A DNA stretch of 61,736 nt, from contig CAMREV010000006.1 in NCBI GenBank assembly GCA_947041945.1, positions 1 to 61,736 of the forward strand. The letters run 5' to 3'. The position numbers and the translations under genes are program-made. The notes beneath the pieces were generated by a model. That model ran no database searches. It saw only the letters and a list, made by a program, of their open reading frames with translations, and was not told the origin of the DNA. This document shows, piece after piece, positions 1 to 61,736 of the stretch. Numbering within the stretch: the stretch's first letter is position 1; every line of letters starts with the position of its first letter. Source of the DNA: an uncultured Mycoplasmataceae bacterium. GTDB taxonomy: Bacteria > Bacillota_I > Bacilli_A > Mycoplasmatales > Mycoplasmoidaceae.

Positions 1-623
1 TAATTGACATTATTGAACCTTTTGATTTAGAGATGTCTATTAGGATTAAAAAAAACAATTTATATTTAAAATTTATAAAAAATTCTTTTTTTGCGAATGA
101 AAATAAAAAATTATTTCTAAGCGATATTATTATTCCTACCAAAGATGCAAAAATAGAAAATTGTAATGAAGTTATAGATTTATCATCAATTAATGGTGAT
201 TCAGTTACTTTTTTTAATTTTAAAAAAACAAATAATTTTTCTTCAAATATTTTTTCTACTAGGGAAAATGATATTTTTATTTCATCTATTAGACCGAATT
301 TAAAAAAATATGGAATAACTACAGAAAATAAAAATATATTGGGAACATTATTTAATTTTCGTCCTATAAATCAAATAGATAGAGGATTTATTTTATATTG
401 TCTATCATCAAACGATTTTCAAAATTTTTTAATTCAAATTTCTGAAGGAACAAAAATGCCAATAATAAAATGAAAAAAATTCAAGGATTATGAATTCTTA
501 AGTGCTTCTATAAACGAAAAAAATGTTTTGAATATTTTTTTTGATTTAATAAAAAATAATAATAAGATTTTAAAAATTTTAGAAGAAATTAAAATAAATT
601 TAATAGAAATTTTTATTAAATAA
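1..623 (+). CDS. hsdS: Type I restriction specificity subunit HsdS, C-terminal part (5' end outside window)
   Basis: The reading frame is already open at base 3 and runs about 206 codons to a TAA at 621-623, with one TGA(Trp) codon at 471. It resembles the second half of a type I HsdS: a DIIEPF linker, a target-recognition-like domain with strands such as SDIIIP and GDSVTFF, the FISSIRPNLKKYG segment usual in these domains, the motif EGTKMPIIKWKKF, and a short helical C-terminus rich in K, I and E. HsdS picks the DNA sequence for a type I methylase/nuclease complex. It is a second specificity gene besides the complete one at 4481-5731. Whether it has its own hsdM upstream cannot be seen. Family is fairly sure; activity is unknown. 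Confidence 0.75.
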
Positions 624-694
624 AATAGATAAGTATATTATTAAAAATAGCAAGAAATTAATATTTTATCATAAACTAAAATAGTTAGGTTTAT

Positions 695-1984
695 ATGAAA
701 ATAGTTTTAAATGAAAATGATTTTATAGATTTTAAAATGGATAAAGGGGCAATATTAGTTGGTCCTAATTCAACAGGAAAATCTACTATTTTGAACAGAA
801 TTTCTAAAAATAAAAAAGTAAAAATAGAAATTAATAAAAAAAAGGAAGAATATATAGTTAAAAAAATAACATCAGAAACATTCCAAAAGGATAATTTTGA
901 TGGATTAAAATCTACAAATTCAAAAATTTTAAAAAATAAAATTGAATTAATATAAAAAGAAAATCTTTCCAAAGAAAAGCTAAATCCTTTATTGGAAAAA
1001 GAGCATGAAGAAATAAAAAATTTTTTGAAAAAAGAAAATAAAATAGATATATATGGAAGTGGAATAGATATTGAATATAGTTATGAGATAAATTTTAATC
1101 TTGATTTAAAATTAAAAATAAAACTTAATGATAGATGATATGAAATTGATGAAGCTTCTACAGGTGTAAAAATATTAATATGCTTTTTAATAAATGAAAT
1201 AAATGACACTAAAAATACTGATAAAATTATATATTTATTTGATGAAATAGATGCATTTTTGCATCCACAATGAATTGATTTAATTTGTAAATTAATTTTT
1301 GAAATTACTAAATCAGAAAATTCAAAATTTATTTTAATTACTCATAACCCTCTATTTCTCTCTAAATTAATTAAAAAATATTTTAAATTAATATCTTTTA
1401 TTGAAATGGGAGAAAATCCTAATAATGCTAAAATATTATCATTAAACTGAGAAGAAATAATTACAAATGTAAAAAATGAATTAAATACTAAACCTAAATA
1501 TTTTGAATTAACTGAAGAAAACTTTAGTGATTTATATATAGTAAATTACATTACTTCTTTTTTATTAAGTAATATTTGTAGAATTTTCTTTGATAATAAT
1601 TTGGTTTTTGTCGAAGGGATGGTAGAAGAAATTTATTTTAATAATCTAGACAAAAACTATAATGTTATTCAGACAGGTGGTTTCCATCAATTTCCTCTAA
1701 TGAAGTATATTTTAGATGAATTAATGAGAAATACTAAATATTCTAAAAAAATAAAATTCATTATTGATAATGACAAAAAGAAGTATTGCAATTATGTTTT
1801 TAATTTAATAAATGATGATGAAAAATATAATATCTATAAAATGGAGGAAGATTTTGATATTTTTTTAGGAAAAAATAAAAAAATCCCCTCTTATGAAAAA
1901 ATCCCAAATGTTTTGTCAGTTATTTCAAATACAAAAAATAATATAGACGAAAAAGAAAAATTAATTGAATTTTTAGATAAATAA
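695..1984 (+). pseudogene. OLD-family-like ATPase/TOPRIM nuclease gene, interrupted by in-frame TAA
   Basis: One frame carries all hallmarks of an OLD (overcoming lysogenization defect) type ABC ATPase plus TOPRIM nuclease. Walker A GPNSTGKST is at residues 23-31, an STG signature-like motif follows, Walker B is YLFDEIDAF near 1236-1262, the switch His is in LITHNP near 1334-1351, and the TOPRIM motifs are FVEGM near 1607 and FIIDNDK near 1763. The frame is cut by a genuine TAA at 953-955, after which coding-like sequence goes straight on in the same frame. After the TAA at 1982-1984 it again continues 24 codons (FPLYFSIEHELYLQ) to a TAA at 2057. The insert domain between Walker A and the signature is very short, so material is also missing there. 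OLD proteins are known anti-phage nucleases. This copy is probably inactivated, unless it is expressed as two pieces or a stop is a sequencing error. Confidence 0.72.
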
Positions 1985-2183
1985 TTTCCCCTATATTTCT
2001 CAATAGAACATGAATTATATTTGCAAGAACAGAAATCAATAAAATTAAGTGTAAGTTAATTTAATAAGCAAAGTTAATAGGTTCTTATGCAATTGTTTCT
2101 ATAAGATTTTTTTAAAATCTAAATGGGGAACTGCTACTTATGGAACTGCTTTTAAATTTATTTTAATATGATTTAATTTCAAT
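1985..2183. other. Degenerate non-coding stretch after the OLD-like gene
   Basis: The first 75 bases extend the frame of the OLD-like gene beyond its second in-frame stop, to a TAA at 2057-2059. From 2055 another frame is open for about 40 codons (it includes KWGTATYGTAF near 2121-2153) but has no start codon or ribosome binding site and matches nothing I recognise. I read the stretch as decayed coding DNA rather than as a gene. Confidence 0.4.
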
Positions 2184-2232
2184 AAAAAGAAGCATTATAT
2201 GTATTTTAAAAATACATATAATGCTTCTTTTT
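2184..2232. terminator. Long perfect inverted repeat, probable bidirectional terminator
   Basis: A 24-base arm (2184-2207) is followed, after a single A, by its exact reverse complement (2209-2232). The outer ends are A-rich on the left and T-rich on the right, so a transcript from either strand would end in a stable hairpin followed by U residues. It sits between the plus-strand OLD-like gene and the minus-strand PemK-like ORF, where a shared terminator is expected. A 24-bp perfect stem is long for a mollicute terminator. Confidence 0.7.
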
Positions 2233-2242
2233 AGGTTTTAAA

Positions 2243-2668
2243 CTATTTATTCTTATATTTACTTGCTTTTTTTGCTTCCATTTTTATTTTTATGTCATTA
2301 CTAAAAAATTCTGAAATAAACATTACTATACTTTCTTTTATTTTAGAATCTGTTACGGTACCTATTTTTATTCCAATATCTTTGTAATGCACTCATATTA
2401 TCTTGTTCATATAAATTCAAGTATTTTTCTCTTGATTTTTTATTTTTGCTTCAAAACAAAAACCTTTATGTGCTTTAATTGGAGGTTTAGTAGAACAATA
2501 AAAACATATATTTCAACCCTTCAATGAACGACTATTATTTCATACCATTACAGGTCTTAATTTACTATCTGAAACATTTTCATATGGATTATATTTCTTT
2601 TCTGGTACTAAAATAACATTTCATTTTCTAGATTTTCATTTTTTTAGATTTTCATTTTTTTTATTCAT
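2243..2668 (-). CDS. PemK/MazF-like toxin-family protein (putative)
   Basis: This 141-residue ORF has six TGA(Trp) codons, so it shows only with code 4. ATG is at 2668 and TAG ends at 2243. The N-terminal half has the layout of the PemK/MazF RNase barrel: a strand WNVILVPEKK (about residues 16-25), then SDSKLRPVMVWNN (about 33-45), comparable to the K-RPV-V-xxN signature of the family. Near the C-terminus IKIGTVTDSKIKESI resembles the closing strand-helix G-x-L-x-x-x-x-x-x-I of MazF proteins. Three Cys lie in the middle (CFYC, GFCF). No antitoxin ORF is evident next to it, which is unusual. It lies alone on the minus strand between the OLD-like relic and hsdM. Family assignment is inference from motif layout; alternatives are an unrelated small barrel protein or a degenerate toxin. 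Confidence 0.5.
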
Positions 2669-2922
2669 TATTGAATATTCAATTCTTTCAAGCGAGATTT
2701 AAAAATCTCAGTATTGTCTATGGAAACCCAACGACATTAATATAATATCTTTCTTTTTTTAAAAAAGCAATATTTTTAAAATAAACTTATATTTACATAT
2801 TTTAATATTTTTTTTCATATGATTATAGAATTTATATTTTATTTTTTAAATTTTATAAATATTTTATATGATAATATTATATCAATAATAATATTTCTAA
2901 TAAAATTATTTATAGGGCAATA

Positions 2923-4479
2923 ATGAGCAAAAGAGAACAAGAAAGACAACAACTTTATAGTACTATTTGAGGTATTGCAAATAAATTAAGAGGTTCTATT
3001 GATGGTTGAGATTTCAAACAATATGTCCTTGGAATTATTTTCTATCGTTACATATCAGAAAACTTGCTTAACTATATTAATGAAGGCGAACATAAAAGCG
3101 GCAATAAAAATTTCGATTATATAAAATTAACTGATAAAGAATCTCAAAAAATTAAAGAAGACATAATTAAATCAAAAGGTTTTTTTATTTTACCTAGTGA
3201 ACTATTTGAAAATGTATTTAAAAAAGCAGAACATGATGAAAATCTGAATACTACTTTAGAAAACATATTTAAAAATATAGAAGCTTCAGCAAATGGAACA
3301 AAAAGTGATGAAGACTTTAGAGGACTTTTTGAAGACATTGATGTTAATAACAAAAAGCTAGGTTCAACTGTTAAAGAAAGAAATAAGAAACTATTAGCTT
3401 TACTTGAAGGTGTCAATGAAATGAAACTTGGAAATTATCAAGATAATACTATTGATGCATTTGGCGATGCTTATGAATTCTTAATGGGAATGTATGCATC
3501 AGAGGCTGGAAAAAGTGGTGGTGAATATTTTACACCACAAGAAGTTTCTGAATTACTTGCAAGAATAACTATAGTTGGCAAAAAAAAGATAGGTAAAGTT
3601 TATGATCCAACCGTTGGCTCTGGCTCTTTACTTCTAAAGTTTGCAAAAATTTTAGGAAAAAAGAATATTCAAGGTTTTTATGGCCAAGAAAAAAATCTAA
3701 CTACATACAATTTGTGTAGAATAAATATGTTTTTACATGACATAAGTTATGAAGATTTCAATATAAAGCATGGGGATACTTTGCTTGAACCATTACATTT
3801 AAATGAAATACCATTTGAAGCTATAGTTTCAAATCCTCCCTATTCAATAAATTGAGAAGGTAAAAAAAATGCTACATTAATTAATGATCCAAGATTCTCT
3901 CCAGCAGGAATACTAGCTCCAGAATCAAAGGCTGATTTTGCCTTTATTATGCATTCTCTTTCTCATTTAGCTCCAAATGGAGTTGCAGCTATTGTTTGTT
4001 TTCCAGGAATTTTATATAGATCAGGAGCTGAACAAAAAATTAGAAAATACTTAGTAGATAATAATTTTATTGATTGCATTATACAGTTACCATCTAATTT
4101 ATTTTTTGGTACAAGCATTGCAACATGTATTATGGTTTTAAAAAAGAATAAAGAAAATGTTAATGATATTTTATTTATTGATGCTTCAAAAGAATGTAAT
4201 AAAGTTACAAATAGTAATAAATTATCTGAAACTAACATTGAAACAATATTAAATACTTTTAAAGACAGAAAAGAAAAAAAGCATTTTTCAAAAAGAGTTA
4301 AGATAAATGAAATAGCAGAGCAAGATTACTCATTAAGCGTTAACACATATGTTGAAATAGAAGATAAAAAAGAAATTATTGATATAAAAGTTTTAAATAA
4401 AGAAATAGATGAGATTACAAAAAAATGTGATTCATTAAGAAAAGATATAAAAAAAATAATAAAAGAAATAGAAGGTTAA
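2923..4479 (+). CDS. hsdM: Type I restriction-modification system, methyltransferase subunit HsdM
   Basis: This subunit of 518 residues methylates adenine within the type I complex M2S (or R2M2S). The N-terminal helical domain begins with the typical WGIANKLRGSIDGWDFKQYVLG. The SAM-binding motif DPTVGSGSLL is near residues 228-237 and the catalytic N6-adenine motif IV NPPY is near residue 304. The C-terminus ends in a lysine-rich coiled helix that normally docks HsdS. Start: ATG 2923, with AGGG eight bases upstream. It leads an hsdM-hsdS-hsdR operon with 1- and 3-base gaps. Several TGA codons encode Trp. All key motifs are intact, so the methylase looks functional. Confidence 0.95.
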
Positions 4480-4480
4480 T

Positions 4481-5731
4481 ATGTCAAATATTAATTGTCT
4501 CTTTAATAATTTATTTACCAAAAATAATAAATGAGAGGAAATAGGTAATCTTGGTTATTTATTTCCCGGCCTTTCAGGAAAAACAAAAAAAGATTTTAAT
4601 GATTTAGAATCAAATTTTTTTTACATAAGTTATATGGACATTTTTTCAAATATAGAGTTAAATTTTAGTAATAAAAACAAAGTTAAAATATATAAAGATG
4701 AAAAACAAAATAAAATTCAATATGGTGATGTTCTTTTTACTGCTTCATCAGAAAGTTTAAATGAGATAGGTTTTAGTTCTGTGGTAACAAAAGAACTTAA
4801 AAATGATTATTATTTAAATAGTTTTTCATTTGGGTTAAGATTTAATTCTAAAAATGTTTTTGATCCTAATTTTTTAAAACATTTATTTAGGTCTGAAATT
4901 TTTAGAAAACAAATAATAAAGTGTTCATCAGGAGTAACAAGATATAATATTTCTAAGAAAAAATTTTCAAAAATATTAATCCCAATTATCCCAATTGATA
5001 TACAGATAGAAATTGCAAGTATTTTAGATAATTTTAATGAACTAACTAATGAACTAACTAATGAACTAACTAATGAACTAACTAATAGAAAAAAACAATA
5101 TGAATATTATAGAAATAAATTGTTAAGTTTTAGTGATGATATTGAATCAAAAGAAATACAGTCACTTTTCAACATCCGTGGTGGCTACACTCCTTCAAAA
5201 AAAGAAATTAATTTTTGAAAAGAAGGAACTGTACCTTGATTTAGAATGGAAGATATTAGAAAAAATGGAAGAATTTTAGGAAATGCTATTCAATTAGTTA
5301 ATGAAGCTGGAATAAGGGGCAAACCCTTTAAAGAAAATTCAATAATATTAGCAACTACTGCAACAATTGGTGAGCATGCATTAATTACAAAAGAATTCAT
5401 TTGTAATCAGCAGTTTACAATTTTTACATTAAAAGAAGAATTTATTAATACTATTAGCATAAAATATCTATATTACTTTTTTTTTATTATTTCTGAATGA
5501 TGCAAAAATAATACAAAAACATCTAGTTTTCCCTCAGTAGAAATTAAAAAGTTATCTAAAATAAATATTCCAATACCATCAATAGAAAAACAAAAAGAAA
5601 TTGTAGAAATATTAGACAAATTTGAAACTTTAGTTAATAATTTAAGTGAAGGTTTGCCAAAAGAAATTGAAGCAAGCATAAAACAATACGAATACTATAG
5701 GAATAAATTGCTAACATTTAATAAGGAATAA
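4481..5731 (+). CDS. hsdS: Type I restriction specificity subunit HsdS
   Basis: Complete HsdS of 416 residues, giving DNA specificity to the HsdM/HsdR encoded on either side. Two target-recognition domains are visible: about residues 1-165, and about 225-375 starting at the FNIRGGYTPSKKE segment typical of a TRD start. Each is followed by a conserved helical stretch that ends in nearly the same peptide, KQYEYYRNKLL(S/T)F (near 5093 and 5681). The central spacer helix carries four copies of NELT, listed separately as a 12-bp repeat. Start ATG 4481 follows the hsdM stop by one base, so translation is probably coupled. No internal TAA or TAG is present. Confidence 0.92.
5036..5083 (+). repeat. 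Four 12-bp tandem repeats (NELT x4) in the HsdS spacer helix
   Basis: The 12-mer AATGAACTAACT occurs four times in perfect tandem, in frame, coding N-E-L-T each time. It lies in the helix linking the two recognition domains of HsdS. In EcoR124I and EcoR124/3, gain or loss of a 12-bp TAEL repeat at the equivalent place changes the length of the non-specific spacer in the target sequence. Copy number here can change by slippage without a frameshift, so specificity switching is a reasonable inference. Confidence 0.9.
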
Positions 5732-5734
5732 GAT

Positions 5735-8700
5735 ATGACTAAAAAATATGATGTTCTTTTATCAAAAGAAGAAGGTACAGTTGTTTTTGAATTTGAACCA
5801 ACAAAAAGAAGAAAAACAACTTATCAAAGTGAAAAAGAATTAGAAGATGAATTTATTAATAACCTTAAAAGTCAAGGTTATGAGTTTTTAAATATTCATC
5901 AAGAAAAAGAATTAAAAATAAATTTAAGAAAACAAATTGAAAAACTTAACAACTTTAAATTTAATGATGATGAGTGAGATAGGTTTTTTACTCAAGAAAT
6001 AGCAAATAAAAACTTTTCATTAATAGATAAGACTACTAGAATTCAAAATGATGAGATAATTAATTTTTCTACTGATCAAAACAAAACATTTAATATTAAA
6101 TTAATTGATAAAAAGAATCCTCAAAATAATATATTACAGGTAATTAATCAATATGAAACTAAGAGGGGCACTTACAATAATAGATATGATGTAACTATTC
6201 TTGTAAATGGTCTTCCACTAATCCATGTAGAACTTAAAAGAAGAGGAGTTAATCTTAAAGAAGCTTTTAATCAAATAGAAAGATATAAAAGAGAAAGTTT
6301 TTGAGCTGATAGTGGTTTATTTGAATATGTGCAACTATATGTAATTTCAAATGGAACAAAAACGAAATACTACACAAACACGACTAGAGAAGATAGTATT
6401 AATGAAAAAGTTATTAATAGCAATAAAAATAATAATAGTAATGATATTAATACCTTTGAATTTACATCATATTGATCAGATTCTTTTAACAAACCAATTA
6501 AAGACTTAGTAGACTTTACTAAAACATTTTTTGCAAGACACACAATCTTAAATGTCCTTACAAAATATTGTGTTTTTACTGTTGAAAATAAATTATTAGT
6601 AATGAGACCTTATCAAATTGTTGGAACAGAAAAAATTATAAATAAAGTTAAATCAGTATATTTAAACAAAATTTGAGGAAAAGAAAATTCTGGCGGTTAC
6701 ATTTGACATACAACAGGTAGTGGAAAAACTTTAACATCATTCAAAACTGCTCAATTATTAAATGATGATCCTGAAATAGAAAAAATTTTATTTGTTGTTG
6801 ATAGACGAGATTTAGATTATCAAACAATCAAAGAATATAATAATTATGAAAAAGATTGTGTGAGTTCAAATGATTCATCAAATGAATTATTAAAAAAACT
6901 TATTAGTAAAGAAAGAAATGACAAAATAATCGTTACAACAATTCAAAAATTAAGTAACCTTGTTAAAAAATTAAAATCTAACGAAATATATAATAAGAAA
7001 ACTGTAATGATTTTTGATGAGTGTCATCGTTCTCAATTCGGAACAATGCATATTGAAATTAGAAAAAAATTCAAAATGTTCTCTATCTTTGGTTTTACTG
7101 GAACACCAATATTTGCTGAAAGCAATATTAAGGGCAACGATCAAATTAGAACAACTGAACAAGTTTTTGGTGTTAAATTACACACATATAATATCCAAGA
7201 TGCAATTAGAGATGATAATGTATTACCTTTCAGAATTGATTACTATAAAACAATGAAGACAAAAGATGAAATTGATGACAAAAAAGTTTTAAGTATTGAT
7301 CAAGAAAAAGCATACAATGATCCAAAGAGAATTGCAATGATTAGTGAATATATTTTAGATCACTTTGATTACAAAACTAAAAGAGATTTAATTTCAGATA
7401 TTAGCACCAATCGTAAAAAAGGATTTAATTCACTTTTTGCAACATCATCAATTCTTGCTGCAAAACTTTACTATGCAAAACTTAAAGAATTAAATGAAGC
7501 AAAGGAAAAGAAAATTAACATTGCTTTAATCTATAGTTTTTCTCAGAATGAGGATTTATCAAATGGTGATTTTAATGATGAAGATTTTGATAACAATAAA
7601 CTAGATGAATCTTCAAAAGACTTTTTAGAAAAAGCAATTCAAGATTACAATAAAACTTTTGGAACAAGCTTTGATACATCAAGTGATAAATTTCAAAATT
7701 ATTATAAAGATCTTGCAATGAGAACAAAAAATAAAGAAGTAGATTTACTAATTGTGGTAAATATGTTTTTAACAGGATTTGATGCAAAAACATTAAATAC
7801 TTTATGAGTAGATAAAAACTTAAAACTTCATGGTTTAATGCAAGCCTTTTCAAGAACAAATAGAATCTTTAATAGTGTCAAAACATTTGGATATATTTAT
7901 TCTTTTAGAGATCTTAGAAAAGAAGTAGATGAAACTATGAAACTTTATGGAGATAAAGATGCTAGTGGTGTAGTATTCTTAAAATCTTTTAAAGATTATT
8001 ATGATGGATATGAAGATGATAATGGAGAATTTCAAACTGGTTACAAAGATTTGGTAGAAGAATTTAAAAAGAAATTTAAATTACCATTGGCTATATCTAG
8101 TGAAACTGCTAAAAAAGAATTTATTGTATTATTTAATAAAATATTAAAAATGGAAAACATTCTTAATTCATTTGATGAATTTAATAAACTAAAATTAATT
8201 ACAGAAGCAGAAGGTCAAGACTACAGAAGTGAATATCATACTATTAGAGAAGAAATTCAAAAATACAAAGATGAAAACCCTAAAGAAGTTATTAATGATG
8301 ATATTGAATTTGAACTTGAATTAATTAAACAAATAGAAATTAACTTTGATTACATTTTTCATTTGATTTCTAATTCTTCTGAAATAAATGAAAAAGGATT
8401 CAATGAAAAGATTCATAGAATTGTTGATTCAAGTACAATGCTTAGAAATAAAAAAGATTTAATAGATCAATTTATAAATGCATTTAAAGAAAAATTAGTA
8501 AATAAAGATGGTTGAAAAAACTTTTTTGAAACTAAAAGAAAAGAAGAATTAATGAAACTTATTGAAGATTATAAATTAGATTTTGAAGAAACAATAAGAC
8601 TTTCAGAAGACATATATGAAAGAGGTGAAATTAAATATTCAGAAATTGATAGAATAATGCCACCCACAAGTAGATTTAATCCTGAAAAAGGAAATGAAAA

Positions 8701-8767
8701 AGAAACTATTAAAAATAAAATTAAAAAAGATATCGAAAAACACATTGAAAGATTCACTATAACTTAA
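5735..8767 (+). CDS. hsdR: Type I restriction enzyme, motor/nuclease subunit HsdR
   Basis: Protein of 1010 residues that translocates DNA and cleaves it in the type I R2M2S complex. An N-terminal PD-(D/E)xK nuclease is shown by [19 protein letters not shown] (ExK near residue 164) and the following QIERYK, the usual HsdR QxxxY motif. The superfamily 2 motor follows: Walker [12 protein letters not shown] near residues 324-334, DEAD-type motif [10 protein letters not shown] near 425, motif [10 protein letters not shown] near 450, and motif [12 protein letters not shown] near 702. The C-terminal helical region runs to the end. Start ATG 5735 comes three bases after the hsdS stop. No truncation is seen; nuclease and ATPase motifs look intact. 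Confidence 0.95.
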
Positions 8768-8795
8768 TTTTTATAAATATTAATTAACTATTTAA

Positions 8796-8803
8796 TATAT
8801 AAT
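8796..8803 (+). promoter_or_regulatory. Candidate -10 box upstream of the first KAP-like gene
   Basis: TATATAAT lies 26 bases before the ATG at 8830, and GAGGT stands at a suitable distance from that ATG. It suggests that the KAP-like gene has its own transcription start rather than depending only on the hsd operon. The AT-rich background makes single -10 boxes weak evidence. Confidence 0.4.
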
Positions 8804-8829
8804 TTTATTAATTTTCAAAGAGGTAATTA

Positions 8830-10524
8830 ATGTCATATATTTCTGAATGTACACATAAAATAGAAATTTCAGAAGATGATGTTAATTTAAAGAATGCATC
8901 AAATTTTTTTCTTCAAAATTTGGAAAATGATTATAAAGAATATATAAATAAATATGATTTAAATTTAAAACATTGAAATAAATTTATTGAAAAAAAACAT
9001 GACAAAGTTTCTTTCACCCCTGAGTTTTATAATAAAAAATCTCCCTTAACATTAATAAATTCTAGTTGAGGTAATGGCAAGACTTATTTTATAGAGAACT
9101 TAGGAAAAAATATATCGGAAAACAAAGAAGATTCTTTTTTTAAAAATTTTATAATAATTGATTTGTGAAACTATTTTGAATCAGATAATATTGTACATGA
9201 AGTATGCAATTTTTTATTTGCTGTTTTAGCATCTTTAAATGATAAATTTAAAAATAAATCAAAAAGTTTAGCAAGAAAATTTAAAAATGATGTTCTTATA
9301 CCAAAAATAAATAATCGTTATAGCATAGATATTAAAATACAAAATAAAAATTATGATAGTTTTAAAAAAATTAAATTTGATAATACTATTATAGTTTTTG
9401 ATAATCTTGAAAGAATTGGTGAAAGTAAATGGGAAGTTATAAAATTAATCCAAAAACTTTCAAGAATAAAAAATTTTGTTTTTATTCTTACAATGGATGC
9501 AGATAAAATAAATGATAATAGTGATAATAGTGATAATTTTGAAAATCGTATTGAAAAATTTATTGATATGCCAACATATATATTGAAGCCAAACTATTCA
9601 TCTCTTTTAGTAAATTTGGGAATAGAAAAAGAAATTGCCAAAAAGATAAGTCATATGTTTAATCTTAGTATCACTAAAAAAACTTTTTCAACAAGAGAAT
9701 TAAAAAAAATTTTTGAAAAACATAAAATTCATGAAAAATCTAAAGAAATAGGCGGGTTGAGAACACTAATTTTTTTGAGAAATAATTTTTTAAAAAGCGG
9801 TGATTATTTTTTTAAATGACTTAATGAAAAAGAAATTGAAATAATTAATGATTTTTTTTCTAATTCTTTTAATATTTATAAAAGTTTTAGGGACAAATAT
9901 ACATTATTATTTGATAATGGATCATTTTCTTATTTCTGAAATAATTTTAAAAATTTAATAAATAGAGTATATGAAATTGAAAAAAAAGAACCAAACTCAG
10001 ATATAAAAAATAATGTAGAAAATATTTTTATGAATTTCTCAAATAATAATATAAAAAAATTTTATTCATCAAAAGAAATTAAAAAAAATCTCAAAGATAT
10101 CAATAGTTTTGTAAATGAAAATAATGAAGAAATTTTAAAAAGAAAAAAATCCTTAGAATTGCTTAAAGAATCTATTGAAAAAGTATTTAAAAAAAATAAA
10201 AAACCCAGCATTGAAAAAAAAATTAATTCAATTAATATACTATTGGATGAATTGAATGAAATTCAAAATAAAATTGATAAAACACTTCCTATTTTTAAAG
10301 ATTTTTCATCTAAGGCAGAACCTATATTAAAAAATTTTGGTAGTGAAATATTTGAATCTGATGATATTTTAGAATACATTAATTCTTTGGGTCTTGAATT
10401 ATTTTTTAAAATTGATAACCATAGTCAAAGCGAAGAAGAGTGAATTAAATCAAAAATTAGGCACATTTTTCATCAAGAATTTAATTCATTTATTCAGTTT
10501 CTTGAAAAAAATTTATATGAATAA
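8830..10524 (+). CDS. KAP-like P-loop NTPase (defence island)
   Basis: Soluble protein of 564 residues. Walker A is LINSSWGNGKTYFIE, with the catalytic Lys near residue 84. Walker B is IIVFDNLERIG, with Asp near 191, followed by KLIQKLSRIKNFVFILTMDADKI. This W-G-x-GKT plus xxDNLER arrangement is that of the KAP family of STAND-like P-loop NTPases, which in bacteria includes the F-plasmid phage-exclusion protein PifA. Unlike many KAP proteins, no clear transmembrane pair is inserted. The C-terminal third (about residues 400-510) is Lys/Glu-rich and likely coiled coil. It follows hsdR by 62 bp on the same strand and is clearly paralogous to the minus-strand gene at 10858-12813. An anti-phage role is inferred from location and family. 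Confidence 0.72.
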
Positions 10525-10600
10525 CTTTTAAACAAATAATCTTGAATAAATACCCATACATAATTTAATAATGGTTAGATAATTTTTAGAATATAAATAT

Positions 10601-10861
10601 ATGAATAATTCTTTAGTAAGAACGAGATATGCACCATCACCAACAGGCTTGTTTCATATTGACGAATCAATAACCACACTATTTAGATGTATCTTTGCAA
10701 AAGCATATAGAAGAAATTTTAAAATTTAAAGAAGAAAATCCAAAAGAACCAATCAATTTATAAATGAAATTAATGCATATGATACAAATAAAAATAATTG
10801 ATCTCATTTCTTTAAAAATAAAAGATATGAAGAATTAATAAAAATATTTGAAATATATTAA
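10601..10861 (+). pseudogene. Relic of the 5' end of gltX, fused to unknown sequence
   Basis: The first 42 codons are a decayed copy of the start of gltX at 14390. The peptide [15 protein letters not shown] and the later IFAKAY are identical to the intact gene, including a 23-base identical DNA stretch (10625-10647 against 14414-14436). The HIGG(A) catalytic signature has become HIDES. A TAA ends it at 10727-10729. The same frame then stays open for another 43 codons of unrelated, coding-like sequence (ending YEELIKIFEIY) to a TAA at 10859-10861. The relic occupies most of the 333-bp space between the two convergent KAP-like genes and marks a duplication or insertion boundary. It cannot make a functional synthetase. 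Confidence 0.85.
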
Positions 10862-12813
10862 TTATGGTTATTTTTTATTTTTTCAAATACTATAATTATA
10901 AATTCTTCATTATTTATAATAAGATCCCCACTATATTCTTTTTTATCATATATTTCTTGGTAAAAATTCCATATATTTTTCATTTCATTTTCTGACATAA
11001 ATTTTTTATTTTCTGTAAGAAAAATTGAAATACATTTATTAATTTCAATTGATAGTGTTTTTTCTTTCAAAGAATTTAATGATTTAATTCCCTCTCTTTC
11101 ATCATTTAATAATTTTATATCAAAATCCATTTTTTTTAAATCTTCTTTATATTCTTCTAACACATTTTCTAATTTTTGCACAACATGTTCTTGCACAGAT
11201 AATTTTTCAATTTCTTTTTTTATTTTGGAATTTTTTAATTTATTTATAATTTGATTAGATTCTTCAATTCCAGATTCTGTTTCAACTTTCTTTTCTTCTT
11301 TTTCTTTTCTATCCTTGTTAAGATTTATAATTTGCTCATTTATTTTTTCTATCTTGTTTTTATTATATAAATATATTTCTTTTAAAAAAGACACAATATC
11401 TTTCATTTCTTTTTCTCAATTTCGATTTAAATTATTTCATTTATACATGCCATCAACATAATAAAATTCATTTATTTTCACCATTATTTCACTTCATTTT
11501 TTATTAAGATTATTTCTATATTCTTCATTTCTTAAAATAGCAACTAAAAAACTATCTTTAAATATTATATTTTTTAAATTTAGAGATCAATCATTTAAAA
11601 AAGAGGCATATTTTGAAAATCCACGTATATCTTCTATTATTAATTCATCTATTTTATTTTTGTTTATTTCTACAATAGGATCCCATATTTCTTTTAATGA
11701 GATTAAACCCTTATGCTTGCCTTCATCAAATTTTTCTTTGATATTTAAATGTTTAAATGTTTTTAAAACCTTTCTAACAGACATATTAAATCCGTCAATA
11801 GACTCTATTAAAATATCATTTACTATATTAATATAGTCTTTATTTATTTTAATTTTTTCTAATACTCCCAAATAATCCTGTTCTAATATATAGAAAGGTA
11901 ATTGAATATATTTTTCAATATTCATTTCATAATTTTCATTTTCACCATCATAATCTAAAGAATGTAATTTATTTTTGTTTATTGGAAAAATTAAAATTAA
12001 ATTATTTATCATTGATAATTTTTGAATTATTTTTATTATCATTCATGAATAAGAACCTAACCTTTCTATGTTATCAAAAAAAATCATTGTTAATGGAGGA
12101 TTTTCCATAACAAGACTAATTTTTTCTTTCTCTCTTTCAATTTTATCAATTTCTATATTTTCTCTTTTATTGCCTCTAAATTTACTATAATTATATGAAA
12201 CTGATAATTGGTTCATAAGGTTAGAACTAAATTCAATTGTTCCAGAAAGAGATTTTACATTCAATTTTATCTTCTCAATTATTCAAGATATAAAAGCTAT
12301 TACTTTGTTTTCTTCTTTTCTTTCTTCATCATCTAAAAATATTTTTGCCAATTCATCAATTATTTCATAAATAACATCTTCCGAGTTACAAAATTTTCAA
12401 GTATCAATAATTACAAATTTCTTAAAAAAGAAAGATTCTTCTTTCCCTTTAAGAAACATTTTTCCCATCTCTTCTATAAAGTATGTTTTACCAGTTCCTC
12501 ATGGAGCGTCAATAATAGTTATTGGCGATCTTATTAAAACCTTTTCAGGTGTAAAATGTGCTCTTTTTTTATTTTTTTCTTTTACTGATTTTGACTTCTT
12601 AACAGAATCATTTTTTTGTTCATTTTTAGTTACAAGATTACCTTTTAGAATATTTTCTCATATTTCATCTTCTTTCTTTAGATCTTTTTTGAAATCTTTA
12701 TAATCAATTTCAATTAATTTAATAAAATCTTTAATTTTTTCTTCTAAAGGATCATTAATGCTTATTTTTATTTTATGTGAATCTATTTGATTTCATTTAT
12801 TATTTTTCATCAT
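10858..12813 (-). CDS. KAP-like P-loop NTPase with coiled-coil C-terminus (paralogue of the 8830 gene)
   Basis: Protein of 651 residues on the minus strand, continuous when TGA is Trp. Walker A is IIDAPWGTGKTYFIEEMGK (Lys near residue 109). Walker B is MIFFDNIERLGSYSW (Asp near 247), followed by IIKIIQKLSMINNLILIF. The motifs and spacing mirror the plus-strand gene at 8830-10524 (shared: WGxGKTYFIE, SFF, FDN(L/I)ER, II(K/x)LIQKLS), but the two have diverged strongly. An N-terminal extension of about 90 charged residues is unique to this copy. A long Glu/Lys-rich coiled coil (about residues 480-600) follows the NTPase part. ATG 12813 is preceded by GAAGGAA; a second ATG lies one codon inside (12810). 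Function is inferred to be defence or stress related; the substrate is unknown. Confidence 0.72.
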
Positions 12814-12848
12814 TTCCTTCTTAAAAAATATTCTATGTATATATATTA

Positions 12849-12854
12849 ATTATA
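12849..12854 (-). promoter_or_regulatory. Candidate -10 box for the minus-strand KAP-like gene
   Basis: The reverse strand reads TATAAT here, 35 bases upstream of the ATG at 12813 and with a GAAGGAA ribosome binding site in between. The gap 12814-12966 is therefore a divergent promoter region that also serves the membrane protein at 12967. Confidence 0.45.
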
Positions 12855-12870
12855 ATTTTTTTTTTTAAAT

Positions 12871-12939
12871 ATAAATATTGAATGTATTATCTTGCATATT
12901 CTAATTAATATAGATTTAGTAAATATTCTTAAGATAAAT
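12871..12939 (+). repeat. 69-bp direct repeat, copy A (upstream of membrane protein gene)
   Basis: Bases 12871-12939 align without gaps to 14266-14334, with about nine mismatches in 69 positions by eye. The first 37 bases differ at only three sites. Copy A lies just upstream of the membrane protein gene and copy B upstream of gltX, in the same orientation. It could be a duplicated promoter or leader, or a footprint of the event that also left the gltX relic. Confidence 0.8.
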
Positions 12940-12950
12940 TCTTAAAATGA

Positions 12951-12956
12951 TATAAT
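12951..12956 (+). promoter_or_regulatory. Candidate -10 box giving a nearly leaderless mRNA
   Basis: TATAAT ends only 10 bases before the ATG at 12967 and no ribosome binding site lies between. If used, transcription would start within a few bases of the start codon, i.e. a leaderless message, which is known in mollicutes. Confidence 0.45.
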
Positions 12957-12966
12957 ACATCTTAAT

Positions 12967-14106
12967 ATGATAAGTAAAAAAAATAACAAACAAGATAGTT
13001 TGAAACCAATCAAAATGATTCTTAATAACTTACTTCTTTCAATCATTTTGATTGTATGAATAGTTTTATTATCTTATACCCTAATGAACCCATTTGATTT
13101 TACAATTATAACTGAGGGAACATTTCACTTGCAAGTTGTTAGAGCTCTTTTAATTGTAATTTCTTTAGTTTCTATTTTGTTTTATGGAATCAACATTTAT
13201 TATGGAATATATTTTTTCAAATCCCAAGAAAAAGAAAATGCTTTAATTGCATTCACTTCAATTTTTTTAATTCCAGCTATTTATAGTCTTGCCTTAAATA
13301 TTAGAAAATTTAAATCATCAGATTGAAAAGAATTACTAAACGATTGATTTGGAAAAGATGATACATTTATTCATAATGATAAAAAAGAAAAAAAACTTAA
13401 GAATATCTCTTTAGGATTTTCTATACTAATGATTCCTACTTTATTTCTAAGTGTTTTTATGACAGATTATTCAAATATAGTTTTTGATCAAATTACTTTA
13501 CAAGCATCATTACAAGGAATTTTCTTTGGTAGTTGATCTAAATTTACAATTCAAAGTAATTTATTACTTTTAATTTTCACTACTTCTTTTTATGCAAAAA
13601 TGGATTCTAAAATTTTTAAAAATAATACTTTATTAATTTGAATTATGACATATATTACAATTACATTCGTAGGATACAATATAGTTCTACTACCTGCGGA
13701 ATTTGAAACATCATCAAATCCACTTTCTCCATATCAATGATTTGAAACAGTTTTACAACATATGCTTTATCCTCTTTTATTTGTAATTTATGGATTCTAT
13801 ATTATCTGTAATAGATTTTATGAAAAAAACTCATGTGCATTTAAAACAATAATGTTAGGAATGATCTATCCAGTAATATATTTAGGATTCTCATCAATTT
13901 GTCCATGAGTAATTGCATATAGTACATATGGTTCATTTACTTCAACAAATCCACTTGTAAGTAATGGTTCATTAGGTTCATTAGCATATATAATAGGATT
14001 CACTTTTTTATTTGCTGTTATTATGGCTTTATACTGATTTATAAATAAAAAAATATCAAATAAAGAAATATCAAATAAAGAAATATCAAATAATAAAAAG
14101 AAATAA
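12967..14106 (+). CDS. Polytopic membrane protein (DUF1600/Pr6Pr-like)
   Basis: Protein of 379 residues with a basic N-terminus and roughly eight hydrophobic segments (first at about residues 18-38, last at about 335-358). The stretch around SKFTIQSNLLLLI and, later, WFETVLQHMLYPLLF resembles the SN and H-x-x-x-P motifs of Pr6Pr/FAR-17a-type proteins and the mollicute family DUF1600. I assign it to that general class only. The C-terminus ends in a repeated ISNKE peptide. There is no Shine-Dalgarno sequence before the ATG, in keeping with a leaderless start. It lies between two copies of a 69-bp repeat at the edge of the defence island, so it may have moved in with that rearrangement. Transport or enzymatic role unknown. 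Confidence 0.7.
14051..14095 (+). repeat. 15-bp tandem repeat at the 3' end of the membrane protein gene
   Basis: Two identical copies of AAATATCAAATAAAG are followed by a third with a variant end (14081-14095). They encode the repeated (N/K)EISNK-type tail of the membrane protein. The unit keeps frame, so copy number can vary without disrupting the protein. Confidence 0.85.
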
Positions 14107-14265
14107 TTATTTAATATATTGATATTTTTCTTATTAACATTTACATAATAAATTTACTTATATATTATTCTTAATGAAACAGAAATTTTTTAAAAATGTT
14201 TTCATATAAACAAAACCAATATTTATTATATTTTTAACATTTTTGAAGCAAATAAAATTTTTAAT

Positions 14266-14334
14266 ATAAATATTGAATATATTATCTTACATATTATAAT
14301 TAAGAAGTATTTAATAAATATTTTTAAGATAAAT
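14266..14334 (+). repeat. 69-bp direct repeat, copy B (upstream of gltX)
   Basis: Partner of 12871-12939, same orientation. It occupies part of the 283-bp gap 14107-14389, which otherwise holds only AT-rich sequence and a weak imperfect inverted repeat near 14175-14207. The gap separates the membrane protein gene from gltX and presumably contains the gltX promoter. Confidence 0.8.
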
Positions 14335-14362
14335 ATAGAATTTATTTTTTTATAAAAATTGA

Positions 14363-15885
<1,523 letters not shown>

Positions 15886-15886
<1 letters not shown>

Positions 15887-17073
15887 TGACAAACAAGTTT
15901 ATTAAAGATCCAATTTTTAAGGAAATAGATTTAAATAGAGATCCTATTATTGGTGAATTAATTTCATGTAAGGAATTTCAAAGATTGCAAAACATAATGC
16001 AATTAGGAATTTGTTATAAATTATTTCCAACAGCAATGCATAGTAGATACATTCATTCTCTAGGAGCTTACGAAGTAGCTTCTAGATTTTTAGATGTTAT
16101 TGGTGGTAAGTGTAGTAAGAAACATAAAAGACTTGTTCAAGTGGCTGCACTACTTCATGACTTAGGTCATGGACCACTTTCACATGTATTTGAAAGATTT
16201 GGTGGAAGTCATGAACAATGAACATTAGATATTATTGTTTCTAAGAAATCATCAATTAATAAAGTTTTAAAAAAATACAATATTGATATAGATGAATTAA
16301 TTTTAATTTATCAAAACAAACATCCAATCAAATGATTAAATCAAATCATTTCATCAGATTTAGATGTTGACAGAATTGATTACTTATTAAGAGATTCATA
16401 TTTCATTGGAACTCATTATGGAACAATTGATTTAGATATTCTTTTAAGAAGATTTGAAATAATAAATGATACATTAGTTTTTTCAATAAAAAACTTTAAT
16501 ATGATTGAAAGCTTCTTATTAGGAAGAATCTATATGAACATTGATATTTATGAAAATAAGAATCTAATGGTTTATGAGTGAACATTAGAACTTATATTTA
16601 AAAGATTAGCAGAACTTAAAGATGAATGACCTATTTATGAAAAAAATATTTCAATTTCAAAAAAGTATGACTGAATTTATAAGAAAAAAGAAGTTAGTTT
16701 AGATTTATATTTAGAATTAGATGATTCATCACTAATCACATTTATAAATGAAGTTGCTAATGTGACTAATGATGAATTACTTATATTTATTATTGAGGGT
16801 TTCAAAACACTTAAGAATTTCTCATATACAAAACCAGAAGACTTTGCAAAAAAAGCTAAAATAACTAATAAAGAAGTTCATAAAGACTACATTTACTCAG
16901 AAAAAACAATTAAACATAAAGCTATTTTTTCTAAAGAAGCAGACAAACATATTGTTTTTTATGATAGTGAAAACAATTTAATTGAGTTTAAAAAAACTAA
17001 ATTATTTGATAATTTAGAAAAACAAGTGAATATTTCTAAAATTGTATTGTTAAATAATAATTTTATTGATTAA
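15886..17073 (+). CDS. HD-domain phosphohydrolase (dNTPase/SAMHD1-like)
   Basis: Protein of 395 residues. Metal-binding residues of the HD superfamily are visible: H in MHSRYIHSLGAYEVA, the HD pair in ALLHDLGHGPLSH, and a later D in SSDLDVDRIDYLLRDS. This SDLDVDRIDYLxRDS segment is typical of the dGTPase/SAMHD1-like branch found in Firmicutes. It probably hydrolyses (deoxy)nucleotides in the cytoplasm; the exact substrate is unknown. It overlaps gltX by one base, and rpoE follows after 21 bases, so the three are likely cotranscribed. Confidence 0.88.
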
Positions 17074-17094
17074 AATAAATAAGGGAGCCTAAAA

Positions 17095-17568
17095 ATGAAA
17101 AAGGACATAATTGATTTAGCATATGAAATTGCTAAAAAGAAATATAAAAAAGGTAAGTTTAAATATAGAGACTTACTAGCTGAAGTTATTAAAAGTGATT
17201 CTAAGTTAAAAGATGTAGGCGGAGACCTCTATATTGAATTAATAAATGATATAAGATTCTTATCATTAGGTAATGACGATTGAGCATTACAAGAATATTA
17301 TAGCTATGATGAATTTGAAAAAATTGCATCAGCTATGTTTGGTTTAGATAAAATTGATATTGATCCAGAACTTTTAGAAGAAATGGCAATTGAAAAACCC
17401 AAAGTTATAATTGATGAAGATGGTATATTAGAAGTTGACTTTAATTCAGACGATGAAGTTATTGAATTAAAAGAAGAAGATGTATTACCTGAAATTGAAA
17501 ATGAAGTAATCGGTGAAATAGTCGATGAAATAGAAGATATAGATAAAGAAACAGAAAAGGAAAAATAA
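17095..17568 (+). CDS. rpoE: RNA polymerase delta subunit
   Basis: Protein of 157 residues with the classic two-part layout of RpoE. A basic, folded N-terminal HARE-HTH domain (about residues 1-80, including KGKFKYRDLLAEV and WALQEYYSYDEF) is followed by a very acidic, disordered tail rich in D and E. The delta subunit speeds RNA polymerase recycling and is specific to Firmicutes and mollicutes. GGGAG lies eight bases upstream of the ATG. Confidence 0.93.
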
Positions 17569-17571
17569 AAT

Positions 17572-18462
17572 ATGTTTAATAAAAATAAAACTAGATTAGT
17601 TAATCTAACAAAAATGACTAAGGATGCACATGCAAACAAGTATGCTATCCCTCATATTAATACAAATAATTTAGAATGAATAGGAGCAATCTTAGATTCT
17701 GCTCAAGCAAATAAATCACCAATTATTATTGGTGTATCTGAAGGTGCTGCAAAATACCAATTTGGTTTTAAAAACTTAGTTGATATGGTTAACAATGTAA
17801 TGGAATACAAAAACATAACTGTTCCTGTATCTTTACATTTAGACCATGGTTCTTATGAGGGTGCTATCAATGCATTAGAAGCAGGATTCCCTTCTGTAAT
17901 GTTTGATGGTTCTCATTATTCAATTGAAGAAAATATTGAAAAAACAAAAGAAATCTTAAAATTAGCTAAAAAGCATAATGCCTCAGTTGAAGCTGAAGTT
18001 GGTGCTATTGGTGGTGAAGAAGATGGTGTTGTTGGTAATGGTGATGTTGCCGATCCAAAAGAATGTAAAATGATTGCAGACTTAGGTGTTTCAATCTTAG
18101 CTGCAGGAATTGGTAACGTTCATGGTTTATACCACAAAGATTGAAAAGGTCTAAAATTTGATGTACTAACTGAAATTAATGCATTATTAGCTGGAACTCC
18201 ATTAGTTTTACATGGTGGAACTGGTATTCCAGAAGACCAAATTAAAAAAGCTATCTCATTAGGTGTTTCTAAAATAAATGTAAACACTGAATGTCAAATT
18301 GCATTTGCAGAAGCTACAAGAAAATACATTGAAGAGAAAAAAGATTTAGATACTGCTAAAAAAGGTTTTGATCCAAGAAAATTATTAAAACCAGGTACTG
18401 ATGCCATAAGACAAACAGTTACTGAAAAAATTATATTATTTGGTTCAAAAGATAAGGCTTAA
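17572..18462 (+). CDS. fba: Fructose-bisphosphate aldolase, class II
   Basis: Protein of 296 residues that cleaves fructose 1,6-bisphosphate in glycolysis. Zinc-binding and catalytic motifs are present: SLHLDHGSYEGA (near residue 84), SVEAEVGAIGGEEDG (near 142), GIGNVHG, and LHGGTGIP (near 214) followed by KINVNTE. It follows rpoE by three bases, so it belongs to the gltX-HD-rpoE-fba transcription unit. With pfkA and pyk further on, it supports sugar fermentation as an energy source. Confidence 0.96.
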
Positions 18463-18469
18463 TTAAAAT

Positions 18470-19564
18470 ATGCTTCTATCAGCTGGAATTATAGGCTTAC
18501 CTAATGTTGGGAAATCAACATTATTTAATGCTATTACAAATTCAAAAGTTGAAGCTGCAAATTATCCTTTCGCAACAATAGAACCAAACATTGCTTTAGT
18601 AAATGTTGTTGATAGAAGATTAGATAATTTAGCAGAAATAGTCAAACCAGAAAAAACTATTTATACTAATTTTAAATTTGTTGATATTGCTGGATTAGTT
18701 AAAGGCGCTTCAAAAGGTGAAGGTTTAGGAAATAAATTTTTGCAAAACATTAGAGAAGTAGATGCTATTTGTCATGTTGTTAGATGTTTTTCAAATAAAG
18801 ACATTACACATGTAAATAATGTTGTTGATCCTATAACTGATTTAGAAATCATTAATTTAGAATTAATATATTCTGACCTAGAATTAATGAAAAATAGAAT
18901 TGATAAAATAAGAAATAGAGCAAAGTCTGGAGATAAAAACTCTATGAAAGAACTTGCTTTATATGAATCTTTATTTGATTTTTTATCACAAGATAAATTA
19001 CTTTGTGACATGGAAATAAATGAAGAAGATTTACCATTAGTTAAAACTTTAAACTTATTAACAATTAAACCAGTTATTTATATTGCTAATATCGATGAAG
19101 ATGATATTAGCAATCCAGAAAGTAATCTTAATTATCAAAATTTAAAAAGTCATTTAAAGAATAAAACTATAATTCCAATTTGTTCTAAAATGGAACATGA
19201 AATTTCATTACTTCCAGAAGAAGAGAAAAAAACTTTCTTAGAAGAGTTTAATTTGAAAGATTCAGGATTAAATGAAATAGTTAGAAGTGCTTATAGTATT
19301 TTAAATTTAGGAACATTTTTTACAGTTGGAAAAATTGAAGTAAGAGGTTGACCTTTTTATATATCTGATTTTGCACCTAAGTGTTCAAGTGTTATACATA
19401 CAGACTTTGAAAAGCTGTTTATTAGAGCAGAAATTATCAAATATGATGATATGATAACTTACAAAGATGAGAATAAAATAAGAGAATTAGGTAAAGCTAA
19501 AATAGTTGGTAAAACATACCAAATAGAAGATGGTGACATTTGTCATTTTAAAATAAATAAATAG
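18470..19564 (+). CDS. ychF: Redox-regulated ATPase/GTPase YchF
   Basis: Obg-family nucleotide-binding protein of 364 residues, universal and ribosome-associated. G1 is [14 protein letters not shown] (residues 8-21), the YPFATIEPN switch follows, then G3 [17 protein letters not shown]. The C-terminal TGS domain contains [16 protein letters not shown], ending in DGDICHFK. Length and motifs are complete. It starts seven bases after the fba stop. Confidence 0.96.
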
Positions 19565-19590
19565 CTAGAAATAATAAGGGAGATATCATT

Positions 19591-20235
19591 ATGGCAAAGT
19601 TTAATGTTTTTAATAGGGAGTATGGTTGAATAGAGCTAATCTGTGGTCCAATGTTTGCAGGTAAGTCAGAAGAACTACTAAGAAAAATAAAAAGACTAGA
19701 ATATGCAGATGTTGATTGTCTTCTTTTTAAACCAAAAATTGATACAAGAAATAAATCACTTATTAAATCAAGAAATGGTAAAAAAATGCTTGCAATTGAA
19801 TTTGATGATCCATTTGAAATTTATGATGTACTTTCAAAAAATGTTAATCATCCACAAGTAGTTGCAATTGATGAAATTCAATTTGCTGACCCAAAGATTA
19901 TAGAAGTAGTAGAAGTATTAGCAAAAAAAGGAATAATTGTTTATGCAGCTGGTTTAGATAATGATTTTAGAAATAATCCATTTCCTATTACAAGCTCACT
20001 AGCTTCAATGGCAGAACATATTACTAAGCTTTCAGCAATATGTACTGAGTGTGGTGCACCAGGAACATGTACACAAAGAATAATTGATGGAGAACCAGCT
20101 TCATTCAATTCACCCATATTTTTAATAGGAAACATTGAATCTTATACAGTTAGATGTAGAAACCATCATGAAATAACTGATAAAAAGTTTTCTAAAAAAA
20201 GTGATAAATTTATAAAAAATTACAAAGAAATTTAA
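19591..20235 (+). CDS. tdk: Thymidine kinase
   Basis: Type II thymidine kinase of 214 residues for nucleoside salvage, phosphorylating thymidine to dTMP. P-loop is GPMFAGKSEELL (near residue 19), Walker B is VAIDEIQFAD, and the structural zinc site is formed by CTECG and RCRNHH. AAGGGAGAT precedes the ATG. The ATG 19591 keeps the usual short N-terminus before the P-loop. Its stop codon overlaps the stop of the convergent glf gene. Confidence 0.95.
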
Positions 20236-20253
20236 AATTCTTTGTAATTTTTT
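20220..20253. terminator. Bidirectional terminator between tdk and glf
   Basis: The arms TTACAAAGAA (20220-20229) and TTCTTTGTAA (20238-20247) form a hairpin with an 8-base loop, followed by a T run on the plus strand and preceded by A residues for the minus strand. It overlaps the ends of both convergent genes. Confidence 0.7.
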
Positions 20254-21377
20254 ATACATTCAAATATGATATCATCCATGTCATAATATTTGTACTCTGC
20301 TAACCTACCGGCCAAATAAAAGTTTTCAATTTTATTAGCTTGTTTTAAATACTTATCAAGCATCTTTTGGTTCTTATCATCATTGATTGGATAAAATGGT
20401 GTGTGAAATACTTTATCATCTTTATCATATCTACCAGGATACTCTTTTGAAATAGTAGTTACACCCTTTTTATTTTGTAAAGTCATTTTTTTATATTCAG
20501 TTATTCTTGTCATTGTTTTGTGTAAAGGATAATTTACAACTGCAGTATCTTGAAATGAAGTTACATCATGATTTTCAAATTTAATATTTAAAGATCTATA
20601 TTCTAATTCTCCATGTTTGAAGTCAAAGAATTTATCAATCATTCCTGTATAGAAAAGAGTAACTTCTCTTCCTTCAAAGTAAATTTTATTTTTTTTAATA
20701 ACTAACTCATCAACAATATTTTTATTGAATTCAATAGTAATATTTTTATTGTCCACCATCTTTTCAAGCATCTTAGTATAGCCATCAACTGGTAATCCTT
20801 GATATTTATCTAATGGAAAGTAATTTCATTCCTTATTTAAGTTTATTTTAACTCTCTCTAAAATAAACTTAGGTAATTGATCAATAGTTTTACCTCACAT
20901 TTTTGCAGTATATTTTGCATAAACATTTTCATAAACATAATTAACTATTTTTCTAGATTCTTTTGTTTCTAAACTATTTAATAAATTTAAAATAGAAACA
21001 GCTTCACCTTTTAATTTTTTGTCTTTTATTTCTTTGTTAAATACTTCAAATTCTTTTGGAAATAATTCTTTTATTCCATCAAGGTTAATTGGAAGCTTTA
21101 TTGATTTCTTATTAAGTTTTACAAGGACTTGATTTTTGTAGTTGTTAAATTTTGAGAATCTGTTAACAAATTTTCAAACATCTTCATATGATGTGTGTAA
21201 AATATGAGGACCATATTTATGTACTAAAATCCCTTTAATATTATGAAAATCATATAAGTTTCCACCTATATGATTTTTTTCTTCAAAGATTTTAATTTTA
21301 TGATTATTGTCAGCTAATAATCTTGCTATTGTACAGCCAGCTAATCCAGCTCCAATAATTATAATTTCTTTACTCAT
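20232..21377 (-). CDS. glf: UDP-galactopyranose mutase
   Basis: FAD enzyme of 381 residues that converts UDP-galactopyranose to UDP-galactofuranose. The N-terminal Rossmann motif is IIIIGAGLAGCTIARLLA (residues 4-21), then HIGGNLYD and YGPHILHTS, all typical of Glf. Near the C-terminus are EYPGRYD and LAGRLAEYKYYDMDD. Length matches bacterial Glf. The divergent glycosyltransferase block that starts at 22905 suggests that UDP-Galf is used for a surface glycan or glycolipid; this link is inference. Confidence 0.94.
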
Positions 21378-21382
21378 ATTAA

Positions 21383-21574
21383 TTAAAGTTTAATTACTCC
21401 AAGAGCATTTAATCATAAGAATATACCAGCAAAAAACCCAAATGGAATTGTAAGTATACATACAACCAATTCTCTACCAGATGGTTTTTCACTTAAAAAA
21501 TAAAGAATAAATCCAATTATGGCAATGAAAGGTAATAGCATTAATATTAATGATAATAGTTTTAATGGTTTCAT
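21383..21574 (-). CDS. Small two-helix membrane protein
   Basis: ORF of 63 residues with one TGA(Trp), preceded by a good AAAGGA site. Two hydrophobic segments (about residues 5-27 and 38-59) flank a short charged loop SEKPSGRE. It lies five bases upstream of glf on the same strand, so it is probably cotranscribed. I do not recognise the family; a role in the membrane next to glycan synthesis is possible but unproven. Confidence 0.65.
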
Positions 21575-21651
21575 ATTTTTCCTTTCACATATTATATTTT
21601 TAATTATAAAATAAATATATAAAAAAATAAATAATGTTAATCATTATTTAT

Positions 21652-21942
21652 TTAATATTCATTTGAACCATCTTTTCTATTTCTAGAATTATTGCATTTA
21701 ATATGAACTGCAACAAGGTTATTTAGTTTAGTATTTCCACCTTCTGACTTAGGAACAATTAAATCAACATTTCATGCAAATTCACTATTGTTCAATTTTT
21801 CAATACTGAAGTGAGAACCATATAACATTTTCTTGTTACAACGAATACACATCCTATGGTTTCTCTCGTTACAATCTTGTTTACCACAATCACATTTGGG
21901 AGCTTGCTGTCATATTCTTTCTGTATTTGTTTTGTAAGCCAT
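21652..21942 (-). CDS. HNH-endonuclease-like zinc protein, catalytic His apparently replaced
   Basis: ORF of 96 residues with an AGAGGT ribosome binding site. Cys pairs CDCGKQDC and CIRC form an N-terminal zinc ribbon. The C-terminal half has the HNH layout WNVDLIVPKSEGGNTKLNNLV, ending with KCNNSRNRK, which matches the usual xxVDHIxPxSxGGxxxxxNLxxxxxxCNxxR except that the catalytic D-H pair reads D-L. It may be a non-catalytic DNA- or RNA-binding relative. It lies between the small membrane protein and the hydrolase on the minus strand. Confidence 0.7.
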
Positions 21943-21975
21943 ATCTAACCTCTATGATTTAATTATAAATAATAA

Positions 21976-22809
21976 TTATTTGTTTAAAAAATCTTTTACT
22001 ATATCAAATAATTGATCAGCAACATTAATATCGAAACTTAATAAGTGAGTTCCTTTTTCCATATTAATTACATTCTTATAAGTTTTACCATTTTTAAATA
22101 AAATTCTTGTTCCCATGTTATCTTCTCCAGATTGAACATATAAAAAATTTTCATTTGGATTACTTAAAAAATATCTTCAAGCTCTTTTAAAAGATTTTCA
22201 AGAAGCAATAACAACCTTATTACTCAACATTAATTTTCTTGAATTAGTAATTAATTTTTTTATTGCTTTATTGTTTGTTGTATCTTCTGATAAAATAGAC
22301 ATACCATTTGTATCAATAGTTGTAAGAAGAGTTACTAATACCTTTAGTTTTAACATTACATTTTTATTCTTAGCTTTTGAAGTATCTATAATTTCATAAG
22401 GCATATTTCAACCCATTACTCCATAGATTTTTTCAGGATATTTCTTTTTGTATAAAAAAGCTAATGCTGAACCTCATGATTCACCTATTATATAAACTTT
22501 TTTGATGTTTGGATTTTGTTTTAAATATTCTGTAAGAATAGAATTCATATCATCAACATAAGTTTCAAATCTAATTGATGGTTTTAATTCACTTTTTGAT
22601 TGTGCTCTTGCATCATAACCAATTAAATAAACATCATCAAAACATGGATAATCTAAATATTTTATAAAATTTGAATTAGAATTTAGACCTAAAGAAAATA
22701 ATACTAAAGTATCACTTTCTTTTAGCGGACTTATCTTAGTAAAAGGGAATTTTTTTCCATCTGCAATTAAATCAAATTCTTCTACTCTATCATTATTAAT
22801 TTGTTTCAA
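21976..22809 (-). CDS. Alpha/beta-hydrolase family protein
   Basis: Protein of 277 residues. The nucleophile elbow is YIIGESWGSALAF (G-x-S-x-G, Ser near residue 114) and a likely catalytic His lies near the C-terminus in EKGTHLLSFD. The region LFSLGLNSNSN would supply the oxyanion hole. No signal peptide, so probably cytoplasmic; the fold resembles lysophospholipase or esterase proteins common in mollicutes. Substrate unknown. It is the first gene of a minus-strand run (hydrolase, HNH-like, small membrane protein, glf) and diverges from the glycosyltransferases. Confidence 0.82.
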
Positions 22810-22904
22810 AATTACTCCTAATATAATAATTCTATTAAATACCTTATTTAATAATATTTTAATATAATATAATTAATAAATTAAAAAAATTTTAAAGGTC
22901 AGTT

Positions 22905-24395
22905 ATGCCAAAAGATATCTTAGTATCTATATTGATTCCATCGTATAACGCTGTCAAATTTTTAAAAAGAACTATTAGAAGTTGTATATATCAATCATAC
23001 AATAATATTGAGATAATCATCATAAATGATGGATCAACAGATTCAACATTTGATTTCTTAGAAGAAATCAAAGAAAAAGATTCAAGGATAATTGTTCACC
23101 ATCAAGAAAATAAGGGTGTAAGTTTTACAAGAAATAAATTGATTTCATTAGCTAATGGCCATTATATTTTCTTTTTAGATGCTGATGACTCAATTCCTTT
23201 AAAAGCAATAGAAAATTTAATTTCCAATTCAAATGATGGGAAAACGGATATTATTGTTGGAAGAGCAAAACAATTTTATAATTATTCAAATGGAAATGTT
23301 TTATCATTCCCATTTATACCTACATGAATTTACAATAAGAACATGGATAAGTATGACTTCGTAAAATCTAATATGTGCCTTCTTTGAGGTTATTTAATTA
23401 GAAAAGATTTTTTTCTTTCATTGAATATAAAATTCAATGAAAAATTAAAATATTTTGAAGATATATCAATTGCAACATTAATTTTTTTAAAGTCAGAAAG
23501 CTTTAAACAGATTTCAAAAATTATATACAACTACAATAGAGGAAGTTACCATAGCGATAATCTTTCGCATTTTCAAACAAGAGATACTCGTAAAATGAAT
23601 GATTTTTACTTCGCTTTAAAAAATTTATTAGATTCATTTGAGAAAGAAAAATTTAATAATGATAAAAAAATAATAAGATCAATAAATGGTTCACTATTCC
23701 CAATATTAACAGGTTATGATTTATTAATAAAAAGCTTAACAACTAATTTAGTTTTAAGATCTATTTTGAGAAACAAAATTATTTCATTAATTTACTATTA
23801 TAATTATGAAATTTCTTTTTCAAAAACATGATGAAAATCATTTTTATATTTTTACATCTTAAATAACTTCAAGAGTTATGTTATTTTAAACAAATTAAAG
23901 AAAGTTTGTTATGTTAAAAAAATAGAAAGAGAAAACAGCTTTTTTTACAATTGCCATAAAGTAAAGAACTTCTTAGGTTCTTCGGCTTCATATAGAAAAG
24001 AAAGTATGTTTATATTTGATTATGATTTTGTAAAAAAACATAAAAGTAAATTGATTATGAAAAGAAATATATTCTTTTTATTAAAAATAAGTCCCAATGA
24101 TAACTTAGAGGAAATATCACTTTTTTTAAAAGAACATAATATAGTAATTTTAGGATTCTCGCTTGAGCCATTCATTGATATGACTAATTTTTTTAATTTA
24201 TTTCCTAATGCTTTATTTATTGATTTTAATCTAAGAGACTTTGATGAAAAAATGATTTCAAGTTTTGTAAATTCTTTTTCAAAAATTAGTCCAAATATAA
24301 GTTTATCAATCACAATAAAAAAAGTCACACTTAAGAAGATATCAAATACAAATTTAGAAAATGATTTTTTATTTATAGAGGATAAAAATGAATAA
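22905..24395 (+). CDS. Family 2 glycosyltransferase with extra C-terminal domain
   Basis: Protein of 496 residues. The GT-A domain is at the N-terminus: VSILIPSYNAVKFL (residues 7-20), the nucleotide-sugar motif IIINDGSTDS (near 38), and the metal-binding DADDS (near 90). From about residue 300 an additional Lys/Phe-rich domain of 190 residues follows, which I do not recognise. No transmembrane segment is obvious. It would transfer a sugar at the inner membrane face. It overlaps the next glycosyltransferase by eight bases. AT-rich candidate -10 sequence (TATAAT) lies near 22866. Confidence 0.85.
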
Positions 24396-25308
24396 AAGTT
24401 TTACAGTAATAATACCTTGTTTCAATGTTGAAAAATATATATCAAAATGTTTAAATTCTTTGATTAATCAAGACTATGATATAAATCTTTTACAAATACT
24501 AGTAATAGATGATGGTTCAACAAATGATGAATTGAAAAAAATAGTTAATCAGTATCAAGAAAAATATAAAAATATTGAATACTATGCAAAAGAAAATAAT
24601 CATTGAGGATCAGTTATAAATTATGTTTTGAAAAATAAATTAGCTAAAAATGATTATGTATCAATTTTAGATGCTGATGATTTTTTAGATAAAAATTGTT
24701 TTAAATTTATAAATAAAAAAGTTAAAGATAATGATGTATTTTCAGGTTCTTGCAAAGAATGAAATGGTAATAAATCATTTGGATACTTTTCTGCTTATTA
24801 TTTTCCATTTAAAAGAGTTATTAAAAAGCCTTTACAAAAACAAACGCCAATATGTTTACCAATGTTATTTTTTTATAAAAAAGAAATTTTTTATAAAACA
24901 AAATATTTAACAGAAAAAATTGCTCATCAAGATGGAGATTATACTGCTCAAATTTTAAAGAATTCAAATACATTAATTTTTACTTATAAAGTAATAGGTT
25001 ATTATTTTTCTTTAAGAGAAGGAAACTCAATGAATCAAGCATGAGATCAAAAAAGATTTGATGCTGAATATAATTCTTGTAAAAAATTTATTGAAAATGA
25101 CGTTCAAGAATTAATTGCATTTAGATTAAATGTTAAGGGTTTTAAAACTTGTTGCAAGGAAAGAAATATTATTTTTGAAGTAAATAGAAAATTCAATTTT
25201 AAATGATTACCATTTGGTTTAAATTTCATTTACAAAATTTATTTTCACATAACAGGAAACTATAAATTCTTTAAAATAAATAATATAAAAAGAGATAAAA
25301 ATGAGTAA
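24388..25308 (+). CDS. Family 2 glycosyltransferase
   Basis: Protein of 306 residues with GT-A motifs FTVIIPCFNVEKYI (5-18), VIDDGSTNDE and LDADDFLD. It also has NNHWGSVINYVL, which is shared almost exactly with the downstream gene. The ATG lies eight bases before the stop of the upstream gene (ATGAATAA), and its own stop overlaps the next ATG in the same manner. Strongly similar over most of its length to the gene at 25301, hence a tandem duplicate. Donor and acceptor are unknown; adjacency to glf suggests glycolipid or capsule assembly. Confidence 0.88.
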
Positions 25309-26203
25309 AAGTTTTTCAATAGTAATTCCATGTTTTAATATGGAAAAATTTATTTCTACATGTTTAGATTCTTTGGTTAATCAAAACTATGATATTAATT
25401 TATTACAAATTTTAGTAGTTGATGATGGTTCAACAAATCCTGAATTAAAAAATATAGTTAATGAGTATCAAGAAAAATACGAAAACATTGAATATCATGC
25501 AAAGAAAAACAACCATTGAGGTTCAGTAATTAATTATGTTTTAGAAAATAAATTAGCAAAAAATGATTATGTATCAATTTTAGATGCTGATGATTTTTTA
25601 GATATGAATGCATTAAAAACTATTGATGAAATTTGTGATGATCATGATGTTGTATCAAGTGCATATGCAAGATGATATGGTAATAAGAAAAAAGGAAGAT
25701 TTTATTCTTATCCATATTTATTTAAAAAAGTAATTACTGATAAATACCAAAAGCAATCTCCAATAAGTATTCCTATTTCTTGATATGCAAAAAAAGAAGT
25801 ATTTTATAAATTAAAAAACTTAGTTGAAGGCATTCCATTTCAAGATGGTAATTACACTTCTCAAATAATTATGAATGCTAAGAGTGTTAAACATACTAAA
25901 AAGATTACTTGCTACTATTTTATTGCAAGAGAAGGCAATACAGTTACTTCAACATGAGATGAAAAAAGAGTCAATCAAGAGTATCAATGTTTATTGAATC
26001 TAATTGATAATGATGCTCAAGAAATAGTAGCATTAAGATTCTTATTTTATCCCCCAATTAGAAAAGCATTTTTAGAAAATAAAAGAGAATTAGTTGTTAA
26101 CAGAAAGTTTCATTTTAAATGAATTCCTTTCTATGGCAGATGAGCTGTAAATTTAATGTTTTTAATGTCTACAAAAAAGTTCTTTTCTTTTAAAAAAATA
26201 TAG
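25301..26203 (+). CDS. Family 2 glycosyltransferase (tandem duplicate)
   Basis: Protein of 300 residues, paralogous to the preceding gene: FSIVIPCFNMEKFI, VVDDGSTNPE, LDADDFLD, and FQDGNYTSQI where the neighbour has HQDGDYTAQI. The conserved DADD is the metal site. Divergence is concentrated in the acceptor half, so the pair may attach different sugars or act in sequence. The last gene of the glycosyltransferase run; the following 130 bp hold the promoter and leader of rplK. Confidence 0.88.
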
Positions 26204-26263
26204 CAAAATATTACTTAATATAATATACTTAATAGGTATATTTTTAATATGTATACAAAAAAA

Positions 26264-26298
26264 TGTGGAAGAAACAAACGTTTCGCGATTACCACCCT
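26264..26298 (+). promoter_or_regulatory. Ribosomal protein L1 autoregulatory leader (rplK-rplA operon)
   Basis: Upstream of rplK the mRNA can fold with GUGG (26265-26268) pairing to CCAC (26292-26295), an inner stem GAAAC/GUUUC (26271-26275 with 26280-26284) with loop AAAC, and an asymmetric internal loop containing GCGAUUA. The outer 3' side reads UACCACCCU, the same nine bases found in the L1-binding stalk of E. coli 23S rRNA, opposite GUGGA as in rRNA. This is the expected mimic through which excess L1 represses its own operon. Placement 36 bases before the rplK start fits. Identification is by eye. Confidence 0.72.
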
Positions 26299-26333
26299 AA
26301 AAACATAATTACAAGAAAGGTAATATTTTATTT

Positions 26334-26795
26334 ATGGCAATAAAAGATCCCAAAGTAGTTAGAGTTGCAAAAATTGAATTAATCGGCGGACAAGCAAAAC
26401 CTGGTCCTGGATTAGCTTCAGTTGGAATCAACATGGCTGACTTTACAAGACAATTTAATGATCAAACAAAAGACAAAAATGGAGAAATAATTCCATGTGT
26501 CATTTATGCATATAAAGATAAAAGTTTCAAATTTGAAACTAAAACAACTCCAGCTTCTATTCTTTTAAAGAAAGCAGCTAAAATACAAAAAGCAGGAAAA
26601 AATCAGTTAACTGATCATGTAGCTACAATCACTAAAGAACAAGCTTTAGAAATTGCTAGATATAAACTTCCTGACTTAAATGCTAATACTGAAGAAGCTG
26701 CATTAAGAATGATTGCTGGTACTGCAAAACAAATGGGTATTCAAATCACTGGTGTTGATTTAACTCCTAAAAGAAATAAAGGAGTACAACACTAA
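26334..26795 (+). CDS. rplK: 50S ribosomal protein L11
   Basis: Protein of 153 residues, of the 23S GTPase-centre. It has the characteristic [20 protein letters not shown] (near residues 14-33), [10 protein letters not shown], and the C-terminal [17 protein letters not shown] precedes the ATG. Its stop overlaps the rplA start (TAATG). Slightly longer than the typical 141 residues, as is common in mollicutes. Confidence 0.97.
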
Positions 26796-27460
26796 TGGCT
26801 GCTAAAAAATACAACTTTGATAAAACAAAAACTTACAAAATTGATGAAGCTTTAAAAATAGTTAAAGATAACTCTAAAACTAAATTTGATTCTTCAATTG
26901 ATATTGCAGTTAAATTAAATTTAGATACTTCAAAAGCTGAGCAACAATTAAGAGGAACAATTACTTTACCAAACTTTTTTGGTAGAAAAGATAGAATCTT
27001 AGTTTTAGATGATGGATTAACTGAAAAAGATGCAAAGGCATATAATGTTGATTTCACTGGTGGAAAAGATACAATAGATAAAATCTCTTCAGGATGAATG
27101 GATTTTGACTTAATTATTACTACACCTAAAATGATGCCCCAATTAAGTAGATTAGGTAAGTTATTAGGTCCAAGAGGACTAATGCCAAACCCTAAAATTG
27201 GAAACGTTACAACTGATTTAAAGAAAACTATTGCAGAATTCCAAAAAGGTGTTTCTCAATATAGAACAGATTCATATGGAAATATTCATATGCTAGTTGG
27301 TAAATCTTCTGGTGATATGAAGAAAGTTCATGAGAATGTTGAGTTCTTACTAGCTTTCTTAAAATCTAAGAGACCTTCAACTGTAAAAGGAATTTACATT
27401 CAAAATGTTTCAATTTCATCTACAATGGGTCCTGGTGTTAAGATAGAAATAAATAGTTAA
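26795..27460 (+). CDS. rplA: 50S ribosomal protein L1
   Basis: Protein of 221 residues that builds the L1 stalk and represses its own operon. Motifs include LRGTITLPNFFGRKDRILVL, LGKLLGPRGLMPNPKIGNVT and KGIYIQNVSISSTMGPGVKI. A single TGA(Trp) is at 27095. Together with the leader at 26264-26298 it forms a typical autoregulated rplK-rplA unit. Confidence 0.97.
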
Positions 27461-27511
27461 TTAATTGACTTTTATTTTTTAATTTCTTATAATTATATAA
27501 ATGAGGATATT

Positions 27512-27973
27512 ATGAATAGACATAAGAATTTTATCTTTAAAATTTTGATTTTAATTTTTTTCTTGTTGTCTTTAATAATATCTTTTTATTTTGCCATTCA
27601 TGCTATTTTAAAATATGATTTTAATTCTTTAATGAACAAAGCTGCTTCAATAGCAATAAGACAAAGAGGAATACTTAATATACCATCAGTTGATTGATGA
27701 ATTGGTGTATTATCAGTATTATTTGGTTCTATATTTCTTTTTCTTATATTCTTAATTAATTACATTAGATTAAGAGTAAAAGATAAAAAGCAAATTAAAG
27801 AATATATCATTAATAGTCAAAATGAAGTGCCACATGATGATTATTGAACAGATTATAACCAACAAAATTTAGTTGAAAATCCAGTATCATATGAATCTTC
27901 TTATCATGATTATGTTCCACAAGAAAGAAGGAAATTTGTTCCTTACACAAAAAAATTACATGATCCTAATTAG
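27512..27973 (+). CDS. Small membrane protein of unknown function
   Basis: ORF of 153 residues with two TGA(Trp) codons in a row at the second membrane segment. Hydrophobic segments lie at about residues 8-31 and 62-86; the remaining 65 residues are hydrophilic, rich in Asn, Tyr and Gln, probably cytoplasmic. A TATAAT at 27489-27494 and a GAGGAT site precede the ATG. Its 3' end overlaps the convergent HIT gene by eight bases. Family not recognised. Confidence 0.65.
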
Positions 27974-28385
27974 AAAATAATTGATGAACAAGAACCTCAT
28001 AGGTCTCATCAATTGTTTTTTTATTATTTCTTTTAACAGAAACATGAAAACCTTCTTCTTTTTTAAATTTAGGAATTATATGCATATGTAAATGCATAAT
28101 TTCTTGGTTTGCATTTGCCTTTTCATTGACTAAATAGTTTATTCCATCATTTCCAAGAGAAGAGCTATTAATAACATTAGCTATTTTCTTTGTTGTTTTA
28201 GCAACTGCAGATAAATAATCATCATCGCAATTACTAAAATACTCAAAGTGTTTTTTTGGCATTACAATACAATGAGCATCAGAGACAGGGTTTATATCCA
28301 ATATACACATTGTCATATCATCCTCATAAATAATTTTTGCATTTATTTCTTTTTTTATAATTTTACAAAATAAACATTTATCCAT
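27966..28385 (-). CDS. HIT-family nucleotide-binding hydrolase
   Basis: Protein of 139 residues. N-terminal CLFCKIIKKEI is typical of Hint-like proteins, and the histidine triad MHLHMHIIPKF lies near residues 100-110. Such proteins hydrolyse AMP-linked nucleotides. It follows rnhC (28388-29248) by two bases on the same strand. Confidence 0.92.
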   Translation of the reverse strand: MDKCLFCKIIKKEINAKIIYEDDMTMCILDINPVSDAHCIVMPKKHFEYFSNCDDDYLSAVAKTTKKIANVINSSSLGNDGINYLVNEKANANQEIMHLHMHIIPKFKKEEGFHVSVKRNNKKTIDETYEVLVHQLFSN

Positions 28386-28387
28386 AA

Positions 28388-29248
28388 CTAATCCTTATTT
28401 GTCTTAAAGTGCTCTTTAATATACTTATTTAGTTCTACATTATTTTTTTTCAAAGATAACAAATATGGTTTAACAATTGATGTTACACATCCTAAAGGAA
28501 TTCTCATCATTAGTTCTTTTTCAATTTTTTCAATCTGTTTTAAAAAATTAACTCTTGCTAAGATTGAAGCACAAGCTACTTCTAGGTACTTTGATTCTGC
28601 TTTTGTTTCCAAGTGCATTTCATAATCTTTTTTTTCGCCAATACATATCATTTGATCATTAAATCTATTTATATTTGTATACTGATCAATTACCACTAAA
28701 TCATTTTCTTTATATATTTTTTTTATTACTTTATTGTGTCCATACGTTTTTAAAGTATTTACATTTTTATATTTTTCATATAATTGATTATATTCTTCTG
28801 GTTCAAGATTATAAATTTCATGGATAGTTAATTTAAGAACTTTATCATAAACTTTTTTCATGAAGTTATCTTTAAGCTTTTTAGAATCATCTACACCAAG
28901 ATTAACTAATGCTTCTCTATTTTCTTTTGGTATCTTAACAGCTGCAAAAGAAACTCCACCAAATAAATCTCCATTACCAGATTCATCAGTACCAATAGTA
29001 ATGTCTTTTCTTATTTCAATATTTTCATTTGTATTCTCATTTTTGATTTTCAACATTTTTAAGATATTATCATAATCACTTCCTTGGATTAAAAGTGTAT
29101 GAGTTTTATAAATTGTCATCTTATATTTCTTTGTAGAAAAAAAATATAAGATATTTTCGTTGTTATTTTCTTTTAAATGAGAACTCATGTACTTAAGAAT
29201 AAGATCAATTTGTTTTTTATCTATTTTTTTAGAAAATGAATTACTCAT
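28388..29248 (-). CDS. rnhC: Ribonuclease HIII
   Basis: Protein of 286 residues that removes RNA from RNA-DNA hybrids. The type II RNase H catalytic core begins at TIGTDESGNGDLFGGVSFAA (near residue 84), with further carboxylates in LGVDDSKKLKD and LVVIDQY and a conserved EVACASILAR. The N-terminal 80 residues correspond to the TBP-like substrate-binding domain that separates HIII from HII. Confidence 0.93.
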   Translation of the reverse strand: MSNSFSKKIDKKQIDLILKYMSSHLKENNNENILYFFSTKKYKMTIYKTHTLLIQGSDYDNILKMLKIKNENTNENIEIRKDITIGTDESGNGDLFGGVSFAAVKIPKENREALVNLGVDDSKKLKDNFMKKVYDKVLKLTIHEIYNLEPEEYNQLYEKYKNVNTLKTYGHNKVIKKIYKENDLVVIDQYTNINRFNDQMICIGEKKDYEMHLETKAESKYLEVACASILARVNFLKQIEKIEKELMMRIPLGCVTSIVKPYLLSLKKNNVELNKYIKEHFKTNKD

Positions 29249-29292
29249 AAGACCTCGATTAATATATAATAATTATATGTCGGTTTAAAATT

Positions 29293-29643
29293 ATGAATTA
29301 TAAAATAAAAAATATTAGAGAAGAAATTCTTAACAAAAAATTTAGAAAAGATTTAAGAGCTGGTTACGATGCTTATCAGGTTGATGTTTTCTTTGATACT
29401 GTCTTATCATATATAAGATATCTTGAAAATGAAATTGAGAATACTGATAATATTAGTAATAATTTAAAAACTGAAAATGTTGTTCTTAAAAAACAATTAG
29501 AAGAAATTGAAAACAAAAGATTTGTTGCAGAACATGAGCTTTCTGAATTAAAAGAAGATGGATATAAAAATCAAAAAATAATTAAAGATTTATCTTTGTG
29601 AAAAACAACATATGCAAATTCAAAAAATGACAAAGACAAATAA
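29293..29643 (+). CDS. DivIVA/GpsB-like coiled-coil protein
   Basis: Protein of 116 residues. The start EILNKKFRKDLRAGYDAYQVDVFFDTVLSYI has the F-x-x-x-x-R-GYD-x-x-x-VDxF signature of DivIVA/GpsB membrane-binding domains, followed by a coiled coil (about residues 35-95). In walled relatives it organises division and growth; here it may act in cell polarity or division without a wall. A TGA(Trp) codon lies at 29599. It overlaps acpS. Confidence 0.75.
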
Positions 29644-29971
29644 TATTATTAATGTAGGGATCGATATGATTTCTAAAAATAGAATAGATTTGAATAATCA
29701 ATTGTTTATAAAAAAAATATTTTCTATTGATGAAAAAAAGATATTTGATTCACTAATTAATGATGAAGCAAAGATTTCATTTATTTCTTCTAGATGAGCA
29801 GCAAAAGAAGCAATATATAAAGCCTTAAACAATAAAGATATACTTTTTATCAATATTGAAATTTTGAATGATGAAAATGGCAAACCATATTGCAGTAATC
29901 ACAATAAAATAATTCTAAGCATATCTCACACTGAAGTACATTGCATAGCAGTTGCTTTATTATTAAAATAA
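29627..29971 (+). CDS. acpS: Holo-[acyl-carrier-protein] synthase
   Basis: Phosphopantetheinyl transferase of 114 residues that activates acyl carrier protein. The Mg-binding Asp is in VGIDMISKNRI and the second motif in SSRWAAKEAIYKAL; ISHTEVHCIAVA closes the fold. The start is uncertain: ATG 29612 would add five residues and neither start has a clear ribosome binding site. It overlaps the DivIVA-like gene by 17 bases and is followed by a strong terminator. Confidence 0.9.
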
Positions 29972-29979
29972 TCTTGAGT

Positions 29980-30016
29980 AAAAAATAATACTTAATTCAT
30001 AAGTATTATTTTTTTC
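29980..30016 (+). terminator. Rho-independent terminator after acpS
   Basis: A perfect 15-bp stem (29980-29994 with 30000-30014) with loop ATTCA is followed by T residues. It ends the DivIVA-like/acpS transcript nine bases after the acpS stop. Confidence 0.85.
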
Positions 30017-30059
30017 ACATTGTTATATTTATTTATGTATGAAAAAATAAGGAGTATAT

Positions 30060-30299
30060 ATGAATTTTGTAGCACTAATTGGATTGATAACTCATATCGA
30101 GAATGTTAAAAATCAGAAGTATATAAAAATGGAAATCAACTCATCTAATCAATCGCCAAAGATTGCAAAGGTAATTATTAATGAAGAAAATAGTGATTTA
30201 TTCAAAGAAATAAGCCTAGGAGTTATTATTGGTATTAATGGTTTTGTTGATTTCTCAAACAGTAACAATATAGTTTTAAAGAACTATACATTGATATAA
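30060..30299 (+). CDS. Small OB-fold (single-strand-binding-like) protein
   Basis: Protein of 79 residues with AAGGAG before the ATG. Its strand pattern, FVALIGLITHIENVK, IKMEINSS, KVIINEE and LGVIIGINGFVDF with a final IVLKNYTLI, is that of an OB-fold like SSB or PriB (gkhVgVxGxIxxxxxxxxLxAxxI). It is short for SSB and lacks an acidic tail. It probably binds nucleic acid; assignment rests on pattern only. It stands alone between two strong terminators. Confidence 0.55.
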   Translation: MNFVALIGLITHIENVKNQKYIKMEINSSNQSPKIAKVIINEENSDLFKEISLGVIIGINGFVDFSNSNNIVLKNYTLI

Positions 30300-30333
30300 A
30301 AAAAATTTAAGAATTTGTATTCTTAAATTTTTT
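30300..30333. terminator. Bidirectional terminator between the OB-fold gene and degV
   Basis: The 15-base arms 30300-30314 and 30319-30333 are perfectly complementary with loop TTGT and have A and T tracts on the outer sides. It follows the plus-strand stop directly and includes the last codons of the convergent degV gene. Confidence 0.85.
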
Positions 30334-31197
30334 ATCTATACCAACTGTAAGACCAAATGAATTTTTTCCTGTATTACAGAAGATAATTAATGGAGTTTTC
30401 TTCATTATTATTTCTTTTTTACTAATTTTAAATTGCTTTACAATTTCACTTAATAGAAATTCTTTTTTATCTTCAGAACATAAAGAAAAATAAACTGAAA
30501 TAAATTTTATCTTACCATTCGATTCATTTACACTTGCTAACATCTTTTCAACCATTTTTTCTAATGCTTTATTATAGCTTTTAGCAATTGTGTTTAAACC
30601 AATTTTTTGATTCATGCTTAATACCGGAACTAATTTAGCTTTATCTAAAACTTTACCAATAATTATTTTTGATATTCTTCCACTAGCTGTTATTGGTTTA
30701 GATGATTCATAAGCAAAAGAAGTACGAATATATTCATTTTCTTCTTCAGCAAATTTAATTACTTCTTCGATACTCTTTCCACTTTCAATCATCTTTTTAC
30801 TTTCTAATAAGATGTATTCAAGACCATAACATTGAGTATGAGTATCTATTACGTATATTTTGCCTTTATATTCATCTTCTTTTTCAAGATTTTTAATTGA
30901 GTCATATTGTGAAGATAAAGCTTTATTAATTGTAAAAACAAAAACAAAATCATTTTTTAAAAGAAGTTCATCAAGAACATTCATTACTTCACCAAGAGCA
31001 CTACATGAAGTTTTTAAAAAGTTACCAGATTCATGATTTCCATTAATTTTTTCATAATTAATTTCTTCTGGTAAATCATTAAAACTTTTAGAATCATTTT
31101 CTGTTATTTTAAAAGTTATTCTTGTTATATTATTTTTTTTGATTTCTTCTTCTGTCAAAGTAGAACTTCCATCTACAACAAATGCAATTTTTTTCAT
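30307..31197 (-). CDS. DegV family fatty-acid-binding protein (FakB-type)
   Basis: Protein of 296 residues with the DegV start VVDGSSTLTEEE, the central TSCSALGEVMNVLDELL that positions the fatty acid carboxylate, and VIDTHTQCYGLEYILLES. DegV proteins carry fatty acids for phosphorylation by FakA; a FakA-like kinase gene lies at 49136. It would function in uptake and activation of exogenous fatty acids, important in a scavenging mollicute. Specificity unknown. Confidence 0.9.
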   Translation of the reverse strand: MKKIAFVVDGSSTLTEEEIKKNNITRITFKITENDSKSFNDLPEEINYEKINGNHESGNFLKTSCSALGEVMNVLDELLLKNDFVFVFTINKALSSQYDSIKNLEKEDEYKGKIYVIDTHTQCYGLEYILLESKKMIESGKSIEEVIKFAEEENEYIRTSFAYESSKPITASGRISKIIIGKVLDKAKLVPVLSMNQKIGLNTIAKSYNKALEKMVEKMLASVNESNGKIKFISVYFSLCSEDKKEFLLSEIVKQFKISKKEIIMKKTPLIIFCNTGKNSFGLTVGIDKKFKNTNS

Positions 31198-31243
31198 ATT
31201 TATCCTTAAAATATTATTCTTTTTATAATAACATAATAAAAAA

Positions 31244-31268
31244 AAAAGACAATATATTGTCTTTTTTT
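31244..31268 (-). terminator. Terminator after the acidic unknown gene
   Basis: A perfect palindromic stem AAAAAAGACAATA/TATTGTCTTTTTT lies 12 bases beyond the stop of the minus-strand gene 31280-32080. On the minus strand it is followed by a T run. As it is palindromic the loop must form from the inner AT pairs. Confidence 0.7.
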
Positions 31269-31279
31269 ACTTATAAAAT

Positions 31280-32080
31280 TTATCTTTTATTATTAGCTAA
31301 GAAAGTTTTTAAAGCTTTGTCAACTCTTCAACACATTGAGTTTAAGAAGTCGTAACTATAAGCAGCATTTTTAACTCTTGATTTCTCAATTAATAATTGA
31401 ATAAATTCAATTTTCTTTTGAGCACTAATTAATAACATTCTATATTCATCATCATTAATGTTTGCTGAATTTGATAATCTGTAAATTAATTCTTCTTGAC
31501 TATAAATTATATCTTTATTTTTATTTCAAGCTCTTTCATCACTTCCAATTTGTTCTTTACTAGAACTCATTTTTAATGTACTGAAACCTACTGGGATATA
31601 TTCTTCATTAACTTCTGATTCAAACATTTGGTTATCTAATCCTAAATCTTGATCTGAATTACTTTCAACGTTTAGTTCATTTTCATCAACAACTCAATTT
31701 TGATTTAATTCTTCTTCATTTAAGTTATTAGCATCATTACTCAAGATTACTTCTTCAATTAATGGATCTTTTTCTAAATTCTCAGTATTTGATTCATTTG
31801 CATAGTTATCTTCGGAAACATGTTCTTCATTTAATGGCGCTGTATCATTACTTTCATTCGCAAAGTTTTCATTAGTTGATTCTTGTGCTTCAGATTCATT
31901 TATTTCATGATTAACAGAATCATCTTTTAAACTATTTTCAATTTTTTGAATAGAGTTTAATATTTTTTTAAATTTTTTCTCTGGTAAACTAGATTCAAGT
32001 TCAGCAACTTTATTTTCTCTTTCTTCAATTGACATATTTTGTCAATTGTTTAGAAGCTCTTTTTTTCCTTTTCTATTCAT
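31280..32080 (-). CDS. Acidic cytoplasmic protein of unknown function
   Basis: ORF of 266 residues, start ATG 32080 after GGAGAT. The N-terminus MNRKGKKELLNNWQNMSIEERENK is helical. A central part (about residues 50-165) is low complexity and strongly acidic, rich in E, N, S and D. A more ordered C-terminal part (about 180-266) contains DERAWNKNKDIIYSQEELIYRL and a helix ending in SMCWRVDKALKTFLA. No signal peptide or membrane segment. It lies upstream of, and divergent from, the opp operon. Family not recognised. Confidence 0.6.
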
Positions 32081-32194
32081 TTGTATCTCCATTTGTTTCG
32101 AAAAACATATAATATATATTATTTTACTATATTTTTATGTGATGTAAACAGAAATATAATAATATATTTATCATTCTAAATCATTTTAAATTGG

Positions 32195-32200
32195 TATAAT
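32195..32200 (+). promoter_or_regulatory. Candidate -10 box of the opp operon
   Basis: TATAAT preceded by TTGG lies 29 bases upstream of the oppA ATG. No other good start signal is seen in the 149-bp gap 32081-32229, so this is the best promoter candidate for the long opp run. Confidence 0.5.
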
Positions 32201-32229
32201 ATTTTTATATTTTAATAAAATGGTATATT

Positions 32230-34752
32230 ATGAGATTGAAAAAAATAATGATAAGCTCATTAGTTTTAACTCTTGTTTCATCTCCATTTATAGCTTTAAC
32301 TTTTTTAAATATATTTCCTAAACCTAATAGTGTTGATACTAGATACATATTCAATGATGCCGAAACAACAAAACAAAAAGAAATATTAAAGATAGCTTTG
32401 GATGAAACGATTCAAGATGAAAAACTAATTTTCAAGTTTTACACTCTAACACAAAATAGTCAATATACTCCATCGATGCTTTCATGATTTGTAGAATTTA
32501 ATAAAGCATTGAATGCTTTAGACAGCAGATTAGGATTTGAACTAGTTCCAAGAACTAACCAAACTGTTGATTCTGGTTTCAGAAATAAAAACGGAGAAAT
32601 GATTAGTTTATTTTGATCTCCAGATTATCATAATATTGGAACATGAATAGGATTACATTTTTCTCCAACTTATCAATCTCCAAATCTTTGACCTTCATTA
32701 TGAAATTATTTAAATTCTGGACCAGGTAATACACTTCCTGCAGATAGTGATTTTGAATATGGTCCTTTAAATTCAGTTTTCATGCCAAGCCAATGAGCTG
32801 CATCTTTAAAAAAACATTTACAAGAATCAAAATATCCAATTATTCCTGTTCCGGGAATTACACCAGAAAGCTTATATCAAAGCTATGATAAATTATTAGA
32901 ATTAGATAAAAAAGTTTTTAATGCAAACAATAAGGTTTCAAAAACTGGTGCAAGATCTGCCTTATCAAATGAAATTAATTTATGAGCAGATTTAAATAGT
33001 GTTGATACAAAAGCACCATTAGCTGCTGGATTAGTAAATTGAATGGATCATCAGAGTTCTGCTCTTCCATGAATTGCTAATGGTCCAAGTACAACAATTA
33101 GAAATTTAACAAGAGAAGGTTATAAAACGCCAACAAATGAATACTCAGGTTTAAATTTTAGAGACTGATTTTATATTGAAAGTGAAGTATCAAATAATGG
33201 TGATTTATTTAGATGATGAAAACCTGAAGATCCATTTGCAACAAATAGGACTCCATATAATCCTTCATTTAATGCTGATAGTAATAATATGTTTTTCCAA
33301 TCAACATTTAATGGTTTGATTGACTGAAAAATTGTTGGTGATTGAACATATGATGAAATTCTAAGTAAATGAAATCCGCCTGAGAGTTCATTATTCATGA
33401 GTGGAGCTTCTAAAATAGAATTTTATAATAATGATATTTTAAATGCATATAATATTGAAAGAACAAAGTTACCAAACAATGAAATTGTTTTAAATGAACA
33501 ATATAAGCAAGCATTAACAACTTCGAATAAAATTAAATTTACAATAGATTCAAAAACTAATGCTTTTCCTTGATTAGATTATACTGGTAAACAAGTTGGT
33601 ACATTAAAAGCTCAGGATTACTTTTGAGGTTTAATGGGATACTTACTTTCTACTGATATTGGTATTAATACTAATGGTTATTATTTAGACTTAATGAGTT
33701 TAGATATTCAAAAAACAATTGATGCTAACCCTGCATTTTGAAAAAAGGATCCAAAAGGAAATTATATTCCTAAAGAAAATAATGAAGATACTATTACATA
33801 TGTTTTATCAAAACCAAATATTAACTTCTTAGATATTTTATCAAAACAATATTTCCAACCAATTCCAATTGAGAATGATAAGGTTAGAAAAATTTTTGAT
33901 ATTCCATCAAATGATTCTTTATTTAATGATAAAGGTGAATTCATGCCAAATAATTTAGATTTTAATACTTTATATGGTGCTGGTGAAAAAATAAGTAATT
34001 TTACATCTTGATGATCAACAGGACCTTACTATGTTAGTCGTGTTTCTGAACAAGATATTCAATTTAAAATTAACCCAAATTATTTCAATGCCATTACACA
34101 AAAAGGTAATCTAGATTTAATAAATACTTTTGGTATTGATAAAAAAATTAAAAGTGTTGTTATGAAATATGCTGGTGCATATTCACCACAAGTAACATAT
34201 GAACAATTTAAAACTGGTGAAATAGATAAATCTGAAATACCTTCTGCATTAATTTCAGATGCATACAAAAATTTCAAAAAATCATTTAGAACTGAAGGTG
34301 TTTCAATTAACTCAAGATCTGACTTAATACCTTACAACACAAATATTTATGTGACAGATAGTTTTATGGAACCAGTTTTAGATTCTAAAGGTAATAAAAT
34401 TATTAAGAGTTTAGTATCTCCACAATATGAAAAAGCAATTGTAAGAGATTTTGATTTAGGTAAAGAAGGTAATAGTTGAAAAATTAGAAATGCTATTAAC
34501 CAATCTATTGATTGATATTCATTATCTTCATTAGCTTTACCAGATGGCAGTGCTTCATTCCAACAATCTTTAGTTCCATTCGGAAACTTTAGATCAAGTG
34601 ATGATCAACCATTATTAAATGGCGTTCCTACTGATTTCATTAATAGTGATACATATTGGGAAATAGCAGCTTCAAATAAACAAATCGGTTATTTAAGAAG
34701 AACTCTTGAACAGTATAAAACAAATTGAGAAAAACAATTTAAAAATAAATAG
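32230..34752 (+). CDS. oppA: Oligopeptide ABC transporter, substrate-binding protein OppA
   Basis: Protein of 840 residues with an N-terminal hydrophobic anchor (MRLKKIMISSLVLTLVSS, about residues 7-30) and a large extracellular domain rich in aromatic residues. It has the SBP_bac_5-like segments SWWSTGPYYVSR (near 595) and IRNAINQSIDWYSLS. No Cys follows the hydrophobic segment, so it is probably membrane-anchored by the signal rather than lipidated. It is first in the operon oppA-oppBC-oppD-oppF, with 33 bases and an AGGAGG before oppBC. Large OppA proteins of this kind are known in mollicutes; sequence conservation is low, and position supports the call. Confidence 0.85.
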
Positions 34753-34785
34753 AAATAAATTTGATTTAAAAATTAGGAGGAAAAA

Positions 34786-37005
34786 ATGTTTAAGTATGTA
34801 ATGAAAAGAATTTTTTATGCATTAATTACACTTATTGTATTGATGACAATATTATTTTTTCTTATGCAATTAATACCTGGTTTTCCAATTGAAAAAGCTT
34901 TAAATGAAACAGAAGAAGCATTTCAAAGCAGACTTAGAGCATTAGGACTATTAGACAGTCCCTTGGTCCAGTATTTTAACTTTTGAAATAGATTATTCAC
35001 TAGAGGTGAATTTGGAATAATTTTCAGAAACTCAGGAAATGTTATAAATGAATTTATTGAACCAGTAAAATATACATTATTAATTGCCTTGCCAGCATTT
35101 GTTATTTCATCTATTCTAGGTGTTATATTTGGAACAATTGCTGCATATAATAGAGGTAAATGACAAGATACAGTTATAAATGCATTTTCTGTTTTATTTA
35201 TATCTATTCCATCGTTTGTTTTAGCACTATACTTAATACAATTTGCAGGAGCATTAGGTTTACCAACCAATGTTGTTGTACCAGGAAGTAGTGGATTTAC
35301 TGTTGGTAAAATGTTATTATCTTTAATTATTCCAATTACTTCAATGGTATTAACTTCTGTTTCTACTACAGTTTATTTTACTAGAAATGAATTAGTAGAA
35401 ATTTTCAAACAAGAATATATTAAAACTGCTTTATCAAAAGGTATGAGTTTTAGAGTTGTTGTATTTAAACATGCATTCAAAAATGCATCAATTCCAGTTT
35501 TATACTCATTATTGCCTTCATTACTTTTAATTATTTCAGGTTCAATTATTATTGAAAGATTCTTTAATGTTCCTGGTACGGCTTCATTAGTAATAACTGC
35601 TGTACAAACAAATGAATACTATATTGTTCTTTTCTCTGCATTGTTCTATTCATCTATTTATTTCTTAATGCAAATAGTTTTTGATGCATTGAGTACAATA
35701 ATAGATCCAAGAATAAAATTAGCTGAAAAATCAGGTACTTCATATTTTGAACAAATTAAATCTTATATTGCAAGAAAAAAAGATGTTTCATATAGTCCAA
35801 AAGTTCAAACTATATCTGAGAATAAAGTATTAAAAAGTGCGAAAATTTCTCAAAAAGAAGCTAAATATAAATTAAACTTTGCAAGACCAGAAGTAAAATA
35901 TGATGGCATCCAAGAATTTGATAAAAAATTATTTAAAAGAATAGACTCAAATTCATTAAACAATAATGAAATTTTAGGTAAGCCACATAGTCAATTAACT
36001 GACATTTATAAAAGATTTATCACAAATAAATTTGCAGTGTTCTGTTCTATAATAATCACATTAATAATTTTACTTTCAATATTTATTCCAATTTTTGGAC
36101 CAGCAATTAATGCTCCTCTAACTTCTGATCTAAAAGATATTATTAGTTTCTTACCTCCAAGAATTCCATGATTAGGAATTGATGGAACTGTAACTCAAAT
36201 AATGTCACAAGAAAAATTTGATTCATGAAGTGCAGCACTGAATGGAGAATTAGTACATGTTCCACTAGGTAATGGTCTATTTGAAGTAACATTTAATCCT
36301 TATAAGCTTCCTGCTTTAGCAAACTTTTATCCATTCTTTGGAACTGGTCCACAAGGTAGAGACTGAATGAATGTATTATGAATTAGTACATCAAACTCTT
36401 TATTCATTGCTTTATTAGTTTCATTAGTTTCTACAATAATTGGTTCAATATATGGAGCAATTGCAGGTTTTAATGCTGGTAAACCAGTTGACACATTTAT
36501 GATGAGAGTAGTTGAACTTATTTCAGGTGTTCCTACAATTGTTTGAATTCTAGTAATTACTTTTGCATTCTCTGGTGGTGGATTATCTATGGGAACAATT
36601 GCAGGTGCTTTAATATTCACAAGTTGAATTTGACCAGCTACAACTGCAAGAATTTTTGTTTTAAAATATAAAGACTCAGATTTTATAAATGCTTCTAAAA
36701 CTTTAGGTGCAAATAAAACTAGATTAATATTCACTCATTTACTACCTAATATTTCAGGAAAATTAATGGTTAGATTTGTTAACCAAATTCCAAAAATAAT
36801 TTTCTTTGAAACTTCATTAGTGTTTTTAGGATTAAAAGCTCCTACAGATGCTAGTTTAGGTACAATGATTGAAACTGCTAGACAAACTGGATATGTTCAT
36901 TTATTATTAGCACCAACATTAATAATAGTAATTATTACTTTATGTGCACAAATAATTGCAAATGCATTCAATGATTCATTAGATCCAAGGGTAATTGGTA
37001 AATAG
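34786..37005 (+). CDS. Oligopeptide ABC transporter permease, OppB-OppC fusion
   Basis: One uninterrupted frame of 739 residues (TGA as Trp) holds both permeases. The OppB half (about residues 1-315) starts MFKYVMKRIFYALITLIVLM and has the EAA loop EYIKTALSKGMSFRVVVFKHA near 210, ending at DALSTIIDPRIK. A hydrophilic linker of about 100 residues follows (AEKSGTSYFEQIKSYIARKK onward). The OppC half (about 415-739) has its EAA loop INASKTLGANKTRLIFTHLLP near 632 and ends in DPRVIGK. No stop codon, start codon with ribosome binding site, or frameshift separates the halves. In most bacteria and mycoplasmas OppB and OppC are separate. An AGGAGG site precedes the ATG. Both EAA loops are intact, so a working one-chain permease is likely. 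Confidence 0.9.
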
Positions 37006-37006
37006 T

Positions 37007-38284
37007 ATGATTAAGAATAATATATTTGTAGAAAACAAAAATAATGAGCCAACAAAACTTTTAGATGTGAGAAACCTTTCTGTATATTTTAAAAACAAAT
37101 TAGGTCTAATAAGAGCAGTTAGAGATATTTCATTTTCAATTAATGAAGGTGAAATTGTTGGTTTAGTTGGAGAATCTGGATCTGGTAAATCAGTTACATT
37201 AAAATCATTAGTTGGTTTTAATGAATTTAGTATTACTGAATCAAAAAAAATGCAATTTGAAAACATTGATTTATCAAAATTACATAAAAATGATTTTAAC
37301 TTTATTAGAGGAACTCAAATTGGATATATTCCACAAGATCCTTTAATGTCTTTAAACCCAACACAAAAGATTAAGCATCAAATTTTTGAAGCTTATTTAG
37401 TTTCTCAAAAAAGAAAATATCAATGAGAAGTTTTTTTACTTAAGAACAAGCATGAAGAAATTATTAAAGACATTGATAGAAAAAATGTAAGATATGCTTC
37501 TGAAAAGGGTTTATTTAAAAAAGAAGTTAAGAAATTAACAGATGCATATAAAAACAGAATCAGAAGAGAAGAAGTTCACAGACAAAGTAAAGAGATTTTA
37601 GAATATATTGGAATAGATGAAGTTGAGAAAAAATGAAATCTTTATCCACATGAGTTTTCTGGTGGTATGAGACAAAGAATTGTTATTGCCATTGCGATAA
37701 TTGCTAGACCAAAATTAATAATTGCTGATGAGCCAACAACTGCATTAGATGTTACTGTGCAAGCTAAAGTTATTGACTTAATTAAAAAGATGTCAAAAGA
37801 ATTTAATGTTGCAATTATTTTCATTTCACACAACATTGGTTTAGTTGCAAATCTTTGTGATTACATTTATGTTATGTATGCTGGAAAAATTGTTGAACAA
37901 GCAAAAACTTGAGAATTATTTTCGAATCCAAGACATCCATATACCTGAGCTTTAATTTCTTCAATTCCAGATGCACACACAAATTCAAAACTAACACTTA
38001 TTCCTGGATCTCCTCCAAATATGATTAGTCCAATAAAAGGTGATGCATTTGCTCCTAGAAACAAGTATGCAATCAAATTAGATTTTGAGAAGCAACCACC
38101 AATGTTTAAAATTTCAGAAACACATAAAGCAGCAACTTGACTACTTCACCCTCAAAGTCCTAACATTGCAGTACCAAGTGAAGTTGTTAAAAAAATTAAT
38201 AGTGCTATTGGTGCAATAAGTAATAAGAAAAAGGAGGACGAAAATGGAAAAAAAGAAAATACTAAAAATAGAAAATCTAAATAA
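37007..38284 (+). CDS. oppD: Oligopeptide ABC transporter ATP-binding protein OppD
   Basis: ABC ATPase of 425 residues. Walker A is LVGESGSGKSVTLKS (near residue 57), Q-loop YIPQDPLMSLNP, signature FSGGMRQRI (near 222), Walker B LIIADEPTTALD and H-loop FISHNIG. The C-terminal part contains the oligopeptide-type tail (NPRHPYTWALISSIPD, LIPGSPP), but the usual Cys cluster is missing. A helical insert of about 60 residues precedes the signature. ATG 37007 lies one base after the oppBC stop. Its end overlaps oppF by 41 bases. Confidence 0.95.
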
Positions 38285-40559
38285 ATTCTTTGTTAACAGA
38301 AACAATTATAAAATTGCATTAGACAATATATCTTTTGATGTTACAGAAGGTGATTTTTTAGGTATCATTGGTGAATCAGGAAGCGGTAAAACTACTCTTG
38401 GAAGAACTATTATCAGACTTAATGATGCTACAAGTGGAAAAATAAAGTTATTTGATAAGAATATTTCAAATAAGAAAATTAGTAAACAAGAAAATCTAAC
38501 TATTTGTAGATCAATGCAAATGATTTTCCAAGATCCTCTTTCTTCTCTAAATCCAAAAATGAACATATTAAAAATCATTTCTGAACCAATTGTAATAAAT
38601 AAGTCATTAAAAAAAGAAAACATAAAAATAATTGACTCAAGACACAAAGCAAATTTTTTATTTGAATATGAAATACTATCAGGTTTAGCTAAAAATAAAT
38701 ATGAAAAACTTTATGAATATTATGTTGAATATAAAAAAATAATTAATGAAACAATCACAAAGATTGATGATTTTAAATTTACAAATAACGATAGCTGAAC
38801 TGAATCATTTTCTGACTTAGAAACTATTTTTGATCATTACATTATGTCACAAAAACCTGTTATTGAAATACTAAATAAAATGTATGAAAATGCAAAAAAA
38901 ATTATAAAAGTTTATGATAAAAAAGTAAAAGCAAATGACTTAGATCCAATTTATTCTAAGTATATTGAATATGCTAATAATTTAGATGAAGCGAAAGCAG
39001 ATTTTGGTAATAAAGAAAATAGTATAAATAATCTGAAAAAGAAATTTAATAAAATTAAAAAAGATATTGCTTTCTTCAAAAGCAACAGATTAGTAAGAAG
39101 TGAAATAAAAGATTTAAAAATTCATATTAAGTTAAATAGTAATGGGATGAAAATTGCCAAAACTAAAAGAGACTATAATTTTAAAAAGATTTTATTAATG
39201 AGAGATAGACTTAAATTAGAAATTCTAGATGACTTTTTAAATTTTGAAAATGTCGATGAGGAAAACTTAATTAATGAATACAGAAACATTAGAGATATTA
39301 TTGATGAATTTTTTAAAAATCAATTCATTAGAATTTTTGATGAAAATATTTCTGAAAATTATGAAGAAAAAATGACTTCTATTGATTATGATTTAATTAA
39401 AAAAGAAATTGAAAATAATTTATCAAAAAGCTTAATTGATTTCAAAAATAAACTACAAATGGTTGATGAAAAAAATAAAATTATTATAAATGTTCTTTTA
39501 TCTGAAAAAACAATGATAGCTGAAGAAATTTCAAAATTAAAATTGAAAAAGAAAGAACAAGAAAAAACTTTTTATTCTAGTGAAGCTTATATTCAAAAAA
39601 ATAATGATTTCAAAAAAATAAAGGAAGAATTAAATTCAATTAGAAAAGAAAAACATAAAAAGCATAATGATTTTATTCATAAAAGTTTAGCTGATATTAA
39701 AGAAAAAATAAAAATTGAATCTAATGAAGTTAAAAATAGAAAAAACTTTTTAAGCAAAAGGCTAAATATTCTAATTAAAGAACTTATAGCTATAAGACCA
39801 ACTGATCTTGCAAACTTTTCTAAAAAAGATGCTTCTCAAGTAATTAAGAAAAATACAAAATCTATGAAAGAACAATTAAAAAATAAAATGTCTTCTTTTA
39901 AATTAATTGATTTTGAATTTACTAAAATTCTTGAATATTATTTTATTGAAGAAAGAATTTGTTCTTCAAATAGAAATAAATTATTTTTCTATAGAAATGA
40001 TTTCTTGAAAATAATGATTTTGGAAAAGGTTTTTGAATTATTAGAATCTGTAGGACTAAAAAAAGAACATGCTTATAGATATCCACATGAGTTTTCTGGT
40101 GGTCAAAGACAAAGAATAGTTATTGCAAGAGCATTAATAAATGATCCAAAAATAATAATTGCAGATGAAGCAATTTCTGCGCTTGATGTTTCAATTCAAG
40201 CACAAGTTGTTAACATGATGAAAGAGCTTTGTGATAAAAGAGATGTAACTTTCTTATTTATTGCACACGATATTTCAATGGTTCATTATATTTGTAATAA
40301 AGTAATAATAATGCACAATGGAAAAATTGTTGAAAAGGGTTCTACAAATAAAATATTTAAGAATCCAATTCATCCATATACACAGTCATTACTAAAGGCT
40401 GTTCCTGAATTATGAAAAATGGACGTGGATTTATCTCTATTTGGAGATAATTCAAATTATAGTGAATCATATTCAATTTCTAATAAACCACATTTTATGA
40501 AAGTTGAAAATGATCATGAAGTTCTAGCAACTAAAGAACAATTTGATAAGTGAGTATAA
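38244..40559 (+). CDS. oppF: Oligopeptide ABC transporter ATP-binding protein OppF with long insertion
   Basis: ABC ATPase of 771 residues, more than twice the usual length of about 330. Walker A IIGESGSGKTTLGRT is near residue 45, Q-loop MIFQDPLSSLNP near 97, but the signature EFSGGQRQRIVIARAL comes only near 615, with Walker B IIIADEAISALD and H-loop FIAHDIS. Between them lie about 480 residues, mostly Lys/Glu-rich coiled coil. Enlarged OppF proteins are known in mycoplasmas. The ribosome binding site AAGGAGG lies within the end of oppD, so translation is coupled by overlap. Confidence 0.93.
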
Positions 40560-41047
40560 TGAAAACCGGAAGACACATAACTAGAGAAATTTCTACTATT
40601 AACAGAATTGAAGAAAGTGATATTAAAGATTATTATGGAAAATTACCTTCAGGTATAGTTCCATTAGTTCTTAATATAATATTATTCATATCAATATTAC
40701 TTATAGGTATTTTTGTACCAAATGAAAAAATAAAATGAACTGATGCATTTGTAATCGCTTCTTATGTTACTTTTAGTTTAAATATTCTTTGATTAGTTGG
40801 AAGACAAGAATTTTTCCAAGATGCAAGATACAATGCTTTTTCTATGTGAAAAAAATCTTTTGGTTGAAAAATCAAGGAAAAAGTTTACTTCTCTTCGATC
40901 GATATTAAAAATAATATTCATAATTCAGAAGATTACAAAGTTTTTCTTCTAGAAAGAAAAACAAATACCAAAAATTTATTCTGAGTTTCCTTAATAATTC
41001 ATTTTGTTTTAATAATAGTTTCTACAATTTTAGTTTTTGTTTTTTAA
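40559..41047 (+). CDS. DUF3899-like membrane protein
   Basis: Protein of 162 residues; the ATG overlaps the oppF stop (TAATG). Three hydrophobic segments at about residues 34-54, 66-82 and 142-161. The segment LWLVGRQEFFQDARYNAF resembles the W-V-x-R-x-x-F-x-D-x-x-Y pattern of the DUF3899 family, which often follows opp genes in mycoplasmas. Role unknown; last gene of the opp run. Confidence 0.6.
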
Positions 41048-41103
41048 GAGTTTATATATATTATGGTTTTTAATATATAATTATTTTTAGTATGGAGTTT
41101 TAA

Positions 41104-41331
41104 ATGGAATTAGCATTAGGTTTAGGATTAGGTTTGGGCATTCCTATAGCATTAGCATTAGGAGCCTTCTTAGGTTATTATTTTGCAATGAAACACTTCA
41201 AAAAACAATTAAAAGAAAAACCACCAATAAATGAAAAACAAATAAGAATGCTTTATCAACAAATGGGTAGAAAACCCACTGAAAAACAAATTAAACAAAT
41301 AATGGAATCTTTCAAAAAGCAAGCTAAATAA
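41104..41331 (+). CDS. UPF0154 family membrane protein (YneF-like)
   Basis: Protein of 75 residues: one Gly/Leu-rich transmembrane helix (about residues 2-28), then a basic cytoplasmic part containing KHFKKQL and the family motif PPINEKQIRMLYQQMGRKPTEKQIKQI. Function unknown but conserved in Firmicutes and mollicutes. A TATAAT at about 41078-41083 and GGAG before the ATG give it its own start signals. Confidence 0.88.
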   Translation: MELALGLGLGLGIPIALALGAFLGYYFAMKHFKKQLKEKPPINEKQIRMLYQQMGRKPTEKQIKQIMESFKKQAK

Positions 41332-41335
41332 TTTT

Positions 41336-41902
41336 ATGGTTACTTTTATAAAATCTGCTTCGAAAGAATCAGAATGAATTAATGATGATAAGATTGAAAT
41401 TTGTTTTATTGGTAGATCTAATGTTGGTAAATCTACTTTAATTAATGCTTTAGCAAAACAAAAAATTTCTAGAACATCAAATACACCCGGAAGAACACAA
41501 TTAGTAAACTTTTTTGATTTTGGAAAGTATCGTTTAATCGATCTTCCAGGATATGGTTATGCGAAAGTCAATAAAGACAAAAAAGAAGAACTTAACATAA
41601 TGATTGAAGAATACTTAGTAAATAGAAAAAATCTTTATGCTGTCTTCCAAATTTGTGATTGTAATGTTTTAACTGATAGAGATCAAAGCATGGCAAGATT
41701 TTTAAAATCTAAGTTTAATAATCACTATATTATTTTAAACAAAATAGATAAGCAAAGTAAAAGCTTTTATGACAATAATATAAATAAAATTGCAAAGTAT
41801 TTTAATACTTCAAAGGATCTTTTTATTCCTTTAAGTGCAAAGAAAAGTTTGCAAGTAAATCTATTAGAAAAAAAGATAGATGAAATTTTAAAAAATAGGT
41901 AA
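41336..41902 (+). CDS. engB: Ribosome biogenesis GTPase EngB (YsxC)
   Basis: GTPase of 188 residues needed for late 50S assembly. G1 is FIGRSNVGKSTLINAL (near 24), then G2 region RTSNTPGRTQLVNFF, G3 LIDLPGYGYAKV, G4 LNKIDK, and G5 PLSAKK. Length is normal. It starts four bases after UPF0154 and precedes valS by five bases. Confidence 0.95.
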
Positions 41903-41907
41903 AAATA

Positions 41908-44475
41908 ATGGATAAAATTTTCGACCCAAGTAAATTTGAAGATGATATATTTAAATTTTGAATTGAATCAAAATTATTTGATAAAAAGAATAATGATAAA
42001 ATAAAGTATTCTATTATTTTGCCTCCCCCTAATATAACAGGAGTTTTACACTTAGGTCATGCTTGAGATGGAACAATTCAGGATGTAATGATAAGATACA
42101 AAAGACTTAAGGGTTTTAATACTTTATGAATTGCTGGAATGGATCATGCTGGAATTGCAACGCAAACAAAGTTTGAAAGTTATTTGGCAGAAAACAAAAT
42201 TTCAAAAGATAAATTTACAAGAAAAGAATTTATTTCTGAGCTTTCAAAATGAGCAGATAATAATGCAAATAATATTAGAAGTCAATGAAAAAAAATGGGA
42301 TTTGCTCTTGATTATAAAAATGAAAAATTTACTTTAAGTAATGACAATTCAAAATTTGTTAATAAAGTATTTGTTGATCTTTATAACCAAGGTTTAATAT
42401 ATAGAGATTATAAATTAGTCAACTGAGATGTTAAATTACAAACTGCAGTTTCAAATATAGAATTAGTTAATAAGGAAGTTGAAAATGAGCTTTATTATAT
42501 ATTTTATAAAGTTGAAAACTCTACTAAAAAATTAGTAATAGCAACAACAAGACCTGAAACAATGTTTACTGATACATGTTTAGTTGTAAATCCTAAAGAC
42601 AAAAGATATACAAACCTAATTGGTAAGTTTGCTATTAATCCTGCAAATAATCAAAAAATAGAAATTATTGCAGATAGTTATGTTGATTTAGAATATGGAA
42701 CTGGTGTAATGAAATGTACTCCAGCACATGATTTTAATGATTATGAAATTGGTAAAAAATATAAGCAAAAATTTCTTACATGTATTAACTATGATGGAAC
42801 AATGAATAGTAATGCTTTAGAATTTGAAGGTAAAGATAGATTTGAATGTAGAAAACTATTAATTAAAAAATTAACTGAAAATGGTTTCATTAAAAAAGTT
42901 GAAACTCAAAAATCAAATATTAATTATTCGGAAAGAAGCAATGAAATTATTGAACCATTGCTTTCTTTACAATGATTTATGAAAATGGAAAAGATTGCTA
43001 AAAAAATAAAAGCAAATCAAAAATCAAAAAACAAAATAACATTCTATCCAAAAAGATTTGATGATAATCTTTCTTATTGATTAGATAGAATTGAAGATTG
43101 ATGTATTTCTAGACAATTAATTTGAGGACATCAAATACCAGCTTGATTTAACAAAAACAATAATAAAATATATGTTGGAACAGAAGCGCCAAAAGGCAAG
43201 GAATGAGTTAGAGATAATGATGTTTTTGATACTTGATTTTCATCAGGGATGTGACCAATATTAGCAACAAATAATTCACTAACAAAACTTGATTTCACAC
43301 CAAGTAATCTTCTAGTAACTGGCTATGATATTATTTTCTTCTGAGTTGCTAGAATGATGATATTTGGAGAATTAATAAAGAAATCAGTTCCATTTAATGA
43401 TGTATTTATACATGGTTTAGTAAGAGATTCTGAAGGTAGAAAAATGTCAAAATCATTAAACAATGGAATTAACCCAATGGAAGTTATTGAAAAACACGGA
43501 GCAGATTCTCTAAGATTGTTTTTAATAAGCTCTTCAACAATTGGAGAAGACTTAATTTATTCAGAAGATAAAATAATTTCTATGTCTAAATTTTTAAATA
43601 AATTATGAAACATCGCCAATTTTATTGATATGAAAATTATCAATTCAAAAATTGACAAGAAAGTTGCACCTGATTTTTTTGATAAATGAATTATTAAAAA
43701 ATTCAATATGTTTATAAAAGAATATCAAAATGACTTTGAGAAATATAATTTTGTTGTTGCAACTTCTAAATTATTAAAGTTTATTAAGAACGATTTTTCA
43801 GGAATATATATAGAATTAAATAAATGAAAATTAGATACAAATAATAATTATTTCAATTACTTAGTTTTAGATATATTTAAGAATATACTAATTCTTATTC
43901 ATCCTATTTGTCCATTTGTATCAGAAAAAATTTACAATTCTATTTACTCTAAGAAATCTATTCTTACAGAAAAATACCCAGTTAAATATGTTGCCGGCAA
44001 TGAAAGCATAATTGACAATTTATTAGTAATAATAGAACAAGTAAGAAAATATAAATGAGAAAATAAATTGAATAAAAAAGATGAAATTAAAATTAATCTT
44101 TTTATGGATAAGGAAATTTATAATAAATTTACAAAAAATAGAAAATATTTATCTAATTTCCTAAAAATAGAAAATATTTTTATAGATGAAATTAAAGTTA
44201 AAGATAAAAAACTTGTCTTAAAAAATGATTTTTTTGTATTTGATAATTTTACAATTGAGTATTTATATGAAAAAGATATTTCTTTAAATGATGATAAAGA
44301 AAATATATTAAAAGAGATTTCAAAAGTTAAGTTTGAAATAGAAAGATCAGAAAAAATTTTAGGCAATAAAAATTATGTTTTAAAAGCTCCTAAAAAACTT
44401 GTAGATATTGAAAAAAATAAATTAGATACAAATAAGAAAAAACTAACTGAATTAGAATTTCAATATAAAAAATAA
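41908..44475 (+). CDS. valS: Valyl-tRNA synthetase
   Basis: Class Ia synthetase of 855 residues. HIGH-type motif [16 protein letters not shown] is near residue 40, the editing domain includes [10 protein letters not shown], and KMSKS appears as [12 protein letters not shown] near 514. The C-terminal coiled coil characteristic of ValRS is the Lys-rich region near residues 790-855. About a dozen TGA codons encode Trp. Confidence 0.96.
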
Positions 44476-44509
44476 ATTGATCTAACATAAGTAAATATAG
44501 AAGGTATCT

Positions 44510-45565
44510 ATGTTTACTGAAAGTTCTAAAATTAATTATTTTTGAATTTTATTTTTTGTAAAAACAATATTAATGTTTTACATATTTCCAGAAGCAACAC
44601 CAATAATGTTGCTTTTTGTTTTAGGTTATATGTTCTTTTACAAAATAGATTTAAAAAACAAAGTATTGGCAATAACAATTGCTTTTTTAATATATTTTTC
44701 CTTATTGTTTAACAAACATATGAAAATATACTTTGGAGATCTAATTGATTCAATTTTTTCTTTTTCAATAAGAGACTGAACAATTGATTTTATAAGAAGC
44801 AATTATAGTGAAAAAAGTGAAACTATTATATTATTAATGGGATTTGGAATAAAGCAAAGTGAATATTCAGATATATATCATATATTCATAACACTATCAA
44901 TATCACATTTAATTGTTGTTAGTGGTTACCATTTATCTTTTCTTTCAAAATTTATAAAAAAAATAATTAAAAACTATTACTTAAGAATAGCAGTACTAAT
45001 ATTATTTTTAATAATAGTAAATTATAATTTGGACTTTAACTTTGGTATTTTAAGGTCATCAATCTTTTTATTGTTAATGTCAAACCCAAATAAAAAAAAT
45101 GATCCTATTCAGATGTTATCTCTTTCAGGGATAATAATTTTATTTTTTTGTCCATTAGCACTAGTGAGTTTTTCATTTTTAATGAGCTATATTGCTACAT
45201 ATTTTTTGGTAGTGGTTTCTTATAAAAAAGAAAATAAAATTATTCAATTTGCATCACCCATTTTTATTAATATTTTATTGCTACCAATTATTAGTCAATT
45301 TTCAAAACATATTTCCATAACTGGTATTTTATTTTCATTTTTCTACTCAAGTGTATTTTGCTATTTATTTTTATTTTCAACATTCTGTTTTTGATTCATC
45401 GGTTTTGATTTTATATTTATTGCATTATATGATGTCTTGTATTTTTTATTAAATACTTTTTTAAGTTTTAATTTTAAAATAGAAGTTATTGATTGGAATA
45501 TTATTATCTTAATTATTTTTTATATGCTCTTCTTTGTATTTGTTTCTAAAAAACTAAATGAATAA
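44510..45565 (+). CDS. ComEC/Rec2-like competence membrane protein, reduced form
   Basis: Polytopic protein of 351 residues with about ten hydrophobic segments. The key ComEC motif SISHLIVVSGYHLSFLSKF (near residue 125) and FGILRSSIFLLLMS match the competence domain. Both the N-terminal OB domain and the C-terminal beta-lactamase-like nuclease of full ComEC (700-800 residues) are absent. It precedes holA, as in many Firmicutes. It may form a DNA channel; whether it supports uptake is unknown. Confidence 0.8.
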
Positions 45566-45593
45566 TTCCTGAAATATTTTATATAATTCAAAT

Positions 45594-46475
45594 ATGAAAA
45601 TAATATACTCACCTGATAAAAATTTTATCTTTAAGAAAATTAATTTTAGCAATGACTCTGAAACTAAACATTTATTTTTTGAAGATAATTATGATGAAAT
45701 AGAAAAAATAATAAATACTAGTAATCTATTTTTTTCTAATAATAATTATGTAATATTTAATTGTAAATTCTTAGAAAAATTAGATGAAGAAAAAATAAAT
45801 TTTTTAAATAGCATTAATGGAGACAACATTATATTGACTAATGTTTCTAAAAAAATTGATTCAAAAAATCTTTCAAAAATTAAAAATGTGAATATTGATT
45901 TTATTCCTGAATTAAATATGTTCACTATGAAGAATTATATTAATCAAGCAATTAATCAAAGAAACATGAAGATTTCAAACTATGAATTACTTTATTCAAT
46001 TCTCCCTCCTGACTCAAGTATTATTGATAATGAGATAATAAAACTGTCATTATTAAATATGAATATTATTGATGATAAAGCCATTAAGAATGTTGTATAT
46101 GATTATTCAAAAGAAAATGTCTTTGATTTAATAATATTTTTGCTTAATAAAAACTATATTGATTTATTCAAGTGCTTAGATAATTTATTGTTCTCAGGTA
46201 ATAAAATAGAGACAATTATTCCTGTTATATCAGATCAACTTTTTAGCTTAAAAAACTACATAGAAATTTTTGAAAAAACTAATAGACTTGAAGCAATACA
46301 TGAAAAATTAAATATAGAACAATTTAAAATAAAGAAATTTTATAATATAATAATCTCGAACAGCTCTTTTAAAATAAATTCAATTTTATTGTCTTTATTA
46401 GAAATTGATCTAAATATAAAAAAGAAGAATTTCGATTCGTACATAGAATTAAAAAGATTCTTTTTAGAGGTTTAA
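45594..46475 (+). CDS. holA: DNA polymerase III delta subunit (HolA)
   Basis: Protein of 293 residues with weak sequence conservation but the typical size, pattern and gene position (comEC-holA). N-terminal AAA-like fold without a P-loop, as in delta; the C-terminal helices include IIPVISDQLFSLKNYIEIF and RLEAIHEKLNIEQFKIKKFYN, corresponding to the clamp-loader delta collar region. It opens the sliding clamp. Homology is inferred from context and the C-terminal pattern. Confidence 0.75.
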   Translation: MKIIYSPDKNFIFKKINFSNDSETKHLFFEDNYDEIEKIINTSNLFFSNNNYVIFNCKFLEKLDEEKINFLNSINGDNIILTNVSKKIDSKNLSKIKNVNIDFIPELNMFTMKNYINQAINQRNMKISNYELLYSILPPDSSIIDNEIIKLSLLNMNIIDDKAIKNVVYDYSKENVFDLIIFLLNKNYIDLFKCLDNLLFSGNKIETIIPVISDQLFSLKNYIEIFEKTNRLEAIHEKLNIEQFKIKKFYNIIISNSSFKINSILLSLLEIDLNIKKKNFDSYIELKRFFLEV

Positions 46476-47609
46476 ATGGCAGAAAAAAAACAAAATAAAA
46501 AAGATGTAAAAGTAAAAAAAAATACTAATGTTGAAACTAATTTATATAATGACATTTCAAAAGTAGTAGATTTAGTTCTTTCAAATAATCAACTTTCTGA
46601 AAATTTAAATGATAAAACATTTTTTAATTCTTTTTCAACTTTATTAAATAATTTTAGATTACTTGAAAATAAAATTAAACCAAAAGTTTCGCTAATTGAC
46701 AAATACACTGGAACATTAAACAAACTGAATAAGAAAGTAGAATTTTCTAAAAATAAATTAGATAATGAAATTGATATAAAAGATAACATTAACTTTATTA
46801 AGGTTTTTATAAAAAATCTAACACATAAAGATTTTGAATCTTTTACTGCTGAAGATATCCAAACTAATAATTCAAATGAAAGTAAAACTTCTCAAGAAAA
46901 TGTTCAAAATAATGAAAATGACAAATCGAATAGTGCATACAATTATGGTAACTATGAAGATTATAAAAACAACATTTTAAATCAAATGGTTCAAAAAAGA
47001 ATTGCTGATGACATGATGACAGGAAAATATTACTTTTATGATAGCAAACCAAAAGCTGTTCCAATATTGAGATATATTATTGGTGTTATGATTTTGATTG
47101 CTGCATCATTATTACTTGCAATTATTATCATTGGATCAATTACTAGATTAATGATACTTGATGCAGAAAATACTCCAAAAGAATTTTCTTTAGTTTTTTC
47201 TAGCCCATTTACATTAATGTTTATAATTTTATTTGTATGTTTACTAATATTTTCAGGTTATAAGCATCTTATACCTATTAAAAATGATAACTTTAAATAC
47301 AATCTTAGTAACCTTTCTTTAGGATTATCTGTTTTTGGTGGAATTTTATTACTATCAACAAACATTCAACCTTTAATTCAAATGGATGAATTGGTGAAGA
47401 AATTTGTTGCTGCAGGTACAACTGCTCATAACATTGAATTATTCAAAATATGACAATGAATATTCCTAACGCTATCAATACTACTTATTTCTTTTGGAAT
47501 TCCAATGATAATAAATTATGTTTTAAAACCTAAAAAAGACTTAAAATTAACTCAAGAGCTAACTGAAAAGTATAAAAGAGAAATCCATGAAAAAGGAATC
47601 ATTAAATAA
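46476..47609 (+). CDS. Membrane protein of unknown function with charged N-terminal domain
   Basis: Protein of 377 residues directly abutting holA. The first 190 residues are hydrophilic, Lys/Asn-rich, with an Asn/Ser-rich disordered stretch (about 130-155). Four hydrophobic segments follow at about 198-222, 244-262, 280-298 and 325-348, and the tail is basic. Two TGA(Trp) codons lie in IELFKIWQWIFL. Its 3' end overlaps the start of the next gene by 23 bases. Family not recognised; perhaps paired with the following transporter component. Confidence 0.65.
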
Positions 47610-48519
47610 TAAATTTCTGGATACAAATAATAAAAGTAAATTTAAAATATTTCTATTTCCTTTATATCCAATTAATTTTTTTAAATCAACCGTTTTAATT
47701 TGTTTATTATCCTCTTTGATAGCATTGAGAGTAATAATGCAATTTTTTACTATACCAATACCACAATTTGGTTTAACATTATCAATTGCACATACACCAA
47801 TAATTGTTATAGGTTGATTCTTTGGTCCAGTAATTGGTTTCTTTACTGGAATTCTAACTGATACAATTTGTTATTTTGCCAAACCAACTTCACCTTGATT
47901 CTTTCTTTATGCCATTCAAGAACCACTTTTATGTATGATATCAGGAATGATAGGTTCCTTATATGTTATTAATAAAAATAAAGAGAAAATAATGGGAGAA
48001 ATAATATTCTCAAAAGTGATGTTATATTCATTTACTTTATTTACATTAATTGTATTGATCATTTATGCTCAGCCAGACAATAAGTTTCAAGGTTCGAATG
48101 GTTTGAAAGAAAATGATTTCTTTAATGTATATAAATATGTAGCAATTGGAACTATTATTTTATTTATTATAATTTATGAGTTATTTTTTATTTATCTTTA
48201 TAAAAAGAAAAAAAAAGTCGATCGACTTTTTTTATACTTAACAAGTATTGGTTTTTTAAACGCAATTATTTTTTCTTTTCTTTTAGGAACAATATCTGCA
48301 GTTGAATATAGCAAAGTCTTTTTTCCAACTAATAACAACTTCATTAAATATGGTGCTATGTTCTATGTAATTCCAAGAGTAATAAAAGAATCAATTAAAA
48401 CTCCAATTCAAATAGTATTATTATTTTCAATTGTTATAGCTGTTACACCTTACTTTCAAAATATAATTAATAACATTTTATTGTCGTGAAACTCAGGAAT
48501 AGAAAAAAAAACTAAATAG
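47587..48519 (+). CDS. ECF transporter S component, probably folate type
   Basis: Membrane protein of 310 residues with about seven hydrophobic segments. The start [30 protein letters not shown], followed by [20 protein letters not shown], resembles FolT-type S components of mollicutes (a basic turn after TM1, G-x-x-x-G in TM3). It would bind a vitamin and use a shared EcfAAT module encoded elsewhere. Substrate is inferred. Its end overlaps the convergent rpmB by eight bases. Confidence 0.75.
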
Positions 48520-48727
48520 TTTTGTTGTGTTGCACAACTCTATTTTGTTTTTTTAATGTTTTTAAGGTTCTTGCTGAAACTTTAACTGTAATAGGTTTAT
48601 TGTTATTATCCATAATTTTAACATTCTGTAAATTAAGATTTCATCTTCTTTTAGAACTGTTCATTGCATGAGATCTTTTGTTCCCACTTAAAGGACCTTT
48701 TCCAGTTAATTGATCTTTTCTTGACAT
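48512..48727 (-). CDS. rpmB: 50S ribosomal protein L28
   Basis: Protein of 71 residues: [20 protein letters not shown], then [26 protein letters not shown]. This is the L28 pattern GKxPxxGNxxSHAxNxTKRRWxPNLQ. One TGA(Trp). It is divergent from the Asp23-like/FakA pair, the same arrangement as rpmB, yloU and yloV in Firmicutes. Confidence 0.93.
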
Positions 48728-48874
48728 TGTACTCTCCAATTATTTTTAAAACAACCATAATAAATATAGCATATTTAAGATAAATAATATATAATTTTAT
48801 TAAATTTGTTTTTTTAATATTATATTTTTTATTTTAATATAATCTTTAAAAGAAATCAATTTATAAGGATATCT

Positions 48875-49120
48875 ATGTTTTCAAATAAATTAATATTAGA
48901 AATAATAAAAAGCGATTTGAGTATAATGCCCGGTATTGTTAAAATCCCTGAAAACAAAGATATTATAATTGATGGCAAAGAAATTAACATTAGAGTTCAA
49001 TTGATGAGTAATATTAACATTGGTGAAACATCGAAATTGATATTAAATCAACTTAGATTTAAGTTAGTAGATAAAATAAAAAACAAGGATTTTAATTTAA
49101 ATATAATTGTATATATTTAA
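48875..49120 (+). CDS. Asp23/Gls24-like protein (YloU type)
   Basis: Protein of 81 residues, shorter than usual (about 120). Strands IKSDLSIMPGIVKI, DIIIDGKEINIRVQLMSNINIGE and LNIIVYI fit the Asp23 fold. Position between rpmB and the fatty acid kinase gene matches yloU. TAATATAAT near 48834-48842 and AAGGA before the ATG give start signals. Confidence 0.7.
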   Translation: MFSNKLILEIIKSDLSIMPGIVKIPENKDIIIDGKEINIRVQLMSNINIGETSKLILNQLRFKLVDKIKNKDFNLNIIVYI

Positions 49121-49135
49121 GTTTTGGAGAAAAAA

Positions 49136-50839
49136 ATGAAAGTAATAAATAATGCACTCTTAATAAAAATGATTCAATATGGTTCGAAAAAAATCTCTGA
49201 TAATTTCGAATACATTAATGAATTAAACGTATTCCCAGTGCCAGATGGTGATACTGGAACCAATATGAAAATTTCTATAACAGGTGCTTTTGAGGCTGTT
49301 AAATCTTTTAGTTCTAATGACATTTATGATTTCAGTAGACTATTTTCAAGACAATTACTTTTAAATGCTAGAGGAAACTCTGGTGTAATTTTTTCTCAAA
49401 TTTTTAGAGGTTTTTTTGAATCCTTGAAAGAAGGACAAACAGAAATTAAAATAGCTGATATTCCTAATCATTTAAAAGATGCAAAAAACAAATCATATTC
49501 ATCTGTATCAAATCCAGTTGAAGGTACAATCCTAACCGTAATAAGAGTTTTATCTGAAAAAATTGATAAGGTATCAGAAAGCTTTAAATCAATGAATGAT
49601 GTTTTTTCATATATTGTTGAAGAAACAAAATTAATTGTTGAAGATACTCCTAATTTGTTACCTGCATTAAAAGAGGCTGGGGTTTGTGACTCAGGAGCTT
49701 ATGGTTTACTTTGTTTCTTTGAAGGAATGTTAGAAGCTATTGATGGAAAACCATTAGAAGATAGTTTTAGTTCTAAAAATGATAAAAGTAAAACATTATT
49801 ACTTAAAACAAAAAAAGTATCTTATATTAACACAGTAGAAAGACAAGAAATATCAGAAGAAGGTTTTGGATATTGTTGTGAATTTATTTGTAAATTAGAC
49901 TATAAATTATTCCCTGAACAAGGAAAAAAACTAAATTTTAATAAAGAAAAATTTGAATCTGATTTATTAAAAATTGGAGATTCTGTTGTATTAGTTATTG
50001 ATGAAGATTTAGTTAAAGTTCATATGCATACTCACTTTCCATATAAAATGTTACAAATTGGACAAAAATATGGTGAATTTTTAAGAATTAAAATTGAGAA
50101 CATGACAGAACAATTTTTAGAAAAATACTCTTCTAAATCTCAAGAAGAAGTATTTAAAAATTTTAAATTAACAAATACTACTCAAGTTATTTGTACAGTT
50201 CCTTCTTCAAAAATAGGAAAATTCTTTACTTCTGAATTTGGAATAGCTTCATATATAAACACTAGTAAAAATGGGAATCCTTCAATTGCTGATTTTATAA
50301 ATAAAATAAATGAAGTAAGAGCTAAGAACATAATAATAATTGTTGATGACTCTAACATTATTTTAAGTGCTGAACAAGCTATTAAATTGAATGATTCAAA
50401 ATTTAATATCAGTTTAATAAAATCTAGAAATATTGCTGAATCATATGTATCATTAATGTCATTTGATTCTTCAAAGGATTTTAAAACAAATTCTAGAGTT
50501 TTAGAAAGAGCCTTAAAAGCATCAAATAGTGCAATGGTTTCTATATCTACGAAAACAATTAAAACTAAAAATGGATTAATTGTAAACAAAAATGATTACA
50601 TTGGAATTATTGATAAAGAAATTAAATCTGCATCTGATGATTTACTTCTTGCTACAAGAGATATTATCAAACTTCTTGTTGCTAAAAAGAATGTACCTTG
50701 TATTTACTTAATATATGGTATTGAAACTAATGATAACGAAGTTTCAAAAATTCAAAAATATATAAATGAACAACTTGGTGCCAAATGTAAACTAATTGAT
50801 GGTGGCCAAAAAATTTATAGATTTTATATAGGTTTTTAA
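49136..50839 (+). CDS. fakA: Fatty acid kinase FakA-like DAK-domain protein (YloV)
   Basis: Protein of 567 residues. The N-terminal DhaL/DAK2 domain has the nucleotide and Mg site NVFPVPDGDTGTNMKISI (near residue 30), LLNARGNSGVIFSQIFRGF and KEAGVCDSGAYGLL. The C-terminal DegV-like domain follows with VKVHMHTHFP near 295. FakA phosphorylates fatty acids bound by DegV/FakB proteins; one is encoded at 30307-31197. ATG 49136 with GGAGA upstream is preferred to the in-frame TTG at 49124. Confidence 0.9.
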   Translation: MKVINNALLIKMIQYGSKKISDNFEYINELNVFPVPDGDTGTNMKISITGAFEAVKSFSSNDIYDFSRLFSRQLLLNARGNSGVIFSQIFRGFFESLKEGQTEIKIADIPNHLKDAKNKSYSSVSNPVEGTILTVIRVLSEKIDKVSESFKSMNDVFSYIVEETKLIVEDTPNLLPALKEAGVCDSGAYGLLCFFEGMLEAIDGKPLEDSFSSKNDKSKTLLLKTKKVSYINTVERQEISEEGFGYCCEFICKLDYKLFPEQGKKLNFNKEKFESDLLKIGDSVVLVIDEDLVKVHMHTHFPYKMLQIGQKYGEFLRIKIENMTEQFLEKYSSKSQEEVFKNFKLTNTTQVICTVPSSKIGKFFTSEFGIASYINTSKNGNPSIADFINKINEVRAKNIIIIVDDSNIILSAEQAIKLNDSKFNISLIKSRNIAESYVSLMSFDSSKDFKTNSRVLERALKASNSAMVSISTKTIKTKNGLIVNKNDYIGIIDKEIKSASDDLLLATRDIIKLLVAKKNVPCIYLIYGIETNDNEVSKIQKYINEQLGAKCKLIDGGQKIYRFYIGF

Positions 50840-50854
50840 AATAGAGGAAAAGCA

Positions 50855-51841
50855 ATGAAAAAAAGAAATTTCGCAATACTAACATCTGGTGGAGACTGCT
50901 CATCAATGAATATGGTTCTTTCAACTTTTGTTAAAAGATGTTTACAAGAAAATATTCAACCATACTTTGTATATGATGGATATAAAGGTTTATATGATGG
51001 TGATATAAAAAAAGCAACATCAAAAGATGTAATGCATATTTGAAATCTACCAGGAACAAAAATAAAATCTGCAAGATTTCCAGAATTCAAAGAAGAATCA
51101 ATAAGAAAAAAAGCAATTCAAAATTTAAAAAAATTTGATATTGACTACTTATTTGTTTGTGGAGGTAATGGAAGTTACATTGGTGCTGAAAGATTATCAA
51201 AAATGGGAGTAAAGGTTATTGCGCTTCCTGGAACAATTGATAATGATATTGCTTCTTCAGATTTTACAATTGGATTTGATAGTGCATTAAATAGTATCAA
51301 AGATGATATTTATAAAATTAGAACAACAATGGAGTCTCATAGATTTATTGCATTTGTAGAAATAATGGGTAGAAATTGCTTAGACTTAACTTTAGATGCA
51401 GGATTATGTACGGAAGCTGATTACATAATTACAAATGCAAATATTCTTAAAAAAGAAGAGATCTTAAAATTAATAAAAAATATTAGAAAAACAAATAAAG
51501 AATCAATAGTTATATTAGTTTCTGAATTACTATATGGTATTGATGGCAATCCAACATTAAATGAGATTTCAGAATTTGTAAATAAAAACATCAAAGAAAA
51601 AATAAGAATCAATGTTTTAGGTTATACTCAAAGGGCATCGATCCCAACAGCATTTGATTTAAAATTATCTTCAGAATTAACAAATTATGCAATTGATTTA
51701 GCATTAAAAAATGTTCATGGCATATCAGTTGGAAATCAAGGCTTTAAATACAAAAGCACTCCAATTGAAAAAGCTAATAAGATGGTTAACAAAAACAAAA
51801 AAAATGAAGTAATTGCATTTAATAAAAAGAATAAAATATAA
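50855..51841 (+). CDS. pfkA: 6-phosphofructokinase
   Basis: Protein of 328 residues, glycolytic. Motifs: FAILTSGGDCSSMNM at residues 6-20, VCGGNGSYIGAERL, the catalytic LPGTIDNDI (near 122), VEIMGRNCLDL, and LGYTQRAS near 264. The nucleotide loop normally reads GGDxPGMN; here the Pro-Gly is Ser-Ser, an unusual change close to ATP. It is followed by pyk after nine bases, a pfkA-pyk pair common in mollicutes. Confidence 0.92.
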
Positions 51842-51850
51842 GGAAAAAAA

Positions 51851-53335
51851 ATGAAACATATAAAAAGAACAAAAATAATCGCAACAATAGGACCAGCAGT
51901 AACAGGTAAATTATTTACTTGAGATGCTTTTAACAATCCTGAAAATGCTGAAAAAATAAAAATAGCAAAAAGAACAATTAAAGAATTAATTGAAGCTGGA
52001 GTAAATGTTTTTAGATTTAACTTTTCTCATGGGACACATGAAGAACAATCTATAAGAATAAAATTAGTAAATGAAGTAGCTAATGAAATGAATACAAACA
52101 TTTCATTACTATTAGATACAAAAGGACCAGAAATCAGAGTTGCTAAGATGCTTGATGGTGGAGTTGATATTTCATCTGGATCTATTGTTAAAATTTACAC
52201 TAATAATAGAGATCTTGTAGGAAACGAAAATGAATTTGCAGTTTTTGCTTCTTCAGATAACTACTTTATGGAAAAAGATGTTCAAGTTAATGATCCAATT
52301 TATATTGATGATGGAAAATTAGAAGTTACTGCAAAAGAAGTTAACAATGCAGAAAACTACATTATTGCTGTAGCTAAAAATAGTCATAAACTACAAGGTA
52401 ATAAAAGAATTAATTTACCAAATGCAGAATACTCAATGGATTTTGTAACTAACAAAGAAGTTGAAGATGTAAAGTTTGCAATTGTTAATAACTTTGATTA
52501 TATTGCTGCTTCATTTGTTAACACTGGAGACAATGTTAGAGAGATAAGAGATTTAATTAAAAAATTTGGTGGCGAATCAATCCAAATCGTTTCTAAAATT
52601 GAAACAATGCAATCTATTAGAAATCTTGATGAGATTATTGAATTATCAGATTCAATTATGATAGCAAGGGGAGATCTTGGTCTTGAAATACCTTACTACG
52701 AAGTTCCTTATTGAGAAAAATATATGATTAAATCATGTAGATTCCAAGGTAAGCCAGTAATTGTTGCAACTCAAATGTTAGATTCATTAGAAACTAAAAT
52801 TCAACCAACAAGAGCAGAAGTTACTGATGTATTCTTTGCTGTTGAAAGAGGAGCTGATTGTACAATGTTATCTGGAGAGACTGCGAATGGTTTATATCCA
52901 GTTAATGCTGTTAATGTTATGTCAACAATTAACAAGAAAGCAGAAGAACTATTTGATTACAAAAGATCATACAATGTATATTTCCCAAATACTGAATTCT
53001 CAAAAAAAGAATATGGAAATTCAATAATTGATATTGCTAGAAAATTATCTCCTGAAAGAGACATTGAAAATATCAATTTTGATTATGATGCAGTAATTTA
53101 TTTTGGAAATAACAAAGAAAAAATTAATGCATTATCTAACATTAGATTATCAGGTAGTGTAATAGTTATAACTGATGATGAAAAATTAAAAAGATACTTC
53201 GGAATATATTATGGTGTAATTGTTAAATATGTTTCAAGCCTTGGTAATGTTTTAAATAACAAAGATGATATGATTGAACAAATCAAAAAAGAATTTAACT
53301 TTCACAAAAAAATACTTACTATTGTTGAAAAATAA
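51851..53335 (+). CDS. pyk: Pyruvate kinase
   Basis: Protein of 494 residues. [11 protein letters not shown] at the start, [26 protein letters not shown], the catalytic KIETMQ and [12 protein letters not shown], and [25 protein letters not shown] are all standard. A short insert ([13 protein letters not shown]) lies near residue 24. It yields ATP and pyruvate. A strong terminator follows. Confidence 0.96.
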
Positions 53336-53340
53336 TATTT

Positions 53341-53371
53341 AAAAAAATCAGAAAACTTTTCTGATTTTTTT
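53341..53371 (+). terminator. Rho-independent terminator after pyk
   Basis: The 15-base arms 53341-53355 and 53357-53371 are perfectly complementary around a single C; the practical loop is AACTT. A T run follows. It ends the fakA-pfkA-pyk run. Confidence 0.85.
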
Positions 53372-53452
53372 TAACCCTTTAACCAAATTTTGTAACAATA
53401 TAATAAAGTAATTAATAAAATAAAATCTCTATTAGTGAATCCATTAATATTA

Positions 53453-53656
53453 TTATTCTTTATCTTCTTTTTCAATAATAGATATTGCTTCTGTAGGACA
53501 AACTTCCACAACTATGTTATCTTCTTCACCTAATAATTCTTCTATTACCTCAGCTTTGAAATCTTCATCATATTTTATTGCTTGATTAGGAGAAGTTGTA
53601 ATGCATGCTCCACATGAGATGCATTTGTCTTTATCAATTACGATTCTTTTTTTCAT
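53453..53656 (-). CDS. Single-cluster 4Fe-4S ferredoxin
   Basis: Protein of 67 residues: CISCGACIT (Cys 12, 15, 18) and EVCPTEAI (Cys 53) supply four ligands of one 4Fe-4S cluster, the pattern of Bacillus-type monocluster ferredoxin. It is acidic. It is an electron carrier; no partner oxidoreductase or cluster assembly gene is in the window. Transcribed alone on the minus strand, divergent from thiI. Confidence 0.9.
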   Translation of the reverse strand: MKKRIVIDKDKCISCGACITTSPNQAIKYDEDFKAEVIEELLGEEDNIVVEVCPTEAISIIEKEDKE

Positions 53657-53785
53657 AATTCCTCAACTATTAAAATATATTTATAATTATGATATTATAC
53701 TTTTTAAAATTGAAATAAAAAAGATTTTTTATTTTTTTTAATAAACATATATAATAATATAATATGCTTTAGGAATAAATGAAAT

Positions 53786-54940
53786 ATGAATAATAAACTC
53801 CTTATTAAATATGGTGACTTATATCTAAAAGGAAAGAATAAAAAACATTTCATAAATTCTCTAAATAAAAATATTAAAAATGCATTGAGTGATTTTCAAA
53901 TAAAATTAAACACAGGATTTGATAAGTGTGTTATTAAATTTGAAAATAAAAATGATAAAGACAAGATGATTAATATTTTAAAGTATATTCCTGGAATAAG
54001 TTTCATAATTCCATGCAAAATAATTGAAAGAGATTTTGAAATTTTGAAAAAAGATATTTTAAATGATCTGAATGATAAAGGAACATTTAAAATAGAGACA
54101 AATAGAAAAGACAAAAACTATGATCTTGATTCATATTCATTAAACAAAGAACTTGGAAAATGAATTATTGAAAATAAAAAAGATTATATAGTAGATGTTC
54201 ATAATCCAGATTTTATAATTAATGTTGAAATAAATAAAAATGATTTTATTTATTATACTAACAAAGTAAAAGGAATTTCTGGATTACCTATTGGTTTAAA
54301 TGGCAGGGCTTTAGTTCTACTTTCTGGTGGTATTGATTCACCAGTTGCAGGTTACCTTTTACAAAGAAAAGGTATTTCAGTAGACTACATAACATTTATA
54401 ACACCGCCTCATACTAGTGAAGAAAGTTTGAACAAAGTTAAAAGCCTTGTTAAAAAAATAACTCTAGATGGAAAGATAAATAATTCTTCTTTATATATAA
54501 TTAACTTCACAAAAATAATGAATGAGATTAGTCACATAAAACTTGAAAGTTATAAAATCATTTTAATGAGAAGAGCTTTTTTCAGAATTGCTTCAAAATT
54601 ATCTAAAATTATTCATTCTGATTTTCTTGCGACAGGTGATTCACTTGGGCAAGTTGCTTCTCAAACAATTGAAAGTATGAACTGTACTTCAAGTTCAATA
54701 AGTGAACCAATTGTTTTTAGACCATTAATCACTTTTTCAAAGGATGAAATAATAAGTATTGCAAAATTTATTGGAACATATGAAATATCAATTCTTCCTT
54801 ATGAAGATTCATGCAGTATGTTTGTTCCAAAAAACCCAATAACAAAACCAAAAATTGAAAAGGTAATTGAATTAGAAAAGGAATTAGATTACTTAGATGC
54901 ACTAATTGAAGTTGCTATAAAAGAAGTTATAAGGATATAA
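53786..54940 (+). CDS. thiI: tRNA 4-thiouridine synthase ThiI
   Basis: Protein of 384 residues making s4U8 in tRNA. N-terminal ferredoxin-like/THUMP domain (LLIKYGDLYLKGKNKKHF), then the PP-loop VLLSGGIDSPVAGYLLQRKG near 174, and SDFLATGDSLGQVASQT near 285. The rhodanese domain of E. coli ThiI is absent, as in Firmicutes, where a NifS-like partner gives sulfur. AGGA and a TATAAT near 53755 precede the ATG. Confidence 0.95.
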
Positions 54941-54941
54941 T

Positions 54942-55910
54942 ATGAATTTTGAATTAACAGATGTACAGAAAATAATACTAAAGAAAATAAAATCTTATAA
55001 TAAGATTTCATTATTTTTCCATGAAAGACCAGACTTTGATGCTCTAGGATCTTGTTATGCTTTAAAACAATTTATTGATGACAACTTTTCTGGTAAAGAT
55101 GTAAAAGTTATAGGATTAGATACACTTGATCCTGAATATTTAGGAATAATATTTTCACCAGAATTTGAACCTATTTCTGAATCATTCCTAGATGAATCTC
55201 TTGGAATAATTTCTGATACTTCAAATTCAGCTAGAGTTTACTCAGGAAAGCATGTGAAATGTAAAGAATTGATTAGAGTTGATCATCACCCAGAAGTGGA
55301 AAATTTTGCTTCAACTGAATGGATAGATCCAACATACCCAGCAGCTTGTCAAATGTGAGCTGAATTATTTTTAGCTTCAAAACTAATATTCTCTGCTACA
55401 ACTGCTTCATATTTATATGCAGGAATAATTACAGACACTGGTAGATTTTTACATTACAACACACTACCTTCTACTTACCATGTTACTTCTAAATTAGTTT
55501 CAACTGGTTTCAGTAGGGCGAATATACATAACTCAATTTATACAAGAGATAAAAAAGAAATTATGTTTACTTCTTATGTAATAAAGAAAGCAAAAATTGA
55601 AGATATGGTTGCATATGCCTTAATACCAAGAGGTGCTCATAAGAAATTTGGAATTCATGTTCAATTTTCAATGGTACATATTTTAAATGATATTAAAGGA
55701 GTTCAAATATGATCTGCTTTATACTATGATGAAAATGCTCAAGGATGAAAAGGTTCAATTAGAAGTAATGACATTCCTATAAATAATGTTGCAGAAATGT
55801 TTAATGGTGGTGGTCATAAATTTGCTGCTGGTTTTTCTCTAGACTCAGATAAAGATTATCCTAAAGTTATTGAAGTATTAAAAAAATATGTAAAAGAAAT
55901 TAGGCAATAA
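54942..55910 (+). CDS. DHH-family phosphoesterase (NrnA/MgpA-like)
   Basis: Protein of 322 residues. DHH motifs: FHERPDFDALGSCYAL (motif I), ISDTSNSARV, RVDHHPE (motif III), IITDTGRF; DHHA1 domain ends in MFNGGGHKFAAGFSL. Such proteins degrade nano-RNA and pAp; in mollicutes they are often called MgpA-like. It begins one base after thiI. Confidence 0.92.
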
Positions 55911-55914
55911 TACA

Positions 55915-57450
55915 ATGAAAAGATCAGTTAAATTATTACTAACTATATTTTCTCTGCTGATATTTTTTGTTATGCTAACAGCCCTTTTTATTTTCCTTGA
56001 AAGAGGCATCAGTATTAATGCAATTTACTGAATTTTACCATTTATTTATTTAATTCAAATAGTCCTTTCATTTGTAATATTTTTTTCCAAAAGAAGATAT
56101 GAAGTTAAAACTGCTTGATTATTTATGATGAATATTCCATTAATAGGGATTGTTTCTTTTTTACTAATGGGTTTATTACCATTTGAAATAAAATCGATTA
56201 ATAAAATGAAAAAACTAAAAGAAGTTATTCACTTAAAAGAAGATTATTCATTTTCAAATGAATATTCAAAAAACAATATATCTGACCCAATGGTAAGTGC
56301 TCTGAATATATCTAACTCTGCAATTTATAAAAACAATGACTTAAAGTTTGTACCACAAAAAGACTTAGTGGAAGAATCAGTTAAATTAATTAGAAAAGCA
56401 AAGGAAACAATTAATATTGGATTTTATATTTTATCAGATTCTATTTGATTGAAAGTTATTACAAATGAATTAGTTAAAAAAGCTAAAGAAGGCGTTGTAA
56501 TAAAAGTAATGTTTGACTATATTGGTTCTAGAAATAGATATAGTAATAAATTTATTTCTACACTTAAAAAGAATAAAATTGAATATGCAGTATTTAATTC
56601 AACAAAGTTAATGAAATTTGTTTCTAATACAAATTTTAGAAACCATAGAAAAGGAATTATTGTAGACAATAAGTATTGTTTAACTGGTGGTTCTAATATT
56701 GGAGATGAATATATTAATTTAAGAAAAGGTTATTTCTATTGAAGTGATATCAATTTTATTATTGAAGGTGAAAGTGTTCATTCATTGAGTTTACAATTTT
56801 ACTATGACTGACATAAAGAAACTAATAAAAGAAAAACTTCAAACTCTAATTTAATGGAAGAAATTAATAAATTAAAAAAATATGAAAAAAAGAATACAAA
56901 TGAAATAATACAAATATTACAATCTGAACCATATTCTGAATTTAAAATATTTAAAAATGTAATTACAAAATATAATTTAATTGCTAAAAAAAGAATATGA
57001 ATTTATACTCCATATTTTGCATCTAATCCTGAATATATTGAATCTTTAATATTAGCTTCAACGTCAGGTGTTGATGTAAAAATAATATTGCCTGGAAGAC
57101 CAGACAATAAAAAAATTATTTTATCTATAAATAGATTTTTATACGAAAAATTACTTGATGCAAATATTGAAATTTATGAATACGATGGGTTCATCCATTC
57201 AAAAGCAATAATAATTGATGATGATGTTACTATATTAGGAAGTAATAATTTAGACATGAGATCACTATTTATTAATTTTGAAACAGCAATAATTGTAAAA
57301 TCAAATAACATAAATTCTCAAATATCAAATAACTTTCAATTAGACATTAGTAATTCTAAGTTTTTTAGTAAAGAAGATTTAAATGAATTTTACACATCAA
57401 AAGAAAAATTCAAAAGATATTTTATTGATGTTTTTTATGGGGTGTTATAA
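55915..57450 (+). CDS. cls: Cardiolipin synthase (phospholipase D family)
   Basis: Protein of 511 residues. Two N-terminal transmembrane helices (about 8-30 and 38-58, then a third near 68-88), followed by two HKD motifs: NHRKGIIVDNKYCLTGGSNI near 244 and HSKAIIIDDDVTILGSNNLD near 428. It joins phosphatidylglycerol molecules into cardiolipin in the membrane. It follows the DHH gene by four bases. Confidence 0.94.
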
Positions 57451-57499
57451 ATCAAAAAATAAAGTATAATTCTTATATATAGATATAAGGATTTTTTTT

Positions 57500-57802
57500 A
57501 TGTACAAAATTTTATTAGCATGTTCGGCAGGAATGTCAACTTCATTACTTGAAGAATCAATGAAAAAATATGCAGCATCAATAAATGAAGAGGTTGATAT
57601 AATTGCTAAAGCTTCAGGAGAAGCAAAGGAAATTATTGATCAATATGATATTATATTGTTAGGACCACAAGTTAAATTTATGGAAGCAAATTTTAAACAA
57701 ATTGCAAAAGGAAAACCAGTAGTTGTTATTCCTCCACAAATATATGCAATGGCAAAGGGAGAGGAATGTTTTAAACTTGCTTTAGAACATTTAAATAAAT
57801 AG
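57500..57802 (+). CDS. PTS lichenan/cellobiose-type EIIB
   Basis: Protein of 100 residues. MYKILLACSAGMSTSLL carries the phosphorylated Cys 8, as in CelA/LicB; ILLGPQVKFM and VVVIPPQIYAM are also typical. It passes phosphate to a beta-diglucoside-type sugar entering through IIC (60132). A TATAAT at 57466-57471 and AAGGAT before the ATG start this operon. Confidence 0.95.
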   Translation: MYKILLACSAGMSTSLLEESMKKYAASINEEVDIIAKASGEAKEIIDQYDIILLGPQVKFMEANFKQIAKGKPVVVIPPQIYAMAKGEECFKLALEHLNK

Positions 57803-57809
57803 GTAAAAT

Positions 57810-58148
57810 ATGGAAGAAAAATTTGGATACACAGTTCTTGCTGAAAAAGCATTTCAAATAATTACATATGCAGGAATGTCAAAATCTCATGCAATGGAAG
57901 CTATTTATGCAGCAAAAGAAAACAATTTTGAAAAAGCAAAAAAAGACATGATCGATGCTGAAAAAACAATGATAGAAGCAGAGAAATTTCATGCTGATTT
58001 AGTTCAACATGAAGCTAAAGAAATGAAAAGTATTAATGTTCCATTATTACTTATTCATGCTGAAGATCAGTTACTTTCTACACAAACGTTATTATTAATG
58101 GCAGAAGAAATAATTGACCTTCATAAAAAAATATCAAAAGAAAAATAG
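57810..58148 (+). CDS. PTS lichenan/cellobiose-type EIIA
   Basis: Helical protein of 112 residues. The phosphorylated His lies in LLLIHAEDQLLST (His 83). AGMSKSHAMEAIYAAKENNFEKAKKDM is the usual trimer-forming helical pair of LicA/CelC. It starts seven bases after EIIB. Confidence 0.95.
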   Translation: MEEKFGYTVLAEKAFQIITYAGMSKSHAMEAIYAAKENNFEKAKKDMIDAEKTMIEAEKFHADLVQHEAKEMKSINVPLLLIHAEDQLLSTQTLLLMAEEIIDLHKKISKEK

Positions 58149-58156
58149 GAATTAAA

Positions 58157-59242
58157 ATGTTAGGCATATCAGTATATCCTGAAAAATCACAGAAACAAGA
58201 AATAATTAATTACATTAATTTAGCAAGTAAATATGGCTTCAAAAGAGTTTTTACATGTTTGCTTTCTGTAAAAGATTCAAAAGAAAAAATTGCTGAAGAT
58301 TTTAAAGAGATAATTAATGCTGCAAGAAAAAATAACATGGAAGTTATTTTAGATATCGCACCAAATGTTTTTGATGATTTAAAGATTTCATATGATGATC
58401 TTTCTTTTTTTAATGAGTTAGGTGCAACCGGAATAAGACTTGATATTGGATTTGATGGTTTAAAAGAGTCCCAATTAACATTTAATAAATTTGGTCTAGA
58501 AATAGAAATAAATATGTCTAGCGGAACTAAATATGTTGACAATATAATGTCATATAAACCTAATAAAGCAAAGTTAATTGGTTCTCACAATTTCTATCCT
58601 ATGAGATACTCTGGTTTATCACTAGAACACTTTTTGAAATGTTGCAAACAATTTAAGGATTATGGTTTAAGAACTGCGGCCTTTGTATCATCAAATGTAG
58701 CATTAGATGGTCCATGACCAATTATGGATGGTTTATGTTCTCTTGAAATGCATAGAGATTTACCAATTTCTTCACAAGTTAAGCACTTAATGATGATTGA
58801 TGATTTAGATGACATTATAATTGCAAATTCATTTGCATCAGAAGATGAATTGAAATCAATTTCAGAATTAAAAAACTTTCTTGAATTAAAAATAGTTTTT
58901 AATAAAGAAGCAACAGAATTAGAAAAGAAAATAGTTCTTGATGAAGAGCACTTCAATAGAGGTGATATTTCAGATTATTTAATTAGATCTACACAACCAA
59001 GAATAACATACAAAGAAAGTAATTTTGAGCCTTCTTTTACTCCTGACTTAATAAAAAAAGGTTATATTACAATTGGTAATAATGATTTTGGTCAATATAA
59101 AGGTGAACTTCACCTAGCAAAGAAAGATCATTCAAATGACAAGAAGAGAAAGAATGTAGTTGCAAAAGTTTCTGATGAAGAAATCTTTTTATTAGACTTA
59201 ATTCCTCCTTGATCTAAGTTTGGCTTTACTATTAAAAAATAA
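58157..59242 (+). CDS. DUF871 / MupG-like 6-phospho-glycosidase
   Basis: Protein of 361 residues. N-terminal TIM barrel: LGISVYPEKS, KRVFTCLLS, VILDIAPNVFDDL, ATGIRLDIGFDG, GSHNFYPMRYSGLS. The C-terminal cyclophilin-like domain includes RGDISDYLIRSTQPRITYK. In S. aureus MupG of this family cleaves MurNAc-6-phosphate-GlcNAc; other members sit with lic-type PTS as here. In a wall-less cell it more likely hydrolyses some imported disaccharide phosphate, or salvages other bacteria's wall fragments. It is cotranscribed with EIIB and EIIA. Confidence 0.88.
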
Positions 59243-59263
59243 TCCTATTCAGGATTATTTTTT
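59234..59263. terminator. Bidirectional terminator after the MupG-like gene
   Basis: The 13-base arms 59234-59246 and 59251-59263 pair perfectly around ATTC, with A and T tracts on the outsides. It overlaps the stop codons of both convergent genes. Confidence 0.85.
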
Positions 59264-59739
59264 AAATGTACAATCGATTTATTAAACTGCTTAACATTTT
59301 TATTAAAACTCATTTTGTAGTAAAACAATCCAACGGTATCTTGAAAACCAAAAAAAGTTTTGTCTCTAAAAATTATTTGCTTATAGTTTATTTTAGATTT
59401 TGATCTACCATTTTTAATTTTAAAATGTAATCAATACTGATCATTATTTATTTTTCATGTAATTATTATTTCTTTTTCAACACTGTCACATTTTTCAAAT
59501 TCATAATCTAATGTGATATTTTCTTGTTTAAATTTAAATCTTAAACCTTCTTCTAAATCTCTTTTAATCTTAAAAGTTTTTTTAATTACATTTTCTAGAA
59601 TTAAAAATAATTCATCAGAATCAATTTTAAATTTTTTTGAAGAATATAATATTTTATTTCTTCTATATTCATCAATCATCGAATTATAATTGTTTCCAAT
59701 ATTTACATATGTTCCAAATTTATTTGAGTTTGTTTTCAT
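59245..59739 (-). CDS. Hypothetical protein
   Basis: ORF of 164 residues with two TGA(Trp) codons. Hydrophilic, basic, no signal or membrane segment. Strand-like segments such as LEEGLRFKFKQENITLDYEF and EIIITWKINNDQYWLHFKIKN suggest a beta-rich fold. Start ATG 59739 is one base from the stop of the upstream membrane protein, so the two are cotranscribed. Family not recognised. Confidence 0.6.
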
Positions 59740-59740
59740 A

Positions 59741-60004
59741 TTATGTTTTTATTACCCCGCTAGCAACTAAGCCTAATATAATTACTGAAATTATAAAAAT
59801 TAAAAAACCTATTAAGAAAAATCATTTTAAAGATCTATTTAGCAACTCAATATTTTTATTTAAAACAATTCTTAAAAAGTTTCTTGCAAACCAAATAAGA
59901 GAAGGTAAAAAAATCGATACCACCATAACTATTACTGGTATTAATATTCAAAGGTTGCTCATATTTGGTTGCTCCATTTTTGAAGCTATTTCACTTAATA
60001 ACAT
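59741..60004 (-). CDS. Small two-helix membrane protein
   Basis: ORF of 87 residues preceded by AGGAAAAAA. Hydrophobic segments at about residues 19-41 and 62-85 with a basic loop (RNFLRIVLNKN) between. Uses one TGG as well as two TGA for Trp. Together with the following unknown gene it interrupts the PTS gene cluster on the opposite strand. Function unknown. Confidence 0.65.
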
Positions 60005-60074
60005 TTTTTTCCTGTATATACATCAATTTAATAAAATATAGTCAAGTAATATTTTATTATTTTTTTAAATATGA

Positions 60075-60080
60075 TATATT
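60075..60080 (+). promoter_or_regulatory. Candidate -10 box of the PTS IIC gene
   Basis: TATATT (in GATATATTATAAG) lies 51 bases before the ATG at 60132. The 127-bp gap 60005-60131 is a divergent promoter region for IIC and for the minus-strand pair. No catabolite-responsive element is evident. Confidence 0.35.
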
Positions 60081-60131
60081 ATAAGTATTATTTTAAGAAA
60101 AAATTAAGTTTTTTAAAAAATGGGATTAAAA

Positions 60132-61643
60132 ATGAAACAGAATAATCAAAATTTTAAAAGCACATTTCAAAATGGATGAAATGTCTTTCTAAATAGCATG
60201 GGTAAAATTGCCGAGCAAAAACATATGTCTTCTCTTAGAGATGGTTTTGCTTTATTAGTGCCGCTTATTATTGCAGCATCTTTTGGTGTTATTTGTATGA
60301 CATTTGTTTTCGGATGATGAGATACAGCTTCTACATCAATCTTAGGTTGAATATCATGAGGTATACCAGGCCAAATGATTAAAAATTCAAGTAATATTTG
60401 AGTGTTTGCTCCTAATTCAGTAGCTCTTCAAATTAGTACAATTGGAACTTTTATATTTTATACAATTTGAAAAGGTATATTTAGTTTCTTATCTATATTT
60501 GCAACATTAACTATTGCATATTCTTTCTCTAGAATTAAACAGGTTAAAGATCCATTCCTAACTTCTTTAGTAGCTCTTGGTTCATTTATGATTTTATCAT
60601 ATGGTTCTAATTCATTATTTGGAGCAGATGGAATGTTAATTTCAATTATTGCTTCATTATTATCTGTAGAGTTATTCACATTATTTGAAAAAAATAAAAA
60701 ATTAGAAATAAAAATGCCTGCCGGTGTTCCTCCAGCAGTTTCTAGGTCATTCTCTAAATTGTTTCCTACTGTATTCACATTATTATGTATGGTAGGTTTA
60801 CAAGCACCATTCATATTAGCTTGAGGTATTGGAACTGCTAATGGTGTTGGTGATGCATTTGGATTTGGACATGCAATTTCATCTGCAATTCAGGCTCCTT
60901 TCATTGAACTTGCTAGTGATACTACTTCATCACTAACAATTGGATTAGTTTATACATTCTTTGTTGCATTCTTATGATTCTTTGGTATTCATGGTACAAA
61001 TATTCTTTTAGCAGTATTTAGTCCGTTATCAATTGCTTTACTAGAAAGAAACCAGCAGTTACTTGAACCTGGGAGTGGAATAACTGGTAATCCAAGTGCA
61101 ATGGCTGATGGTACTTTAGATGCATTTGTATTCTTTGGTGGTGTTGGTGCTACATTAGCATTTGTTTTAGTTGGTTTAATTGTTTCTAAAAGAAAAGAAA
61201 CAAGAGAGATAATAAAATTTGGTGGTCCTTCAGCATTATTTAATATTAATGAACCTTTAATATTCGGTGTTCCTTTAATTCTAAATGTAACTTATGCAAT
61301 ACCATTTATTATAATTCAACCAATTTTATATGTTATTACTTGATTAGCAATTGAGCAATTTGGATGAGTTCCAGGGGTTATTGTTAAGATACCATTTACT
61401 TCTCCAGTTGGTATAGGTGGGTTCTTAGCAACTACTAGTCCGACAGGTATTGTTCTTTCATTATTAAATTTTTCAATAGCTTGTTTAATCTATACTCCAT
61501 TTGTTATTTTCGCAAACAATAAAGCAAAAAGAAATAATGAAGAATTAGTTAAAATTGAATACAAAGCAGCTTGAAATAAATTTACTCATAAAAAAAGTAA
61601 TTTAAAAGAAAATAATGCGGAGGCAAAAGATGGCAAAAAATAA
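60132..61643 (+). CDS. PTS lichenan/cellobiose-type EIIC permease
   Basis: Membrane protein of 503 residues with about ten hydrophobic segments. SLRDGFALLVPLIIAASFGV, then MPAGVPPAVSRSFSKLFPT near 195, FFGIHGTNILLAV near 278, and FGGPSALFNINEPLIFGVPLILN near 362, which holds the conserved NEP(L/I)xFGxP sugar-site motif. It imports and, with IIA and IIB, phosphorylates a beta-linked disaccharide. It overlaps the next gene by 14 bases. Confidence 0.95.
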
Positions 61644-61736
61644 AAAAACTAAAGTTGAATCAAAGAAATTAAAAGTAAGTGCTGAAATTAAAGATAAAAA
61701 AGTAAGTCCTGAAATTAAAGATAAAAAAGTAAGTCC
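61630..61736 (+). CDS. Start of a Lys-rich, repeat-bearing protein (3' end outside window)
   Basis: ATG 61630 is preceded by a strong GGAGG site inside the end of the IIC gene. The visible 35 codons read MAKNKKTKVESKK and then repeats of KVSxEIKDK. The gene is translationally coupled to IIC by overlap, so it may be the glycoside-processing or an accessory gene of the PTS operon, but the visible part only shows a charged repetitive leader. No function can be assigned. Confidence 0.6.
   Translation, partial: MAKNKKTKVESKKLKVSAEIKDKKVSPEIKDKKVS
61672..61736 (+). repeat. 27-bp tandem repeat running off the window end
   Basis: A unit of 27 bases beginning AAAGTAAGT and ending AAAGATAAA is present twice in full (61672-61698 and 61699-61725, one base difference) and a third time truncated by the window edge. 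It keeps frame and codes a nine-residue KVS(A/P)EIKDK unit. Confidence 0.9.

What the first reader, a model, noticed from the sequence alone, without database searches (positions are those of the whole stretch)
8830..12813. Convergent pair of diverged KAP-like NTPases beside a type I RM system
Two P-loop NTPases (564 and 651 residues) share WGxGKTYFIE Walker A motifs and FDN(L/I)ERxG Walker B motifs followed by a similar helix, but little else, and face each other directly downstream of hsdMSR. KAP-type NTPases include the phage-exclusion protein PifA, yet neither copy shows the usual membrane insertion, and one has a long coiled coil. Two paralogues with different accessory domains could be a sensor/effector or two-component anti-phage system not described in mollicutes. 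This is the best candidate here for an undescribed system. Motifs are seen directly; a defence function is inference.
Basis: partly seen in the sequence, partly recalled or inferred. Interest (0 to 1): 0.8.

Follow-up and report, generated by a model that had tools for sequence, protein, structure and literature searches.

The report
Two unpaired KAP-type defence-island ATPases
Two related ATP-using proteins sit head-on beside a DNA restriction system in a tiny-genome bacterium; they belong to a patchy, fast-changing mollicute family that elsewhere sits beside anti-phage genes (including the only TIR gene of two genomes), so they are probably defence ATPases, but the head-on pair looks like an accident of recombination and not a two-part system.

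Summary
With TGA read as Trp, the window encodes KAP1 (8830-10524 +, 564 aa) and KAP2 (10858-12813 -, 651 aa), convergent, KAP1 62 bp downstream of hsdMSR. They share the whole NTPase core (32% over 302 aa, E 3e-35), not only two motifs. They are soluble, diverged KAP-type P-loop ATPases: Pfam hits KAP1, the family profile matches canonical mollicute KAPs (E 1e-14), and the models resemble RdrA weakly. The family occurs in only 13 of 320 sampled genomes of the order.

The idea of a two-component convergent pair is not supported. A decayed gltX/hsdR remnant lies between the genes, they are not sisters in the tree, single copies are common, and the arrangement recurs nowhere. A defence role is supported by context: in two genomes the only TIR gene lies directly upstream of the KAP gene; small HNH-type genes are enriched at KAP loci (5 of 19 within 5 kb, 0.5 expected); other loci hold type I or II RM or GmrSD genes. 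Genome-wide there is no link to hsdR (4/13 against 185/307).

Best reading: solitary KAP ATPases in an RM island, members of a family that elsewhere teams with exchangeable effectors. No function has been tested.

The parts
8830..10524 (+). KAP1, 564-aa KAP-type P-loop NTPase: N-terminal helix, NTPase core about 60-320, helical C-terminus
   Evidence: (KAP_NTPase 35.4 bits, E 9e-9)
9067..9096 (+). KAP1 Walker A WGNGKTYFIE
   Evidence: sequence; G81, G83, K84 invariant in A1
9397..9420 (+). KAP1 Walker B region FDNLERIG
   Evidence: sequence; D191, N192, E194 and G197 invariant in A1
10858..12813 (-). KAP2, 651-aa diverged KAP-type NTPase with longer N-terminus and long helical/coiled-coil C-terminus
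   Evidence: no Pfam KAP hit on its own
12472..12501 (-). KAP2 Walker A WGTGKTYFIE
   Evidence: sequence
12055..12078 (-). KAP2 Walker B region FDNIERLG (F246-G253)
   Evidence: sequence
11011..11265 (-). KAP2 long C-terminal helix, residues 517-601, coiled-coil-like
   Evidence: model, low confidence
10595..10721 (+). decayed 5' fragment of gltX between the two KAP genes
   Evidence: 81.9% identical to 14384-14510; tblastn 70% over 40 aa
10706..10864 (+). decayed hsdR 3' fragments following the gltX fragment
   Evidence: 10706-10748 = 8245-8287 (81%), 10752-10864 = 8466-8578 (72%)
2923..4479 (+). hsdM
   Evidence: NCBIfam TIGR00497, 732 bits
4481..5731 (+). hsdS
5735..8767 (+). hsdR, 62 bp upstream of KAP1
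   Evidence: TIGR00348, 554 bits
12967..14106 (+). DUF1600 protein, hydrophobic, divergent from KAP2
   Evidence: Pfam PF07667
14390..15886 (+). intact gltX; right edge of the island. In relatives an ispE-like gene lies directly upstream, or is fused to gltX

Best explanation
KAP1 and KAP2 are two separately acquired members of a mollicute-restricted family of soluble KAP-type AAA+/P-loop ATPases that live in defence islands. Shown: KAP homology, intact ATPase motifs, no membrane segment, patchy distribution, and defence-gene neighbours in most genomes. Inferred: the ATPase core assembles into a ring or other oligomer, as reported for RdrA and QatA; the fast-evolving helical C-terminus senses an invader cue or holds a partner; ATP-driven assembly licenses an effector encoded by a separate gene. 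That effector would be a TIR protein in two genomes, possibly a small HNH-type protein in others, and possibly the restriction machinery or no partner here. The convergent layout is a by-product of repeated insertion and deletion next to gltX.
For: KAP membership: Pfam and profile-profile 98.3%, E 1.2e-14 against canonical mollicute KAPs. Structure: RdrA among the top PDB matches for both models. Sporadic presence: 13/320 genomes. TIR: the only TIR gene of G188 and of G189 lies directly upstream and co-directional (3-nt gap in G189, 35-nt overlap by longest ORF in G188); both partners have diverged (TIR 37%, KAP 44-46%), so the pairing looks old and kept. Small HNH-type genes: 5 of 19 within 5 kb of a KAP (0.49 expected, P 9e-5), downstream of the orthologous KAP in three Hepatoplasma genomes. 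Type II RM genes follow KAP in G045 and G055; GmrSD and SIR2-like genes lie nearby in G063, G187 and G189. Own KAP3 lies near a type II RM and a second hsdR. QatA, a KAP ATPase of qatABCD, binds DNA and forms heptamers or octamers (PMC13279940); RdrA is a heptameric AAA+ ATPase with a helical C-terminus (PMC9994260).
Against: No phenotype exists for any member. Guilt by association is weak where defence genes cluster anyway. Two loci (G061 between uvrA and manA; G252 between parC-like and recD-like genes) have no obvious defence neighbour. In this genome no TIR gene is found and the only HNH gene is 9 kb away. The HNH-like genes downstream in G045 and G055 seem to have lost the catalytic DH pair. 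Models are low confidence (pLDDT 61 and 57) and Foldseek E-values are marginal. Loci were not compared with matched random loci for all defence families.
Confidence: 0.6

Rival explanations
1. KAP1 and KAP2 form one two-component system, sensor plus effector.
For: Adjacent in one genome; same core with different C-termini. Three Hepatoplasma genomes also carry two copies 3-12 kb apart.
Against: A gltX/hsdR remnant between them; not sisters; single copies elsewhere; Hepatoplasma copies are co-directional, with other genes between.
Confidence: 0.07
2. KAP1 is an accessory subunit of the type I RM system, for example a regulator of HsdR translocation or a second barrier.
For: 62 bp behind hsdR; KAP3 lies 4 kb from the second hsdR and the G308 KAP 0.8 kb from an hsdR. 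hsdR lies within 5 kb at more loci than expected (P 0.009).
Against: KAP genomes carry hsdR less often than others (4/13 against 185/307). G001 and G002 have hsdR and no KAP. A TATAAT-like box lies in the hsdR-KAP1 gap, so a separate promoter is possible.
Confidence: 0.15
3. Housekeeping or selfish-element ATPases with no defence role: DNA-binding, partition-like or prophage-borne genes that pile up in the same variable regions.
For: Two loci lie between housekeeping genes; tail-like genes (recognised by eye only) lie near the Hepatoplasma KAP loci; MuB and ORC are also structural neighbours.
Against: No match in phage, plasmid or viral collections; patchy presence argues against housekeeping; tight TIR-KAP adjacency.
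Confidence: 0.18

Closest known systems
KAP family P-loop NTPases (Pfam PF07693)
   Same: Walker A WGxGKT, the DxW motif after it, Walker B region with D and R, spacing of the core
   Different: Walker B region reads DN(L/I)ER(I/L)G in place of DELDRC; no membrane insertion; own N-terminal helix and fast-evolving C-terminus
RdrA of RADAR
   Same: ATPase core followed by a helical C-terminus; top PDB match of KAP2 and among the top of KAP1
   Different: no detectable sequence match; no RdrB deaminase gene recognised next to it
QatA of qatABCD
   Different: no QatB, QatC (QueC-like) or QatD (TatD) gene recognised beside any copy seen here
PifA of plasmid F
   Same: phage-exclusion protein that the finding assigns to the KAP class (recalled, not tested here)
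   Different: no direct comparison made
MADS mad8 (PADLOC PDLC04140)
   Same: only PADLOC model hitting KAP1 (20.9 bits, E 5e-5)
   Different: weak, covers the core only; no mad1-mad8 cluster
KAP plus Orc/CDC6 neighbourhoods, some with fused TIR (PMC10853773)
   Same: KAP and TIR both occur in one class of predicted defence loci
   Different: there the TIR is fused to an Orc/CDC6 protein; here it is a separate gene directly upstream of KAP

Membership tests
KAP NTPase (PF07693) | profile match above curated cut-off | tested here: met
   KAP1 35.4 bits against 20. KAP2 has no hit alone, but shares the core with KAP1, and the family profile matches canonical KAPs, E 1e-14
KAP NTPase (PF07693) | intact Walker A and Walker B | tested here: met
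   invariant columns in A1
KAP NTPase (PF07693) | transmembrane insertion typical of many members | tested here: not met
   hydropathy maxima at most 1.6 across the family; the insertion is not universal in KAPs (recalled), so this is not taken as defining
RADAR | RdrB deaminase partner | tested here: inconclusive
   none recognised by eye among the ORFs at 1-20 kb; no profile search for it in the genome
RADAR | RdrA-like fold | tested here: inconclusive
   Foldseek E 8e-4 (KAP1) and 1.4e-3 (KAP2), low TM-score
qatABCD | QatB-QatC core beside QatA | tested here: inconclusive
   none recognised by eye in the window neighbourhood or at the KAP loci read; no profile search made
MADS | eight-gene cluster with MTase, HsdS-like and other mad genes | tested here: not met
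   only a weak mad8 hit; the window hsdS hits MAD5 far below its cut-off
Type I RM accessory subunit | constant co-occurrence with hsdR | tested here: not met
   4/13 against 185/307 genomes
Anti-phage defence gene | protection against phage or plasmid | not testable with these tools
   none

The most novel reading that the evidence does not exclude
A modular mollicute defence class in which one soluble KAP ATPase type is wired to interchangeable effectors in trans (TIR, HNH-type nuclease, restriction enzymes). The TIR-KAP two-gene operon of G188 and G189 would be its clearest undescribed form.
Probability: 0.33. Interest if true: 0.65.

Novelty: new variant of a known kind. Interest (0 to 1): 0.45.

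Why it matters
Mollicutes have some of the smallest genomes able to grow alone, yet some keep several copies of this ATPase beside restriction, TIR and nuclease genes. If the family is a sensor ATPase with exchangeable effectors, it would add a KAP counterpart to the STAND-type sensors, and the TIR-KAP pair is small enough to test in one experiment. The window also warns that adjacency alone misleads here, because this island has been cut and rejoined repeatedly.

Tried and rejected
Sequence search of solved structures with the family profile gave only marginal or spurious hits, mostly coiled coils. Tblastn of phages and plasmids, and a viral-contig scan, found no relative. A phylum-wide profile search found no convincing relative outside the order. 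The PF07693 survey has 107 positive genomes, but many weak hits look like other AAA+ proteins, so it was used only to collect canonical KAPs. The idea of a direct hsdR partnership was dropped at genome level. The idea that HNH genes act as effectors was weakened when the genes downstream of KAP in G045 and G055 proved to lack the catalytic DH pair. The HNH profile A5 was built mostly from HNH genes at KAP loci, so its co-occurrence (9/13 against 81/307, P 0.002) is biased and not corrected for relatedness. The hsdR enrichment count used approximate positions for two G308 copies taken as not adjacent.

Full report
Observation. Under code 4 the window encodes KAP1 (8830-10524, +) and KAP2 (10858-12813, -), 564 and 651 residues. 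The proteins share the entire ATPase core, 32% over 302 residues with E 3e-35. KAP1 follows hsdMSR by 62 bp. The region is about 19-20% GC, below most of the window.

What they are. Pfam places KAP1 in KAP_NTPase (35.4 bits, cut-off 20). KAP2 has no KAP hit alone. An alignment of ten family members (A1) matches an alignment of canonical mollicute KAPs over the core with probability 98.3% and E 1.2e-14. No member has a convincing membrane segment. AlphaFold models of KAP1 and KAP2 (pLDDT 61.5 and 57) are fair in the core and poor in the C-terminus. Foldseek returns Pch2, RdrA, ORC and MuB for KAP1 and RdrA first for KAP2, at marginal E-values. These are AAA+/KAP-like ATPases; an exact structural class is not settled.

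Distribution. Of 320 genomes of the order, 13 carry the family at E <= 1e-8. They include five from the family f11, three of which one search identifies by record title as Hepatoplasma species, four from genus g41 of family f7, three scattered ones, and this genome, which has a third copy on contig C4. G001 and G002 of the same genus have none, though both are under 80% complete. No relative was found in phages, plasmids or viral contigs. The three copies in this genome are about 30% identical to each other and sit on long branches.

Why it is not a pair. The 333 bp between the two genes are not plain spacer. They hold the first 40 or so codons of a decayed gltX copy (82% identical to the intact gene) followed by pieces of an hsdR 3' end (72-81%). 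In five relatives gltX follows genes read by eye as yidC, rsmA and ispE, with ispE fused to gltX in two; here that order is broken and an island of hsdMSR, KAP1, KAP2 and a DUF1600 gene lies upstream. The locus has thus been cut and rejoined more than once. KAP1 and KAP2 are not sisters; KAP2 groups with G187/G189 proteins, with the caution that long branches meet there. Convergent KAP pairs were seen nowhere else. Genomes with a single copy exist.

Neighbourhood evidence. In G188 and G189 the KAP gene is directly preceded by a TIR gene on the same strand, with a 3-nt gap in G189 and a 35-nt overlap by longest ORF in G188 (Pfam TIR_2). A whole-genome search shows it is the only TIR gene in each. 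Both TIRs keep a CWKEL motif at the position where TIR enzymes carry the catalytic Glu (position recalled, not tested). The partners have diverged to 37% (TIR) and 44-46% (KAP), which suggests a kept pairing. Small HNH-type genes lie beside KAP genes in Hepatoplasma and G191: 5 of 19 Pfam HNH hits in ten KAP genomes fall within 5 kb of a KAP, 0.49 expected, P 9e-5. In G045 and G055, however, the downstream HNH-like proteins lack the DH pair, so a nuclease role there is doubtful. Type II RM genes follow KAP in G045 and G055; GmrSD genes flank it in G063 and lie near it in G187, and a SIR2-like gene lies near it in G189. Two loci (G061, G252) have only housekeeping neighbours.

The hsd link. Locally, KAP1 sits behind hsdR, KAP3 lies 4 kb from a second hsdR and the G308 KAP 0.8 kb from one. 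Genome-wide the link fails: 4 of 13 KAP genomes carry hsdR against 185 of 307 others. A dedicated type I subunit is therefore unlikely.

Mechanism. Shown: ATPase core, intact motifs, solubility, defence-like contexts. Inferred: oligomeric ATPase with a variable C-terminal sensor or docking region, gating an effector in trans. The analogy rests on RdrA, a heptameric AAA+ ATPase that docks on its partner enzyme (PMC9994260), and QatA, a KAP ATPase that binds DNA and forms heptamers or octamers (PMC13279940). For KAP1 and KAP2 themselves no adjacent effector is seen; they may act alone, with the RM system, or with the HNH gene 9 kb away (21652-21942), which is 51% identical to the HNH neighbour of the G191 KAP.

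Verdict. The TIR-KAP operon found in related genomes is the more interesting lead. The searches made here (PADLOC-DB 2.0, NCBIfam, PMC papers) did not name such a two-gene unit; that is absence from these libraries, not proof of novelty.

Noticed in passing
window 10595-10864: Composite remnant: gltX 5' fragment joined to hsdR 3' fragments, between the two KAP genes; a record of repeated recombination beside gltX.
   Followed up: yes
L068:1424-3863 and L069:8226-10607: TIR gene directly upstream of a KAP gene in two genomes, each the only TIR gene of its genome.
   Followed up: yes
window 21652-21942 (-): Small HNH endonuclease gene, the only PF01844 hit in this genome, 51% identical to the HNH beside the KAP gene of G191 (L065:8548-8823).
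   Followed up: partly
window 12863-12939 and 14258-14334: 77-bp direct repeat, 87% identical, upstream of the DUF1600 gene and upstream of gltX; only two copies in the genome.
   Followed up: partly
window 695-1984: AAA_21/OLD-like ATPase gene interrupted by an in-frame TAA at 953-955; an hsdS-like fragment (33-623) precedes it.
   Followed up: no
window 1979-2233: Sequence repeated at two places near the third KAP (L004:14642-14827 and 16129-16322, 73-78%), followed by a 51-bp near-perfect palindrome at 2183-2233.
   Followed up: no
L004:4629-10609: Lipoprotein genes built of repeated modules, next to the third KAP gene and a type II RM with a fused double methyltransferase.
   Followed up: no
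L025:7243-7566, L026:14018-14344, L028/L029 junction: HNH-like proteins downstream of orthologous Hepatoplasma KAP genes that have lost the catalytic DH pair but keep much of the rest of the motif.
   Followed up: partly
L025:13350-18152 and L027:2394-7150: Genes resembling podovirus tail or knob proteins by eye near the Hepatoplasma KAP loci; not tested with a profile.
   Followed up: no
L056:6748-7443 and L058:221-925: AID/APOBEC-like deaminase genes near a DUF2726 helicase gene in two KAP-bearing genomes.
   Followed up: no
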